Positions 1-54,439 of a stretch of DNA of 54,439 bases are shown piece after piece. Source of the DNA: a bacterium (lineage in GTDB: Bacteria; Elusimicrobiota; Elusimicrobia; Elusimicrobiales; UBA9959); assembly GCA_021811315.1 (NCBI GenBank), contig JAJZPF010000015.1, positions 1 through 54,439 of the forward strand. Reading direction: 5' to 3'. The translations under genes and the position numbers were made by a program. The notes below the pieces were generated by a model. It was not told where the DNA came from. It saw nothing but the letters and a program-made list of their open reading frames with translations, and made no database searches. Positions within the stretch are counted from its first letter, which is position 1. Every line of letters starts with the position of its first letter.

Positions 1-112
1 ACTGGACCATCTCCGTCTGCACCCGCTGCCGGCAAAAGATATCTTCCTTTACCCGCTCAGCCGGGATTTCCGACAGGAGCTTTGCGTTGCTTAATACAGC
101 AGAGAGACGGGT
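1..112 (-). other. Open reading frame fragment downstream of the recombinase, running off the window
   Basis: After the recombinase stop codon at 113-115 the same minus-strand frame stays open to base 1 without another stop. It encodes a plausible hydrophilic sequence with the stretch KLLSEIPAERVKEDIF. I see no convincing ATG with a ribosome binding site, so it may be the start of another gene using an alternative codon, or recombinase read-through sequence left by decay. The product is not recognised. Confidence 0.25.
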
Positions 113-354
113 TTACCGAATATTTACCCGCCGCCTGCCTATACGGAAGTTCGAACCGATCTTTTTCAACTTTTCCCTGTTTTCCTCCGCTTTTCCGCTC
201 TCCGCCAGTTCTCCGACGTGAACCGCCTCGCGGTATAGTTCTATTTCCGGTTCGAACCGATTGTCTCCCTGCCGGGCAAAAGCTGCGAGTTTGTTTTCAA
301 TTTCCTTTTTATCATTGACCAATTGGGCTTTACGCTCAGCGTACTCGGACTGCG
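113..354 (-). pseudogene. 3' fragment of serine recombinase, severed by the IS21-family element
   Basis: This is the C-terminal coiled-coil tail of the large serine recombinase whose 5' part lies at 3137-4299. It encodes SEYAERKAQLVNDKKEIENK and ends at TAA 113-115 after a basic tail. Such tails follow the zinc-ribbon domain in the family. The IS element begins at 355, and bases 348-354 (GACTGCG on the plus strand) repeat at 3137-3143 as a target duplication. Joining the two parts with one copy of the duplication reads ...GHLTQSEYAERK... with no frameshift, for 466 codons including the stop. The GTG codon at 367 could start an 84-codon frame, but it lies inside the IS end, so independent expression is unlikely. 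Confidence 0.85.
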
Positions 355-437
355 TGTCACGTCCCACCTAATTGAGGCCGCCCCAGTCCCATGTAACCGA
401 GGCCGCTTTTCCGAATCTGTTTTACTCTAGCATTTTC

Positions 438-1277
438 TTATTTCCGCCTTTGCAACTTTGCCTCGCTTTCTGCGGGCCTCCGTCCAGTACTCCTTTCTTG
501 TTCTGCCGTCCGCTGTTTCGGCGGCACCGGATCCAGACGCAGGTCCGGTAAAACTATTCGGTCCTTCAGTCTGTAACTCTTGCCCTCGAAGACCACTACC
601 TTGGCCGCCTCGAACATCCGGTCTATCGCCGCGTTGGCCAGCACTGGGTCTGCAAACACTTCGCCCCATTCACTTATGTCCCGGTTGGATGTCAGGATCA
701 TCGCCGAATTCTGTTTGCGCCGGTCCAGTAAGTCGAACACTTCCTCCGATACCTCTCGCTTCATCGACACCACACCCCAATCGTCTATTATCCACAGCTG
801 TGCCGACAGGATGCGCCGGAATAAGCCGGCCAGGCTGCCGCGGGCCCGCGCGAATTCTATTTCGGCTATCAGTTTCTTAACGCTCGCGCAGTAAACACGC
901 AGTCCTTCCTTGGCAGCTTTCAGTCCCAGCCCTAACGCCAGGTGCGTCTTCCCCGTGCCTGTCTGCCCAAGGAACAGCGCTATCCCGCGCCGCTTGATGA
1001 ACTCCAAGTCGGATAGTTCTTCGACCGCCGCCTTATCCAGCTTGCGGTTGAAGCCCCAGTCAAAGCCCTCCAGGGCTTTTATCTCGGGGAAATCCGCGTT
1101 CTCGATGCGGCGCGCTATAGCAAGCTCCCGCCGCGCGTCCAGCTCGCGCTCAAGCAGCTCAGCCAGCCAGCTTAAGTCCATCGCACTGCCGTGCTCCGCC
1201 AACACCTCCTCAACTTCCTTCGCCGCCGCCGATAAGTGCAGCGACTTCAACTGTGTCTTTATGGTTTCTACTTTCAT
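438..1277 (-). CDS. istB: IS21-family helper ATPase IstB
   Basis: A 279-residue AAA+ ATPase that loads target DNA and stimulates the IstA transposase. The Walker A motif GQTGTGKTH is near residue 104 and the Walker B motif LWIIDDWG near residue 160. The N-terminal helical domain is typical of IstB, and length is near the family norm of about 250-270. Its ATG overlaps the istA stop by ATGA (1274-1277), so translation is probably coupled. The C terminus is rich in Arg and Glu (TAEQERSTGRRPAESEAK) and slightly longer than usual. No damage is seen. Confidence 0.95.
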   Translation of the reverse strand: MKVETIKTQLKSLHLSAAAKEVEEVLAEHGSAMDLSWLAELLERELDARRELAIARRIENADFPEIKALEGFDWGFNRKLDKAAVEELSDLEFIKRRGIALFLGQTGTGKTHLALGLGLKAAKEGLRVYCASVKKLIAEIEFARARGSLAGLFRRILSAQLWIIDDWGVVSMKREVSEEVFDLLDRRKQNSAMILTSNRDISEWGEVFADPVLANAAIDRMFEAAKVVVFEGKSYRLKDRIVLPDLRLDPVPPKQRTAEQERSTGRRPAESEAKLQRRK

Positions 1278-2887
1278 GCGTGTCCTTCCTCCTTATGCAG
1301 CCCTATGCCGGGCAGCAAATCTTTATACTCGGCTATGCTTCGCGCATACTTATGCCCGCTGACCGTCGGCTGGATCGGTGGCAGCGCCACGCCCTGCGCC
1401 GCAGCGTATTTCGCGTTCTCCAAAAAGCGCTCCACTACCCGGTAGCTCGTACTCCTAAGCGCCAGCGCTTGCCCGCAGGCCTGGTTTATCTCAGCGGCCG
1501 CGTACCGCTTGTCCAGGCTCAGCACGCCCCACACCTTGCGCGTATCCACGAAGCCCTGCCCCTGCTTTAAAACTTCCTCCACCCATTGGCTGACATTGGG
1601 GCCCAGCCGGCCAGCGCGCTCGACGTAAAACCCGCTTTCCCCTAGGCTTTGCTCCCAAGGCTTAAGATGGTGCCGCTTCGCCACTTTCATCTGCCGCGGG
1701 TCCCGGCTGCGCTCATACACCTCCAGCAACTGCGACTCCCGGTAAATAGTCACCTGCTTGGCGTCGGCGATTATCGTCACCATCTTGCCTGTCAGCCCCG
1801 CGCCCACCGCGTAATACCGGCTATCAAAACGCACATAGCCGTCACGCCGTACCAACCCTTCGCTGTACTGCTCCATGGCGTATTCAAGCGCCGGTAATCG
1901 CTTCATAGCCGATTTCTCTTCGGTCTCCCAGACCTCCGCCGGCCGCCGCCGCGTGGTCCCGTGCGGCTTGCCATTGGCCAACTCTACTTTGCCGCGCAGG
2001 TGCGCCTCTTCAGCCTCAATGCTTTCCCAGGCCCCGTCACGCGACTGCCGCAGCCGCCGCATATACGGCACCTGCTTCTCGACGTGCCCCTTCATCTGCG
2101 GCTCCCGCGGCGGCAGGCACTCCCAGAAAAATCCGTAATGCCCCGCAAATCGCTCCGCCACAGGGTTCAGCAGTGGCTCGTAAAGGCTCGCGGTCAACGC
2201 TATACACTTCGGGTTATCTATCGTGATCTTCCGCGGTACCCCGCCCAGCTCCCGGAACATGCTCTCGACGGCGCGCAGCGTGGTTTCCACGTCCATACGC
2301 CACACTAGGCGCACCAGCCGCCGCCGCGAATAACCCATCACGCCGATAAAGGCCCACGCTATGCGTTTACGGCCGCTTACCGGGTCCGGAACATGGCACA
2401 GCTTGCCCCAGTCCAGGATCAGCGCTTCGCCGGGGTCATGCGCTATTTCCGGAATTACACGCCCCTCGCCTTCTACGCTGGCTATGCCGCTGCGCGCAAG
2501 ATAACGGTAGAAACTGGACCGGCTTACCTCGGCCAGCACTTCTTTGGGCAACTCCTCGTAAACCGTTATCGGGTCCCACCCGGCCTCTAGGCGCCCTTCG
2601 ATCCAGCCGCGGATGGCTTCAAGCTTCTGGTGCTCGGCAGACTGCCGTCCGCTGCGCCGGTCCTCGTTATCGGGGAATACGGCCGCTGGATAGGCTGGCA
2701 GGGCTACAGGGCCGGCGCCGCGGCCTTCCGGAGGCAGATAGCCGCCGGCCTTTGCTTTATCGCGCAGCTTCTTTATCCGGCCCTTGCCGACTTTAAGGCT
2801 TGCGACGATATCCATTACAGATGCGCCGCTCATCAGCAATTCCACTATTTTCCGGTCCATCAGCCGCCTCCTGGTTGTACGCGTCAT
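1274..2887 (-). CDS. istA: IS21-family DDE transposase IstA
   Basis: A 537-residue transposase that cuts and joins IS21-type ends with IstB. The N terminus (about 1-45) is a helix-turn-helix (MSGASVMDIVASLKVGKG). The RNase H-like catalytic core carries the acidic residues in LILDWGKL (first D), ITIDNPK (second D) and MKGHVEK (E). The C-terminal part has the beta-barrel domain seen in IstA (YVRFDSRYYAVGAGL). Length and layout are normal and the frame is intact. It is transcribed from the right end, where six 35-bp-spaced end motifs precede the gene, so its own product may bind upstream of its promoter. The start is the ATG at 2887 after an AGGAGGATGA ribosome binding site. Confidence 0.95.
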   Translation of the reverse strand: MTRTTRRRLMDRKIVELLMSGASVMDIVASLKVGKGRIKKLRDKAKAGGYLPPEGRGAGPVALPAYPAAVFPDNEDRRSGRQSAEHQKLEAIRGWIEGRLEAGWDPITVYEELPKEVLAEVSRSSFYRYLARSGIASVEGEGRVIPEIAHDPGEALILDWGKLCHVPDPVSGRKRIAWAFIGVMGYSRRRLVRLVWRMDVETTLRAVESMFRELGGVPRKITIDNPKCIALTASLYEPLLNPVAERFAGHYGFFWECLPPREPQMKGHVEKQVPYMRRLRQSRDGAWESIEAEEAHLRGKVELANGKPHGTTRRRPAEVWETEEKSAMKRLPALEYAMEQYSEGLVRRDGYVRFDSRYYAVGAGLTGKMVTIIADAKQVTIYRESQLLEVYERSRDPRQMKVAKRHHLKPWEQSLGESGFYVERAGRLGPNVSQWVEEVLKQGQGFVDTRKVWGVLSLDKRYAAAEINQACGQALALRSTSYRVVERFLENAKYAAAQGVALPPIQPTVSGHKYARSIAEYKDLLPGIGLHKEEGHA

Positions 2888-2939
2888 TTCATCCTCCTGT
2901 GGTGTGTATGGAGGATAGTCTAACGCTTTCCGACAGGGG

Positions 2940-3136
2940 TCCGGTTACATGGGAACAGGACCCCGTTTGCAGGATTCGGTTTGGTGGGATTAGAACCGGT
3001 TAAACCGGCCTCGGTTTGCTGGGAATGACCCTGGCAATACCGGCCTCGGTTAACTGGGAATAGATGCCGCCAATGCGGCCTCGATTAGGTGGGAATTACT
3101 GTCTGTTTTACGGCCTCGGGTAGCTGGGACGGAACA
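2940..3136 (-). repeat. Six transposase-binding-type motifs at exact 35-bp period (IS21 right end)
   Basis: A motif like CGGCCTCGGTTNNCTGGGA occurs with its GGGA at 2951, 2986, 3021, 3056, 3091 and 3126, each 35 bp after the last. The outer four copies (3006, 3041, 3076, 3111) keep the CGGCCTCG half. The inner two are degenerate. The period is a little over three helical turns, so all copies face nearly the same side of the DNA. At the left end two inverted copies sit 25 bp apart (362 and 387). This asymmetry could let the transposase tell the two ends apart. Confidence 0.85.
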
Positions 3137-4299
3137 GACTGCGTAAGGTGGCCTTGCAGTACCAAGTCCAGCAACTTGCCCAATTGGTCTGTAAGGATAA
3201 CCAAATTAACTCGCAGCTTTTGCCGGGCACTCTCCCCGGCCTGGGCCGACGCGGCTCGTTCCTTCTCCGCCATAAGGATGAGCCCGGCGGCCAGGGCCGG
3301 GGGTAAGGAAACCGATTTTAATTCACCTTTTATCTGCTCCGTTATTTCCTCTTCACGAACGTAGGGCTCAGCACAAGGCCCCTTGCGCTTGGTACAGCGC
3401 AGGTAGTTGTGTTCTTTCTGGGTTTCCGTGGTGATGAAGCAATCGCACTCCTGGCAGTGGAATACTCCCCGGTAGGTGTACGGCTTCAACCTTGGCCCCT
3501 TGGGCTTGCTTTTACGGAGCATTACGGCCTGGCAACGGTCGAACAGGTCTTTAGTTATGATCGCCTCGTGCTTGCCCTCGTAGAGCTCGCCCTTATACCT
3601 TATAAGCCCGTAGTAGACGGGGTTCTTGAGCATATACTGATAGTTGCCCACTGAAAGGGCGGTGTGCCGCCCTTTCAGGCCAACCTCATTCATTATGCGG
3701 CGAATTTCGGCCAACGGGTAGTCTCCTGACGAATACAGTTCAAAGGTTTTCCGGATAAAGACCGCCCGGTCTTTATCCGGATAGATCGTCTTGGTGTTCT
3801 TGTCGTTCAGGTAGCCGAGCGGGGCGCAACAGGGCCAAATACCATTGCGGAGTTTTTGGCGAAAGCCCCGCCGAATATTTTCCGACAGGTTATCAACGTA
3901 GTATTTGGACTGGCCGAACGCTATTGAAAGCATGAACTTTCCCTGCGGTGTAGGGTCAAACCAAAAGGTCGGAAACTTCAAGGCCGTTATCTTGGTGGTG
4001 TCCACCAAGTATATAATGCGCCCGCCGTCGATACTATTCCTAGCTAGGCGGTCCGGGTGCCAGGCGATTATGCCCTGCGCCTTGCCATCCTCGATAGAGG
4101 CTATCATGTCATTGAAGATTTCTCGACCCGGCTCCTTGGCGGTCTTGCTCTCAATGAACTCTTTTACAATTATGAGGTTCTCTTTCTTGGCGTATTCGCG
4201 GAGTTCCGCGAGCTGCCCCTCTATGGATAGGATTTGCCTGTCAGGTTCGTCCGTGGACTTTCTGGCGTAAAGAAAATACCGCATGTCTTGGTTCTGCAT
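3137..4299 (-). pseudogene. 5' part of large serine recombinase (interrupted by the IS)
   Basis: A site-specific recombinase of the resolvase/invertase superfamily, which cuts and rejoins DNA through a serine. The catalytic N-terminal domain holds YARKSTDE (the Ser nucleophile) and WHPDRLARN. The recombinase domain has GIWPCCAPLGYLN and NPVYYGLIRYKGELYEGKHE. A zinc ribbon has HCQECDCF with a later CTKRKGPC. A coiled coil follows and is cut at LLDLVLQGHLTQ. I prefer the ATG at 4299 (GGAGG four bases upstream) over 4311. Past 3137 the frame runs 17 codons into IS DNA and stops at 3085. The protein therefore keeps the catalytic and zinc-ribbon domains but loses about 78 C-terminal residues, including most of the coiled coil. 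Residual activity is doubtful. Confidence 0.88.
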
Positions 4300-4319
4300 A
4301 AGACCTCCCATACCTTGCG

Positions 4320-4500
4320 CTTAATGCCGGTTTGGCCCAGCAGGGCGGAACCGGCATTAAGGGCTAACTCCGCAACTCTCCGCCGCGCGTAAGGCCGGCT
4401 TTGCTTACCAAAGCTAAGACGGCCTTACATGCGGCGATAAAGAAGAAGATCGGTTCGGGAAACGCTCTGCGTTTCCTCAGGGCGCCAGCCCTGAAACTTC
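4320..4500. repeat. Cluster of four strong dyads upstream of the recombinase
   Basis: Directly upstream of the recombinase lie successive palindromes. CTTAATGCCGGTT (4320-4332) pairs with 4349-4361, with a GCCC/GGGC inner stem. CGCCGC...GTAAGGCCG...GCTTTG (4381-4403) pairs with 4409-4436. GGAAACGC-TCT-GCGTTTCC is followed at once by CAGGGC-GCCA-GCCCTG (about 4459-4495). These may be operators, part of an attachment or resolution site, or remains of palindromic elements. The sequence alone does not decide. Confidence 0.55.
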
Positions 4501-4535
4501 CGTAGGGGCAGGCGGCGGCTTTCCGTCGAGTTTAA
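4437..4535 (+). pseudogene. Inverted remnant of the recombinase 3' end with a palindromic insertion
   Basis: Plus-strand AAGATCGGTTCG near 4446 and AACTTCCGTAGGGGCAGGCG near 4500 match the last codons of the recombinase (complement of 128-165, encoding KIGSNFRIGRR). They are separated here by about 37 bp that form two perfect hairpins. The match ends at the CGGCGG tract. The recombinase is thus flanked on its upstream side by an inverted, interrupted copy of its own tail, as expected from a second decayed recombinase or a rearranged element end. No functional product is expected. Confidence 0.5.
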
Positions 4536-4621
4536 AAAACCTTGGGAATTTATATTTAATTTTAATTCTGCGCGCGCAGAAAATTTAAATTTTAATTCCG
4601 ATTTTTTCAAAAGTCAAAAAG

Positions 4622-4938
4622 TTCGGAGCTTCACCATCAAAGTTCGAGGCTACTTCGCGCAACATCCCGAGGAATCATTATAAATACCGCTTTCGATCTG
4701 TTTTAGCGAAGGAGTCCCGAGCTTATCCGCGAGATGTCGTCGCAGGCGTGGCCACGAAGCGCGGCCCCGCACTGCTCCTTGCCGCGAGAAGGCGGGTTCG
4801 CAGGGCGGCGGCACTAACGCGCCTTGCACCTGCTCCCAAGGTAGGCTGCATCTTATTGCAACCTCCTATGCGCGGCCTGCTGGCCGCTCCCGTCCGCCTT
4901 CGGCGTCCGTACAAATCAGAAATTATTCCCCGCGCGCA
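4622..4938 (+). repeat. Left arm of 317-bp inverted repeat flanking the AT-rich cargo operon
   Basis: Aligned without gaps to the complement of 8181-8497. By eye the inner ~248 bp (4690-4938) are identical, while the outer 68 bp (4622-4689) carry about eight substitutions. The arm is GC-rich, unlike the AT-rich DNA it bounds. It contains GCGGCC-AGCA-GGCCGC and other short dyads. One strand of the arm has no stops, but the substitutions in the outer part change amino acids, so it is more likely a DNA or RNA element than a gene. Similarity may extend to about 4596 on the outer side. Confidence 0.9.
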
Positions 4939-5002
4939 TCAATCTTCGCTGTTATAAGCCGCAACCAACCTTTCGTCCGCAATGTGTTTTCCGATAATTA
5001 AA

Positions 5003-5419
5003 TTATCGGAAGTTTTTAAAAGCAGGCTTGAGAACTTCTGTTAAAGCCAACTCGAAGATTTGCCGATCCGTTTCCACTTTGACTTCTTTCCAATAAATCA
5101 CTAAATGTCCCAAGTTAGAAGAAAAGAACCTGTGCCATTTATTGCTTTTCGTGTCTCCTGGAACTTTTTTGAATGCCTCGTAATAATGACTTTTCAGCCT
5201 ATTGAATAGCGGAGACGCTTTCCCAATATAGAGGCATTCTCCATCTTTTTTAAAATACACGTATAAGCCATGCCCTTTAGGGAGAACCTTCCTAAGTATT
5301 TCAATTTGGCTTTTTCTTGCTTCTGGACTACTTGGTTCCTGGTGCGTGAAGTCAAAAGAACTCCATGTTTCCAATGGCCACAGTTGATGTTCTGTAAGGA
5401 GTTTTTCGTAGTCAATCAT
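5003..5419 (-). CDS. GIY-YIG endonuclease domain protein
   Basis: A 138-residue protein with a single GIY-YIG domain that would cut DNA through a metal-dependent tyrosine/arginine site. Visible residues: GLY (51-53), YIG (64-66), Arg74 in RLKSHYY, Glu123 nine residues before Pro132, and Asn136. All key positions of the fold are present. An N-terminal segment of about 45 residues has no recognised domain. It is the last gene of the AT-rich cargo operon, 31 bases after the secreted-protein gene. Stand-alone GIY-YIG proteins occur in mobile elements, restriction systems and repair, and which applies here cannot be told. The left inverted repeat starts about 65 bp beyond its stop. Confidence 0.8.
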   Translation of the reverse strand: MIDYEKLLTEHQLWPLETWSSFDFTHQEPSSPEARKSQIEILRKVLPKGHGLYVYFKKDGECLYIGKASPLFNRLKSHYYEAFKKVPGDTKSNKWHRFFSSNLGHLVIYWKEVKVETDRQIFELALTEVLKPAFKNFR

Positions 5420-5450
5420 CTATATGCCTCATGGGAATTGCTCTTTTCTC

Positions 5451-5990
5451 TTACTTACCCTTTGCCGGATGTTTCGCTGCAACCTTTTTCACGCTCCGTG
5501 CTTTCTCTGAATTTGGAAATTTAAAAGCGTGCACCTCCTGATCAAACCCGTCTAATGAAGTGTATTTATAAATTCCGGCATATACGACCTGGGGAGAATA
5601 GTCAGTAAGAGATTGGTTTGACTTGAAGTTTTCACCTGTATACAGAAACGCAAACTGATGTATCCCTGTTTCAGCCGGGGTCAGCGAATCCGGATTAACA
5701 TCGAGCAAATATCCGTTTGCCATCTTTTGTATTGGAATCATCCATTTTACCGAATACAAGCACTCTTTATTTTCAGGCTGTTCGAAGTAGTTCTTAGCGA
5801 TATCCCCATTGGCTATTGCCATCCGGTTCATTGTACTTACCCTATCCAAAGCTAGCGGCAGAGATATATTTGAGCACCGTTGCGTATCTGATGACACCAC
5901 AGTATTAGCTTTTATAGAATCCGAGGACTTAGCCTGTGCAAAGGCTATAGAAGGCAGGCCAATCAGAAGAGTTAAAGCAATTGCTTTCAT
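5451..5990 (-). CDS. Secreted/periplasmic protein of unknown function
   Basis: A 179-residue protein with a clear signal peptide (residues 1-18, ending AFA-Q). The mature part has two cysteines (in QRCSN and KECLY) that could form a disulfide, and ends in a Lys/Ala-rich tail. I recognise no family. Its ATG overlaps the stop of the PD-(D/E)XK-like gene by four bases (5987-5990), so the two are translationally coupled. A periplasmic partner for a cytosolic nuclease-like protein is an odd pairing. Codon use is AT-rich like the rest of the cargo operon. Confidence 0.7.
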   Translation of the reverse strand: MKAIALTLLIGLPSIAFAQAKSSDSIKANTVVSSDTQRCSNISLPLALDRVSTMNRMAIANGDIAKNYFEQPENKECLYSVKWMIPIQKMANGYLLDVNPDSLTPAETGIHQFAFLYTGENFKSNQSLTDYSPQVVYAGIYKYTSLDGFDQEVHAFKFPNSEKARSVKKVAAKHPAKGK

Positions 5991-6838
5991 ACGCTAGCCG
6001 CCTCCTGTTTTTTTTCATTAAGCAAGAACTCTCTGGCTTTTGCCCTCGTAGTTCCATCCACCCTTTTTGAGGCGCAAATATATTCAAGGACTGGCATTTC
6101 CCATTTATGATTGAAGATATTTCTTCCTGCGCCCCATTTTGTTTGGATTGAATTCTTCGTATAACCCTTTTCCATCAAGAGACTAATAGCCTCTTTACGC
6201 GATCCATTTTTCAAGCACTGATAAAAATCAACAAATGTTTTTAAACCTATGGCCTCTCGAAGGTCACACATCTGCTTATTCTTTCTATCCGAATGCGTCT
6301 TAATCTGACCGGCATGCACCCTTGGGGGTTCATTAATCTCACTGGTCTGCTGTGGATAGATAAATTTGTTGTAATGACACATAAACTGAATCATCCTCAA
6401 TAACGGCATATGCTCCGAGACGGCGTTATTGTTGATCATCTTACTGCCTAAATCCTCTTTAATCTCCTTGATAAACTCCCTGACTAATTTAACTTTCCCA
6501 CCGCCGACCGTTTCATGTTGCTTACTTGAGGCATACTCAAAGAGAGCAATCTGTTCTATTTCGGTTGGCAATGTGGTTCCTCGAAACAATGCCGGGATAT
6601 ATTTTTTGCCGGCCTGGAATTTCTTCTGATACCGTGCTTCTCTCTTTCCCCAACTATAACAATCCATTGAGGGTTCCATATGGACGAGGTGCTTTGTTTC
6701 AGGGTTAAAAGCCACAACATCCAACTCGCACTCATAGCCACCTCGCGCTCTTTTACCTACAAGCACATTTTGCCGAACAAAATAACCCTTATAGGCGTAC
6801 CACTCACTGGCTAACTGTTCTAAAAAGTTTGAACTCAT
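5987..6838 (-). CDS. PD-(D/E)XK-like nuclease-fold protein (putative)
   Basis: A 283-residue protein. Its N-terminal ~90 residues resemble the restriction-endonuclease-like fold: Glu12 in the first helix (LEQLASEWYAYKGYFV), then ECELDVVAF (Asp40), then LVHMEPSMD (Glu55). The lysine expected two residues after the last acid is Ser57, so activity is uncertain. A basic stretch KKFQAGKKYIP follows. The C-terminal part (about 150-283) is helical and unrecognised, and could bind DNA or a partner. It lies second from the operon end, five bases after the zinc-ribbon gene. I infer a nucleic-acid-related role; the family assignment is moderate at best. Confidence 0.55.
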   Translation of the reverse strand: MSSNFLEQLASEWYAYKGYFVRQNVLVGKRARGGYECELDVVAFNPETKHLVHMEPSMDCYSWGKREARYQKKFQAGKKYIPALFRGTTLPTEIEQIALFEYASSKQHETVGGGKVKLVREFIKEIKEDLGSKMINNNAVSEHMPLLRMIQFMCHYNKFIYPQQTSEINEPPRVHAGQIKTHSDRKNKQMCDLREAIGLKTFVDFYQCLKNGSRKEAISLLMEKGYTKNSIQTKWGAGRNIFNHKWEMPVLEYICASKRVDGTTRAKAREFLLNEKKQEAASV

Positions 6839-6843
6839 AGTTT

Positions 6844-7452
6844 TTATTCTCCTTCCACTTTAGACTCATGTATTTGCTCTTTAACTAAATATTTGCGGAT
6901 TGCCCATCCGCAACTCGCGAAAAGCAGCAGGAACCACATGGTTATTAAAAAAATACCTGCTATGCTAGAAGCCGCAGGCAAGGAAGGTTCAGGAGGGAGT
7001 GGTATTATCTTAAATATAGCGACTGGCAATATTACGCAAATCGCACTCAGAATGACGGGCCAGGCAATAAAACCCTTCAATTCAATTTTATAGTACCTAA
7101 AAACCGTACCCTTCACAATACGATTAAGAAAGGCAAAGAAAACTATATAGGCGAAGACCAAAACTAGAATTTCAAAAATTTTGTGCGTGCCAGAAAATAC
7201 AGTCTTGAATACCATATTAAACAGCACGTTGAAAATGAAAACTGGCCACCAAACCGACCAGCCTATTTTCACATTGGTTGCCGTAAATAAATGTTTGCGG
7301 CGGGCTGGTGGAGTAAGCGAGGTCCCTCTGCGCATGCGGTCCTGAAAAGACATCGTGGTGGTGCCCTGCGAGAGCGGTTCGCTTTTTCTGCCACAATGTA
7401 TACAGGATGTGGAATTTTCTTCGATTTCTTTTTGACAATTATTACATTTCAT
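6844..7452 (-). CDS. Zinc-ribbon protein with transmembrane segments
   Basis: Starts with a zinc ribbon (MKCNNCQKEI...CIHCGRKSE, CxxC...CxxC), then a ~45-residue cytosolic stretch and four hydrophobic segments (near residues 65-80, 90-110, 125-150 and 165-190), ending in a charged tail. Such zinc-ribbon membrane proteins are common and usually unassigned. I chose the ATG at 7452 over the upstream one at 7479 because AAGGG lies at a suitable distance and the zinc ribbon then sits at the N terminus. The gene follows the HTH gene by 46 bases in the cargo operon. Confidence 0.7.
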   Translation of the reverse strand: MKCNNCQKEIEENSTSCIHCGRKSEPLSQGTTTMSFQDRMRRGTSLTPPARRKHLFTATNVKIGWSVWWPVFIFNVLFNMVFKTVFSGTHKIFEILVLVFAYIVFFAFLNRIVKGTVFRYYKIELKGFIAWPVILSAICVILPVAIFKIIPLPPEPSLPAASSIAGIFLITMWFLLLFASCGWAIRKYLVKEQIHESKVEGE

Positions 7453-7498
7453 GTTTACACCCTTACTGGAAGATTGCACGAAACTATTCTCTTTACCC

Positions 7499-7675
7499 CT
7501 ATCCGTTAGATCGAGACTTTATAAATTGAGCCAGAGCAGTAGGGCTTATCTTCCATTGCCCTATCTTTACAGCTTTAATCTCTTTTTTTGCAATCAAATC
7601 CCTTACCCACTCCTCGGTAATGCCAAGTTTTTTAGATACCTGACGAACAGTCAGATATTTTGCGATATCATCCAT
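7499..7675 (-). CDS. Small excisionase-like helix-turn-helix protein (58 aa)
   Basis: A 58-codon gene. The product begins MDDIAKYLTVRQVSKKLGIT and continues EEWVRDLIAKKEIKAVKIG, then WKISPTALAQF. This is the classic layout of MerR/excisionase-type HTH_17 proteins: helix-turn-helix, a basic recognition region, and a short wing. AGGAG six bases upstream fixes the start. It is the first gene of the AT-rich operon, directly behind the promoter at 7723-7751. It could repress that promoter or act as a recombination directionality factor for an integrase. Family membership is fairly sure; the role is inferred. Confidence 0.85.
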   Translation of the reverse strand: MDDIAKYLTVRQVSKKLGITEEWVRDLIAKKEIKAVKIGQWKISPTALAQFIKSRSNG

Positions 7676-7722
7676 TAAAAGCTCCTGATTCGGTGAATCC
7701 CCGCTAATCCCTATTAGTCCTT

Positions 7723-7751
7723 ATTTTAGTGCTTTTGCTATTCGCAGTCAA
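7723..7751 (-). promoter_or_regulatory. Sigma70-type promoter of the cargo operon
   Basis: On the minus strand TTGACT (7746-7751) is followed by a 17-base spacer and TAAAAT (7723-7728). This is ten of twelve consensus bases at ideal spacing. The predicted start near 7716 lies about 40 bases before the HTH gene. A further TATACT-like box lies upstream, near 7775. Confidence 0.75.
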
Positions 7752-7854
7752 TGGATATCCTTATAAAAAGTATAGCAGACCATCCCGACAGCGTAGTGTC
7801 GCGATGAAAAAGCGATTTTCTGGCATTTTTAATTTAATTTGGGGGAGGGTCATT

Positions 7855-7887
7855 ATGCTGTATCATGAATGGGTGGGAATATTATAA
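7855..7887 (+). CDS. Possible 10-codon leader peptide before the structured RNA
   Basis: ATG at 7855 follows a strong purine-rich ribosome-binding-like tract (GGGGGAGGG, five bases away) and encodes MLYHEWVGIL then TAA. It ends as the first stem of the candidate RNA begins. The good ribosome binding site is the only evidence, and a chance match is quite possible. Confidence 0.25.
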   Translation: MLYHEWVGIL

Positions 7888-8049
7888 GGCGGGCCAGGCC
7901 GGAGGCGGCGGCCATCTCGCGGCAAGCCGCTGCCGGCCTGGTCCTACCTTATGATCTTTGCGGTTTCTGCTCCCTGCCGGTGGCTACAAAGCAATTACAG
8001 AAAAGACCACCGCGGCGGCCGCAGCAGCGGACGCCGGGGTGGTTTTTTT
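7884..8049 (+). ncRNA. Candidate structured small RNA ending in an intrinsic terminator
   Basis: Three nested or successive stems appear on the plus strand. ATAAGG (from 7884) pairs with CCTTAT (7947-7952). Inside it GCCAGGCCGG pairs with CCGGCCTGG, and GGCGGCGGC with GCCGCTGCC around the loop ATCTCGCGGCAA. A second hairpin has CTTTGCGG...CCG...CAAAG. The third is the terminator at 8006-8049. It does not match 6S, SRP, RNase P or tmRNA patterns that I know. A weak promoter may lie near 7838-7866 or 7877-7882. It is divergent from the cargo operon. Confidence 0.5.
8006..8049 (+). terminator. Intrinsic terminator
   Basis: ACCACC-g-CGGCG pairs with CGCCG-g-GGTGGT around a ~14-base loop, followed by seven T residues. 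Only the plus strand has the T run, so it ends a rightward transcript, probably the candidate RNA. Confidence 0.75.
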
Positions 8050-8099
8050 ATAATTACGGGGCCACCGGCATAAATGCTGTTCAACATTATCAGGAACAG

Positions 8100-8146
8100 G
8101 CCCGCGCCGCGAGCGTATTCAGCAGAATACGCTGGCGGGCGCGGGC
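8100..8146. repeat. Long imperfect hairpin beside the right inverted repeat
   Basis: GCCCGCGCC (8100-8108) pairs with GGCGCGGGC (8138-8146), and AGCGTATTC (8112-8120) with GAATACGCT (8125-8133) around an AGCA loop. An internal loop of 3 versus 4 bases separates the stems. It is followed by A/T-rich TATATAATAA and preceded by a CTGTTC/GAACAG dyad. It resembles REP-type or element-end palindromes. Confidence 0.6.
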
Positions 8147-8180
8147 AAAATCTGTATATAATAAACTCAGTTCTTTGCAG

Positions 8181-8497
8181 TGCGCGCGGGGAATAATTTC
8201 TGATTTGTACGGACGCCGAAGGCGGACGGGAGCGGCCAGCAGGCCGCGCATAGGAGGTTGCAATAAGATGCAGCCTACCTTGGGAGCAGGTGCAAGGCGC
8301 GTTAGTGCCGCCGCCCTGCGAACCCGCCTTCTCGCGGCAAGGAGCAGTGCGGGGCCGCGCTTCGTGGCCACGCCTGCGACGACATCTCGCGGATAAGCTC
8401 GGGACTCCTTCGCTAAAACAGATCGAAAGAGGTATTTACAGTGTTTCCGCTGGATGTTGCGCGAAGTATCCTCGAACTTTGATAGTGAAGCTCCGAA
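8181..8497 (-). repeat. Right arm of 317-bp inverted repeat
   Basis: Gap-free inverted match of 4622-4938 (coordinates sum to 13119 throughout). The arm nearest the cargo (8181-8430) appears identical to its partner, and the outer 67 bases carry about eight differences. The segment between the arms could invert by homologous recombination. The stop-free frame seen in one strand is not under evident protein selection. Confidence 0.9.
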
Positions 8498-8516
8498 TTT
8501 TTTTCTTAGAAAAATA

Positions 8517-8635
8517 TTCTTTGTGTCCGGACAGAAACGCAGGATAGCGTAGTCCACCCCGAATTTTTTACTTCGCAAAAAGTTCTTTGTGTCCGGGAAG
8601 AAGCGCAGGATCGCGTAGTCCACCCCGAATTTACG
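8517..8635. repeat. Tandem direct repeat, 66-bp period, two full copies plus a partial
   Basis: TTCTTTGTGTCCGG begins at 8517 and again at 8583, each followed by a near-identical stretch ending CGTAGTCCACCCCGAATTT. The 3' part of each unit is a small A/T hairpin (GAATTTTTT...AAAAAGTTC). A related hairpin ends the right arm of the inverted repeat (near 8494-8519), suggesting a third, older unit. No gene is seen. Confidence 0.7.
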
Positions 8636-8676
8636 TCCGCGGCCACGCACGATAGCGCGGTCGGCCAGGTTCGGAT

Positions 8677-8702
8677 TAAAAAGCCCCGCAGGGGGCTTTT
8701 TA
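8677..8702. terminator. Bidirectional intrinsic terminator
   Basis: AAAAAGCCCC-GCAG-GGGGCTTTTT, perfect and symmetrical. It separates the mobile region from the signalling genes that begin at 8763. Confidence 0.85.
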
Positions 8703-8762
8703 ATTGCCGGGGGCAGGGGCCGGCTTTGCCGCGGGGCTAATTTTATACAATTATTCTAACCT

Positions 8763-10313
8763 ATGACCAATAAAGCCAGCATCCTCGTGGTGGACGACGA
8801 ACCGCAGATAGCCGAGATGATCTCCGCCTCGCTGCAGCTGCACGGCTACGCGGTCTCGGTGGTCTACGACGGAGAGCAGGCGGTGAAGAAAATAGCCGCG
8901 GAAAAATTCGACCTGGTGATCACGGACATCCAGATGCCCGGCATGGACGGGATCACCGCCCTGGGCGAGATGAAAAAAATAGACCCGGAGCTGGAGGTCA
9001 TAATCGCCACCGGGCACGGGACCATGAGCACGGCCATCCAGAGCATGCGCAAGGGCGCCTTCGACTACCTGCATAAACCTTTCGAGAACAAGGAGCTGCT
9101 GGCCGTGGTCGGGAAAGCGCTCGAGAAGCGCAAGTTCAACGATATTACAAAGGCCATTTTCTCCACCATCAAGCCGGAAGAGCTGCTGCGCGTCACCATC
9201 GACTCCGTAACGCGGATACTTAAAGCGGAGGAGTCGCTTTTGGTGCTGCCGGATAAAGGCGGGCGCCTGAAGGTGGCGGTCTCGGAAGGCCTGGAGGACG
9301 AAGCGCGCCTGAACTCGAGGCTCGGCCTCTGCGACAGGATGATGGGGCGCCTGGGCGGGGAAACGAAGTCCGTCATACTCGTCGACGAGCCGGCCAGGGA
9401 CAAGTCCTTCGCCGACCTGCCAGGCATAAGCGAGATAAAATGCGCGCTCTTCCTGCCGCTGATGGAGGAGAACAAGCCCTCGGGGCTGATAAGCATAAAC
9501 CGCACGCGGGAGGGCGAATATTTCACCGAGGACGACCTGCAAAGGGCGAAGATCTTCGGCTCGCTGGTGAACCTGGCTCTCAGGAACTCCAACCTCTACC
9601 GCCAGCTTCAGGACACCCAGTCGCAGCTGATCCAGGCGGAAAAGATGTCCGCGCTCGGCCAGCTGGCCGGCGGGCTCGCTCACGAAATAAACAACCCGCT
9701 CTCCGGCATACTCGGCCTTACCCAGCTCGTGCTGGAAAATACCAAGCCCGACAGCCAGAATTTCACGGACCTGAAAGATATAGAGAAAGCCGTCTTCCGC
9801 TGCAAGAAGATCATCGTCTCCCTGCTGTCCTTCGCCCGGCAGGAAAAGACGCGCATGGAGCCGGTGAACCTGAACGAAGTCATAGAGGAGACCCTGACCC
9901 TCTGCGCGCGCCAGATGGAACTCAAGAGCGTGCGGATAACCAGGCAGTTCGCGCAGGGCCTGCCCATGGTGAACGGCGACTACCAGCAGCTGATGCAGGT
10001 TTTCCTGAACCTGTTCACGAACGCGCGCGACGCCATGCCCGAAGGCGGCGAGCTTTCCGTGGGGACCAGCCTCCTGAAAGACCCGTCGGGCCGGGAGCTG
10101 ATAATGACCACGGTCTCCGATACGGGGACAGGGATAAAGCCTGAAATACTTGCGAGCGTTTTCGACCCTTTCTTCACCACCAAGCCGGTAGGGAAAGGCA
10201 CGGGCCTGGGGCTTTCGGTCTGCCTGGGCATAATAAACAGGCATAACGGCACGATAAAGGCGTACAACCGCCCCGACGGCGGCGCCACCTTCACCCTGAG
10301 CCTGCCGGTCTGA
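8763..10313 (+). CDS. Hybrid sensor histidine kinase with N-terminal receiver domain (REC-GAF-HisKA-HATPase)
   Basis: A 516-residue cytosolic signalling protein without membrane segments. The receiver domain (about 5-120) has the acidic pocket, phospho-acceptor Asp55 (TDIQMPGMDG) and Lys105. A GAF-like sensor region spans about 135-275. The HisKA domain has His307 in GGLAHEINNPLSG. The ATPase domain has the N box NLFTNARDAMPEGG (near 416-429), DTGTGI and GKGTGLGL. A receiver placed before the kinase suggests it takes phosphate or docks with another kinase, then signals onward. The CheY-like gene four bases downstream is the likely partner. No clear ribosome binding site precedes the ATG. Confidence 0.92.
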   Translation: MTNKASILVVDDEPQIAEMISASLQLHGYAVSVVYDGEQAVKKIAAEKFDLVITDIQMPGMDGITALGEMKKIDPELEVIIATGHGTMSTAIQSMRKGAFDYLHKPFENKELLAVVGKALEKRKFNDITKAIFSTIKPEELLRVTIDSVTRILKAEESLLVLPDKGGRLKVAVSEGLEDEARLNSRLGLCDRMMGRLGGETKSVILVDEPARDKSFADLPGISEIKCALFLPLMEENKPSGLISINRTREGEYFTEDDLQRAKIFGSLVNLALRNSNLYRQLQDTQSQLIQAEKMSALGQLAGGLAHEINNPLSGILGLTQLVLENTKPDSQNFTDLKDIEKAVFRCKKIIVSLLSFARQEKTRMEPVNLNEVIEETLTLCARQMELKSVRITRQFAQGLPMVNGDYQQLMQVFLNLFTNARDAMPEGGELSVGTSLLKDPSGRELIMTTVSDTGTGIKPEILASVFDPFFTTKPVGKGTGLGLSVCLGIINRHNGTIKAYNRPDGGATFTLSLPV

Positions 10314-10317
10314 AGCT

Positions 10318-10680
10318 ATGGGGAAAAGAGTCCTGATAATAGACGACGAGGACCTGGTCCGCAATTACGTGCGGCGGGCGCTCGCCAGCCGCGGCTGGGA
10401 AATAAGCGAGACGGACAACGGTGCCGCCGCGCTCGCCCTGCTGAGGCAGAAAGATTTCGACGCGGTCATCTGCGACCTGAAAATGCCGGATATGCGCGGG
10501 GAGGAGGTCATCAAAAGGATCCGCGACCTGCTCCCGGCCATGAAGATCATCGCCATCACCGGCTCGGTCTCCAACATAACGACGCCAATAGTCCCCGGCG
10601 TGGAGCTGGAGGGCTTCCTGATAAAGCCCTTCGGGATAGACGAGATCAGGAACCTGATGGAGAAAGTTCTCGGCCGCTGA
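10318..10680 (+). CDS. Single-domain (CheY-like) response regulator
   Basis: A 120-residue stand-alone receiver. The acidic pair is in LIIDDED, phospho-acceptor Asp53 in ICDLKMPDMRGEE, a Thr in AITGS and Lys103 in LIKPFG. There is no output domain, so it must act by protein contact or phosphotransfer. Its start is four bases after the kinase stop, so the two form an operon. The next gene is convergent. Confidence 0.92.
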   Translation: MGKRVLIIDDEDLVRNYVRRALASRGWEISETDNGAAALALLRQKDFDAVICDLKMPDMRGEEVIKRIRDLLPAMKIIAITGSVSNITTPIVPGVELEGFLIKPFGIDEIRNLMEKVLGR

Positions 10681-10743
10681 AGGCGGCCGCCGCCGGCCTT
10701 CTTCGCCGCTCGCCGGCCCGCCGCGCGCTTTTCTTTCCTCCGC

Positions 10744-11661
10744 TTAGTGCAGCCCGCATTCGTCCGAGATCTTGCCTTCCTCGTCCATGATCGTTATCAC
10801 GGCGTTCATCTCGGGCACCGAAAGCCTGGGGAGCTCCGGGGAGCGGTGATAGGCCTGGAGCAGGGCGTAGAATTTCTTCCTGTCCTCGTTATTCTTTATT
10901 TCCCCGCCGGGGTTGCGGGTGAGCTTCCTGCTTTTAAAGTCGGGGTCGCGCATCTGCAGCGCCCAGTACTTCGCCTTGGCGTCCAGGGCCGCCGTCTGCA
11001 TCGAAGCCAGGCGCGCGCGGCGGGTATTGCAGCTGTCGGTGCTGAGGCTGGCGGGCGCGTCGCGGAAATTGGACAGCTCCGGTTTGAACTCCGGCTCCTC
11101 GTCGCTGAACATGGCCGCCACCATCCTCAGGTCCGGCACCTCGAATTCGAAATCGGGCCGCTCCGGCAGTATCTCCCACTGCCTTTCGGTCTGGCCTTCG
11201 ACGGTATGCAGCACCGCGCCCGTGACCGGGTCTATCATCTTGGCTATTATTTTAAGGTGTTCCTTCGTGCCGAAGATGGTCCCCACGATTATGGCGTTGC
11301 TCGGGTCGATCTTCCTCCTGCCGCCGTCCGCGCCCTCCTCCGCCACCCCCGAGGCCGAGAGGCTGCGCTCCTCAAGGACTTTGTCCAGCTGCGACCGCTC
11401 GAGCAGGTTTACCTTGCCGGAGGCCACCAGGCAGGAGATAAGCTTCTCCGAGAAATATTCGCTCTCCTCGCGGGAGGTGCGGGCCTTGCGCGAGAAGCCG
11501 ACCACGGTGACGTTCTTGACGTTTTTGTCGGCGGAGTACTTGGCGAAGTCGTTCGCCATTTTCTTGTAAGCGTCTTCCGCGAAGGAGTTATGGGGGGCGC
11601 CGAGGATCAGTCCGAAGGCGGCTGCGAAAGTTATTTTTAAGGCCGAATCTGGCGTTTTCAT
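10744..11661 (-). CDS. Secreted FlgO/CsgG-like protein
   Basis: About 305 residues with an N-terminal signal peptide (MKTPDSALKITFAAAFGLI...) processed near NSFA-ED. The region after it (VTVVGFSRKARTSREESEYF to VNLLERSQLDKVLEE) matches the TolB/CsgG/FlgO type of domain found in outer-membrane and flagellar accessory proteins, which builds an oligomeric or peptidoglycan-associated platform. The C-terminal half is charged and unrecognised. I chose the ATG at 11661 (GGGAGGGG six bases before) over 11715. It stands alone between converging signalling genes. Confidence 0.65.
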   Translation of the reverse strand: MKTPDSALKITFAAAFGLILGAPHNSFAEDAYKKMANDFAKYSADKNVKNVTVVGFSRKARTSREESEYFSEKLISCLVASGKVNLLERSQLDKVLEERSLSASGVAEEGADGGRRKIDPSNAIIVGTIFGTKEHLKIIAKMIDPVTGAVLHTVEGQTERQWEILPERPDFEFEVPDLRMVAAMFSDEEPEFKPELSNFRDAPASLSTDSCNTRRARLASMQTAALDAKAKYWALQMRDPDFKSRKLTRNPGGEIKNNEDRKKFYALLQAYHRSPELPRLSVPEMNAVITIMDEEGKISDECGLH

Positions 11662-11776
11662 AACCCCTCCCTTCCACGCTAATACTCTATCAGAGGGGAT
11701 TACGGTAAAAACCAAAAAATTATCAAATTTCGGTCAAATGTAACTTTGGATACTCCACGTGTAAAAGTTGCGTGGA

Positions 11777-11902
11777 GGGCGGTGCGGCGACCGGGTAAGC
11801 AAAACCTTCCGTAGGACGAGGCTTGCGTAGCGCCGAGGACGGAGGAGGAGTGAGGCCACGGTGTGGCCGAACGCGTTTTGCGTCCCGGTTGCCGTGCCGC
11901 CC
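11777..11902. repeat. Cloverleaf-like 28-bp inverted repeat with two inner hairpins
   Basis: GGGCGGTGCGGCGACCGGG...GCAAAAC (11777-11805) pairs with 11875-11902 with few mismatches and one bulge. Inside, CCTTCCGT (11805-11812) faces ACGGAGG (11839-11845), and GGCCAC-GGT-GTGGCC (11854-11868) forms a perfect hairpin. A CTCCACG...CGTGGAG dyad precedes it (about 11753-11777). The structure starts right after the stop of the OmpR-type gene. It may be a transcript-end structure, a REP-like mobile palindrome or an RNA gene. Otherwise nothing is seen in the 248-bp gap 11662-11909. Confidence 0.6.
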
Positions 11903-11909
11903 GAACCTG

Positions 11910-12599
11910 TTATTCGAATTTATAGCCGTGGCCGGTCACGCTGGTGATGTGCGAACCTATTTCGGCGCCAAGTTTTTTGCGGAGGGAGGAGACATGAACC
12001 CCCACGGTATGCGGGTCGTTGTAACTGGCCGGGTCGTAGCCCCAGACCGTCTCCAGCAGGTGCGGGATGCCCAGCAGCCGGCCCTCCTCGGTTATCAGGG
12101 CCATCAGCAGGTCGAACTCCTTGCGGGTAAGGTTTATCACGGAGTTCTTGATGGTCACGGTCCGCCCCGAAGGGTCTATCACCATCCCGAGCTTCTTTAT
12201 CTTCTCCGTTTTCTCGGCCACGCCCTCGTAGCGCTTCATGACCGCTTTCACCTTGGCCAGCAGGACGGGGAAGGAAAAAGGTTTAAGGATATAATCGTCG
12301 GCGCCCTTGTTATAGCCGGCCAGGATATCTTCCTCGCTGATCTTGCTGCCGGAGATTATTATGACCGGGACCCCGGTAAAGCCCTCTGTCTCCTTTAAGG
12401 CCTTGCAGAGCGCGAAGCCGTCCAGGCCCTTCATCTGCGCGTCGGTTATTACCAGGTCCGGCCGCGACTCGCGCGCCAGGGCCACCGCCTCGGCCCCGTT
12501 GTCCGCCGCCGCTACGGCGAAGCCGCGGTCCTCGAGGTAGCGCCGGGTGGAGTTCAGCACCAGCTTGTCGTCGTCGACCAGGAGTATTTTTTTATACAT
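11910..12599 (-). CDS. OmpR/PhoB-family response regulator
   Basis: A 229-residue DNA-binding regulator. The receiver domain carries VDDD, phospho-acceptor Asp53 (ITDAQMKGLDG) and Lys106. The winged-helix domain (about 130-229) has LTRKEFDLLMAL, the recognition helix HTVGVHVSSLRKKLG and the wing ITSVTGHGYKFE. It would activate or repress genes when phosphorylated, but no cognate kinase is adjacent. Its start overlaps the end of the phosphodiesterase gene by eight bases, so the two are co-transcribed. Confidence 0.93.
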   Translation of the reverse strand: MYKKILLVDDDKLVLNSTRRYLEDRGFAVAAADNGAEAVALARESRPDLVITDAQMKGLDGFALCKALKETEGFTGVPVIIISGSKISEEDILAGYNKGADDYILKPFSFPVLLAKVKAVMKRYEGVAEKTEKIKKLGMVIDPSGRTVTIKNSVINLTRKEFDLLMALITEEGRLLGIPHLLETVWGYDPASYNDPHTVGVHVSSLRKKLGAEIGSHITSVTGHGYKFE

Positions 12600-13335
12600 A
12601 TTTAGCCGCCATCGCCACGTCGTCCGTCCACACGGCTTTGGCGCCCAGGTCCAGAAGTCGGCGCACGTCGCGCGGGTGGTTGGCTATCCCCGCGGAGATC
12701 TCCACGCCGGCCAGGGCCGCCTCTTCCGCCTGCTTTTTAAAATCGAAAGCCGAAGCGCCGGCGTAGAAGATCTGCTTCGTAAGCGGCCAGTCGATCCACC
12801 CGGCGCAGACCTTCGAAGCGCCCGCTTTCACGGCGGTGGCAAGCATGCCGGAGGGGAAAAGAGGCATGACCGCCAGGCCGATCCCGGGCACGGCCGCGCG
12901 CGCGGCCGCCAGGAAGCCGCTCCGGCAGGAATAGGCGAGCAGGAAGGCGCGGCTTTGCACGCCCGCCCTTTTTATCTGCAGGGCCAGGTCCGAGGCGTCG
13001 GCTTCTTTTTCGAGCGCCATCTCGAAATAAAATTCCATGCCCGGGTGCAGTATCATAAGGTTCAGGATATCGTCCAGGTGCGGGATGGGCTCTTTCCCGA
13101 GCACGCGCAGGCTTTTTAAATGCGGCCACGAGGTGCCCGAGATCTTCCAGTCCCGGCCGCAGACCCTGCCGGCGCCGGCGTCGTGGAAGGCCACGAACTG
13201 CCCGTCGGCGGTGCGGCGGATGTCGCACTCCACGGCGTCCGCCCCGTCGGAAAAAGCCTGTTTGAAAGCCGCCACGGTGTTTTCCGGGGCTTTAAGCATT
13301 CCCCCCCTGTGCGCGTAAACGGATACAGAGGCCAT
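12592..13335 (-). CDS. ugpQ: Glycerophosphodiester phosphodiesterase
   Basis: A 247-residue TIM-barrel enzyme releasing sn-glycerol 3-phosphate from glycerophosphodiesters. Signature residues: His9-Arg10 (YAHRGG), Glu18 (APENT), Glu36 and Asp38 (VECDIR), and His51 (FHD). No signal peptide, so cytosolic like UgpQ. Length is normal. It precedes the response-regulator gene with an 8-base overlap and follows the small CdaR-like gene. The link between lipid turnover and that regulator is unexplained. Confidence 0.9.
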   Translation of the reverse strand: MASVSVYAHRGGMLKAPENTVAAFKQAFSDGADAVECDIRRTADGQFVAFHDAGAGRVCGRDWKISGTSWPHLKSLRVLGKEPIPHLDDILNLMILHPGMEFYFEMALEKEADASDLALQIKRAGVQSRAFLLAYSCRSGFLAAARAAVPGIGLAVMPLFPSGMLATAVKAGASKVCAGWIDWPLTKQIFYAGASAFDFKKQAEEAALAGVEISAGIANHPRDVRRLLDLGAKAVWTDDVAMAAKYV

Positions 13336-13350
13336 AGGCTTATTTTCCTT

Positions 13351-13449
13351 TTATGCGCCGCCCGTTATAAAATACCAGATAAGCAGGGCTATGATGAGGG
13401 AGAGCAGTTTTATCTGCCAGTTGCGGGTAAAAAGTTCCTGGATATTCAT
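13351..13449 (-). CDS. 32-residue membrane peptide resembling only the N-terminal helix of CdaR/YbbR
   Basis: Starts MNIQELFTRNWQIKLLSL and continues with a hydrophobic helix ending LIWYFITGGA, then TAA. In CdaR/YbbR proteins the N terminus has this look (a charged NW.LK motif followed by a single membrane helix ending LW). Normally several YbbR repeats follow outside the membrane, and here there are none. It begins five bases after the cdaA stop (TGA-N5-ATG) with no clear ribosome binding site, implying coupling. CdaR regulates CdaA, so this may be a minimal regulator, or a stub left after loss of the YbbR domains. Confidence 0.65.
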   Translation of the reverse strand: MNIQELFTRNWQIKLLSLIIALLIWYFITGGA

Positions 13450-13454
13450 ACGGT

Positions 13455-14273
13455 TCAGGCCTGCGGCGGCGGCGCCGCGTGAGGAGCGGCCTGGGCCTCC
13501 GGGCGCGGGGCTTTCCTGAGCAGGGTCTTCTCGGCTTTAGAGCGGTAGAGCTGGTACAGCATGGCCTCGAGGTCCTTCGGATCTACGGCCTGCTGGAGCT
13601 TCCCGTTGCGGGCCACCGACAGCGTCCCGGTCTCCTCGGAAACTATGATTATGATCGCGTCCGCCACTTCGCTCAGGCCCAGCGCGGCGCGGTGCCTCAT
13701 GCCGAGAATTTTGGAAAGTTCCTGCTGCTCCGTCAGCGGCAATATGCAGCCGGCCGCGACCAGCCTGTTATTGGCTATCACGGCCGCGCCGTCGTGCAGC
13801 AGGGTGTTTATATGGAAGACCGTCAGCAGCATCTCCTTGGAGACCTCGCCGTTTATGCGCACCCCCGTCTCCACGATGTCGCGCAGCGCCATGTCCTGCT
13901 CCAGCACTATCAGCATCCCCATTTTCTCGGCGGCGGCCGCGCGCACGGCCTCCATCATTTCGCCTATAAAGCGGTACTCCTGGGAGACCATCACCCGGCC
14001 CAGCGGGTTAGAGCCGATATTGGCGAGCGCGAACCGGATCTCGGGCTGGAAGACCACGATAAGAAGGAACATGCCGGCCAGCCAGAACTGCTGCATCAGC
14101 CAGACGGTGGCGGAAAGGTTCAGGTACTTGGCCACGGCGGTGATGACGGCCAGGATGAAAACGCCCCAGATAACCTGCATGGCGCGCGTGCCCTTGAGCA
14201 GCAATATCAGGCGGTATACGATATAGTATACCACCGCGATATCGGCCAGGTTTTTAGCGTACTGCAGGTACAT
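13455..14273 (-). CDS. cdaA: Diadenylate cyclase CdaA (c-di-AMP synthase)
   Basis: A 272-residue membrane enzyme making c-di-AMP from two ATP. Three N-terminal helices (about 10-28, 35-50 and 60-78) are followed by the DAC domain with the DGA motif (Asp161 in LLHDGAAVI) and the RHR motif (193-195, GMRHRAALG). All catalytic residues are intact. The C-terminal tail is rich in Pro and Ala. It lies 21 bases downstream of ftsH and is followed by the mini-CdaR gene. c-di-AMP typically controls potassium and osmotic balance; no target gene lies here. Confidence 0.95.
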   Translation of the reverse strand: MYLQYAKNLADIAVVYYIVYRLILLLKGTRAMQVIWGVFILAVITAVAKYLNLSATVWLMQQFWLAGMFLLIVVFQPEIRFALANIGSNPLGRVMVSQEYRFIGEMMEAVRAAAAEKMGMLIVLEQDMALRDIVETGVRINGEVSKEMLLTVFHINTLLHDGAAVIANNRLVAAGCILPLTEQQELSKILGMRHRAALGLSEVADAIIIIVSEETGTLSVARNGKLQQAVDPKDLEAMLYQLYRSKAEKTLLRKAPRPEAQAAPHAAPPPQA

Positions 14274-14294
14274 CCTTCGCGTCCCCCTGTGTTC

Positions 14295-16093
<1,799 letters not shown>

Positions 16094-16103
<10 letters not shown>

Positions 16104-16645
16104 ATTTTTTTTCCTTCTATCGCTTCCTTGCTGAGGACCCCGATGTACGGCAGGTTCCTGTAGATCCCGTTATAGTCCAGCCCGTAGCCCACCACGAACT
16201 TGTCCTCTATGGTGAAGCCGGTGTATTTTATGGGCACCTGCGCCCGGCGGCGGCTGGGCTTGTCCAGCAGCGTGCAGATCTCGAGCGACCTGGGGCGGCG
16301 GGTCTTCAGGTTCTGCAGCATGTACTCCATGGTCAGGCCGGAGTCCACGATATCTTCCACGATCAGCACGTCGCAGTCCTCTATGCTCTCCTTGAGGTCG
16401 AGCAGGATGCGCACCACGCCGGTGGAATGCGTGCCGGAGTACGAAGAGAGCATCATGAAATCCATGCGGGTATCCAGCGTGATGTTCTTGGCCAGGTCCG
16501 ACATGAAGAGCACGCAGCCCTTCAGGACGCCTACCAAGGTGACGCAGCGGCCGGCGTAATCTTTGGAGATCCGCTCTCCCAGTTTTTTTACGCCCGCGTC
16601 CAGCTCCGCGCTGGAAACGAGTATTTCCTGCAAATCTTTATGCAT
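16094..16645 (-). CDS. hpt: Hypoxanthine phosphoribosyltransferase
   Basis: A 183-residue purine-salvage enzyme that joins hypoxanthine or guanine to PRPP. The PRPP loop VLIVEDIVDSGLT carries the expected acidic pair and the Asp base, and KFVVGYGLDYN is the C-terminal purine-binding motif. Length and order are typical. It overlaps ftsH by ten bases. A weak possible promoter (TGGCAA-17-TAAAAT) lies directly upstream, beyond the terminator of the phospholipase-like gene. Confidence 0.93.
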
Positions 16646-16685
16646 CCGTCCTATATTTTAGGTTTTTTAGAGTGTTTTTGCCACG

Positions 16686-16728
16686 ATAAAAAACGGGAAG
16701 CCGGGGCTGAAAAACCCCGGCTTCCCGT
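16686..16728 (-). terminator. Intrinsic terminator after the phospholipase-D-like gene
   Basis: ACGGGAAGCCGGGG (16693-16706) pairs perfectly with 16715-16728. On the minus strand a T run follows the stem. It ends the transcript of the gene stopping at 16746. Confidence 0.85.
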
Positions 16729-16745
16729 ACGCCGCCCGCTCCCTC

Positions 16746-18383
16746 CTATTTTTTAGGCGAGAGCTGCGGGTAAAAATAGGTCTCCATTACCCCGGAAAGC
16801 CAGCCCGGTTTGTCGGAAAGGTCTTTGGAGGTTACTTTCCTCGCCTCCGCGATATCTCCGGAGAAAACCGAGTCCAGCCTGGCCGTGGACTCGCGGTCCA
16901 GGACGCTGATATTGAGCTCCGTGTCGTATCTCTCGCTCCTGGGGTGCAGATTGTACGAGCCCAGGCTGCAGAAAACCCCGTCCACGGTCATGAACTTGGA
17001 ATGCAGGGTCTGCCCCTGCTTGAGATAGACGTTGACCCCGGCGTCGGCGAAAACTTTCATCCCCTTGATTATGGTATCGGCGAACGATTTCCCGTCCGAG
17101 TCTATGCTTTCCTTTGAATTGGTGAGGATGTTCACTTCCACGCCGCGCGCCCTGGCGTCGAGGAGGGCCTGGACGAGGGCCGGTATGGCTACTATATAGG
17201 CGTTCTCGATATTAATGCGGTCCGTGCCGCCCTGGATGGCTTTCAGGATGCTCAAGAGTATCGGCGGGGTAAGGCTGGGCGGGTTCTGCAGGAGCACGGA
17301 AATGCGGGCCTTCCCGGTCCCAGCCGGGGGGGCCGGCGCCGCGGACACGCGCCTGGCCGGCTCTTTGACCTGGGAGTTCCACATCCCGGCGAAAAGCTTC
17401 ACGGAGTCGGCCACGGCCGGCCCGGTGTAGAGGACGTCCGTATCGCGCCATTTCAACCCGTCCGGGTTCTTGTGGGAGTAAGGGTCCCCGAAATTCATCC
17501 CCCCCTCGATAGCGTATTCGCCGTCCACTATGATCATTTTCACGTGCAGGTAATCGTGGGTCCTGGGGCTCTCCTGGTAGCGCACGACGTCTATGCCGGC
17601 CGCCGCCATGCGCTTCAGGTTCTTGCCGCCGAAAACATAAGCCATCTTGTTGTCGACCATGAACTTGATATCCACGCCCTGCTTCTTCTTGGCCAGGAGG
17701 ATCCCGGTGGTCTCGTCGCCGGTAACGTCGTCGTAGATAGCGTAGGTGGCCACGTAAATGGTCTTTTTCGCTTCCTTCATGAGGCGGTCTTTTTGCGCGA
17801 AAGAGGCCGGCCCGTCCACGAGGTAATCGACCGCGCCCCCGGGGAGGAACTTCGACCCGGTAAGGGCCTCCATTTCTTTTATAAAGCCCTCTTCGAGCAG
17901 AAGGGAGGAGGTCCCGGCTTTACGCGCTTCGTATCTTGAATCCCTGACCGCGGCCGCCGCTTTGCGGGAGATCTCGTCGAAACCGGGGGCGGCGTCGGCC
18001 CAGGGCAAGAAGCCGGAATCGGCCAACTGGGCGCTTATAGTATGGTAGGCCATCGGCGCGTAGCCCCAGACGTTCCCGATGGGCATGCTGTTTCCGGCCG
18101 GCGGCTGCTGCTCCGGCTTAGGTACTTCCGGGACCCGGAAAGGCGCCGGCCGGACTACTTTTGTATATACGGGAGCGGCCTGCGGCGCCGTGGACCGGGC
18201 CGCGGATACGGGAAGATCTTCATATACGCTGATCCCGAGTTCCTGCGCGGTCCTGGCTATTTTAGCTTCGAAATCCCTGGTTTTGGCTTCGCCGGCGGCA
18301 GGGTTGTAGGCTACCTGCGCGGAAACCAGCCGGGAGCATAGAACGAGAAGAAGGACGGCCTGGGAAGTTATATTTATTTTCAC
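16746..18383 (-). CDS. Secreted phospholipase D/cardiolipin-synthase-like protein
   Basis: A 545-residue protein with a signal peptide (about 1-22, ending VSA-QV). A Pro-rich spacer follows, then two HKD half-sites: His280-Lys282-Asp287 (HVKMIIVD) with GGMNFGD, and His461-Lys463-Asp468 (HSKFMTVD) with GSYNLHPRS. Both catalytic motifs are complete, so phosphodiester transfer or hydrolysis in the periplasm is likely. Cardiolipin synthases carry membrane helices, which this lacks. A secreted phospholipase or nuclease is equally possible. It forms a single-gene unit between two terminators. Confidence 0.85.
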   Translation of the reverse strand: MKINITSQAVLLLVLCSRLVSAQVAYNPAAGEAKTRDFEAKIARTAQELGISVYEDLPVSAARSTAPQAAPVYTKVVRPAPFRVPEVPKPEQQPPAGNSMPIGNVWGYAPMAYHTISAQLADSGFLPWADAAPGFDEISRKAAAAVRDSRYEARKAGTSSLLLEEGFIKEMEALTGSKFLPGGAVDYLVDGPASFAQKDRLMKEAKKTIYVATYAIYDDVTGDETTGILLAKKKQGVDIKFMVDNKMAYVFGGKNLKRMAAAGIDVVRYQESPRTHDYLHVKMIIVDGEYAIEGGMNFGDPYSHKNPDGLKWRDTDVLYTGPAVADSVKLFAGMWNSQVKEPARRVSAAPAPPAGTGKARISVLLQNPPSLTPPILLSILKAIQGGTDRINIENAYIVAIPALVQALLDARARGVEVNILTNSKESIDSDGKSFADTIIKGMKVFADAGVNVYLKQGQTLHSKFMTVDGVFCSLGSYNLHPRSERYDTELNISVLDRESTARLDSVFSGDIAEARKVTSKDLSDKPGWLSGVMETYFYPQLSPKK

Positions 18384-18440
18384 ACTTATATTCTAGCTCC
18401 CCGCGCCCGCTCTTAATAGAGGCTAAAGGTAATAAATATA

Positions 18441-18469
18441 AAAAAAACAGGCCCACGCTGCCGTGGGCC
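18441..18469 (-). terminator. Intrinsic terminator after the zinc-ribbon gene
   Basis: GGCCCACG-CTGC-CGTGGGCC (18450-18469) with a run of T on the minus strand (18441-18447). It ends the operon that includes comB-like, queC, queE and the small zinc protein. Confidence 0.88.
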
Positions 18470-18492
18470 CTTGGGGCAGGCTGAAGAGGTTC

Positions 18493-18798
18493 TTAGTCCA
18501 GGTCCCAGGGAGTTTCCGGCCTGGAGGTGTCGCCCGAATCTTTTATGCGCTTCTTCTCCTTTTCGAACTTTTCGTCGAGCTCCTTCTTTTTATCCTCCAG
18601 GGATTTCCCCGCGTTTGTAAAGTAGCTGTCCAGGCGGAGCTTATCTTCTTTCATCTTTTTTATAGCTTCCTGCATCGGGTCGCCGCCTTCCTTGACCACC
18701 GGCTTCTCCCACTGGCGCAGCACCTTGCCGCTCTTGCTGTCCACCTCTATGCGCGCTTTGCAGCAGGGACACTCTATCAGAAAAGTTCCATCGGACAT
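18493..18798 (-). CDS. Small zinc-binding coiled-coil protein
   Basis: About 101 residues. The N terminus has ECPCCKARIEVD, one CxxC pair of a possible half zinc finger or a dimeric site. The remainder (about 40-85) is a charged coiled coil (DKKKELDEKFEKEKKR). The family is not recognised. The ATG at 18798 is chosen because AGGAGG sits four bases upstream; the longer frame from 18822 overlaps queE. It is the last gene before the terminator at 18441. Confidence 0.65.
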   Translation of the reverse strand: MSDGTFLIECPCCKARIEVDSKSGKVLRQWEKPVVKEGGDPMQEAIKKMKEDKLRLDSYFTNAGKSLEDKKKELDEKFEKEKKRIKDSGDTSRPETPWDLD

Positions 18799-18806
18799 AA
18801 GGCCTC

Positions 18807-19511
18807 CTATTTTATCCCCCACAGCGGGTGCTGCTGCGGCAGCACTTTAACCCGGCTCAGCCTGGAGGCGGCGTAGCAGCCGGCTTCCTCCACGAATTTA
18901 GCGGACGGCGGTTTCCCCCCGGCCTTCCGCGCCGTGGCCGGCTGTATAAAAAAAGGGATACCGGGGCTGACCGAGGCCGCCAGGTCGACGGCTTTTTTCA
19001 GCTCCGTAATTTTAGTTTTAGAGGTGATCACGGCTTTGATAAAGGTTTTTTCCGGGGCGGAGGAGAGGAACTTCTTGTGTTCCGCCCAGCGCGCTTTCTG
19101 TCCCGTCGAGGAAGGGAGTTTTATATCCATGGCTATCACGTCGACGAGCCCCGCGATTTTAGAAAGCTCCTTATGGAGCACGCCGTTCGTCTCGAGGTGG
19201 AGGGTCAGCCCGGCTTTTTTCAGCGCCGGGGCGAGCGACTTTATGAACCGCCAGTACAGGAGCGGCTCTCCGCCAGTAAGCGAAACGTTTTCAGCTTTTT
19301 TCGCGCGGGCCAGCTTTAGAACCGCCCGCGCGGCCTCCGCGCAGGTCATAGGCGCCGCGGCCGAAGCGTCCAGCGCGGCCGGCTCGTCGCAATAGCCGCA
19401 GGCCAGGTTACAGCCCGCGAAGCGCAGGAAAACCTGGCGCTGCCCGCAATAAAGCCCCTCGCCCTGGATGGAGCAGAAGGTCTCGGCAACGGGCGCTTTG
19501 ATGTTTTTCAC
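18807..19511 (-). CDS. queE: 7-carboxy-7-deazaguanine synthase QueE
   Basis: A 234-residue radical SAM enzyme that rearranges 6-carboxytetrahydropterin in queuosine/7-deazaguanine synthesis. Cys34, Cys38 and Cys41 (FAGCNLACGYC) bind the 4Fe-4S cluster, and the N-terminal TFCSIQGEG motif and LTGGEPLL are diagnostic. It lies six bases after queC. queD and the later pathway genes are not in the window. Confidence 0.93.
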   Translation of the reverse strand: MKNIKAPVAETFCSIQGEGLYCGQRQVFLRFAGCNLACGYCDEPAALDASAAAPMTCAEAARAVLKLARAKKAENVSLTGGEPLLYWRFIKSLAPALKKAGLTLHLETNGVLHKELSKIAGLVDVIAMDIKLPSSTGQKARWAEHKKFLSSAPEKTFIKAVITSKTKITELKKAVDLAASVSPGIPFFIQPATARKAGGKPPSAKFVEEAGCYAASRLSRVKVLPQQHPLWGIK

Positions 19512-19517
19512 GCGTTC

Positions 19518-20198
19518 TTAGTCCAGCGCGGGGTCTTTCAGCCCCGCTTCCGCGAAGCCTTTGACCCTCAGCTTGCAGGAGTCGCAATGGCCGCAGGGTT
19601 TTTTTCCGCCGCTGTAGCAGGACCAGGTGAGCTCCAGCGGGGCCCCGAGCTTCAGCGCCAGGCGGGCGATGCCCGCTTTGCTCAGCTTGATAAGGGGCGT
19701 TAGCAATTTTATCTTCTTCCCCCCGGCCCCGCTCCGGGTGCCGTGCGCGGCGGCTTTTTCAAGGGCGCGGTAAAAAGCCGGGCGGCAGTCCGGGTAGCCG
19801 GAATAATCCACCACGTTGGGCCCGAGGACCACGGCCGCGGCGCCGACGGCGTCGGCCAGGGAAAAACCGGCGGAGGCGAAAACAAGGTTGCGCCCCGGCA
19901 CGTAGGTCGAGGGGATATCGCCCTTCCTGCCTATCTTTGACAGCTTGACGTCGGGCAGTTTCATGCCGCCGTTGACCAGCGAGCTGGTCTTGAACCAGGG
20001 GAAATCCAGTTTTATTTCGTAAAGCCTGACGCCGAGACGCCGGGCTATGGCGCGGGCGGCGGCGTTTTCCCGCGAGTGGCGCTGGCCGTAATCAAAAGAG
20101 ACCGCGAGGCACTCGTAGCCTTTCGAAAGGGCCCAGCAGAGCGCGGTGGTGGAATCCAGCCCGCCGGAAAAGAGAACCACGGCCTTTTTCTTTTTCAT
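19518..20198 (-). CDS. queC: 7-cyano-7-deazaguanine synthase QueC
   Basis: A 226-residue PP-loop ATPase converting carboxy-deazaguanine to preQ0. The loop is FSGGLDSTTA (residues 10-19). The zinc site is C-YSGGKKPCGHCDSC near the C terminus, with all four cysteines. Its ATG overlaps the comB-like stop by four bases (20195-20198). With queE it supplies preQ0 for queuosine in tRNA or for deazaguanine DNA modification. Confidence 0.95.
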   Translation of the reverse strand: MKKKKAVVLFSGGLDSTTALCWALSKGYECLAVSFDYGQRHSRENAAARAIARRLGVRLYEIKLDFPWFKTSSLVNGGMKLPDVKLSKIGRKGDIPSTYVPGRNLVFASAGFSLADAVGAAAVVLGPNVVDYSGYPDCRPAFYRALEKAAAHGTRSGAGGKKIKLLTPLIKLSKAGIARLALKLGAPLELTWSCYSGGKKPCGHCDSCKLRVKGFAEAGLKDPALD

Positions 20199-20917
20199 CG
20201 TTTATCCTTCTTCGCCGCGGCGTCGTCCACTATCCCGGCGCCGGCCTTGAATTTTATCCGCGGCACGGCCTTGAGAAAACCTTTTTTAAGCGCCATTTCC
20301 ATGTCGCGCTTCCCGGTTTCCGGCCTGCCGGCGATAAAATCCAGGACCCTCCCGCTGGCGTGTATCTCCTGCAGGGCCTGCTCGAACATGTCCCGGCCCT
20401 CCAGTTCCTCCGCCAGCGCGCGGGCGCAGATCATGTCTTCGACGTGCCGGCTGTCGTAGAACAGGCAGGCCGGCACGATAAGAGTGGGCCTCGGGCCGGC
20501 GAGGCAATAAGAGACCAGGGCCGGGAAATTAGCGAAGCAGGCCACCAGGATCTCTTCGGCCAGCAGCAGCGAGGCGGCGGCCGGCGAGCCCGAATTAGTG
20601 ACCGAAAGCGCGGGGCGGGAAGGGTCGGAGCCGTAAAGCGCGGTATAAGGGGAATTGTCGTACTGGTCCACGCCGGGGCCAAGGTCTATCTCGGAAAAAA
20701 TGTCCGCGTCCTTCGCCTGGCGGCGCGCGGAGAGCGCCAGCGCCGGGGTAGCGTAAACCTTCACGTCGCGGCGGCCGCTTTCCAGCAGGGCGCAGATGGT
20801 GTTGGAGAACCTGAACAGGTCTATCACGATGCCGCGGCCGCGCCAGGTGACGGCTTCCGCGCGGTCGAAGGCGATGCGTATCTTATTTGACTGGGGAGGT
20901 GGAGACTTCTGTGACAT
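20195..20917 (-). CDS. ComB-family 2-phosphosulfolactate phosphatase-like protein
   Basis: A 240-residue protein of the ComB fold. It contains VIDLFRFSNTICALLESG, DNSPYTALYG and LSVTNSGSPAAASLL, which correspond to family motifs (VIDVLRATTT..., NSP, TTTNGT). ComB removes phosphate from phosphosulfolactate in coenzyme M synthesis, but most bacterial members have no known substrate. The annotated start overlaps the upstream lipoprotein gene by 35 bases and lacks a clear ribosome binding site, so a later start is possible. Coupling to queC by a 4-base overlap is notable but unexplained. Confidence 0.7.
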   Translation of the reverse strand: MSQKSPPPQSNKIRIAFDRAEAVTWRGRGIVIDLFRFSNTICALLESGRRDVKVYATPALALSARRQAKDADIFSEIDLGPGVDQYDNSPYTALYGSDPSRPALSVTNSGSPAAASLLLAEEILVACFANFPALVSYCLAGPRPTLIVPACLFYDSRHVEDMICARALAEELEGRDMFEQALQEIHASGRVLDFIAGRPETGKRDMEMALKKGFLKAVPRIKFKAGAGIVDDAAAKKDKR

Positions 20918-21323
20918 ATTTTATGGCCAGCGCGCTCAGGAAGATCTCCGGCTCCTGGTAAACGCCCATCTGCGGCCCGGACGGGGCGGAGTCCACCGTC
21001 AGTATCACGCCGTCGGCGCCGAGCTCCGCCGCTTTTTTACGGGCCTGCAGCTTAAGCCCCTCGAGGGCGGCCTCGCCGGTCTTCGCGCTGACCCTCTCGC
21101 TGTGGATAATGGCTATCCCGCCCCAGGGGGCGCTCGTCTCGCCGCGCGAGGAATACACCTCTACTTTACGCCAGTCGCGCGGGGCGAACCAGGGGCCCAC
21201 CTGTATCACGTCCAGCTTCGCCGAAGCGCAGGCGCAGGCGAAAACAATAAAGGATAAAGGATAAAAGGCCAGGGGCAGAGAAGACCTCTTTATTCCCCCT
21301 CCCCTCTTTCCTTCATCCCTCAT
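20883..21323 (-). CDS. Putative lipoprotein, YbjQ/RcsF-like
   Basis: A 146-residue protein. After a hydrophobic stretch, a lipobox-like VFACAC is present. The domain KLQARKKAAELGADGVILTV recalls the YbjQ/RcsF heavy-metal-binding type of fold. The N-terminal coding DNA includes heptamer repeats (AAAGGAT twice at 21249-21262, CATCCNT near 21314), so the first ~25 residues may be a recent addition. The start at 21323 has AAAGG upstream. Function unknown. Confidence 0.6.
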   Translation of the reverse strand: MRDEGKRGGGIKRSSLPLAFYPLSFIVFACACASAKLDVIQVGPWFAPRDWRKVEVYSSRGETSAPWGGIAIIHSERVSAKTGEAALEGLKLQARKKAAELGADGVILTVDSAPSGPQMGVYQEPEIFLSALAIKYVTEVSTSPVK

Positions 21324-21345
21324 CCTTTGATCCTTGTCCCCGGCC

Positions 21346-21531
21346 TCAGGGCTGGTCTACTCCCAGGTCCCGGCAGATCTTGCGCACGGTAAAATCGGCT
21401 ATTTCGGTATGCCTGGTGACCGGGACTTCCTTGGTGGTGACCGGGTTCATGAAAACGGAATACTTTCCGCCCTCGCGGGAAAGCACGCAGCCTTTGCTTA
21501 CAAGGTGTCTTACAAGGTCTTTTCTTTTCAT
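21346..21531 (-). CDS. hicA: HicA-like mRNA interferase, orphan
   Basis: A 61-residue protein with the double-stranded-RNA-binding-type fold of HicA (KRKDLVRHLVSKGCVLSREG, then EVPVTRHTEIADF and VRKICRDLGV). HicA cuts mRNA using a His in the GGKH/GSHH segment. Here that segment is GGKYSVF, so Tyr24 replaces the His. No HicB-type antitoxin gene lies within the flanking spaces. It may be inactive or domesticated. AGAGGG upstream of the ATG supports expression. Confidence 0.75.
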   Translation of the reverse strand: MKRKDLVRHLVSKGCVLSREGGKYSVFMNPVTTKEVPVTRHTEIADFTVRKICRDLGVDQP

Positions 21532-21642
21532 ATTGTCCCTCTCGTGGCCGCCGGGAAACGCGCGGCCGTTAAATATATTTTAGCATTCTGGGAACGGGGA
21601 AGTAATCGGTTCGAGCCGAGAAGCCCCGCCGCCGCCTGCCGG

Positions 21643-22101
21643 CTAGTCGGCGCTGCGCGGTATGCGGTCGATAAGTTTCCAGGAAACGTTGGCCTTCCCC
21701 GCCGTCACCTGGACGAAAGAGAGCGAGCCGTCGTCAAGGCTTTCGAAGATCATTATGTTCCGGCCGGCGTCGCTTATAACGCCCTTGCACTGCCCGTAGG
21801 AAGAAGGGAGGCCGCCGGGAACCATGCGGTCTTCCCCCTCCATGCCGTAAGCCGAAGGGCTCTCCGGCTCGTCGGCCTTCGAATCTATCATTACTACGGA
21901 CTCCTCGGCGTCCTGCTCCTGCTTTGCCGCGGCGGCTTTTGCCTGCTCGGCCTTCCTGGTCTGCACGGCATCCAAAGCTATCTGCTGGGTGGCAGAGGCC
22001 GTGAGCGCGGCCATCTCGGCCTTGATCTTCTTGGACGGCTCCTTCGCGCAAAGCGGTCCCGCGCAAACCAGCAGCAGCGCCGCAATTAAAGTTTTGTTCA
22101 T
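21643..22101 (-). CDS. Secreted protein of unknown function
   Basis: A 152-residue protein with a signal peptide (MNKTLIAALLLVCAGPLCA-KE). The middle is an Ala/Lys/Gln-rich helix (about 45-70). The C-terminal domain (about 100-150) has a beta-rich sequence with YGQCKGVISD. I recognise no family. It follows murI by 19 bases and is probably co-transcribed with it. Confidence 0.65.
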   Translation of the reverse strand: MNKTLIAALLLVCAGPLCAKEPSKKIKAEMAALTASATQQIALDAVQTRKAEQAKAAAAKQEQDAEESVVMIDSKADEPESPSAYGMEGEDRMVPGGLPSSYGQCKGVISDAGRNIMIFESLDDGSLSFVQVTAGKANVSWKLIDRIPRSAD

Positions 22102-22120
22102 ATACTTAGCCTCCCTATAG

Positions 22121-22921
22121 CTAAAACCTCTTGACCGCCACCCTGCCTGTCCTGATCTTCAGCAGCTTGAACGCTAATTCCGAAAATCTGTCCGGCGCGT
22201 CGCTGACGATGAACTCGGAGCGCCCTCTCCGGGCCCGGTTAAGCAGGCCCAGCCCCGCCAGTTCGTTCCTGGCGCTTACCGCGGCGGCCCGCGCGGAATC
22301 GACTATTTTAGTACGCGGGCCCATCACCCGCGCGATCACTTTTTTCAGCAGCGGATAATGGGTGCAGCCGAGTATAAGCACGTCGGCTTTCCCCCTGAAC
22401 GGCGCGAGGTATTCGCGCGCCGTCAGCGCCGCCGCCGGCTTCGAGCACCAGCCTTCCTCCACGAGCGGAACAAAAAGCGGGCAGGCCTTCTCCGTCACCT
22501 TTATCCCGCGGCCGGCCCCCGCCAGGGCCCTGGAATAAGCGCGGCTGTTCACCGTGGCCGAGGTCCCGGTGACGAGCACCCGGCCCCCCGCGGAAACCGC
22601 CTTCAGCGCGGCCTCCGCGCCCGGCTGGATAACTCCCATCACGGGCACCGGGGAAAGTTTTCTTATTTCCTCCAGCGCCAGCGAGGAGGCCGTATTGCAG
22701 GCCACTATCAGGAATTTTATCTTTTTTCCGAGCAGGAAGGAGGTGATCTCCTTTGAAAAGGACAGGACGGCCTCGGCCGACTTCGTGCCGTAGGGAACCC
22801 GCGCGGTGTCCCCGAAATAAACAAGGTCCTCGCCGGGAAGCAGGGAACGCAGTTCCTTGAAAACCGTCAGCCCGCCTAACCCTGAATCGAATATCCCTAT
22901 CGGCCTTTCGCTGTTTTTCAT
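22121..22921 (-). CDS. murI: Glutamate racemase
   Basis: A 266-residue cofactor-independent racemase giving D-glutamate for peptidoglycan. Signatures FDSGLGGLTV, VYFGDTARVPYG, the first catalytic Cys in VACNTASS and the second in LGCTHYPLL are intact. It is followed by the secreted-protein gene and preceded by a heptamer-repeat spacer after the amidase gene. Confidence 0.95.
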   Translation of the reverse strand: MKNSERPIGIFDSGLGGLTVFKELRSLLPGEDLVYFGDTARVPYGTKSAEAVLSFSKEITSFLLGKKIKFLIVACNTASSLALEEIRKLSPVPVMGVIQPGAEAALKAVSAGGRVLVTGTSATVNSRAYSRALAGAGRGIKVTEKACPLFVPLVEEGWCSKPAAALTAREYLAPFRGKADVLILGCTHYPLLKKVIARVMGPRTKIVDSARAAAVSARNELAGLGLLNRARRGRSEFIVSDAPDRFSELAFKLLKIRTGRVAVKRF

Positions 22922-22934
22922 AATTATCGATCAA

Positions 22935-23018
22935 GAATCGGGAATCAGTAACCTGGAATCGGGAGAAAACTACCAACTCTGCTTCCGAGGATTCTCGATC
23001 CCCGAGTCCCGATTGTCA
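22935..23018. repeat. Two opposed tracts of degenerate heptamers between amidase and murI
   Basis: GAATCGG-GAATCAG-TAACCTG-GAATCGG (22935-22962) on the plus strand, and ATTCTCG-ATCCCCG-AGTCCCG-ATTGTCA (22991-23018) in the opposite sense. Both keep a strict 7-base step. The second tract runs into the amidase stop codon. Confidence 0.7.
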
Positions 23019-24608
23019 GTGCCACTTCTTCAGCTCGGCGTATTTCATCACCGCTCGGTAGATGGCGTTAGCCACCTTCGTGCGCACTTTTTTGTCGTTC
23101 ATGCTTTTCTGGTCCGAGGAATTGGTCATGAAGCCGGTTTCAACCAGAATGCCCGGGGAGTAGGTTCCCCTCAGCACGTAGAAAGCGGCCTGCTTTACCC
23201 CGCGGTTCACGAAAGGAGTGCGCTTCTCCATCTCCGCGGTGACAAGGCCGGCCAGCCGGCTGCCCTCGTTCAGGTATTCGTTGCGGGCCATGGAATGCAG
23301 CAGCATGGCCGCCGGGTCGCCCTGCTCCGCCCCGTCCTCCAGGCTGATGACGGAGTTCTCGTAATCGGCCACTTCGGCGGCCCAGGGGTCGGAGGCCTTC
23401 TCGGACATGAAGTAAATTTCGAAGCCCCTCTCGCGCCTGTCGCGGGAGGCGTTGGCGTGAATGGAGATGAAGAGGTCCGCCTTGAAATTATTGGCCATGA
23501 TAGAGCGGTCGGCCAGCGGGACGAATTCGTCCGAGCTGCGGGTAAGCAATACGTCGAAATTATCCTCGGCTTTAAGCTGGCCGTAGAGCTCTTTGGCTAT
23601 CAGCAGGTTCAGGTCCTTTTCCTTCAGCCCGAAAAGTTTTTTTCCGCCCGGGTCCTTGCCGCCGTGGCCGGCGTCTATCACTATCTTTTTACGCCCGGCG
23701 CCGCCCACCTCCAGCTTGTCGGGGATATTGACCCCGGCGGTCGAGGACGAGGCCCCTCCCGCGGCGGAAGGAACGGCCCCCGCCTCAAGCCCACCGTCGG
23801 AAGGAGCTATTACGGGGATGGTCCCGGGCGCCGCGGCGGCTTCGTCCGTGATGCTCTGCCGCACGGGCACGTCCAGCTTCGAGACGTCTATGACCAGGCG
23901 GTCGGGATCGGAAAGCCTGAAAACGCTCACCTTCCCGAAATTAGCGTCCGGGTTAATTACGAGCCGGGCCATTTTATTTTCCTGCAGCAGGTCGACTCCG
24001 CGTACGACGCCGTCGCCCACGCTGAGCTTCTCCTCGCGGCCGATCACCCCGCCGAAGATGGTGATCTTGAACAGGTTGTTCTCTTTCTGGGAGGACTGGA
24101 ACTCCAGCGGCTCCTCCATATAGACCACTATCCTCGTCTTGTCCTGGTGGGAGAAGTAATTTATAGAGGTTATGTTCACCTCCCGCTGCGCGGTCAGCGC
24201 CCCGGTGGCCTGGTTATACTCCAGCCGGAAGCCGAAGGCGTCCGAGAAATGCTTGGAGATAAAGAAGTTCAGCGCCAGGAAGGCCTTCCCCCCGCGCACT
24301 ATCATCGGGTTGGGGAACTGCTCGGTCTCGTCGTTGATGACGACCGAATCCGACTTCATGAAGAACACAACTTTCTTGCCCTTTATCTGCAGCAGCAGCT
24401 TGCCGGACACGGGGTACCAGTAGATCTTCCCCCCGATAAGCTTGGCCGCCTGCCCGGCGTCGAGGTAAACCGTCCCGCTCAACGCGTAAGTGCCTATCTT
24501 CCCGGTATAAACCCCGTTCTTGAGATAGGTCACCTCGTCCACCCGCGCCTGCGCCGGCGCGCAAAGCGCCAATGCCATGAACATGAACATCAACGATCTT
24601 TTCAGCAT
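23016..24608 (-). CDS. Periplasmic N-acetylmuramoyl-L-alanine amidase (AMIN + amidase_3)
   Basis: A 530-residue enzyme that cuts the amide bond between peptide and glycan in murein. Signal peptide about 1-21 (ending APAQA). A beta-rich region (25-130) resembles a copper-amine-oxidase N-terminal-like repeat. The AMIN domain (about 150-245) targets the envelope. Amidase_3 (about 308-525) has the zinc ligand region VIDAGHGGKDPGG, SIHANA and the catalytic ILVETGFMTN. It is AmiC-like in domain order. It sits between murI and RNase G in an envelope-gene run. Confidence 0.92.
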   Translation of the reverse strand: MLKRSLMFMFMALALCAPAQARVDEVTYLKNGVYTGKIGTYALSGTVYLDAGQAAKLIGGKIYWYPVSGKLLLQIKGKKVVFFMKSDSVVINDETEQFPNPMIVRGGKAFLALNFFISKHFSDAFGFRLEYNQATGALTAQREVNITSINYFSHQDKTRIVVYMEEPLEFQSSQKENNLFKITIFGGVIGREEKLSVGDGVVRGVDLLQENKMARLVINPDANFGKVSVFRLSDPDRLVIDVSKLDVPVRQSITDEAAAAPGTIPVIAPSDGGLEAGAVPSAAGGASSSTAGVNIPDKLEVGGAGRKKIVIDAGHGGKDPGGKKLFGLKEKDLNLLIAKELYGQLKAEDNFDVLLTRSSDEFVPLADRSIMANNFKADLFISIHANASRDRRERGFEIYFMSEKASDPWAAEVADYENSVISLEDGAEQGDPAAMLLHSMARNEYLNEGSRLAGLVTAEMEKRTPFVNRGVKQAAFYVLRGTYSPGILVETGFMTNSSDQKSMNDKKVRTKVANAIYRAVMKYAELKKWH

Positions 24609-24621
24609 AAACTCCCTCTCT

Positions 24622-24663
24622 CCGGTCCCCGATCCCCGATTTTCGATTCTCGATTTACGATCT
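24622..24663. repeat. Six tandem degenerate heptamers before the amidase gene
   Basis: CCGGTCC, CCGATCC, CCGATTT, TCGATTC, TCGATTT and ACGATCT follow without a gap. The period is exactly 7. The tract fills the space between RNase G and the amidase. Confidence 0.75.
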
Positions 24664-26111
24664 TATTCGAGTATTATCCTGTAGTCTTCCCAGGTGAGCT
24701 GCGGGTCGGCGGCCAGCTTCACGCTGCGGTGAACGTTCTTTTCTATCATCCCCTGCTTTTTCTTAAGGACCTCGCAGAGGATGGGGTGCGTCACTATCCG
24801 CAGGTTCCCGCCGGGGCGGCCCATCGTGATATTGTGGATCTCGCGCTGTATCTTTATGCGGATGGTCTCGCTGGACAGAACGCGCCCGCAGCCGTGGCAC
24901 TCGGGGCACTCCTCGGTGAGCAGGCTTACGGTGCTCTCGCGCTTGCGCTCCCGCGTCATCTCCACCAGGCCGAGGCGGGTGATGGGCAGTATCCGGATCT
25001 TGGCCCGGTCGCGGCTCACCGCGCCCTCCATGACGCTGACCACCTTGTGGCGGTTCGCTGCCTTCTTCATGTCGATGAAGTCGATCACGATGATGCCGCC
25101 GATATTGCGCAGCCTGAGCTGGCGCGCCGCTTCCAGGGCCGCCTCTATGTTGGTGGCGGTCACGGTCTCCTCCTGCGACTTCGAGCCGGTGAAGCGGCCG
25201 GTGTTCACGTCTATCGCGCAGAGCGACTCGGCCTCCTGGATGATGATGCTGCCCCCGTTCGGGAGCGGGACTTTAACGCGCCGCAGCTCGTCTATCTCTT
25301 TTTCGATATTGAAAGCCTTGAAGATCGGGGTCTTGCTGTCGTACAGCTTTATGCGGTCCTTCAGGTCCGGGGAGATCTTGGCGGCGAACTCCTGCACGTT
25401 GTGGAAGTCGTCCTTGTTGTCCAGCATGTAGATAGTGGTCTCGTCGGAGAGGATGTCCCGCGCCACCTGCATGGTCATGTCCATGTCCTTGTGCAGCAGC
25501 GACGGCGGCTTCGAGGTGTCGTAGCGGGCCTGCACGGTGTCCCACATCTTCAGCAGGTACTGCACTTCGCGCTCCATCTCCTCCTCGGTGGCGCCCTCGG
25601 CCTCGGTGCGCACTATGCAGCCCTTGGTTCCGAGCGTCTTGGTATCGGCGATCTTGCGCATGATCTCGGAGAGCCGCTTGCGCTCCTCCGCGTCCTCGAT
25701 GTTCTTGGAAACTCCCACGAATTCCTGGAAAGGAGTCAGCACCAGGAAGCGCCCCGGCAGGGAAACGTCCATGGTCACTTTCATGCCCTTGGTGCTGATG
25801 GCGTCTTTCGTCACCTGGACCATGACCTCCTGGCCCTTCCTCAGCAGCTTGTCTATCGGCTCTTTCTGGTTGCCCAGCACGTCGGAAATGTAGATATAGG
25901 CGTTCTTGTCCAGCCCGATATCCATGAAAGCGCTGGAGATGCCCGGCAGCACGTTCTCGACCGTGGCTTTATAGATGTTGCCCACGATGTTCCCCGAGCT
26001 GCGGCGCTCCCAGAACAGCTCGGCCAGCTTCCCGGCCTCCAGGATCGCTATCCTCGTTTCCTCGAAGGACGTGTTCGCGAATATTTCTTTCTTGATCTTT
26101 GCGTTTGCCAT
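24663..26111 (-). CDS. rng: Ribonuclease G/E
   Basis: A 482-residue endoribonuclease for rRNA maturation and mRNA decay. The S1 domain (about 35-125, IVGNIYKATVENVLPGISSA) is followed by the RNase H-like and DNase I-like parts. Metal ligands are in LCAIDVNTGRFTG and IIVIDFIDMK, and the zinc-link motif is CPECHGCG. It lacks the long scaffold of RNase E, so RNase G is the better name. It follows the DUF2344 gene, with a remnant of that gene's 3' end in between. Confidence 0.93.
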   Translation of the reverse strand: MANAKIKKEIFANTSFEETRIAILEAGKLAELFWERRSSGNIVGNIYKATVENVLPGISSAFMDIGLDKNAYIYISDVLGNQKEPIDKLLRKGQEVMVQVTKDAISTKGMKVTMDVSLPGRFLVLTPFQEFVGVSKNIEDAEERKRLSEIMRKIADTKTLGTKGCIVRTEAEGATEEEMEREVQYLLKMWDTVQARYDTSKPPSLLHKDMDMTMQVARDILSDETTIYMLDNKDDFHNVQEFAAKISPDLKDRIKLYDSKTPIFKAFNIEKEIDELRRVKVPLPNGGSIIIQEAESLCAIDVNTGRFTGSKSQEETVTATNIEAALEAARQLRLRNIGGIIVIDFIDMKKAANRHKVVSVMEGAVSRDRAKIRILPITRLGLVEMTRERKRESTVSLLTEECPECHGCGRVLSSETIRIKIQREIHNITMGRPGGNLRIVTHPILCEVLKKKQGMIEKNVHRSVKLAADPQLTWEDYRIILE

Positions 26112-26133
26112 AAATGCTCCTTGAAACCGTCAG

Positions 26134-26154
26134 CTAAAATACTTCCAGCTTACC
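26134..26154 (-). pseudogene. Short duplicate of the DUF2344 3' end
   Basis: On the minus strand GGTAAGCTGGAAGTATTTTAG encodes GKLEVF-stop, as does the true end of the DUF2344 gene at 26199 with slightly different bases. It could be a partial duplication or chance; 45 bases separate the two ends. Confidence 0.35.
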
Positions 26155-26198
26155 GCGTGCGAGCGGCAGCGAGCCTCTTATATAAGCCTTGCTGCCTT

Positions 26199-26873
26199 CT
26201 AAAACACTTCAAGCTTCCCACCCGAATTAAACCAGTAAAGTTCCTTGCGCACTATGCGCCTGAAAACGGGCTTTCCCCCTGCCATCAGCTCCGCGACTAT
26301 TTCCGGCTTTACGCTCTTGCCGGGCTCCAGCCTCAGCGTGACCTTCAGCAGCGCGCTCTCCTTGTCGTAGGAGGCCGCCAGCACGGGCGTTCTCGCGTCC
26401 AGCGTCTTGCGCTCGCCGGAGGGCTTTACCCTTTCGTAAGCCAAATTCTTGAGCGCAAGGAAGGCGTCCACAGCGGCCTGCGAGAACTCCGCCGGGAATT
26501 CCGCCTCCATGAAAAACTCCGCCGCGTTCACGGCCGCCTCTATCGAAGGGAAGAACACCGGGATGCGCCGCGCCGAGACAAGGCGGAAGGACCCGTCGTC
26601 CAGCGGCCGCAGCTTCTCCGCCGCCGCGTCCTCCCTCACGAACTCCTCCAGGTAGAGGTCGGCATATTCGCACAGGCTTTCGTGGCCCACCGAGACGGCC
26701 GGGCCGAAGGCCATGCGCGGCATCGGCTTGCCTCCCGCCGCCTGGCAGAATTTAAGGCCGCTGGCCGCGGCCCTGCCGCGCAGCACCTTTATCTGCTCCA
26801 GGTGGCTGAGGTCTTTCGCCGGCGCGAGCCGGGCGAATTTAAGCCGCAGCCTGGATTTAGGGACTTCGTTCAT
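26199..26873 (-). CDS. DUF2344 (TIGR03936) protein
   Basis: A 224-residue protein matching the radical-SAM-associated DUF2344 family: LRLKFARLAPAKDLSHLEQI, then MPRMAFGPAVSVGHESLCEY and EYADLYLEE. Members are often fused to or adjacent to a radical SAM protein and next to rng; here the radical SAM partner is not in the window. The function is unknown, and an RNA-related role is only inferred from its neighbour RNase G. It starts four bases after the rodA stop. Confidence 0.8.
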   Translation of the reverse strand: MNEVPKSRLRLKFARLAPAKDLSHLEQIKVLRGRAAASGLKFCQAAGGKPMPRMAFGPAVSVGHESLCEYADLYLEEFVREDAAAEKLRPLDDGSFRLVSARRIPVFFPSIEAAVNAAEFFMEAEFPAEFSQAAVDAFLALKNLAYERVKPSGERKTLDARTPVLAASYDKESALLKVTLRLEPGKSVKPEIVAELMAGGKPVFRRIVRKELYWFNSGGKLEVF

Positions 26874-26877
26874 AAGC

Positions 26878-28218
26878 TCAGACCAGCGCGTACCGCCGCG
26901 CGTACACCGACTCGGCTATGCCCAGCGCCATCAGCGTGGCGACCAAATTGGAGCCACCGTAGGAAACCAGCGGCAGCGGCACCCCGGCCACCGGCGACAG
27001 CCCCAGCAGCATGCCGAAATTTATGCAGAAATAGACCAGGAACATCCCGAAGATCCCGCAGTTCACCAGGTAGCCGAACCGGTCGCGGGCCAGCCGCGCG
27101 CCCTGCATCGTCCTGCGCATCAGCAGCACGTAAAGCCCGGTCACCAGCAGCATGCCCCAGAAGCCCAGCTCCTCGCCGATGACGGCGAGGATGAAGTCGG
27201 TGTGCCTCTCGGGCACGAAGCCGAGGCGGGACTGGGTGCCGGAAAATACGCCGCGCCCAAGTATGCCGCCGGAACCTATGGCTATGCGCGCCTGGAGCAA
27301 ATTGTAGCCCGCGCCGCGCGGGTCTGTTTCCGGTGAAAGAAAAACCTCGAGCCGCTTCTGCTGGTATTCCTTCATCTGGTTCTTCACCAGCATGCCGGAG
27401 AAGAAGCCCAGCATCAGGACCAGGGCGGCGCCGGCGAAGTAGACGCCGGAGACGTTGGCGTAAAGCCGCACCGAAAGCCGCCAGAGCAGCCAGCAGCCGA
27501 AGATCACGGAGGCCATGAAGGCGGAAGCGCTGAGCCAGGAATCGGAAAGGTGGAAAAAATAGTTTACCAGCACATTGTCCAGGAGCTCGGGGGTAAGGGT
27601 AATGATGCTCCAGAGGACGGGGAAAAGCGCGGAGATGAAGGCGTAGCCGAGTATGATGAAAAGGTGGAAAAGGCTGGCGCCCGAGGCGAAGAGCATGATC
27701 AGGACCACCGGGAAGGTGATAAGGATGGCGGAGAAGTCCGGCTGCTTTATAAGCAGCAGGAACACCGGCACGCAGAGCGCGAAAGCGCCGAGCACCGTCT
27801 GCAGCTCCTTTATCTTGCCTATGCGCTTGTCCAGGAAATTAGCCAGCACCAGGATAAGCCCTATGCGCGCGAACTCCGAGGGCTGTATGGAAAAATACGG
27901 CAGGCGGTACCAGGAACGCGCGCCCTTGTCCACCACTCCGAATATCAGCACGCCGACCAGCGAGGCCAGCAGCAGGCCGTAAACGAATTTCCATTGGTCC
28001 TGGTAGACCTGGTAGTTAAGGCTCCAGGCCGCGCCGAAAGCGAGAAGCGCCAACGGGATGGCGATGAGCTGCACCCTGATTATCCGGGCCTGGCCGGGCA
28101 GCACCGCCACCGAGGAAAAAATAGCTATCGTGCCCAGCGCCAGCAGGAACAGGGCGGCCAGGAAGAGCACCCAGTCTATCCTGCCTTTTTTAAGCCCTCC
28201 CTGGGGGGTGAAGATCAT
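26878..28218 (-). CDS. rodA: Peptidoglycan glycosyltransferase RodA
   Basis: A 446-residue SEDS-family enzyme polymerising glycan strands in the elongasome with PBP2. Many membrane helices; RLPYFSIQPSEFARIG and ERHTDFILAVIGEELGFWG hold conserved family residues, and the C terminus VSYGGSNLVATLMALGI is typical. It is about 70 residues longer than usual: an extra hydrophobic insertion lies around 215-290 (SDSWLSASAFMASVIFG and nearby). Its ATG overlaps mrdA by four bases. Confidence 0.92.
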   Translation of the reverse strand: MIFTPQGGLKKGRIDWVLFLAALFLLALGTIAIFSSVAVLPGQARIIRVQLIAIPLALLAFGAAWSLNYQVYQDQWKFVYGLLLASLVGVLIFGVVDKGARSWYRLPYFSIQPSEFARIGLILVLANFLDKRIGKIKELQTVLGAFALCVPVFLLLIKQPDFSAILITFPVVLIMLFASGASLFHLFIILGYAFISALFPVLWSIITLTPELLDNVLVNYFFHLSDSWLSASAFMASVIFGCWLLWRLSVRLYANVSGVYFAGAALVLMLGFFSGMLVKNQMKEYQQKRLEVFLSPETDPRGAGYNLLQARIAIGSGGILGRGVFSGTQSRLGFVPERHTDFILAVIGEELGFWGMLLVTGLYVLLMRRTMQGARLARDRFGYLVNCGIFGMFLVYFCINFGMLLGLSPVAGVPLPLVSYGGSNLVATLMALGIAESVYARRYALV

Positions 28219-30071
28219 AGAGTCCCCCCGGGGCGCAGGACGGAAGGCGGGGGAAGCCCGGGGCCCTGAGGCAGCTTCGGCGCGGAAAACGGGGCTGTTT
28301 TAGAGGGGAGCTCCGAGCGGAGGGCCGCCTCTATCACGGCTTTCGCGATGGGCACGGCCGCCGAGGCCCCGTGCTCGCCGTGCTCCACCAGCACGGCCAC
28401 CGCTATCTTCGAGGGCTCGTCGTTGACGGTGGCGTAGGCCACGAACCAGGCGTGGTCCTTGCCCTGCGGGTTCTGCGCCGTCCCGGTCTTGCCGTAGATC
28501 TCGGCGCCGGCTATTTTGCCGGCCTGGCCCGTGCCCTCCTCCACCACGCTGCGCAGGCCTTCCCTGATAAGCTTCCAGGTGCTGTCCTTCAGCTGTATCC
28601 GGCTCAAAGTCTCGGGTTTGCCCTGGTAAAAAAGCTGGCCGTCGCTCTTCACTATGCGGTCCACGTAGTAGGGGCGGTGAAAGATCCCGCCGTTAGCGAC
28701 AGCGGCGATCTCGCCGGCGGCCTGCATCGGGGTCATCAGGGTCTCGCCCTGGCCTATGGCCTGGTTCAGGGTATCGCCTATGAACCAGTAGCTTTTCTTC
28801 GCGGCGCGGAGGCTCGGGCCGAACACGTTCCCCGGCTTCTCGCCGGACAGCGGGACGCCGGAAAGCTGCCCCAGCCGGAAAGCGCGCGCCTGCTTCTCTA
28901 TCGCCAGGGCGCCCGCGCGCTGGCCCGCGTTATAAAAATACACGTCGCAGGAGTTAGCCAGCCCGTCGATAAAAGACACCTGGCCGTGCCCTTTCTTCTG
29001 CCAGCATTTAAAGACGCGGCTGCCGGCGTCGTAATAGCCGGGGCAGTAGAATTTTTCATCGGGGCTTACCCGCCCCGATTCCAGTATGGCGGCGGCGGTG
29101 ATTATCTTGAAGATCGAACCGGGCGGATAGCTGCCCTGCAGCGCCACGTTGAACTCGGGGAGGGTCTTGCCGGCCGGCAGCCCTTCCCTTTCGGAGCCGG
29201 ACAGCACGAACATATTGGGATCGTAATCGGGGGCGGAGGCGAAAGCGATGATGGCCCCCGTCCGCGGGTCCAGCGCCACCACGGCCCCTTTGCCGCTGAT
29301 GGATTTTTTCAGGCCTTCCTCCGCGGCGGCCTGCGCTTTCGAATCTATGGTAAGGAAAATGTCGGCGCCGGGGACCCATTTGCGGCTTTCCAGCACCCTG
29401 TTGAGCTTGCCCCTCGAGTCCACTTCAAGATAAATGCCGCCGTCCTTGCCCTTAAGCTCCTTCTCGTACATCTGCTCCAGGCCGGCCTTCCCCAGCCGCG
29501 AGTCCATCGAATAATTTTTGTCCCGGGAGCGGGCGGCCCATTCCTTGGGGTCCATCTTCCCTATGTAGCCCACCAGGTGGCTCAGGTAGGCGCCGAAAGG
29601 ATAGTAGCGCCTAGCCTCGACGATAACGTCCACGCCGGGATACACGGCTTTGAGCTCCGATAGCGACAGCATTATCTTCGGCGGCAGGTTCTCCGCCAGG
29701 CGCACCGGCTTCTCCCTCGAGGCCGCCTTATAGATATTCCTGCGCAGCGCGTCGAAATCCGCGCCCAGCGGCCTGGCCAGCGCCTTGGCCATGCGGTCGA
29801 TCTCGGCGGCGCTCTTCGCCTGGCCGGGGAAATAAATGAGGCTGAAAGAAGGCTTGCTGGTGACCAGCGCCACCTCGTCGGAGGAGAAGATGCGCCCGCG
29901 CGGCGCGGCCTGGGCTATGATCTGGGTGCGGTTCTTTTCCGCGATCTCCCTGTAATGCGCCCCGCCCAGCACCTGCAGGTTCACCAGCCGCAGGATGAAG
30001 ACGAGCGCGGCCGCGTAGGCCAGCATCCAGAGCAGCTCGAGCCTTTCCTGGGGTATCTGGCGGTCTATCAT
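28215..30071 (-). CDS. mrdA: Penicillin-binding protein 2 (transpeptidase of elongation)
   Basis: A 618-residue class B PBP. One N-terminal helix (about 15-30), a dimerisation domain, then the transpeptidase with SxxK (YPPGSIFKI), SxN-type SCD (LANSCDVYFYNAG) and KTG (YGKTGTAQNPQGK). It crosslinks side-wall peptidoglycan with RodA and MreBCD. The overlaps with mreD and rodA are four bases each. All catalytic motifs are intact. Confidence 0.94.
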   Translation of the reverse strand: MIDRQIPQERLELLWMLAYAAALVFILRLVNLQVLGGAHYREIAEKNRTQIIAQAAPRGRIFSSDEVALVTSKPSFSLIYFPGQAKSAAEIDRMAKALARPLGADFDALRRNIYKAASREKPVRLAENLPPKIMLSLSELKAVYPGVDVIVEARRYYPFGAYLSHLVGYIGKMDPKEWAARSRDKNYSMDSRLGKAGLEQMYEKELKGKDGGIYLEVDSRGKLNRVLESRKWVPGADIFLTIDSKAQAAAEEGLKKSISGKGAVVALDPRTGAIIAFASAPDYDPNMFVLSGSEREGLPAGKTLPEFNVALQGSYPPGSIFKIITAAAILESGRVSPDEKFYCPGYYDAGSRVFKCWQKKGHGQVSFIDGLANSCDVYFYNAGQRAGALAIEKQARAFRLGQLSGVPLSGEKPGNVFGPSLRAAKKSYWFIGDTLNQAIGQGETLMTPMQAAGEIAAVANGGIFHRPYYVDRIVKSDGQLFYQGKPETLSRIQLKDSTWKLIREGLRSVVEEGTGQAGKIAGAEIYGKTGTAQNPQGKDHAWFVAYATVNDEPSKIAVAVLVEHGEHGASAAVPIAKAVIEAALRSELPSKTAPFSAPKLPQGPGLPPPSVLRPGGTL

Positions 30072-30547
30072 AAGATGCCGGTGCGCCGCTTGAGCCAGTA
30101 GAACACCTGGAACACGGCCGGCACCGCCAGCGCGTTCAGGAAAGGTTCCGTGAGGAAAATTTTAAGGCTGGTGGGATTGATACGGAAAAAGACCAGGCTT
30201 AGCCCCTGGTAGAAAAGCATGCTGATCCAGGAAAGGGAAAGCGCGGCGACGAGCTGGGAGAAGAAGCTGTCCATGTCGAAATGGCGCTTCACGACGTAGA
30301 CGGCGTAGGCCATCAGCGAATAGGTGAGCGCGTAGCCGCCGAAAGCGCTGACGCCCAGGATGTCGGCGTAAAGCCCCAGGAAGAACCCCCAGGCCACGGC
30401 TTTGACCGGGCCGGCGAGGATGGCCGCGCTCAGGGCGGCCGCGAAGATGAAGTCCGGGGCCAGGCCGAAAAAGGCCAGGTTCTGCGTCCACCACCAGTAA
30501 AAAGTTCCGGACGCCAGGTATAGGAGGACCTCGAGGATTATGGCCAT
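30068..30547 (-). CDS. mreD: Rod shape-determining protein MreD
   Basis: A 159-residue membrane protein with about five helices, between mreC and mrdA as in most rods. Identity rests on position, size and hydropathy plus a conserved-looking FGGYALTYSLMAYAVYVVKRH. It overlaps mreC by one base and mrdA by four. Confidence 0.88.
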   Translation of the reverse strand: MAIILEVLLYLASGTFYWWWTQNLAFFGLAPDFIFAAALSAAILAGPVKAVAWGFFLGLYADILGVSAFGGYALTYSLMAYAVYVVKRHFDMDSFFSQLVAALSLSWISMLFYQGLSLVFFRINPTSLKIFLTEPFLNALAVPAVFQVFYWLKRRTGIL

Positions 30548-31404
30548 CAGCGTTCCGCTCCGGCCACCGGGATAATTTCCTGCTGCAGATGGCGCCTCAC
30601 GACGAAAACCTCTTTAAGCGTGTTCAGGTCCACCGCCGGGGTCACGTCGGCTGTTATAAAATTCATGAAAGATTCGCGCGGATAGACTTTCGCCACCTTG
30701 CCCACCGGCACGCCCGCGGGGAAAAGCAGGCCGCCGGAAGCGGTAGTGATCTCGGCGCCCTCCGCCAGCTCCGACTGCTCCGGGACATAGTTCACCTTCA
30801 GCAGCCAGGTGCCCTTGCCCTCAACCAGCGCCTCGAGCCCGGACGGCGCGATCGAGCAGACGGCGGAAGCGGCGCTGTTGGTGATCAGCAGCACTTTGGA
30901 AAATTTCGGGTAGACCTCGAAGATCCGGCCGGCCAGCCCGGGGCGGCCTTCCTGCATGCCGAGCACGGTGTCGTTCACTTCTATGCCGTCATCCGAGCCC
31001 TTGCTTATGAAAAAGGAGCCGTACCAGTCGGACGGCGTCTTATTGACCACCCTGGCCCAGGAGCCCGCCCAGGGCAGGGTACGGGAGATCCTCAGCTCCT
31101 GCGCGAGCCGCTCGTTCTCGGAGACCGCCGCGGAGGCGTTCAGGAGCTTCACCTCGAGCCCCTTGACCTTCTCCCGGAGGGAGCGGTTCTCCTGGTCGGT
31201 TTCCAGCAGGGAGACGAAATTAGCGGGGACATTGCGCACGAAATACCCGTACCGGGCTCCGTAATGCAGCGAGGGGTAAAGGCTGTAGCTGGCCACGATC
31301 CGGGCCGTATGCGCTATTTTTGACGCGGGGAAAATAAGGAGGAGGACCGACAGGACGGCGAAAAAAACTACCGCGTAGTTAGCTGCGTCCTTTTCTCTGC
31401 TCAT
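30547..31404 (-). CDS. mreC: Rod shape-determining protein MreC
   Basis: A 285-residue periplasmic scaffold. N-terminal helix (about 10-28), coiled coil (about 65-100, NRSLREKVKGLEVKLL), then beta-barrel lobes (ARVVNKTPSDWYGSFFISKG, GLAGRIFEVYPKFSKVLLIT). It links MreB to PBP2 and RodA. Typical length. It follows mreB by 52 bases. Confidence 0.93.
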   Translation of the reverse strand: MSREKDAANYAVVFFAVLSVLLLIFPASKIAHTARIVASYSLYPSLHYGARYGYFVRNVPANFVSLLETDQENRSLREKVKGLEVKLLNASAAVSENERLAQELRISRTLPWAGSWARVVNKTPSDWYGSFFISKGSDDGIEVNDTVLGMQEGRPGLAGRIFEVYPKFSKVLLITNSAASAVCSIAPSGLEALVEGKGTWLLKVNYVPEQSELAEGAEITTASGGLLFPAGVPVGKVAKVYPRESFMNFITADVTPAVDLNTLKEVFVVRRHLQQEIIPVAGAER

Positions 31405-31456
31405 CGCCTATCGCCTTGAGGACCCTGCCTGAAAACCGCCCGCCCCTCTGAAGGGG

Positions 31457-32500
31457 TCAGCTGCGGTAGGAATTCAGGAATTCGGGCCGCTGGATCTTAT
31501 CCAGCTCTTCAAGATACTTACCGCAACCCAAGGCGACACAGCTCAAAGGATCGGCAGCCCTGTGGACGGGCAGTTCGGTTTCCTGCCGGATCAGCTCCGG
31601 GAAACCGCGCAGGAGCGAGCCGCCGCCCGCCAGCACCATCCCGCGGTCCACGAGGTCCGAGGAAAGTTCGGGCGGAGTAGCCTCCAGCACCTGCTTGATC
31701 ACGTCCACTATCAGCTGGACAGGCTCCATCAGGGCCTGCCTTATCTCTTCAGAAGTCACAAGAATCGTCTTGGGCAGCCCCTTGGCCTGGTCCCTGCCCT
31801 TAACTTCGATAGTTTTTTCTTCTTTTAAAGGGAAAACCGAACCGATCTGTATCTTTACCTCTTCCGCGGTAGTTTCGCCTATGACTAAATTGTGCTTGCG
31901 CCGGAAATACTGCACTATGCACTCGTCCATCTCGTCCCCGGCCACGTCTATGGACTTCGCTACGACCATGCCGCCCAGCGAGATGACCGCCACCTCGGTG
32001 GTTCCGCCGCCTATGTCACATATCATGCTGGCGTGAGGCTCTGAAACCGGGAGGTCCGAACCTATGGCGGCGGCCATCGGCTCCTCTATAAGCTGCACCT
32101 CGCGGGCGCCCGCCTGCTCGGCGGACTCCTGCACGGCGCGCTTCTCCACTTCGGTTATGCCTGAAGGGATGCCTATAACTATGCGGGGGTGCAGCAGGCT
32201 GCGCCTGTTATGCACCTTGCGGATGAAATATTTTATGAGCTCCTGGGTCAGTTCGAAGTCCGCGATCACGCCGTTCCGGAGCGGGCGCACGGCCACGATG
32301 TTCGACGGGGTGCGGCCCAGCATCAGCTTGGCTTCCGCGCCCACGGCCAGCACTTTCCGCCTGTTCTTGTCTATGGCGACGACGGAAGGCTCACGCAGCA
32401 CGATACCCTTGCCTTTGACGTAGACAAGGGTATTCGCGGTGCCGAGATCTATCCCGATATCGTTGGAGAACAGGCTGAAAAAGTAGTCGAACAGTCCCAT
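31457..32500 (-). CDS. mreB: Cell-shape actin homologue MreB
   Basis: A 347-residue actin-fold ATPase polymerising beneath the membrane to guide side-wall synthesis. Nucleotide motifs: [14 protein letters not shown] (phosphate 1), [16 protein letters not shown] (phosphate 2) and [12 protein letters not shown] (adenosine). An N-terminal amphipathic [10 protein letters not shown] could bind membrane. It starts only 12 bases after rplQ, so the shape genes are continuous with the ribosomal run. Confidence 0.97.
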
Positions 32501-32512
32501 TAAGCTCCCGTA

Positions 32513-32854
32513 TTAAACCAGTTTAACCAGCGCCGCTTCGGCCGCGTCGCCCCTGCGGGCGCCGAGCTTGAGGATGCGGGTAAAGCCGCCGGGCCGCTCT
32601 TTGTAGCGGGGGGCGAGCACGTCGAACACCTTGTGGTACACGACTTTATCTTTGATGATGCGGCGGACTTCGACGCGGCGGTTGTTCTTCGCGTCGGCGA
32701 TCACGCGCTCCACCACGCGGCGGAGCTCCTTGGCCTTCGGGAGGGTGGTTTCCACCTTCTCGTGCAGCAGGAGGCTGGTGGCCATGTTCGAGAACATGGC
32801 GCGGCGGTGAGAACCGGTCCTTGAAAGTTTTCTGGCGCCCAGGTTGTTTATCAT
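32513..32854 (-). CDS. rplQ: Ribosomal protein L17
   Basis: A 113-residue 50S protein near the exit tunnel. GARKLSRTGSHRRAMFSNM and TTLPKAKELRRVVERVI are conserved. It is the final gene of the alpha operon, after rpoA, as in most bacteria. It stands 12 bases ahead of mreB without a visible terminator. Confidence 0.97.
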   Translation of the reverse strand: MINNLGARKLSRTGSHRRAMFSNMATSLLLHEKVETTLPKAKELRRVVERVIADAKNNRRVEVRRIIKDKVVYHKVFDVLAPRYKERPGGFTRILKLGARRGDAAEAALVKLV

Positions 32855-32875
32855 AGGGATTCCTTAAAAATAATC

Positions 32876-33850
32876 TTAGTCTATCTTCATGCCGAGGTCA
32901 AGGCCCATCTCTTTGAGCTTTTCCTTGATCTCGTCGAGCGACTTCTGCCCGAAATTCTTCACGGCCAGCAGGTCGTCCTCGGACTTGCGGACCAGCTCGC
33001 CTATCGTGCGGATGCCGGCCACCTTAAGGCAGTTGGAAGCGCGCGAGGAAAGTTCTATCATCTCCACGCCCTGGTCCAGCTTCCCGGACAGCTCGCCGCC
33101 GGCCTCTTTCTTGGCCTCTTCGGCCTTGGCGGGTTCCTTCGCGGCTTCTTCGGCCGGCAGGAAAGGCATGATGGAGCGGCGCAGCAGCGCGGCGGTGTTG
33201 CTGACGGCGGCGGCGGGGCTCAGCGTCCCGTCGGTCCAGACCTCGAGCACGAGCTTGTCGTAGTCGGTGCGCTGGCCCACGCGGGCGTTCTCCACGGTGT
33301 AGTGGACTTTCTGGATGGGCGAGAAGATCGCGTCCATCGGGATGAACTCCATCGGGAGGTTCATGCGGGCGCGGATCTCGTCGGAAGTGAGGTAGCCGGA
33401 ACCGCGGGCGATCTCGAGCTCGGCTTCGAACTCGGCGCCGGATTCCACATGGGCGATCACGAGGTCCTTGTTGATGATGTCCACGTTGGAGTTCTCGCGG
33501 ATATCGGAAGCCTTAACTTCTTTCTTCCCCTTCACGGAGATCTGCACGGTCTCGGGGCCCTCGCCCTTGAGGCGCACGCGCAGCTTCTTGAGGTTGAGGA
33601 CGATATTCACCACGTCTTCCTGCACGCCGTTGACGGCGGAATATTCGTGCCTGGCGCCCTTGATGCGCACGGCCACCACGGCCGCGCCCTCGAGGCTCGA
33701 GAGCAGGATGCGGCGCAGGGAATTGCCCACGGTGTGGCCGTAGCCCTTTTCATAGGGCTCGGCGGTGAACCGCGAGTAGTTCTCGGTCTTCGACTTGTCG
33801 TCGATGTTGAGGGCTTCGGGAATAACCAGCTGCTTTGAGAAAGTTGCCAT
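32876..33850 (-). CDS. rpoA: RNA polymerase alpha subunit
   Basis: A 324-residue subunit. The N-terminal assembly domain (about 1-230; GYGHTVGNSLRRILLSSLEG) and C-terminal DNA/regulator-binding domain (about 255-320; RASNCLKVAGIRTIGELV) are joined by a Lys/Glu/Ala-rich linker (EEAAKEPAKAEEAKKEAGG). The order rpsD-rpoA-rplQ is standard. Confidence 0.98.
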   Translation of the reverse strand: MATFSKQLVIPEALNIDDKSKTENYSRFTAEPYEKGYGHTVGNSLRRILLSSLEGAAVVAVRIKGARHEYSAVNGVQEDVVNIVLNLKKLRVRLKGEGPETVQISVKGKKEVKASDIRENSNVDIINKDLVIAHVESGAEFEAELEIARGSGYLTSDEIRARMNLPMEFIPMDAIFSPIQKVHYTVENARVGQRTDYDKLVLEVWTDGTLSPAAAVSNTAALLRRSIMPFLPAEEAAKEPAKAEEAKKEAGGELSGKLDQGVEMIELSSRASNCLKVAGIRTIGELVRKSEDDLLAVKNFGQKSLDEIKEKLKEMGLDLGMKID

Positions 33851-33892
33851 TAGTAAAAACCTCGCTTGCTTGGAATAGAATTCAACCCTTGA

Positions 33893-34531
33893 TTACTTGG
33901 AGTAGAATTCGACGATGAGCTGCTCGTCGACGGAAATGCTCGACTCCGCGCGGTCGGGCCAGCGCACGAGCTTGCCCTTCTTGGAGCCGGCGTCCCACGA
34001 CAGGAAGCTGGGGCGCTGGGTGGTCTTCTCGGCGTGCTCCAGGCCCTGCTTTACGAGCACGGTCTCGGCGGTCTTCGCGTTTATGGACACCTCGTCGCCG
34101 GGCTTGAGGATGGCGGAGGGGATGTCCAGGCAGCGGCCGTTGACCTGTATGTGGCCGTGGTTCACGAGCTGGCGCGCCGCTTTGAGCGACACGGCGAAAC
34201 CGAGGCGCCGCACGATATTGTCGAGGCGGACTTCCAGGAAGCGCAGCAGGGCCGCGCCGGTCTGGCCCTTGTCCTTGGAGGCCTTGTTGAAGAAGCGCTT
34301 GAACTGGGCTTCGGTCACCTGGGCGGAGAGGCGGGCTATCTGCTTCTCGCGGAGATGTTTGCCGTAATCCGACATCTTGGTCGGGCGCTTGCCGGCGGAG
34401 AAGCGCTTGTCCTTCTCGGCTTTCGCGGCGCGGTCCACAAGGCAGTTAGTGTGGCACTTGGTTCCCTTGAGGAACATCTTCTGACTCACTTTTACGCATT
34501 TCTTGCAGCTGGGTCCGGTATATCTCGACAT
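33893..34531 (-). CDS. rpsD: Ribosomal protein S4
   Basis: A 212-residue 16S rRNA primary binder. S4-type domain at about 97-160 (LRFLEVRLDNIVRRLGFA, RQLVNHGHIQVNGR). The N terminus has three Cys (GPSCKKCVKVSQ and KCHTNC), a zinc-knuckle form of S4. It may autoregulate the alpha operon, but I cannot identify its target site here. Confidence 0.97.
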   Translation of the reverse strand: MSRYTGPSCKKCVKVSQKMFLKGTKCHTNCLVDRAAKAEKDKRFSAGKRPTKMSDYGKHLREKQIARLSAQVTEAQFKRFFNKASKDKGQTGAALLRFLEVRLDNIVRRLGFAVSLKAARQLVNHGHIQVNGRCLDIPSAILKPGDEVSINAKTAETVLVKQGLEHAEKTTQRPSFLSWDAGSKKGKLVRWPDRAESSISVDEQLIVEFYSK

Positions 34532-34578
34532 TAAAAGTCTCCTTGCTATGTTAGCCGGCCGTTAGCCGGCCGGGTTGA

Positions 34579-35007
34579 TTATACTCTGCGCGCCTTGGGC
34601 GGCCTGCAGCCGTTGTGCGGGATCGGGGTGATATCCTTGATGGAGACCACGTGTATGCCGCTCTGGGCGATGCCGCGGATGGCGGTCTCGCGCCCGGGGC
34701 CGGGGCCGCTCACGAAAACCATGGCCTGCCTCACGCCGTAGTCGGCCGCCTTGGCAGAAGCCTTGGCCGCGGTGATCTGCGCCGCGAAGGGTGTGCCCTT
34801 CTTGGTGCCGCGGAAACCGTTGCCGCCGGAAGTGGACCAGGCGATAACGCCGCCCTTCTCGTCGGTAAAGGTTATGATGGTGTTGTTGAAAGAGCAGTTA
34901 ACGTACACGCGGGCGAACGCCACGGTGCGGTAACGGCGCTTGGCCTGAACTTTCTGGTCGGGTTTCTTCGCCCCGTCCTGGGCCTGGTTTTTAATTTCGT
35001 CTGCCAT
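34579..35007 (-). CDS. rpsK: Ribosomal protein S11
   Basis: A 142-residue 30S platform protein. VNCSFNNTIITFTDEKGGVI and PIPHNGCRPPKARRV are signatures. A short Lys/Gln-rich N-terminal extension is present. It lies between rpsM and rpsD. Confidence 0.97.
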   Translation of the reverse strand: MADEIKNQAQDGAKKPDQKVQAKRRYRTVAFARVYVNCSFNNTIITFTDEKGGVIAWSTSGGNGFRGTKKGTPFAAQITAAKASAKAADYGVRQAMVFVSGPGPGRETAIRGIAQSGIHVVSIKDITPIPHNGCRPPKARRV

Positions 35008-35060
35008 AGTTTTAAATCATCCTCCGTAGTATTTCCCCCCGCCCGGCGGGGGGATGCGCC

Positions 35061-35459
35061 TTAAGCCTTCGCCGTCGCTGCCGCCGCCTTGGCGGACGAA
35101 CCTACCGTGCGTCTCCGGCCGCGGCGGGTGCGGGCGTTGGTGCGGGTGCGCTGGCCGCGGCAGGGCAGGTTCCTGCGATGCCGGTAGCCGCGGTAGCTGT
35201 TTATTTCGACAAAGCGTTTAAGGTTGGCGGAGATCTCCCTGCGGAGCTCGCCCTCCACCTTATATTCCTTCGCGATGTAGGCGTTAAGCAGGCCCACCTG
35301 GTCCTCGGTGAGGTCCTTCACCCTGATCTCGGGGTCGATCTGGGCTTTAAGGCCTTCGAGTATTTTTTTGGCCATCGGGCGCCCGATGCCGAAAACATAG
35401 GCGAGGGCGATGCTGACCTTCTTCTCTCTGGGTAAATCCACACCTGCTATACGTGCCAT
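35061..35459 (-). CDS. rpsM: Ribosomal protein S13
   Basis: A 132-residue 30S head protein contacting the P-site t[23 protein letters not shown] and the [17 protein letters not shown] tail are diagnostic. It follows rpmJ by 67 bases. Confidence 0.98.
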
Positions 35460-35526
35460 ACTTTCTCCTCTTTAACCGCTGTTGATCGATATTTTTCCGG
35501 CGTTAAGCCGGCCGCTGCTTGCTGGT

Positions 35527-35640
35527 TCAGCCCTGGCGCTGCTTGTGGCGCGGATCGTCGCAGATCACGCGTACCACGCCCTTGCGCCTGACTATCACGC
35601 ACTTTACACAAATTTTCTTTACGCTCGCTCTTACTTTCAT
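35527..35640 (-). CDS. rpmJ: Ribosomal protein L36 (zinc form)
   Basis: A 37-residue protein, shorter than common ORF cut-offs. [14 protein letters not shown], then [13 protein letters not shown]: the C-x2-C-x12-C-x4-H zinc set is complete, so this is the C+ form. It lies between infA and rpsM as usual. Confidence 0.97.
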
Positions 35641-35688
35641 TGAAGCACCTCTGACTGTATTATTCCGCACCGCTTACTGAAATTCGTC

Positions 35689-35910
35689 TTATTTTTCCCT
35701 GTAGACTATCCGGCCCTTGCTGAGATCGTAAGGGGACAGCTCCATTTTCACTTTGTCGCCGGGCAGGATCTTTATATGGTGGATGCGCATCTTGCCGGAA
35801 ATGATGCCGAGTATCGTCTTGCCCGGGGCGATCTCGACCTTGAAAGTGGCGTTAGGGAGGGACTCTTTTACTATGCCCTCGATCTCTATTTTTTCGCTGT
35901 TTTCTGACAT
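35689..35910 (-). CDS. infA: Translation initiation factor IF-1
   Basis: A 73-residue OB-fold factor. It has [36 protein letters not shown] and [13 protein letters not shown]. It blocks the A site during initiation. Position after map and before rpmJ is standard. Confidence 0.97.
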
Positions 35911-35956
35911 ATTTATATATTGTACTAAATTATGGCCCCTCCGGGGCGAACCATGC

Positions 35957-36718
35957 TTAACCGGCCTTGGGGACCGCGCTCAGGATATCGCAGCCTTTCT
36001 CGGTCACCGCCACCGTATGCTCGTAGTGGGCCGCCAGGCTGCCGTCCGCGGAAACCGCGGTCCAGCCGTCGTTCTTTATCACCACTTCGGCCCTGCCCAG
36101 GCAGAGCATCGGCTCGATGGCCAGCGTCATGCCGGCCTTCAACAGCGGCCCCGAGCCGGGCTTGCCGAAATTCGGGATGGAGGGCTCCTCGTGGAGATGC
36201 CTGCCTATGCCGTGGCCCGTGAACTCCCGCACCACCGACATGCCGTTCTCCAGCGCGTATTTCTCCACCGCGTGGGATACGTCGCCCAGCCTCGCTCCCG
36301 CCCTTACTTCGGAGAGCGCCATCTCCAGCGACCGGCTGGTCACGTCCATCAGCCGCTTCGCCTGGCCGGAGACCGCCCCGGCCGCCACCGTAACGGCGGC
36401 GTCGCCGTAAAAACCTTCGCAGACCGCGCCCATGTCCAGGCTGACTATGTCGCCTTCGCGGATGATCCGCGCGGGGCTCGGGATGCCGTGCACGATCTCT
36501 TCGTTTATGGAAACGCAGAGCGTCGCCGGATAGCCGCGGTAACCCAGGAAAGCCGGGACGGCGCCCATGTCGCGGACGCTGCTCTCGGCGAACTTATCGA
36601 GCTCCGCCGTAGAAACGCCGGGCTTAACCCGGGACTTCAGATGAAAAAGAACTTCCGCGACCACCCTGGACGCCTTGCGCATCGATTCTATCTCGGCCGG
36701 GGTTTTAATTTCAATCAC
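35957..36718 (-). CDS. map: Methionine aminopeptidase, type Ia
   Basis: A 253-residue two-metal enzyme removing initiator Met. The metal ligands are in [18 protein letters not shown] (two Asp), [12 protein letters not shown] (His), TLAIEPML (Glu) and [10 protein letters not shown] (Glu). It has no N-terminal zinc domain. It is two bases after adk. Confidence 0.96.
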
Positions 36719-36720
36719 GT

Positions 36721-37359
36721 TTATCGCTTTACCAGAGAGGCTACCTTCTCAGCCACCAACTCGGGAGCGAGCGCCCCGTCCGCTTCGAAAAAATTGCCGG
36801 AAGACCGGTAATAAGCCAGCAGCGGCTCGGTCTGGTCCTTGTAAACCTGCAGGCGCCGGTGAATAACTTCCGGCTTGTCGTCGTCCCGCGTCATGAGCGG
36901 CTTGCCGCAGGCGTCGCAGACGTTTTCCTTGGCCGGCGCGTGGGTGATAGTGTTATAGATCCTGCCGCAGCCGGTGCAGGTGCGCCGCGAGCCCAGGCGC
37001 TTCGTCACTTCCACCTCGGAAACATTGAGAAAGACCACCACGTCCACCGCCTGGCCGCGGGAGGCGAACCAGCTGTCCATCCCTTCGGCCTGGTCCACGG
37101 TGCGGGGCACGCCGTCGAACAGCATCCCCCTGCTCTCCTTGCTCAGCCGGGCCTTGAGGACCTCGAGCACCAGCTTGTCGGGAACCAGGCGGCCGGCCGC
37201 CAGGTATTTGGACACTTCCTGCCCCAGCGGGGTCTTGTTGGCGAGCTCCTCGCGGAAAATATCGCCGGTGGAAACATGGAATAATCCAAGTTTTTGAGAA
37301 AGAACCTTTGCCTGCGTTCCCTTTCCGGAACCAGGGGACCCCAAGAGTATTATATTCAT
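36721..37359 (-). CDS. adk: Adenylate kinase (zinc-lid form)
   Basis: A 212-residue enzyme balancing AMP, ADP and ATP. P-loop GSPGSGKGTQA (about 7-17). The LID has a four-Cys zinc site (CTGCGRIYN...CDACG). DGVPRTVDQAE replaces the usual DGFPRT. It sits in the common secY-adk-map order. Confidence 0.96.
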   Translation of the reverse strand: MNIILLGSPGSGKGTQAKVLSQKLGLFHVSTGDIFREELANKTPLGQEVSKYLAAGRLVPDKLVLEVLKARLSKESRGMLFDGVPRTVDQAEGMDSWFASRGQAVDVVVFLNVSEVEVTKRLGSRRTCTGCGRIYNTITHAPAKENVCDACGKPLMTRDDDKPEVIHRRLQVYKDQTEPLLAYYRSSGNFFEADGALAPELVAEKVASLVKR

Positions 37360-37422
37360 GATCTGTCAGTTAACCGCGAACGGTTTACTTGTTCACTGAA
37401 TTTTTAAGCTTCGCCGGCCCGC

Positions 37423-38754
37423 TCAGCTTCCGACGTTGAACCAGCGGCCCTTCACGCGGGAATTCTTGTAAAAGCCCTCGTAGTTGCGCATCACCAGGTG
37501 CGCCTCGGTCTGCGCGATGGTGTCGAGCGCCACGCCCACCACGATCAGGAGCGAAGTGCCGCCGAAATAGAACGGCACGTTGAATTTGGCCCTCAGGTAG
37601 TCGGGCAGGACGGCTATCAGGGAAACGAACAGCGCGCCGCCGAGGGTGATCCGGTTGAGCACCCACTCGATGTGCTGCGCCGTCGGCTCGCCCGGGCGCA
37701 TGCCGGGGATGAAGCCGCCCCATTTCTTCATGTTCTCGGCCAGGTCCTTAGGGTTGATGCTGACGGAGTTATAGAAGTAGCAGAAGAAGATGATCAGGGC
37801 GACGTAAACCAGCTGGTAAAGGATGCTGGAGTGGTTCATCAGCGCCATCAGCTTCTGGGCCCACGGCGCGCCGGGGTTGAAAGAGCCGATGGTATAGGGG
37901 ACGCTCAGCAGCGAAACCGCGAAGATGACCGCGATAACGCCGGACTGGTCGACTTTCAGGGGCAGGAAAGTGGAGGCGCCGCCGTACATCTTGCGGCCCA
38001 CCATGCGCTGCGCGTACTGCACCGGGATCTTGCGCTGCGCCGTTTCCACCCAGATGACGAAGCCGATGATCAGCAGCACGACCGCGAGTATGAGGATGCC
38101 GGTGAGGAGGCTGATTTCGTCGATCTGGATAAGCTTTATCATGCTCATCACGGCGGACGGCATGCGGTCCACGATGCCGGCGAAGATGATGAGGGAGATG
38201 CCGTTGCCGATGCCGCGCTCGGTGATCTGCTCGCCCAGCCACATCACGAAGATGGTGCCGGTGACCAGCGTGACCACGGTCACGAAATAGAAGCCGAGGG
38301 TCGGGTTGGCCACGATCTGGGGGCCGTTGCCGCCGGCGCCCATCTTGGTCATGGCGATGGTCAGGCCCAGCGACTGGAAAGCCGCGAGCCCCAGCGTAAA
38401 GTAGCGCGTAAACTGCGTTATTTTCTTGCGGCCGCTTTCGCCTTCTTTCTGGAGGCGGTCGAGCACCGGGAAAATATGCGCGCCCTGGACCAGGCTCATG
38501 ATGATGGAGGCGTTGATGTAAGGCATCACGCCCATCGAGAAGATGGAGAACCGGCTCAGCGCGCCGCCGGAGAAGATATCCAGGAAGCCCAGGATCGAGC
38601 CCTTCTGGGCCGCGAAGATGGCCTGCAGCGCCGCGGTATTGATGCCGGGTATCGGGATAGTCGCGCCGAGGCGGTAGACAGCGAGCGCCCCGAGCACGAA
38701 GAATATCCGTTTTTTAAGATCCTCTATCTTAAAAATGTCGGTTATCTGTTGCAT
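37423..38754 (-). CDS. secY: Preprotein translocase subunit SecY
   Basis: A 443-residue ten-helix channel of the Sec translocon. IPGINTAALQA, GIGNGISLIIFAGIV and FCYFYNSVSINPKDLAENMK are signatures, and the cytosolic loop AQRKIPVQYAQRMVG binds SecA/ribosome. Its ATG overlaps the rplO stop by one base. Confidence 0.97.
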   Translation of the reverse strand: MQQITDIFKIEDLKKRIFFVLGALAVYRLGATIPIPGINTAALQAIFAAQKGSILGFLDIFSGGALSRFSIFSMGVMPYINASIIMSLVQGAHIFPVLDRLQKEGESGRKKITQFTRYFTLGLAAFQSLGLTIAMTKMGAGGNGPQIVANPTLGFYFVTVVTLVTGTIFVMWLGEQITERGIGNGISLIIFAGIVDRMPSAVMSMIKLIQIDEISLLTGILILAVVLLIIGFVIWVETAQRKIPVQYAQRMVGRKMYGGASTFLPLKVDQSGVIAVIFAVSLLSVPYTIGSFNPGAPWAQKLMALMNHSSILYQLVYVALIIFFCYFYNSVSINPKDLAENMKKWGGFIPGMRPGEPTAQHIEWVLNRITLGGALFVSLIAVLPDYLRAKFNVPFYFGGTSLLIVVGVALDTIAQTEAHLVMRNYEGFYKNSRVKGRWFNVGS

Positions 38755-39278
38755 TATTTCTTGTCCGTTTTGGCGGCCTTCTTGGAGGCGTTCTGGGCGT
38801 CCACGACGGCCTGCTTGGCCGCTTTAAGCCCGACGAGCAGGGTAATCTTGCCGCCGGCCTTGGTTATCTTGTCGGCCGCGCCTTTGGAGAAGGAATGCGC
38901 CGTGACGTTGAGGGCTTTCGTGACTTCCCCGTTGCCGAGGACCTTCACCAGCGTGTCGTGCTTGATCAGCCTGCGCTTGAGCATGTCGGCCGGGGTGACG
39001 GTGGCGCCGGCGGGGAAATTCTTCTCGAGCGAGGAGAGGTTGATCCACTCGTAGTACTGGCGGAACTGCACGTTGCTGAAGCCGCTCTTGGGGATGCGGC
39101 GCAGCAGCGGGGTCTGCCCGCCTTCGAAACCGACGGGCTTGGTGCCGCCGGAAGTGGCGTGCTGCCCTTTCTGCCCGCGGGTGGAGGTCTGGCCGTGGCC
39201 GGAGCCCTGGCCGGTGCCGAGGCGCTTGCGCTTGTGCATTGAGCCGTAATGAGGCTTAAGATTGTGAAGTGAGATCAT
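38754..39278 (-). CDS. rplO: Ribosomal protein L15
   Basis: A 174-residue 50S protein. KRKRLGTGQGSGHGQTSTRG and GGQTPLLRRIPKSGF are signatures. The C-terminal tail (ASKKAAKTDKK) adds about 15 residues. It is preceded directly by rpsE: the usual rpmD (L30) gene is missing from the 93-base gap 39279-39371. Confidence 0.97.
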   Translation of the reverse strand: MISLHNLKPHYGSMHKRKRLGTGQGSGHGQTSTRGQKGQHATSGGTKPVGFEGGQTPLLRRIPKSGFSNVQFRQYYEWINLSSLEKNFPAGATVTPADMLKRRLIKHDTLVKVLGNGEVTKALNVTAHSFSKGAADKITKAGGKITLLVGLKAAKQAVVDAQNASKKAAKTDKK

Positions 39279-39371
39279 AGTGTTTCATTCCTTTGGAGGT
39301 GCCGTATCGGGCGCTATGCGCATCAGACGGCCTCCTGTGTTTCCCGAAATCGTCGTTCCGAAGCGGCGGCT

Positions 39372-39926
39372 CTATTCCTTGCCGCGGATCTTCATTACTT
39401 CTTCCTTGCTCTTGAGCCTCTTGAGGGCGTCGAGAGTCGCGTAAACCGTGTTGAACGCGTTGCGGGTGCCGAGGTTCTTGGTAAGGATGTTCTTGACCCC
39501 GCCCGCTTCGAGCACGGCGCGCACGCCGCCGCCGGCTATCAGGCCGGTGCCGCCCACGGCGGGCTTCATCCAGACCTTGCCCGCGCCGAACCGGCCTTCG
39601 ATCTCGTGCGGTATAGTGAAATCCACGAGAGGGAACTGGAACATTTCCTTGCGGGCGCCGGCGGTGCCTTTCTGTATGGCGCCCTGCACCTCGTTGGATT
39701 TGCCGAGGCCTACGCCGACCTTGCCGCAATTATCGCCGACCACCACGAGGGCGTTGAAGGAGAAGCGCTTGCCGCCCTTCACGACCTTGGTTACGCGGTT
39801 GACCACGACGGTCACTACTTTTTCCTCTTTGGCGTCGGTCAGGTCGAGCTCCATAGCCTCGCCGGGGGTCTTGCCCTGGGCGTTGAGTTCTTTGCTGGTC
39901 TTAAGCTGTTTCTGGTTTCTGAGCAT
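39372..39926 (-). CDS. rpsE: Ribosomal protein S5
   Basis: A 184-residue 30S protein for decoding accuracy. [20 protein letters not shown] is the double-stranded-RNA-type domain, and [18 protein letters not shown] is a signature. The N terminus has a ~25-residue hydrophilic extension. No rpmD follows. Confidence 0.97.
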
Positions 39927-39940
39927 TTTTGGAGTCTCCC

Positions 39941-40303
39941 TTAGAATTTCAAGCCGGCTTCGCGGGCGGCGTCAGCGAGGGCCTTGATGCGGCCGTGGTA
40001 GATCCTGCCGCCGCGGTCGAAACAGACTTCGGTAACGCCCTTGGCGATGGCGCGCTTGGCGAGGAGGGCTCCGACCGTCTTGGCGGAATCCAGGCTCTTG
40101 CCGGACTTGAACTTGCCCTTCAGGTCCTTTTCCAGGCTGGAGGCGGCCGCGAGGGTCACGCCCTTCTTGTCGTCGACGACCTGGGCGTAGATGTACTTGG
40201 TGCCCCGGTAGACGCTCAGCCTCAGCTTATGGATGCCGTTGGCGAACAGGCCGTTCCTTGAGCGGATCTTGCGGAATTCGTAGCGTTCTTGTTTGCTTAT
40301 CAT
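39941..40303 (-). CDS. rplR: Ribosomal protein L18
   Basis: A 120-residue 5S rRNA binder. [18 protein letters not shown] and [20 protein letters not shown] are signatures. Normal length and place between rplF and rpsE. Confidence 0.97.
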
Positions 40304-40318
40304 ATTGGATCTCCCTGG

Positions 40319-40897
40319 TTATTTCTTAGCCGCACCGCCGGCAGCACCCGCGCTGGCGCCCGCCGCCGTCTTGCCGGCCTTGCGGATGATGTGCTCGCCC
40401 TGGTATTTGATGCCGGTGCCCTTGTAGGGTTCCGGGGGTTTAATGCGCTTGATCTGGGCGGCCAGGTTGCCCACCGCTTCCCTGTCTATGCCCTTTATGG
40501 TAAGGACGACCTGCTTGGGGTCGAAAGACATCTTGATCCCGGCCGGGATGTCCACGATCACGGGGTGGGAGAAACCCAGCTGCATGGAGACGCGGTTGCC
40601 TTCTACGGCTCCCTTGAAACCTACGCCGCTGATCTCGAGCACCTTTTCAAATTCTTTGGTCACGCCGGACACCATGTTGTTCACGCGGGCCCTGGCGGTG
40701 CCGAAAAGCGCGCCTTTGTCGGCGGCGCCCTTGGCTATGCTGATATTGATGTTCGCGTCCTTGACCTCGGCGTCGATGCCGTCGGGCAGGGAGAACGAGA
40801 GCTTGCCCAGGGGGCCTTCTACAAGGACCTTCCTGTTATCCACCCTGGCTTTTACTTTTTCCGGAAGCGCTATCGGCTTTTTTCCAATTCTGCTCAT
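40319..40897 (-). CDS. rplF: Ribosomal protein L6
   Basis: A 192-residue 50S protein. MSRIGKKPIALPEKVKARVD and IKRIKPPEPYKGTGIKYQGE (near 155-175) are signatures. A Gly/Ala-rich tail (about 16 residues) extends the C terminus. Confidence 0.97.
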   Translation of the reverse strand: MSRIGKKPIALPEKVKARVDNRKVLVEGPLGKLSFSLPDGIDAEVKDANINISIAKGAADKGALFGTARARVNNMVSGVTKEFEKVLEISGVGFKGAVEGNRVSMQLGFSHPVIVDIPAGIKMSFDPKQVVLTIKGIDREAVGNLAAQIKRIKPPEPYKGTGIKYQGEHIIRKAGKTAAGASAGAAGGAAKK

Positions 40898-40934
40898 ATT
40901 ATGTTTACCTCTTTCTTAAATCAGTTCCGTATTC

Positions 40935-40962
40935 CAGACTCCCGACTCTCGACTCTGTGACC
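40935..40962. repeat. Degenerate heptamer tract between rpsH and rplF
   Basis: CAGACTC, CCGACTC, TCGACTC and TGTGACC in strict 7-base steps. Same style as the tracts at 22935, 24622 and 41426. Confidence 0.7.
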
Positions 40963-40968
40963 CGGTCC

Positions 40969-41376
40969 TTACCAGACCTGGCAGAGCACTTCGCCGCCGA
41001 GCTTCTGCTTCTTGGCGTCCGCGTCGGTCAGCAGGCCCTTCGAAGTCGAGACTATCGTCACGCCGAAGGCGGCGCGCACGTGGGGCATCTCGTCGTGGGC
41101 CCTGTAGATGCGCAGGCCGGGCTTCGAGACGCGGCGGATGCCGTTTATCACGGGCTGCTTGTCCATCGTGTACTTCAGCGTGATGCGGATCACGCCGCGC
41201 CGGTCTATGGTCTTGTCCAGTTTCGGGTCAAGCACCTTGAAATTCGAAACGAAGCCCTCGTCCTTGAGGACCTTTACGAGCCCGACCTTGATGCCCGAAA
41301 AGGGCACGTCCACCCGCTCTTTCTTCTTGGTCGTGGCGTTCTTTATCGCGCACAGCATGTTTGCTATAGGATCCAT
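40969..41376 (-). CDS. rpsH: Ribosomal protein S8
   Basis: A 135-residue 16S binder. MDPIANMLCAIKNATTKKKE and the C-terminal half (STSKGLLTDADAKKQKLGGE) are typical. It is a known spc regulator in E. coli, but no target is identified here. Heptamer tracts lie on both sides. Confidence 0.97.
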   Translation of the reverse strand: MDPIANMLCAIKNATTKKKERVDVPFSGIKVGLVKVLKDEGFVSNFKVLDPKLDKTIDRRGVIRITLKYTMDKQPVINGIRRVSKPGLRIYRAHDEMPHVRAAFGVTIVSTSKGLLTDADAKKQKLGGEVLCQVW

Positions 41377-41425
41377 TTTTTCACCTCTTAATCTGAAAAC
41401 TTACGCAGGCCGCGGCCCTAACTGC

Positions 41426-41460
41426 TTGTGACTTGTGACCTGTGACTCGTGACTGCCGTA
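41426..41460. repeat. Degenerate heptamer tract between rpsN and rpsH
   Basis: TTGTGAC, TTGTGAC, CTGTGAC, TCGTGAC and TGCCGTA, five units in a 7-base step with the first two identical. Confidence 0.75.
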
Positions 41461-41646
41461 TTACCAGCTCGACTTCCTGAGACCGGGGATCAGGCCTTCG
41501 TGCGCCATCTTCCTCAGGCATATCCTGCAGAGCCCGAAATCGCGGTAGTAGCCGCGCGGCCTGCCGCAGATCTGGCAGCGGTTGCGGAAGCGCGTAGAGA
41601 ACTTCTGGGGTTTGCGCATCTTCGCCATCCAAGCATATGTAGCCAT
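41461..41646 (-). CDS. rpsN: Ribosomal protein S14, zinc form (type Z)
   Basis: A 61-residue S14. [20 protein letters not shown] and CLRKMAHEG complete the C-x2-C-x12-C-x2-C zinc ribbon. It is shorter than the zinc-free form (~100). Position between rplE and rpsH is standard. Confidence 0.97.
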
Positions 41647-41677
41647 GTCTTTCTCCTATTATTAAAAACGTTCGACT

Positions 41678-42394
41678 TTAGTTCTTCACTTCCGGCTTCG
41701 CGGGCTTCTTGAACGGCATGCCCATGTTTTCCAGCAGGGCCTGGCCCTTCTTGTTGTCGCCGGCGGTGGTCACGAAAGTTATGTTCATGCCGCGCGCCTT
41801 GGGCGATTTTTCCATGTTGACTTCGGGGAAGATGTGGTGCTCGCGCAGGCCGAGGTTCAGGTTGCCGCGCCCGTCGAAGAACCGGGGGTCGATGCCCTGG
41901 AAATCGCGCATGCGGGGGACCGAGACCGACACGAAGCGGTCGAAGAACTCGTACATCCGCGCTCCGCGCAGCGTGACGCGCACGGCTATGGGCATGCCCT
42001 CGCGCAGCTTGAAGTTCGAGATGGACTTCTTCGCGCGGCGCACCTGGGGCGCCTGGCCGGAGATGACCGTAAGGTCTTCCTTGGCGAGGTCCAGGGCCTG
42101 GATGTTCTCCTTGGCCTCGCTGACGCCGATGTTGATCACGATCTTTATGATCTTGGGGGCGGCCATCGGGGAAGTCAGGTTGAATTCCTTCATGAGCGCC
42201 GGCCTCACGGTATTGAGGTACAGTTCGTTCATGCGCACTTTATAGCCCTTGGGCATGGGGATGACGGCGCCTTTATGGGCCTCGGTCACCTGCACTTTCT
42301 GGTGCTGTTCCTTGCTCTTGGCCTTCTGCTGCTCTTTGGTGGCAGAGTGCTCTTTGTGCTCTTTCTTCGGTTCTTTGGGTGTATCCTTCGCCAT
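41678..42394 (-). CDS. rplE: Ribosomal protein L5 with long N-terminal extension
   Basis: 238 residues, against about 180 usually. The family begins around residue 55 (MNELYLNTVRPALMKEF). A Lys/His/Glu/Gln-rich stretch of ~50 residues precedes it (KEHKEHSATKEQQKAKSKEQ). AGAGGT eight bases before the first ATG supports the long start. GRGNLNLGLREHHIFPE is a signature. L5 binds 5S rRNA and contacts S13 in the head bridge. The added tail is a disordered polyelectrolyte, rare in L5. Confidence 0.93.
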   Translation of the reverse strand: MAKDTPKEPKKEHKEHSATKEQQKAKSKEQHQKVQVTEAHKGAVIPMPKGYKVRMNELYLNTVRPALMKEFNLTSPMAAPKIIKIVINIGVSEAKENIQALDLAKEDLTVISGQAPQVRRAKKSISNFKLREGMPIAVRVTLRGARMYEFFDRFVSVSVPRMRDFQGIDPRFFDGRGNLNLGLREHHIFPEVNMEKSPKARGMNITFVTTAGDNKKGQALLENMGMPFKKPAKPEVKN

Positions 42395-42407
42395 TTAAAT
42401 TACCTCT

Positions 42408-42716
42408 TTAGATTATCGTCTCGCCGCATTTCTTGCAGGCGCGCATCTTTTCGCCGCCCTGGACCACAACTTTAACGCGGGCGGGCTTGTTGCACTTGGG
42501 GCAGACCAGCTGCACGTTGGAAATGCTCATCGCCGCTTCCATCTTGTGGATGCCGCCGGGCTTCTCCTTGGTCGTCTTTTTGTGCTTGGAGACTATGTTG
42601 ATCCCCATCACGACCACCTTGCGCGTTACGGGCAGGAGCTCTTTCACTTCGCCTTTTTTGCCCTTGTCCTTGCCGGCTATAACTATGACAGTGTCTTTTT
42701 TCCTGAGTTTAAGCAT
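42408..42716 (-). CDS. rplX: Ribosomal protein L24
   Basis: A 102-residue 50S assembly initiator with a KOW motif (IVIAGKDKGKKGEVKELLPV). The C terminus has VCPKCNKPARV and CKKCGETII, a second zinc-type four-Cys site found in some bacterial L24. Confidence 0.96.
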   Translation of the reverse strand: MLKLRKKDTVIVIAGKDKGKKGEVKELLPVTRKVVVMGINIVSKHKKTTKEKPGGIHKMEAAMSISNVQLVCPKCNKPARVKVVVQGGEKMRACKKCGETII

Positions 42717-42731
42717 GATTTTTCCGCCTTA

Positions 42732-43100
42732 TTAAATTACTTCCGGAGCGAGCGAGACTATCTTGAGATAGTTCTTCGCGCGCAGCTCGCGGGCGACCGG
42801 CCCGAAAACGCGGGTGCCCTTGGGCTCGCCGTTCTCGTCGATGATGCAGACGGCGTTATCGTCAAAGCGTATGTAGGAACCGTCGGCGCGGCGCACTTCC
42901 TTCCTCACGCGCACCACCACGGCCTTCACTACCTCGCCTTTCTTTATCGCGGCGTGCGGGGTGGCGTCCTTCACCGAGCAGACCACCGTGTCGCCCAGGA
43001 AAGCGTAGCGGCGGTAGCTGCCGCCCATCACGTGGAAGCACATGAGCTTCCTGGCGCCGGAATTATCGGCCACGTTCAACATCGTTCTCAACTGTATCAT
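42732..43100 (-). CDS. rplN: Ribosomal protein L14
   Basis: A 122-residue 50S protein. [20 protein letters not shown] and [20 protein letters not shown] are signatures. Length normal. Confidence 0.98.
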
Positions 43101-43144
43101 AGATCGTTCCTTTTCACTGAATTCTGTTTATCACCCGGCAGCCG

Positions 43145-43426
43145 TTACTTTTTGCTCTTCTCCACTATGCGGCTGATCCGCCAGCGCTTCAGCGCGGACA
43201 GGGGGCGGGTGCTGACGATTTCCACCAGGTCGCCGGCCTTGGATTCGTTGGCCTCGTCGTGGGCGTAGAACTTGCGGTGGCGCCGAAGCGTCTTGGCGTA
43301 CACGGCGTGGCTGATGACGTGGTCCACGCTGATGACGCGGGTCTTGGTCATCTTGTCCGAGACGACGACGCCGCGCAGGACTTTCCTGCTGGTTCTGGAT
43401 TCGGTGGTTTCAGTTTGTTCTTTCAT
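43145..43426 (-). CDS. rpsQ: Ribosomal protein S17
   Basis: A 93-residue OB-fold 16S binder. VVSDKMTKTRVISVDHVISH and AGDLVEIVSTRPLSALKRWR are typical. The first ~12 residues are extra. It overlaps rpmC by four bases. Confidence 0.96.
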   Translation of the reverse strand: MKEQTETTESRTSRKVLRGVVVSDKMTKTRVISVDHVISHAVYAKTLRRHRKFYAHDEANESKAGDLVEIVSTRPLSALKRWRISRIVEKSKK

Positions 43427-43650
43427 TTTTTAACCTCTGCGGCTTTGGTCTTCGCGATCTCGCGCTGCCGGAGATAAGTGTTTATCATGGCTATCTTGCG
43501 GCGGGAAGTGCGCAGGACCAGCGGGTTCTCGATAGGCGCGGTAGTGCGCTTGAACTTAAGCTGGAAGATCTGCTTCTTGAGGTCCGCGGCCTGCGCCTTC
43601 ATTTCGGCGTCGCTCATGTTCTTCAAGGTCTCTTTATCTTTGCTTTTCAT
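43423..43650 (-). CDS. rpmC: Ribosomal protein L29
   Basis: A 75-residue two-helix 50S protein at the tunnel exit. LKNMSDAEMKAQAADLKKQI and VLRTSRRKIAMINTYLRQRE match the family. It overlaps rpsQ by four bases. Confidence 0.96.
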   Translation of the reverse strand: MKSKDKETLKNMSDAEMKAQAADLKKQIFQLKFKRTTAPIENPLVLRTSRRKIAMINTYLRQREIAKTKAAEVKK

Positions 43651-43662
43651 GGTAAGCGCTCC

Positions 43663-44079
43663 TTAATTCTCTTCGCGGCACACGAGCCGGGTCTTTATCG
43701 GCAGCTTGTGGCCGGCGCGGATGAAAGCTTCCTTGGCGGTCGCGTGGTCGAGGCCTTCCACCTCGAACAGCATCCTGCCGGGCTTCACTACGGCCACCCA
43801 ATGGTCCGGCGCGCCCTTACCTTTACCCATGCGGGTTTCGGCGGGGTGCTTGGTGACGGCCTTGTCCGGGAATATGCGGATCCAGATCTTGCCTTTCTTG
43901 CGCAGGTAGCGCACGATGCACACGCGGCAGGCTTCTATCTGGCGGGCGGTGATCCAGCGGGGCTCGAGGGCCTTCAGGCCGAACTCTCCGAAAGCCAGCG
44001 TGGTTCCGCTCTTCGCCATGCCCTTGATGCGCGGGGCCGAATGCGTCTTGCGGTATTTTACTCTCTTTGGCATTAACAT
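43663..44079 (-). CDS. rplP: Ribosomal protein L16
   Basis: A 138-residue 50S protein at the tRNA site. [20 protein letters not shown] and [20 protein letters not shown] are signatures. Between rpsC and rpmC as standard. Confidence 0.98.
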
Positions 44080-44100
44080 AGTTATTGCTCCTTAAATAGC

Positions 44101-44841
44101 TTAAGCGCCGGGGTGCGCGTCCCTGCGGGCCTGACCCGATTCGTCCATCACCGGTATTTCGGTGGGATTCTCGGCTTCCATCTTTATCAGCTGCTCGCGC
44201 AGCTCGCGGGGGGTCTTCGCGAAGAACAGCTTCTTGAAGATCCAGACCTTGATGCCGATCTTGCCCATGCTGGTCATGGCTTCGGTCAGGCCGTAATCGA
44301 TGTCGGCGGAGATGGTCTGCAGGGGCACGCGGCCTTTGCGGAACCACTCGCGGCGGGCGATCTCGGCGCCGCCGAGGCGGCCGGAGGCCATCACCTTTAT
44401 GCCGAGGGCGCCGGAGCCCATCGTGCGCTCCATCGCGCGCTTGATGGCGCGCTTGAAAGAGATGCGCTTCTCGAGCTGCTGCGCGACCGACTGCCCGACG
44501 AGGCGGGGGTCGAGCTCGGGGATCTTTATCTCGGAAACGTTGATGTAGACCTTGCGCTTGGTGAGGCGCTCGATGTCTTTCTTGAGGTTCTCGATATCCG
44601 CGCCCTTGCGGCCGATCACCACGCCGGGGCGGGCCGTGTGGATGGTCACTTTAAGGTAGGCGCCGGCGCGCTCGATGTCCACCCAGCTGACGGAGGCGAG
44701 CTGGAACCTTTCGGTGACCATCCGCCTTATTTCAAAATCTTCGCCGATGAGTTCCGGCATCTTCTTCGGGGAGAACCAGCGGGACTGCCAGTCCTGGATG
44801 TAGCCGAGCCTTAGACCGCGGGGATGTATTTTCTGGCCCAT
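44101..44841 (-). CDS. rpsC: Ribosomal protein S3
   Basis: A 246-residue 30S entry-channel protein. [22 protein letters not shown] domain [20 protein letters not shown], and the C-terminal domain ([20 protein letters not shown]). A short tail follows ([15 protein letters not shown]). It is one base after rplV. Confidence 0.98.
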
Positions 44842-44842
44842 A

Positions 44843-45199
44843 TTATTTCTGCTCCTTGGTGTCCGATACCGTGACGTTGATGTGGCACATCTTGCGCTTG
44901 AACGGCATCGCGCGGCCCTGGGGGCCGGGCTGCACGCGGCGCAGCATCTTCATCGGGCCCTGGTCGGCGCTGGCGGCCGTCACCCAGACGGCTTTCAGGT
45001 CGACCTTGCGGCCGAGCTTCACCGAGAGGTTGGCGCCGGCGGACCGGATGGCCTTGTCGACGATGTCGGTGGCGATCCTCGGAAGGCTCTTCAGGATATA
45101 CTGGGCCTCCCAGATGGATTTACCGCGTACGGCGTCGAGCAACTGGGCCACCTTGCGGCGGCCGAAGCGCTGGTACCTGAGTTTGCATATAGCTTCCAT
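44843..45199 (-). CDS. rplV: Ribosomal protein L22
   Basis: A 118-residue tunnel-wall protein. [20 protein letters not shown] and the hairpin [19 protein letters not shown] are typical. Normal length. Confidence 0.97.
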
Positions 45200-45242
45200 A
45201 AATTTCTCCGTTTCAGTTTCCCGATTTCTGGCTCTCTACCCT

Positions 45243-45530
45243 TTAGGTAAGAGCGTTCGCTTCTTTGGTATGCGACTGGCCGTGGCCTTTGAAGAGCCTG
45301 GGGAAAGAGAACTCGCCCAGCTTGTGGCCGACCATGCGCTCGTTCACGTACACCGGCAGGAACTTGCGGCCGTTGTGAACCATAAGGGTCTGCCCGACGA
45401 ATTCGGGGGTGATGGTGCAGGCGCGGGCCCAGGTCTTTATCTGGACTTTGTTGCCGCTGGCAACGGCAGCCTGGACTTTCGCCAGAAGTTTCTGGTCTAC
45501 GTAAGGGCCTTTTTTAGAAGATCTGCTCAT
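45243..45530 (-). CDS. rpsS: Ribosomal protein S19
   Basis: A 95-residue 30S head protein. [20 protein letters not shown] and [19 protein letters not shown] are typical. It follows rplB by 13 bases. Confidence 0.98.
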
Positions 45531-45543
45531 TTATATTCTCCTG

Positions 45544-46383
45544 TTAAGCGTTCGTCGACTTGCGCCTGTCCGACACTATCATCCAGCCCCAGATCTTTGA
45601 TTTGGTCCTGGTCTTGTAGCCTCTGGAAGGCTGGTTCCACGGGGAGCGGGGCACGTTATTGCCCTTGGAGCGGCCGCGGCCGCCGCCGAGCGGGTGGTCG
45701 CAGGCGTTCATGGCTCCGCCGCGCACGGTGGGCTTCACGCCGATGTGGCGCTGGCGCCCGGCCTTGCCGAGGGTTATGGTATTGTGCTCGATATTGCCGA
45801 CCTGGCCGATGGTGGCGAGGCAGGCTTTGAGAACTTTGCGTATTTCGCCGGAGGGCATCTTGATCAGGGCGTAGTCGCCCTCTTTGGCCATCAGCTGCGC
45901 CTGGGTTCCGGCCGCGCGGACGAACTGCGCGCCCTTACCCGGGATCATTTCGATGGCGTGGATGAAGGTACCGTCGGGGATATTGGTGATAGGCAGCGCG
46001 TTGCCCAGCCGGATCTCGGCCTGGGGGCCGCTCATCACGTTGGCGCCTACGCCGAGCCCGAGAGGGGCGGGGATGTAGCGCTTGTCGCCGTCCGCGTAGA
46101 ACAGCAGGGCTATGCGGGCGTTCCTGTTGGGATCGTATTCGATGGCCGCGACGCGGGCGGGCACGCCGTACTTCTCGCGCTTGAAATCGATGTCGCGGTA
46201 GCGGCGGCGGTGGCCTCCGCCGTGGTGGCGGACCATGACCATGCCGGTGTTATTGCGGCCGCCGTGCTTGCGCATGCCGGTAGCCAGGCTCTTTTCGGGC
46301 TCGGTCTTGGTGATCTCCGAGAAATCGGCGATCTGCATCGTGCGCCGGGAGGGGGTGTAGGGTCTGTATGATTTGATTGGCAT
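45544..46383 (-). CDS. rplB: Ribosomal protein L2
   Basis: A 279-residue peptidyl-transferase-centre protein. [20 protein letters not shown] and the conserved C-terminal [18 protein letters not shown] are present, including the key His. Length normal. Confidence 0.98.
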
Positions 46384-46406
46384 ATCTTTCTTCCTATTTA
46401 TTCGCC

Positions 46407-46697
46407 TTATTTCGGCAGTTCGGTCACGTCTATCTTCTGCCCGGCCTTCACTGTCACTATCGCCTTCTTCCAGTCGGAGCGGTAGCCCTCGTGGCGGCCC
46501 ACTTTGTGGAGCTTGCCCCTGTAGATGGCGGTGCGGACGGCCGTAACCTTGACCTTGAAGAGGGCCTCGATGGCCTTCTTTATCTCGATCTTGTTGGACT
46601 TGGGGTTGACGCGGAAGGTGTAGCGGTTCTGCGTGTCCTTGATGGTCATGCTTTTTTCGCTGAGGATCGGGGAAACGAGGACTTCGGTAAAGTTCAT
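46407..46697 (-). CDS. rplW: Ribosomal protein L23
   Basis: A 96-residue exit-site protein that docks trigger factor and [23 protein letters not shown] and [20 protein letters not shown] are typical. It overlaps rplD by four bases. Confidence 0.97.
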
Positions 46698-47317
46698 TTG
46701 GCCTCCTTGACGCTGTCGGTCAGGACTTTCAGGCCGGCAGTGGTGAAAACGAGCTTCTCATTGCGCATCGCTTCGTAGGCGTTCAGGTTGTTGGCCAGGC
46801 ACCAGCCGAAGTCGGCCCTGTTCCTGGCCGCGATCTTGAAGTTCTTGTCCATCTTGTCCGTCACGAACAGGATGCTCTTGGCGTTGATCCCCTTGTGCAG
46901 GGCGTTAAGAGCGCTGGTCTTGGGGGCCTCGAGGGCGAGGTTCTCCATCACCAGCACGGCGCCGTCGGCGGCGCGGGCGGAGAGGGCCTCGATCAGGGCT
47001 TTCTGGAGCTTCTGGATGGGCAGGTACTGGCGGAAGGAGCGGGGCTTGGGGCCGAACACCACGCCGCCTTTGCGCCAGATCGGGGAGCGGGTGGAACCGG
47101 CGCGCGCGCGGCCGGTGCCCTTCTGCTTCCACGGCTTCTTGCCGCCGCCGGAGATCTCGGCGCGGGTCTTGGTGCAGGCCGTGCCGCGGTGCTTATTGGC
47201 CAGGTAATACTTCATCACTTCGTGGATGAAGCAGGAATCGGGCCTGGTGGAGAAAAGCTCCGGCAGGTCGTACTTGCCGACTTCTTTGCCTTGCAGGTTT
47301 AAAAGTTTTGTTTCCAT
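46694..47317 (-). CDS. rplD: Ribosomal protein L4
   Basis: A 207-residue protein, in E. coli also the repressor of the S10 operon. [20 protein letters not shown] and [20 protein letters not shown] form the tunnel loop. Typical length. Any control of the leader at 48135-48408 is untested. Confidence 0.97.
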
Positions 47318-47342
47318 AGTTTTTCCTTGCTTTGCCTACCCG

Positions 47343-48134
47343 TTATTTCTTGGCCGCCGGCGCCGGCTTCTTGGCCGTGCCCTTTATGGCGTCCTTCTTG
47401 GATTTAGCTTTGAGGTTCTCAGCCCGGGCGACATTGACTTTCTTGTTGGTGAGCATGATGCGGACCATGCTGCCGGTGGCGCCGGGGACACCGTTGTTCA
47501 CGAGGATCATGTTCTCCTCGGGGATGATCTTTATTATCTTGACCTTCATCACGGAGACCGTGTCCACGCCCATGTGGCCGGCCATGCGCTGGCCGGGAAG
47601 CACGCGCCCGAGGGAGCGGCGGGAACCCAGCGAACCGGGCGCCCTTTCCCTGTCGGAGGCGCCGTGGGAAGCTCCGCCGCCGGCGAAGCCGTGGCGTTTC
47701 ATGCCGCCCGCGAAACCTTTACCTTTGCTGATGCCCTGCACGTCCACGTACTGGCCCTCGGCGAAGCGCTCCACGCTGGCGGTCTGGCCGGCGGCGGCGC
47801 CCGCGAGGTCGGTCACGCGGAATTCCTTCAGGTACTTAATGGGTTTAATAGCGAGCTTCTTGGCCAGGCCTTTTTCCGCGGCGTTGGCGCTGCTCTCTTT
47901 CTTGTCCCCGAAGCCGAGGCAGATGGCCTGGTAGCCGTCCTTTTCCTTGGTGCGGGTGTAGACCACGCGGCACGGGCCGGTCTGCACGACGGTGACGGCG
48001 TGGAGATTGCCCGCGGCGTCGAAGATCTGGGTCATGCCCAGCTTCTTGCCTACGAGAAATTTATGCGCTACGGGCAGCACCTGTACTTCGGGCTTTGCCT
48101 CGGGGGTTGTATTTTCTTTGTTTTCTTCTGTCAT
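47343..48134 (-). CDS. rplC: Ribosomal protein L3 with extended termini
   Basis: 263 residues, about 50 longer than usual. The family core begins near residue 28 (FLVGKKLGMTQIFDAAGNL) and includes KGKGFAGGMKRHGFAGGGAS and SLGRVLPGQRMAGHMG. There is an N-terminal Glu/Lys/Pro-rich extension (~26) and a Lys/Ala tail (~20). AAGGAG nine bases upstream supports the start. It is the first gene of the block; rpsJ, normally before it, is absent. Confidence 0.96.
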   Translation of the reverse strand: MTEENKENTTPEAKPEVQVLPVAHKFLVGKKLGMTQIFDAAGNLHAVTVVQTGPCRVVYTRTKEKDGYQAICLGFGDKKESSANAAEKGLAKKLAIKPIKYLKEFRVTDLAGAAAGQTASVERFAEGQYVDVQGISKGKGFAGGMKRHGFAGGGASHGASDRERAPGSLGSRRSLGRVLPGQRMAGHMGVDTVSVMKVKIIKIIPEENMILVNNGVPGATGSMVRIMLTNKKVNVARAENLKAKSKKDAIKGTAKKPAPAAKK

Positions 48135-48174
48135 ATCGATCCGCTCCTTGCGTTAGCCGCTGCGACGGGAAAGG

Positions 48175-48408
48175 CCCGGTTCTGACGCCGGGTTTCCGCG
48201 GTCGCAAAAAACAAACGAACAAACCGCGCCGGAACTTTTTAGCTCCGGTTTTTTTAAAACGATATTTTAAGTTTCTATGATTAAGCCCGCAGCTGGAGGG
48301 AATCAAGGCCGCTCCATCTATAGGGCCGCTGCCCGTATTCCGAAGAACGCGACAGCGTAATAAAAACTGCTTTTTCAAAGAAACCGCGGCGTTGCCGCAG
48401 TTAACTAC
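48175..48408 (-). promoter_or_regulatory. Leader of the ribosomal block with an attenuator-like hairpin
   Basis: Between the promoter and rplC the minus transcript forms several stems: GCGGC-gtt-GCCGC near 48386-48400; CCGGAGCT-AAAA-AGTTCCGG (48229-48248) followed after six bases by a U-rich stretch (about 48205-48224); and CCCGG...CCGGG (48175-48192). The second looks like a weak terminator and could be an attenuation site or a ribosomal-protein binding target. Nothing else is seen in this 314-bp gap. Confidence 0.45.
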
Positions 48409-48414
48409 AGATTT

Positions 48415-48443
48415 ATTATAACAAAAGGTCCCGGCAGTGTCAA
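48415..48443 (-). promoter_or_regulatory. Perfect sigma70 promoter for the ribosomal block
   Basis: Minus strand TTGACA (48438-48443), 17-base spacer, TATAAT (48415-48420): all twelve consensus bases match. Transcription would start near 48408, about 275 bases before the rplC ATG. The -35 box lies six bases after the stop of the VOC gene. Confidence 0.9.
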
Positions 48444-48448
48444 AGGTT

Positions 48449-48829
48449 TTATTTCGAAGGGGCCGCGAAGGCCAGAACATGGCCGTCAGGGTCGAGACTA
48501 TACGCGGCTTTATCGCCCCAGTCCCTGGAAGCCAGGGGGCTCAGTTCCCGGGCTCCGGCGGCCAGGGCGCGGGCATGGTAAACGGCCGGATCAGGCACGG
48601 TTAAGTATACTTCGGCCCGGGGAATTCCGCTGCCGCTTTGCGGGTCCGGCATCCCGGGCAGGAGGTGCTTTATGCCTTTTTCGGGCATCAGCCCGAGGAC
48701 GCAGCCGGGGCCCAGCTCGAATTCGGTCATCCCGGGGACGTCCAGCCGCGGCGCCATGCCCAGGGCTATCGCGTAGAACTCCCTGCTTCTGGCCTGGTCG
48801 CCAACATATAGGATGAGATTAATATTCAT
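48449..48829 (-). CDS. VOC/glyoxalase-family protein
   Basis: A 126-residue single-unit VOC fold (LILYVGDQARSREFYAIALG at the start, LASRDWGDKAAYSLDPDGHV near the end). The family includes glyoxalase I, dioxygenases and antibiotic-binding proteins; the substrate cannot be assigned. It stands alone upstream of the ribosomal promoter. Confidence 0.85.
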   Translation of the reverse strand: MNINLILYVGDQARSREFYAIALGMAPRLDVPGMTEFELGPGCVLGLMPEKGIKHLLPGMPDPQSGSGIPRAEVYLTVPDPAVYHARALAAGARELSPLASRDWGDKAAYSLDPDGHVLAFAAPSK

Positions 48830-48853
48830 ATAGAATTCAATATAGATATGATA

Positions 48854-50185
48854 TCAAATTTTCAAAAGGTCTATTCTCTGCCCGTCCCAGGCCGCGAAAC
48901 ACTCGGTTTTCCCCCCGGCCTGGGCGATAATGGCCCGGCAGGCTTTCACATTCGCGTCCATCATCTCGTCCGTATGGGAGGGGTCGTGGTGGAACAGCGC
49001 CAGGAGTTTTACCCCCGCCGCCACCGCGAACCGCGCCACGTCGCCATAGCTGCTGTGCCCCCAGCCTTTCCGGGTGGCGTACTCTTCCTCGGTATACTGG
49101 GAATCCCTTATAAGCAGGTCGCTGCCCCGCGCGAAGTCCACGATGGAGGCGTCGTAACGGCGAGACATTTCGCTGTCCCCGCCCAGCCTGCCGAAATCCT
49201 CGTGGTCGCTGAGATAAGTGATGACCTTGCCCTGCGTCTCGATGCGGAACCCTATGCAGACCCCGGGATGGTTCAGGTGCTGGAAAGATATTTTTGCGAC
49301 GCCTATGTCCACGGGGCCCACCAGCTCTATGAAGTTAAGCTTGCAGGCCAGGCTTGAAAGCGGTATCGGAAAATAATCCAAAGCCATCGATTCGCCGAAA
49401 ATACTGCGCAAGCTGCTGTTCGCCCCATGCAGGCTATAAACGTTGAACGTGTTCCGCGGATTATACAAGGGGGTGAAGAAAGGGAACCCCTGGATATGGT
49501 CCCAGTGCGTATGTCCGACGAAGATATGGCCTTCTATGGGCCGGCCGGCAAACTCCTGCGAGAGCTTGACCCCGAGTTCGCGCAGGCCGGTCCCGCAATC
49601 GATTATAAGAGGGACGCCCCCTATACGGATCTCGGTGCAGGGCGTATTCCCTCCGTACCGCACCGTTTTCGCGCCGCTGGTAGCGCAGGAGCCGCGCGTT
49701 CCCCAGAAATTCACATAGACCGGCTGAAGGGCTTCCGGCTTCGCCGGGGCGGCAAGGGAAGAGGACCGGTTGGTAACGTCGGGGCTGGCGGCGGCGCGGG
49801 GCGGCAGCGGGCCGTCGGATAAAAGTTTCCTGACTTTCTCCAGCAGGTCGTTTATAAGGAAAGGCTTTACGATGTAATCGTCGGCCCCGGCGGCGAGGGC
49901 CTGGGCTTTGTCAGTGGCGAAAGGTTTCGAGGACGCGACCAGGACCTTCACGCCGCTCAAGCCGTCCGGCCCCTTCAGGAGCTTGCAAAGCTCGTAGCCG
50001 TGCATGCGCGGCATCATCAGGTCGGAGATCACAAGATCGGGACGCCAGGACTTCGCCTTTTCCCAGCCGGCCTGCCCGTCTTCGGCTTCCATGACCTCGT
50101 AGTCGGAGGAAAGGATATCCACGCCCATGTCCCTGATCACGGCATCGTCGTCCACGACAAGCACCCGTTTCTTGTTTTCACCCAT
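48854..50185 (-). CDS. Receiver-domain/metallo-beta-lactamase-fold fusion protein
   Basis: A 443-residue protein. The receiver (about 6-120) has VDDD, phospho-acceptor Asp55 (ISDLMMPRMHG) and Lys107 (IVKPF). A ~35-residue linker leads to a metallo-beta-lactamase domain (about 155-435) with HTHWDHIQGF, later LNHPG, YLSDHEDF and FHHDPSH. Fold features suggest an RNase Z/phosphodiesterase-type hydrolase switched by phosphorylation. Its start overlaps the GNAT gene end by eight bases. No kinase is adjacent. Confidence 0.88.
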   Translation of the reverse strand: MGENKKRVLVVDDDAVIRDMGVDILSSDYEVMEAEDGQAGWEKAKSWRPDLVISDLMMPRMHGYELCKLLKGPDGLSGVKVLVASSKPFATDKAQALAAGADDYIVKPFLINDLLEKVRKLLSDGPLPPRAAASPDVTNRSSSLAAPAKPEALQPVYVNFWGTRGSCATSGAKTVRYGGNTPCTEIRIGGVPLIIDCGTGLRELGVKLSQEFAGRPIEGHIFVGHTHWDHIQGFPFFTPLYNPRNTFNVYSLHGANSSLRSIFGESMALDYFPIPLSSLACKLNFIELVGPVDIGVAKISFQHLNHPGVCIGFRIETQGKVITYLSDHEDFGRLGGDSEMSRRYDASIVDFARGSDLLIRDSQYTEEEYATRKGWGHSSYGDVARFAVAAGVKLLALFHHDPSHTDEMMDANVKACRAIIAQAGGKTECFAAWDGQRIDLLKI

Positions 50186-50960
50186 TGTGAGATTTTACAG
50201 AAATGCCCGAACCGCCACAAGCATTATTCCGGCGGCGGGCGGGAGAGGGAACGCGGCGCGAGAAGGAGATCCTGGCGGGCCGGAACCCGGACCTGAGGAA
50301 CCACTTCTGCGACCTCAGGTTCGCGGCGTGAACGCTGGCGCCGATATATTTCCTGCTGTTCCCGCGCAGCCAGCCGCGCAGCAGCGCGTGGGCGGCCAGC
50401 CGCCCGGCTTCAGGCAGGGCGGGATCCACCCAGATCCAGGAGACCCAGTCCAAAGGTTTAGCGCCGGGCTTTCCGGCTATCCTCAGCAGCGTAAGCATCG
50501 AAACGACCCTGCCATTTTCGCGGACGCTGACGCCTTTGGCTTTCGGCAGCTCGTTCTTGTAATATTCCTTAGCCTCGGCCTCGAAGCTCGGCGTAAGATA
50601 TTTTTTAAAAGGCCCGGAAAAATACTTCAGGTCGGTAGCCCTCGCCCACTTTTTATGCTCCGCTAAATTTTTAAAAGGCTCCAGGGCGAGCCCGCAGGAG
50701 GGGCCGGGCGCCACGGCCGCGGGAAGCGTCCTCTTGTCGGCCATATAGGTCAGGCGGCAGACGTATTTCCTGGCGGAGACCATATCCCTGACCGGCTCGC
50801 CGCTCCCGGCTTCTTCCGCGGGGAAGGCGAAGACGAGAGAAGCCTTGTCTTCCGGCCAGTCTATCCTGTCGATGAACTTGTCGCAGAGCAGCGCCGTGGA
50901 GGGCAGGGAATAAAGCACCTGGTTCTTTAAAATCTTGATCAATTTGATCTTTTCAGCCAT
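50178..50960 (-). CDS. GNAT-like acetyltransferase protein
   Basis: A 260-residue protein. The C-terminal half carries GNAT features: VSWIWVDPALPEAGRLAAHA (acetyl-CoA strand/helix) and ASVHAANLRSQKWFLRSGFR (the usual N...A..FY...GF pattern). The N-terminal half is unrecognised. Substrate unknown. The C-terminal ~20 residues overlap the next gene and are basic. Confidence 0.65.
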   Translation of the reverse strand: MAEKIKLIKILKNQVLYSLPSTALLCDKFIDRIDWPEDKASLVFAFPAEEAGSGEPVRDMVSARKYVCRLTYMADKRTLPAAVAPGPSCGLALEPFKNLAEHKKWARATDLKYFSGPFKKYLTPSFEAEAKEYYKNELPKAKGVSVRENGRVVSMLTLLRIAGKPGAKPLDWVSWIWVDPALPEAGRLAAHALLRGWLRGNSRKYIGASVHAANLRSQKWFLRSGFRPARISFSRRVPSPARRRNNACGGSGISVKSHNG

Positions 50961-50969
50961 AACTTGCCC

Positions 50970-51542
50970 TCAGGCCGGCCCGCGGGAGACCCTGAACCGG
51001 AGATAGGCGGTCTTCAGCCGGCGCACGATCACCGGGAGGATAAGCATCCCCGCCAGGATGATCCACATAGCGCGGTTCGGATCTCCCAGGGCTGTGCTCA
51101 GCTTCAGCGTGGCGGCCATCACGACGCCGAAATAGAGCATGTCGCCGGCGATCGCTATCGCCCACCCGGCGATAAAGCCGTGCCCGGCGGCGGCCGCCGC
51201 GGCGCGGCCCGTCATCGGATCGACGCCGAACGCTATCATGACGAGCGCGAACGGCCCCGCCCCGCCGTAGTGCGCGGTGGTGCGGCTCATGGCGAGCTTC
51301 ATCGCCGCGCCCATAAGCCCGATGAACTTGATCTTCCGGCCCGCCAGCCTGAGCAGGCCGAGGACCGGCTCGAACAGGAAAGCCAGGATCACGTCGGAAA
51401 CAAAGTAAAGGCCGGCCGTGACGGGCCAGGCCAGGTGCTGGCTGCGGGCCAGCAGCACGCCCGCCGGGATGCCGCCGCCTACGGGGATGAGAAAAAGCGT
51501 CAGGACTGAGATCATAAGTAGGTTGAAAAGCGGCCCCGCCAC
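50970..51542 (-). CDS. Integral membrane protein of unknown function
   Basis: 190 residues with about five hydrophobic segments (residues 5-30, 37-65, 72-85, 120-145 and 155-175). I recognise no family. It lies between lysC (three bases upstream) and the GNAT gene. Confidence 0.65.
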   Translation of the reverse strand: MAGPLFNLLMISVLTLFLIPVGGGIPAGVLLARSQHLAWPVTAGLYFVSDVILAFLFEPVLGLLRLAGRKIKFIGLMGAAMKLAMSRTTAHYGGAGPFALVMIAFGVDPMTGRAAAAAAGHGFIAGWAIAIAGDMLYFGVVMAATLKLSTALGDPNRAMWIILAGMLILPVIVRRLKTAYLRFRVSRGPA

Positions 51543-51545
51543 TTT

Positions 51546-52856
51546 TTAGAATAAGCCCTGATTAAGGGCGAGGAGGGCTTTCTGCTTCAGTTTGGTGTCC
51601 ACCAGCACGGACACGTTGTTCTCGCTGCCGCCGTAGGAGATCATCCGGATCGGGATATTCTTCAGCGCTTCGAAGATCTTCAGCGCGTAGCCCTCTTTTT
51701 CCGCGGTAAAACTCCCCACCACGCAGATTATGCTTAGCCCGTCGTCGACCTCCACCCGGCAGAAGCCTTTCAGTTCCGCGACGATAGCGTCCAGGTTCGT
51801 CCTGCTGTCTATGGTCAGGGAGACCGCGACTTCCGACGTGGCGATCATGTCTATGGGGGTTTTATAGCGCTCGAAGATCTCGAAAACCGCCCGTAGGAAG
51901 CCGTAGGCGAGCAGCATGCGCCCGGATTTTATCTTGATCGCCGTTATCCCGTCTTTCGCGGCCACGGCTTTGATATCGTCTCCGGAGGACCTTTCGGTGA
52001 TAAGGGTGCCCCTGGCTTCGGGCTGCATCGTGTTCAGGAGCCGGACCGGGATGTTCCGCAGCTGGGCCGGGAGGATGCAGGTCGGGTGCAGGATCTTCGC
52101 GCCGAAATAGGCCAGCTCGGCGGCCTCGTCGAAAGAGAGCTCGGCTATCGGGCGGGTATTCCGGACCAGGCGGGGGTCGTTGTTATGCATCCCGTCGATA
52201 TCGGTCCAGATCTGGATCTCCTCCGCCCTGATGGCCGCGCCGAGTATCGTGGCGGTATAGTCGCTCCCGCCGCGCTTCAAATTGTCGGTCTCGCCCGAGG
52301 CGTTCCGGCAGATATACCCCTGGGTGATGAAGAGCTTCTTTCCCGGGTATTTCGCCAGCTCCTTCGCGGCATTTGCCTCGATATGCTCCATATCCGGTTC
52401 TTCGTTCTCGTCGATACGCATGAAGTCCAGGGCAGGAAGGAGCACCGAATCTATATTTTTTTCCTCAAGATAGAAATGAAACAGGGCTGTCGAGAGCAGC
52501 TCGCCCCCGGCGAGCACTTTACGCTCTTCTTTCCCGGTGAAGGTCCCCAGGGTGAAGGAACGCAGCTCCATGAAATGAAAACTTACCAGCTCGCCGCCCC
52601 TGCCGAGCGTTTTTTCGGCGCCGTACAGTTCCGCTACTACCTCCCGGTACTTCTTTTCCAGCGCGTCTATCAGCGCGTTCGCCCGGCCTGTTTCTTTCGC
52701 GTGCAAAGCGTTCGCGATCTCGACCAGGGCGTTGGTGGTCCCGGCCATGGCCGAGAGCACGACTATTTTGGGGGCGCCGTCGTTTATAAGGCCGGCCAGC
52801 GCGCGCATTCTTTCCGCCGAACCGACGGAAGTTCCGCCGAATTTAAATATCTTCAT
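51546..52856 (-). CDS. lysC: Aspartate kinase
   Basis: A 436-residue enzyme phosphorylating aspartate for Lys, Thr, Met and cell-wall diaminopimelate. KFGGTSVGSAERM starts the kinase domain, and ITQGYICRNASGETDNLKRG and GGSDYTATILGAAI are substrate motifs. The C-terminal ACT pair (from about 300; VAVSLTIDSRTNLDAIV, ISYGGSENNVSVLVD) predicts feedback control. Monofunctional, without homoserine dehydrogenase. Confidence 0.94.
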   Translation of the reverse strand: MKIFKFGGTSVGSAERMRALAGLINDGAPKIVVLSAMAGTTNALVEIANALHAKETGRANALIDALEKKYREVVAELYGAEKTLGRGGELVSFHFMELRSFTLGTFTGKEERKVLAGGELLSTALFHFYLEEKNIDSVLLPALDFMRIDENEEPDMEHIEANAAKELAKYPGKKLFITQGYICRNASGETDNLKRGGSDYTATILGAAIRAEEIQIWTDIDGMHNNDPRLVRNTRPIAELSFDEAAELAYFGAKILHPTCILPAQLRNIPVRLLNTMQPEARGTLITERSSGDDIKAVAAKDGITAIKIKSGRMLLAYGFLRAVFEIFERYKTPIDMIATSEVAVSLTIDSRTNLDAIVAELKGFCRVEVDDGLSIICVVGSFTAEKEGYALKIFEALKNIPIRMISYGGSENNVSVLVDTKLKQKALLALNQGLF

Positions 52857-52880
52857 AGCTTTAACGCCGGGGCCGGGCCC

Positions 52881-53459
52881 TCAGCCGCGCGGCCTCCAGC
52901 CGCCCTTCCGCTTTTTCTTCTCGCTGATTTCCTTCCCCAGGTCCTCCGCCCGCCATTTATTCTTCACCGACGGGTCCAGCCTGGCCGCCTGTTCCGCCGC
53001 GGCGAGCGCCTTGTCATGCTCCCCCATTTCCTCGTAGATCTCGCTCAGCTTTTCGGGGCAGAAGGCGTTGAGCGGGTCCTGGGCGAACATCCGCTCCAAA
53101 GCCGCGGCCTCGGCGTAACGCGGGTGCTTTTTCGCGGCTTTCGGCCGCCGCCGCAGAAGTTTCTTCCGGAGCCTTTTTATCAATACGGGGATGGCGAAGA
53201 CGGCGGCAAGGAGGGCCAGGTTAAAAAAAGCCGTCGCCTTAGGCCTCGGCGGAAAGGCCAGCCTGTTCATGAAATAAACCAGGGTGAAGGTAACTGATCC
53301 CGCGAAGAAAGCGTGCGGGAAATGCGCTTTTCTCCGGCGGGAGATTTTCGCTTTCCTGCCAAGGAGCCAGAGCGCCGCCCCGGAAAAAGCCAGGCCGGAA
53401 AGAGAGCAGAATAATATCACGCCAACCGTCGGCTCCGGCATCGCTGGTCCTCTTTTCAC
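52881..53459 (-). CDS. Membrane protein with TPR-like tail
   Basis: 192 residues: three hydrophobic segments (about 7-30, 45-65 and 77-92), then basic cytosolic sequence and a TPR-like pair of helices (YAEAAALERMFAQDPLNAFC, EIYEEMGEHDKALAAAEQAA). No family recognised. Located between lysC and the flavin reductase gene. Confidence 0.65.
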   Translation of the reverse strand: MKRGPAMPEPTVGVILFCSLSGLAFSGAALWLLGRKAKISRRRKAHFPHAFFAGSVTFTLVYFMNRLAFPPRPKATAFFNLALLAAVFAIPVLIKRLRKKLLRRRPKAAKKHPRYAEAAALERMFAQDPLNAFCPEKLSEIYEEMGEHDKALAAAEQAARLDPSVKNKWRAEDLGKEISEKKKRKGGWRPRG

Positions 53460-53486
53460 GCGCGGACGGCCGCAAGCCCCGCCTGG

Positions 53487-54077
53487 TTATTTTCCAGGCA
53501 GGCCGTGCAGCTTTGAAAGCAGCCAGGCCATGTTCTCGCCCAGGACTTTCATGGTCGTCATGCCTTCCTTGTCGTTCTCCACTTCGCCTATGACCCGGCC
53601 CACGCCCACGTTCCAGTAATTGGAGCCGGGGATCATCATCTGGTTGATGGTGAAGAAATGGTTTATAGTGTCGAAAGCGTGGATGGCCCCGCCGCGCCTT
53701 ACCGCCACCACCGCGGCGCCGGCCTTCCGCCTGAACAGCCCGCCGTTGGCCATGCTGACATAGCCGGCCCGGTCTATCAGCGCCTTTGTCTCGCTGCTGA
53801 CGTCCGCGAAATAAGTCGGGGACCCTATGAGGACGCCGGCCGAAGCCGACATTTTTTCGATATACCCGTTCAGCCCGTCGTCAGGCTGGACGCATTTCTT
53901 GTCCTTGTTCTTAAAGCAGCCGTTGCAGGCCATGCACCCGCGCAGCGGTTTGCCGGCCAGCTGCACCAGCTCCGTTTCGAAACCCTGCGCCTTAAGCTCC
54001 GCCAGCGCGGCATTAAGAAGGATGGCCGTATTCCCGTCCTTTCGCGCGCTCCCGTTGAAAGCCGTTATTTTAAGCAT
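53487..54077 (-). CDS. NAD(P)H-dependent FMN reductase-like flavoprotein
   Basis: A 196-residue flavodoxin-like protein. FNGSARKDGNTAILL binds FMN phosphate, and GSPTYFADVSSETKALIDR lines the flavin. CMACNGCFKNKDKKC has four Cys in the pattern of iron-sulfur flavoproteins. It may be a two-electron reductase. GGAGGG upstream supports the ATG at 54077. Confidence 0.85.
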   Translation of the reverse strand: MLKITAFNGSARKDGNTAILLNAALAELKAQGFETELVQLAGKPLRGCMACNGCFKNKDKKCVQPDDGLNGYIEKMSASAGVLIGSPTYFADVSSETKALIDRAGYVSMANGGLFRRKAGAAVVAVRRGGAIHAFDTINHFFTINQMMIPGSNYWNVGVGRVIGEVENDKEGMTTMKVLGENMAWLLSKLHGLPGK

Positions 54078-54148
54078 GTTCCCTCCAGCTTATAGAGTAT
54101 ATTAATTACCGGGAACTCCTTGGAATACGGCAGCCGCGGAAACTAAAT

Positions 54149-54177
54149 GAAAGCCGGGGGGAACTCCCCCGGCTTTC
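54149..54177. terminator. Strong hairpin before the flavoprotein gene
   Basis: GAAAGCCGGGGG pairs perfectly over 12 bp with CCCCCGGCTTTC. A real T run is missing on both strands, so termination may be partial. It lies between the promoter at 54267 and the flavoprotein gene, hence may be an attenuator or end a ~110-nt RNA. Confidence 0.6.
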
Positions 54178-54266
54178 CTTCGCTTGCGCGGCTTTTTTCC
54201 GCTGCCGCTGCGCCTTTACATGGGCTCCATACTCACCCCGTTCCACCACACCGCCGCCGCTATTAT

Positions 54267-54295
54267 AGTATAGCTCCGGAAACCCGGAATTTCAA
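54267..54295 (-). promoter_or_regulatory. Promoter upstream of the flavoprotein gene
   Basis: TTGAAA (54290-54295), 17 bases, TATACT (54267-54272) on the minus strand, with a second TATAAT box at 54262-54267. Beyond it (54296-54439) I see no gene. Confidence 0.6.
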
Positions 54296-54439
54296 GGGCA
54301 AAAGGTCCCTGTCAGGAAAATCGAAAGTAGCTTTTTACCGCGCCAGACCGGCGGGATAAAATTCCCGTCGGAGGCGGCCCAAAAGAAAGCGGACCGGCCT
54401 AAACGCACATTTTGATTATCCCCGCGCCAGACGCCACGA

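Follow-up and report, generated by a model that had tools for sequence, protein, structure and literature searches.

A five-gene operon with a predicted PD-(D/E)XK-fold protein as probable cargo of a serine-recombinase island at tRNA ends in Elusimicrobiota

Introduction

Several classes of mobile element combine a site-specific recombinase with exchangeable cargo. In the SCC/Ccr elements of staphylococci, a large serine recombinase accompanies cargo that can be swapped at one fixed location, rlmH, whereas tycheposons are cargo-bearing islands found at the tRNA genes of environmental bacteria and are moved by tyrosine recombinases. The island described here, from an uncultured Elusimicrobiota species, resembles both in part. 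Like SCC/Ccr elements, it associates a large serine recombinase with exchangeable cargo at a fixed site; however, that site, judging from relatives, is a tRNA rather than rlmH, and Ccr models match the recombinase of the window (the whole stretch of 54,439 nucleotides analysed) at best with 72/900 bits, far below the cut-off. With tycheposons it shares, at least in relatives, cargo at tRNA genes, but its recombinase belongs to the serine rather than the tyrosine family.

Islands of the Islander/TIGER class, which target tRNA genes, offer a further comparison. As in that class, relatives of the window locus carry accessory cargo at the 3' end of a tRNA that is still called intact, and they likewise have an integrase gene at the tRNA end and turnover at the hotspot. 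An integrase gene is present on the window element itself, broken by an IS21-type element, and an unoccupied site occurs in two related genomes (G019 and G025). The differences are that the integrase here is a large serine enzyme, not a tyrosine enzyme, and that long inverted arms flank the cargo. In its available portion, the Islander account treats tyrosine integrases as the only ones known to target tRNA genes, and serine integrases as not known to do so (PMC4383910). Tn7-like transposons with defence cargo, as portrayed in the available portion of PMC8649781, similarly have defined ends and diverse defence cargo; here, in contrast, no transposase was recognised beside the arms, and a location at tRNA ends is frequent. 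No account of such an element was found among the open-licence papers searched, including the available portions of PMC3091744, PMC10654092, PMC4383910, PMC12424338, PMC12884075, and PMC5357655.

The comparisons presented below suggest that the five genes at 5003-7675 probably constitute one cargo operon of a small mobile island of a tRNA-end, serine-recombinase type.

A large serine recombinase with relatives at tRNA 3' ends

The larger piece of the recombinase gene (3085-4311, minus strand) encodes Pfam Resolvase (E 1.6e-19) and Recombinase (E 3.6e-13) domains. Its 3' part has been severed by an IS21-type insertion (438-2887, minus strand; IstB at 438-1277 and IstA at 1274-2887), on the far side of which a remnant of the C-terminal region (127-356, minus strand) was recognised by eye against locus L065; this likeness ends ahead of the expected tRNA junction. 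A repeat search identified the flank of the recombinase unit (4495-4615, plus strand) as an inverted copy of its 3' end. Such copies measure 98-133 bp in the relatives that possess one, and of the partner copy in the window only 24 bp remain (128-151). Among the 17 recombinase loci whose upstream sequence exceeds 200 nt, the inverted repeat was present at 11; it was absent from L154 and the five distant loci L172-L176, and it is therefore not general.

Recombinase loci in relatives mostly lie against tRNA genes. Twenty-four of 29 face the 3' end of a tRNA predicted by ARAGORN, and at 23 of these 24 the recombinase frame ends inside (20) or beyond (3) the tRNA; the remaining two reading frames are open in none of the 24. 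These counts use the wider limit for recombinase-tRNA overlap, a narrower one giving 18/29. The length of the overlap is constant for tRNA-Asp (42 nt), tRNA-Glu (30 nt), and tRNA-His (12 nt) and variable for tRNA-Ser. With the frame terminating within the tRNA gene or beyond it, integration would set the last codons of the recombinase. The window contains no tRNA, and because its contig begins inside the damaged recombinase unit, the tRNA junction here is inferred from relatives. A recombinase clade with these properties at tRNA ends across relatives in the phylum would be an exception to the rule given in the available portion of PMC4383910, and would supply serine recombinases specific for tRNA ends.

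Inverted arms bound an exchangeable cargo box

Adjoining the recombinase unit, a repeat search located two matching inverted repeats of 323 bp, the left arm (4616-4938, plus strand) and the right arm (8181-8503, minus strand), which are 97% complementary. The arms differ in type on their inner sides: the left type (GCGCAT.CAA...) faces the recombinase, and the right type reads GCGCACTGCAAAG.... The 3.9 kb between the arm ends hold the operon as AT-rich cargo, and the GC content of the island is about 39-45%, whereas more distant parts of the contig reach about 55-69%.

Inside the right arm lies a conserved module (7840-8180, minus strand) that is common to elements with unrelated cargo. It contains three hairpins with compensatory changes (about 8096-8155, 8001-8048, and 7891-7944). 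In the alignment of this module, 97.7% of cells are paired, compared with 39-49% when the structure is slid, and 29 cells carry double changes, compared with 10.1 after shuffling. The number of pairs with a double change (7 vs 5.1, a value equalled or exceeded in 30 of 500 shuffles) and the number of pair types (12 vs 13.1 shuffled) are not striking. For the arms themselves, folding gave double changes in 2 of 39 pairs, and therefore no structure is claimed for them. No Rfam model reached its gathering score anywhere in the window, and within 4560-8760 there were only chance-level matches.

Arms of this kind are widespread in the genus. Arm matches, some of them partial only, were found in 33 of 61 related genomes and 30 of 32 genus members, and the genome of origin alone has 13 (361-base query) or 12 (323-base query); on another of its contigs (C30), a recombinase piece accompanies an arm pair enclosing 23 kb of other genes. 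Among 26 neighbouring arm pairs lying 1-40 kb apart, 17 are oriented inward (+-), three outward, and six the same way. Identity is 95-99% within a pair (5 pairs) and has a median of 74% between elements (166 pairs). The arm was not found in phages or plasmids, and its 34-base core had no exact match in viral contigs. What the arms enclose varies among relatives, from Gabija (GajA, E 3e-204; GajB, E 6e-262), type I restriction-modification, and ThsB-like genes to arsenic-type and efflux genes; alignment A3 took in 103 of the 125 cargo ORFs, excluding 20 of contig C30 and two likely antisense ORFs of L056. Comparison among relatives thus shows two inward-facing 323-bp arms that, with the apparently structured right-end module, form a box holding different genes. 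Such arms allow cargo boxes to be listed in a poorly known phylum, with known and perhaps unknown defence operons.

A reused chromosomal site

Beyond the right arm of the window lies a chromosomal gene that resembles, by eye, a response regulator/histidine kinase (8763-10313, plus strand) and that serves as a hotspot marker. In several relatives a tRNA-Ser(CGA) is found upstream of this gene, immediately ahead of it in L177 and L185. Two genomes have the site unoccupied, G019 (whose kinase-like protein is 96% identical) and G025 (74%); in both, the kinase gene immediately follows tRNA-Ser(CGA). An arm adjoins the kinase-like gene in the window and in L184, L187, L189, L190, and L191; L190 shows one arm only, and L191 has a complete box without a recombinase. 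At L182, L186, L192, and L193 the tRNA-Ser lies 1-6 kb away and there is no arm, and L178, L195, and L196 have neither arm nor tRNA at the locus. Comparisons of this kind show a hotspot that adjoins tRNA-Ser(CGA) in relatives, filled in some species and empty in others.

These observations also bear on a different, rather unlikely reading, in which arms and cargo form a composite transposon, the arms being dispersed repeats that a transposase not seen here mobilised, with the recombinase having inserted separately. The arms are indeed inverted, near-identical, and paired, and the box in L191 lacks a recombinase. In L058, moreover, arm cores bracket type I restriction cargo that adjoins a different serine recombinase. 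However, when the 11 left-type arms with readable outward sequence are considered, 8 abut a recombinase of a single clade and one (L191) abuts a tRNA directly, the two that adjoin neither (L062 and L063) being those that a composite transposon would accommodate. Reuse of the same chromosomal site and arm tips that, by eye, copy the 3'-terminal bases of the adjoining tRNA likewise argue against this reading.

The five-gene operon

The initial annotation described five tightly packed genes behind one good promoter. All five ORFs are present on the minus strand, with spacings of 19, 5, -4, and 31 bp from the first gene to the last, and the reported overlap at 5987-5990 is a 4-bp overlap between the third and fourth. 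The promoter claim fared less well: the best site ahead of the operon (7751-7723) matches 10 of 12 positions, but the operon region contains 7 promoter-like sites where shuffling predicts 6.1. The initial annotation made no mention of the 323-bp inverted repeats, the low-GC island, or the neighbouring recombinase.

The predicted products largely agree with the initial descriptions. The first gene (7499-7675) encodes a 58-aa excisionase-type DNA-binding protein that matches Pfam HTH_17 above the gathering score (E 1.4e-12), in line with the proposed regulator. The second (6844-7479, 211 aa) was called a zinc-ribbon membrane protein; three TM-like segments bear out the membrane part, whereas the match to Zn_Ribbon_1 (E 6.5e-5, 23 bits) falls slightly below the 25-bit cut-off. 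The third (5987-6838, 283 aa) had been described as PD-(D/E)XK-like, and structure prediction returned a nuclease-type core although no sequence family matched. The fourth (5451-5990, 179 aa) matches no family, and its N-terminus, MKAIALTLLIGLPSIAFAQA, appears by eye to carry a signal peptide, as expected of the secreted protein that had been proposed. The fifth (5003-5419, 138 aa) is a stand-alone GIY-YIG domain protein, recognised by PF01541 (E 2.7e-5, 24.8 bits vs a gathering score of 22.6); its single-sequence fold model had a pLDDT of only 45 and was unusable.

A widespread family with a predicted PD-(D/E)XK fold

The 283-aa protein is confidently predicted to have a PD-(D/E)XK nuclease fold. 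Its model contains the alpha-beta-beta-beta-alpha-beta core of the superfamily, in the order H5-16, E20-29, E35-45, E50-57, H63-84, E94-100, with block pLDDT values of 96-98 across residues 11-100. The leading Foldseek matches include PD-(D/E)XK nucleases, none at or below an E-value of 0.001. The predicted fold and the order of core elements are shared with the R2 endonuclease domain, PspGI, Can2/Card1, and XisH. Unlike these, the 283-aa protein matched no sequence family, and a serine replaces the usual lysine. Across 42 aligned family members, E38, D40, and E55 are invariant and S57, at the place of the usual catalytic lysine, is nearly so; K73, R66, and R69, in the following helix, are also invariant and might substitute for the absent lysine.

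Residues 1 to ~165 represent a family that is widespread (67 loci, members mostly ~160 aa) yet unnamed in the libraries searched, and the remainder is a helical C-terminal part. No family in Pfam, PADLOC, PHROGs, or NCBIfam matched the 283-aa protein at a usable score, and the 42 members gave nothing useful against PADLOC, Pfam, and NCBIfam (PADLOC, 0/42 at E<=0.01). A PDB sequence search produced a single chance-level match. Relatives were not found in phages or, by search patterns, in viral contigs; plasmids contained three partial ones. Clusters resembling methyltransferases by eye lay near only 5 and 3 of the 67 family loci, and no association was called.

The nuclease-like genes could conceivably serve the element itself, in homing or cargo exchange, rather than defence. 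Homing and target-cleaving elements do use GIY-YIG and restriction-like folds, and the R2 element protein tops the Foldseek list (E 1.9e-3). This role is nonetheless improbable, given that among the arm-bounded elements compared the nuclease-like gene is common only to the window and G027, and that most family members are short genes standing alone in diverse surroundings.

The five genes rarely travel together

The accessory character proposed for the operon is supported, and, as initially suggested, no described system was found to match the set. The further proposal, that the five genes form a single dedicated nuclease-based defence system, could draw on their tight spacing and 4-bp overlap, the two nuclease-type proteins, and the known defence systems in some arm-bounded neighbours. 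It was to be judged by whether homologues co-occur, and the outcome went against it. With flanks of up to 6 kb per side, shorter at contig ends, none of the 67 loci where the 283-aa protein has a relative gave a match to any of the other four proteins (tblastn, E<=1e-3).

Relatives in the genus instead reshuffle the parts. A sister-species homologue of the 283-aa protein (70%) has different partner genes; in G027, the nuclease-like gene is accompanied by genes named by eye as CsgG-like and Sel1-like; and in G013 and G022 the HTH gene occurs with other genes, the G022 copy being cut by a contig end. Among 31 other genomes in the genus, 2 have a homologue of the HTH_17 protein (E<=1e-6), in each case on a contig that also bears arms and with different neighbours. 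A survey of the 246 other genomes of the phylum, covering the membrane and GIY-YIG proteins, returned weak homologues of the former in two genomes and, for the latter, short matches inside longer frames only. A plasmid search gave no match for the GIY-YIG, membrane, or secreted protein. A single dedicated system is accordingly very improbable, and the five genes are more readily understood as one of several fillings that the cargo box can take.

Cargo function and a proposed element class

For the operon as cargo of such a box, a defence role is plausible. Tentatively, and with somewhat less than even confidence, the HTH_17 protein would regulate the operon while the two nuclease-type proteins, PD-(D/E)XK and GIY-YIG, would cleave DNA, in all likelihood that of invading phages or plasmids, since some other box fillings are defence systems. 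Three points speak against defence: none of the five proteins fits a PADLOC family at E<=1e-3 (the best matches, both partial, were PDC-S14 at E 0.0029 and mad1 at E 0.012), Ser57 occupies the lysine position, and other cargo is partly metabolic or efflux-related.

In the mechanism proposed for the island, a recombinase, acting in cis or supplied by another copy in trans, would attach the box at a tRNA gene's 3' end and leave the tRNA unbroken. Arm tips that copy tRNA 3' bases would follow from such joining, and the window island, whose recombinase is broken, would need help from another copy. The inverted ends speak against simple integrase attachment, which yields direct repeats. A broader proposal, for which the case falls a little short of even, is a class of mobile element in which two inverted-repeat units are stacked at tRNA 3' ends. 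One would be a tRNA-targeting unit with a large serine recombinase whose final codons and stop come from the target; the other, an arm-bounded box with a structured right end that this recombinase moves in cis or in trans. Across the genus, the box would act as a slot into which operons for defence or metabolism are plugged, and the five-gene operon, with its unnamed nuclease family, would be one such plug-in.

Inverted repeats beside a serine recombinase are also the usual layout of invertible switches, but a segment flipped by the recombinase is a very remote prospect here, because the arm types differ on their inner side and the left type faces the recombinase in all eight elements with one adjacent (the window, L009, L047, L049, L052, L053, L056, and L065), the second orientation not being found. 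At the outer edge of the right arm, the window carries two tandem 66-bp units (8493-8624, plus strand) that are 86% alike, each an AT-rich palindrome with a tail; by eye, the second is similar to the empty site adjoining tRNA-Ser in G019.

Status of the five-gene operon

All five minus-strand ORFs proposed by the initial annotation are present where it placed them, and its calls of a regulator and a GIY-YIG protein hold, both the HTH_17 and the GIY-YIG domains scoring above Pfam cut-offs. The supposed zinc-ribbon membrane protein (211 aa) contains three transmembrane-like segments, but its zinc ribbon falls narrowly under the Pfam cut-off. The 179-aa protein described as secreted has a secreted-like N-terminal start, although this was judged by eye. 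The promoter site proposed for the operon is no better than chance expectation. GC content in the operon block is ~39–45%, against ~55–69% in 500-base windows farther along the contig.

The proposal that these genes form one system is not supported by their distribution. Relatives of the 283-aa nuclease-like protein were sought in one genome per species across 84,980 species, which yielded 67 distinct loci from many phyla (one, L066, is the contig of the related genome G027 over again). None of the other four operon genes has a tblastn match (E ≤ 1e-3) at any of the 67 loci, in flanks of up to 6 kb, contig permitting. Among 247 genomes of the phylum, own genome included, the nuclease-like protein has two matches beyond itself: one in G027 (71% across 193 residues), which lies in its own arm-bounded element with CsgG-like, Sel1-like and other genes (names by eye), and one in G233, limited to 49 residues of the C-terminal part. 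The zinc-ribbon membrane protein has two weak matches in the same 247 genomes. The GIY-YIG protein gives short matches only, in 47 other phylum genomes, within frames of 252–594 aa that are probably UvrC- or exonuclease-type proteins. The secreted-like protein was searched for in plasmids and fetched loci only. Homologues of the HTH gene occur in 2 of 31 other genus genomes (G013 and G022), both on arm-bearing contigs with different neighbour genes, the G022 copy being truncated at the contig end. A comparison of 214 cargo ORFs reveals further single genes or short runs common to elements.

Fold of the nuclease-like protein

No library names a family for the nuclease-like protein at a usable score. 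ORFs were recovered from the 67 loci in 62 cases, and because 48 of these are 160–179 aa long, the window protein is a family member of ~160 aa with a C-terminal extension. A structure was predicted from 42 sequences: the window protein and the 41 ORFs (of 62) that passed filters on length and 90% identity. The mean pLDDT is 84.5, rising to ~96 across residues 1–150, where the elements follow PD-(D/E)XK order, as the initial annotation had suspected for 5987–6838. The leading Foldseek matches include an R2 retroelement protein, which bears a PD-(D/E)XK-type endonuclease domain, PspGI and Can2/Card1, with XisH weaker (best E 1.9e-3, none ≤0.001). Taken together, the predicted model and these matches support a PD-(D/E)XK fold well. 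E38, D40 and E55 are invariant in the family, and Ser57 occupies the Lys position. As annotated, one relative lies near RNaseH-domain/AAA genes on an Azospirillum plasmid (L042) and another near TIR-domain genes on an Acinetobacter plasmid (L043).

Arms and right-end module

The operon is flanked by 323-bp arms (4616–4938 and 8181–8503) that are 97% complementary. Arm matches (E ≤ 0.001, some short) occur in 33 of 61 related genomes, the window's own among them. The genus contributes 30 (of 32 members), the rest of the family 3 (of 5) and the rest of the order 0 (of 24). Among the matches listed, 26 neighbouring arm pairs lie 1–40 kb apart; by hand count, and in genomes that are not independent, 17 point inward, 3 outward, and 4 and 2 the same way. 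Arms within one element are 95–99% alike (5 pairs), and the 166 other arm comparisons have a median identity of 74%, with at least 93% in 4.

Inside the right arm, a stretch of ~340 bp (7840–8180 in the window) is kept in 14 aligned elements despite differing cargo. It contains three hairpins, in which 97.7% of cells are paired, against 39–49% when slid. Double-change cells number 29 against a shuffled mean of 10.1, with 0 of 500 shuffles as high. Two further counts are unremarkable: hairpin pairs with a double change number 7 against 5.1, a value reached in 30 of 500 shuffles, and pair types 12 against 13.1. A T run follows the middle hairpin, which is terminator-like.

Cargo of the arm-bounded boxes

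A search of open-licence literature found no description of these elements. Another contig of the same genome (C30; L009, L010) carries a recombinase piece 82% identical to that of the window, an arm, 23 kb and an inverted arm; this cargo includes genes for a large molybdopterin oxidoreductase and ACR3-, ArsC-, ArsM- and ArsR-like proteins, among others (names by eye). In profile searches covering 103 of 125 cargo ORFs, response regulators (6) lead the Pfam families, ahead of histidine-kinase ATPases (5); N6 methylases, TPR and type I restriction parts have 3 each, and Fic has 2. The PADLOC models matched most often in these ORFs are PbeA, MAD2 and methyltransferases (4 each). Among ten chosen proteins, matches were found to GajB (E 6e-262) and GajA (E 3e-204) in L047, type I RM (L058, L059), a type II methylase (L053) and a ThsB-like protein (L058); three had no match. 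RND-type efflux genes (by eye) in L056 and L184 are 76–79% alike. Boxes thus carry defence genes often but not exclusively, so that the five-gene operon is probably cargo of an island, and a defence role for it is plausible but somewhat less likely than not.

A second kind of element combines the arm core with type I restriction genes and has no tRNA in the stretch (L058, 2518–16485; L059, 387–16673); that of L058 adjoins a different serine recombinase. Near the left arm of L053, L054 and L056, whose cargo differs, lies an XRE-type regulator (by eye; 71–73 aa, 73–82% alike), perhaps a platform gene.

The recombinase and tRNA gene ends

In Mycobacterium abscessus prophages, tRNA/tmRNA genes overlap 16 of 23 tyrosine-integrase sites and serine integrases use six sites (PMC10654092). 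Another report places 14 of 16 streptococcal serine-integrase elements in protein genes and 2 between genes (PMC5357655). Passages from PMC12884075 and PMC12424338 leave undecided whether a link exists between tRNA genes and any serine integrase.

The window recombinase (larger piece at 3085–4311) is a large serine recombinase with IS21-type genes inserted within it and its end missing. Positions 1–127, at the contig start, differ from the end of the recombinase unit in L065, which may reflect a deletion, a rearrangement or an assembly edge. Relatives of the recombinase occur in 127 of 247 genomes. Of the best 29 relative loci, window excluded (33–95% identity), 24 have a tRNA within 600 bp of the end of the recombinase gene, the two 3' ends facing each other; L159, L161, L165, L170 and L171 lack such a tRNA. 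The recombinase frame stops within the tRNA gene in 20 of the 24, just past it in three (L149, L151, L153) and ahead of it in L152. The overlap is 42 nt for Asp (4/4), 30 for Glu (5/5) and 12 for His (4/4), and variable for Ser. Between the aligned end and the tRNA, 23 of 24 loci have an open recombinase frame; the remaining two frames are open in 0 of 24. ARAGORN still calls these tRNAs. Arm tips repeat the final bases of the adjoining tRNA, for example ACCCCGCCA for tRNA-Asp and CTCCG for tRNA-Ser (by eye). Inverted flanks of 98–133 bp that belong to the recombinase unit itself occur in 11 of the 17 loci whose upstream sequence is long enough.

Eleven left-type arms have outward sequence. 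The recombinase adjoins eight (window, L009, L047, L049, L052, L053, L056, L065), a tRNA directly adjoins that of L191, and neither adjoins those of L062 (10700–11040) and L063 (10100–10450). These two loci have no recombinase match; L063 has no tRNA, and the nearest in L062 is ~1.7 kb off. Given these exceptions, a tRNA-end location is either common but not strict, or was lost in both. A pilin-like gene (by eye) begins just outside the L062 arm.

A hotspot at the kinase-like gene

The kinase-like gene beside the window element (8763–10313) has close homologues in 24 other genus genomes; the upstream side was compared in 20, giving 21 loci with the window. The gene has an arm immediately next to it in the window, L184, L187, L189, L190 and L191, and as a short match in L181; by match coordinates, G012 and G023, outside these 20, also have one within ~200 bp. 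tRNA-Ser(CGA) stands beside the gene with no arm in between in L177, L185, L188 and L194, and L179 has a tRNA and a remnant of the recombinase unit (by eye). A tRNA-Ser lies 1–6 kb away without an arm in L182, L186, L192 and L193, and arm pieces lie farther off in L183. Neither arm nor tRNA was seen in L178, L195 and L196, and the L180 contig is too short to be read here. L191 holds a full box without a recombinase: tRNA-Ser(CGA), left-type arm, 17 kb, right-type arm, kinase gene. L190 has a single arm, its tRNA 5 kb distant.

The unoccupied site in G019 holds the palindrome found at the right edge of the window element (8559–8624; by eye). At 8493–8624 a 66-bp unit occurs twice in tandem, each copy with an AT-rich palindrome; these units look like scars of earlier insertions. 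By eye, similar units occur beside tRNA-Ser in L177, L188 and L190, and outside the arm in L057.
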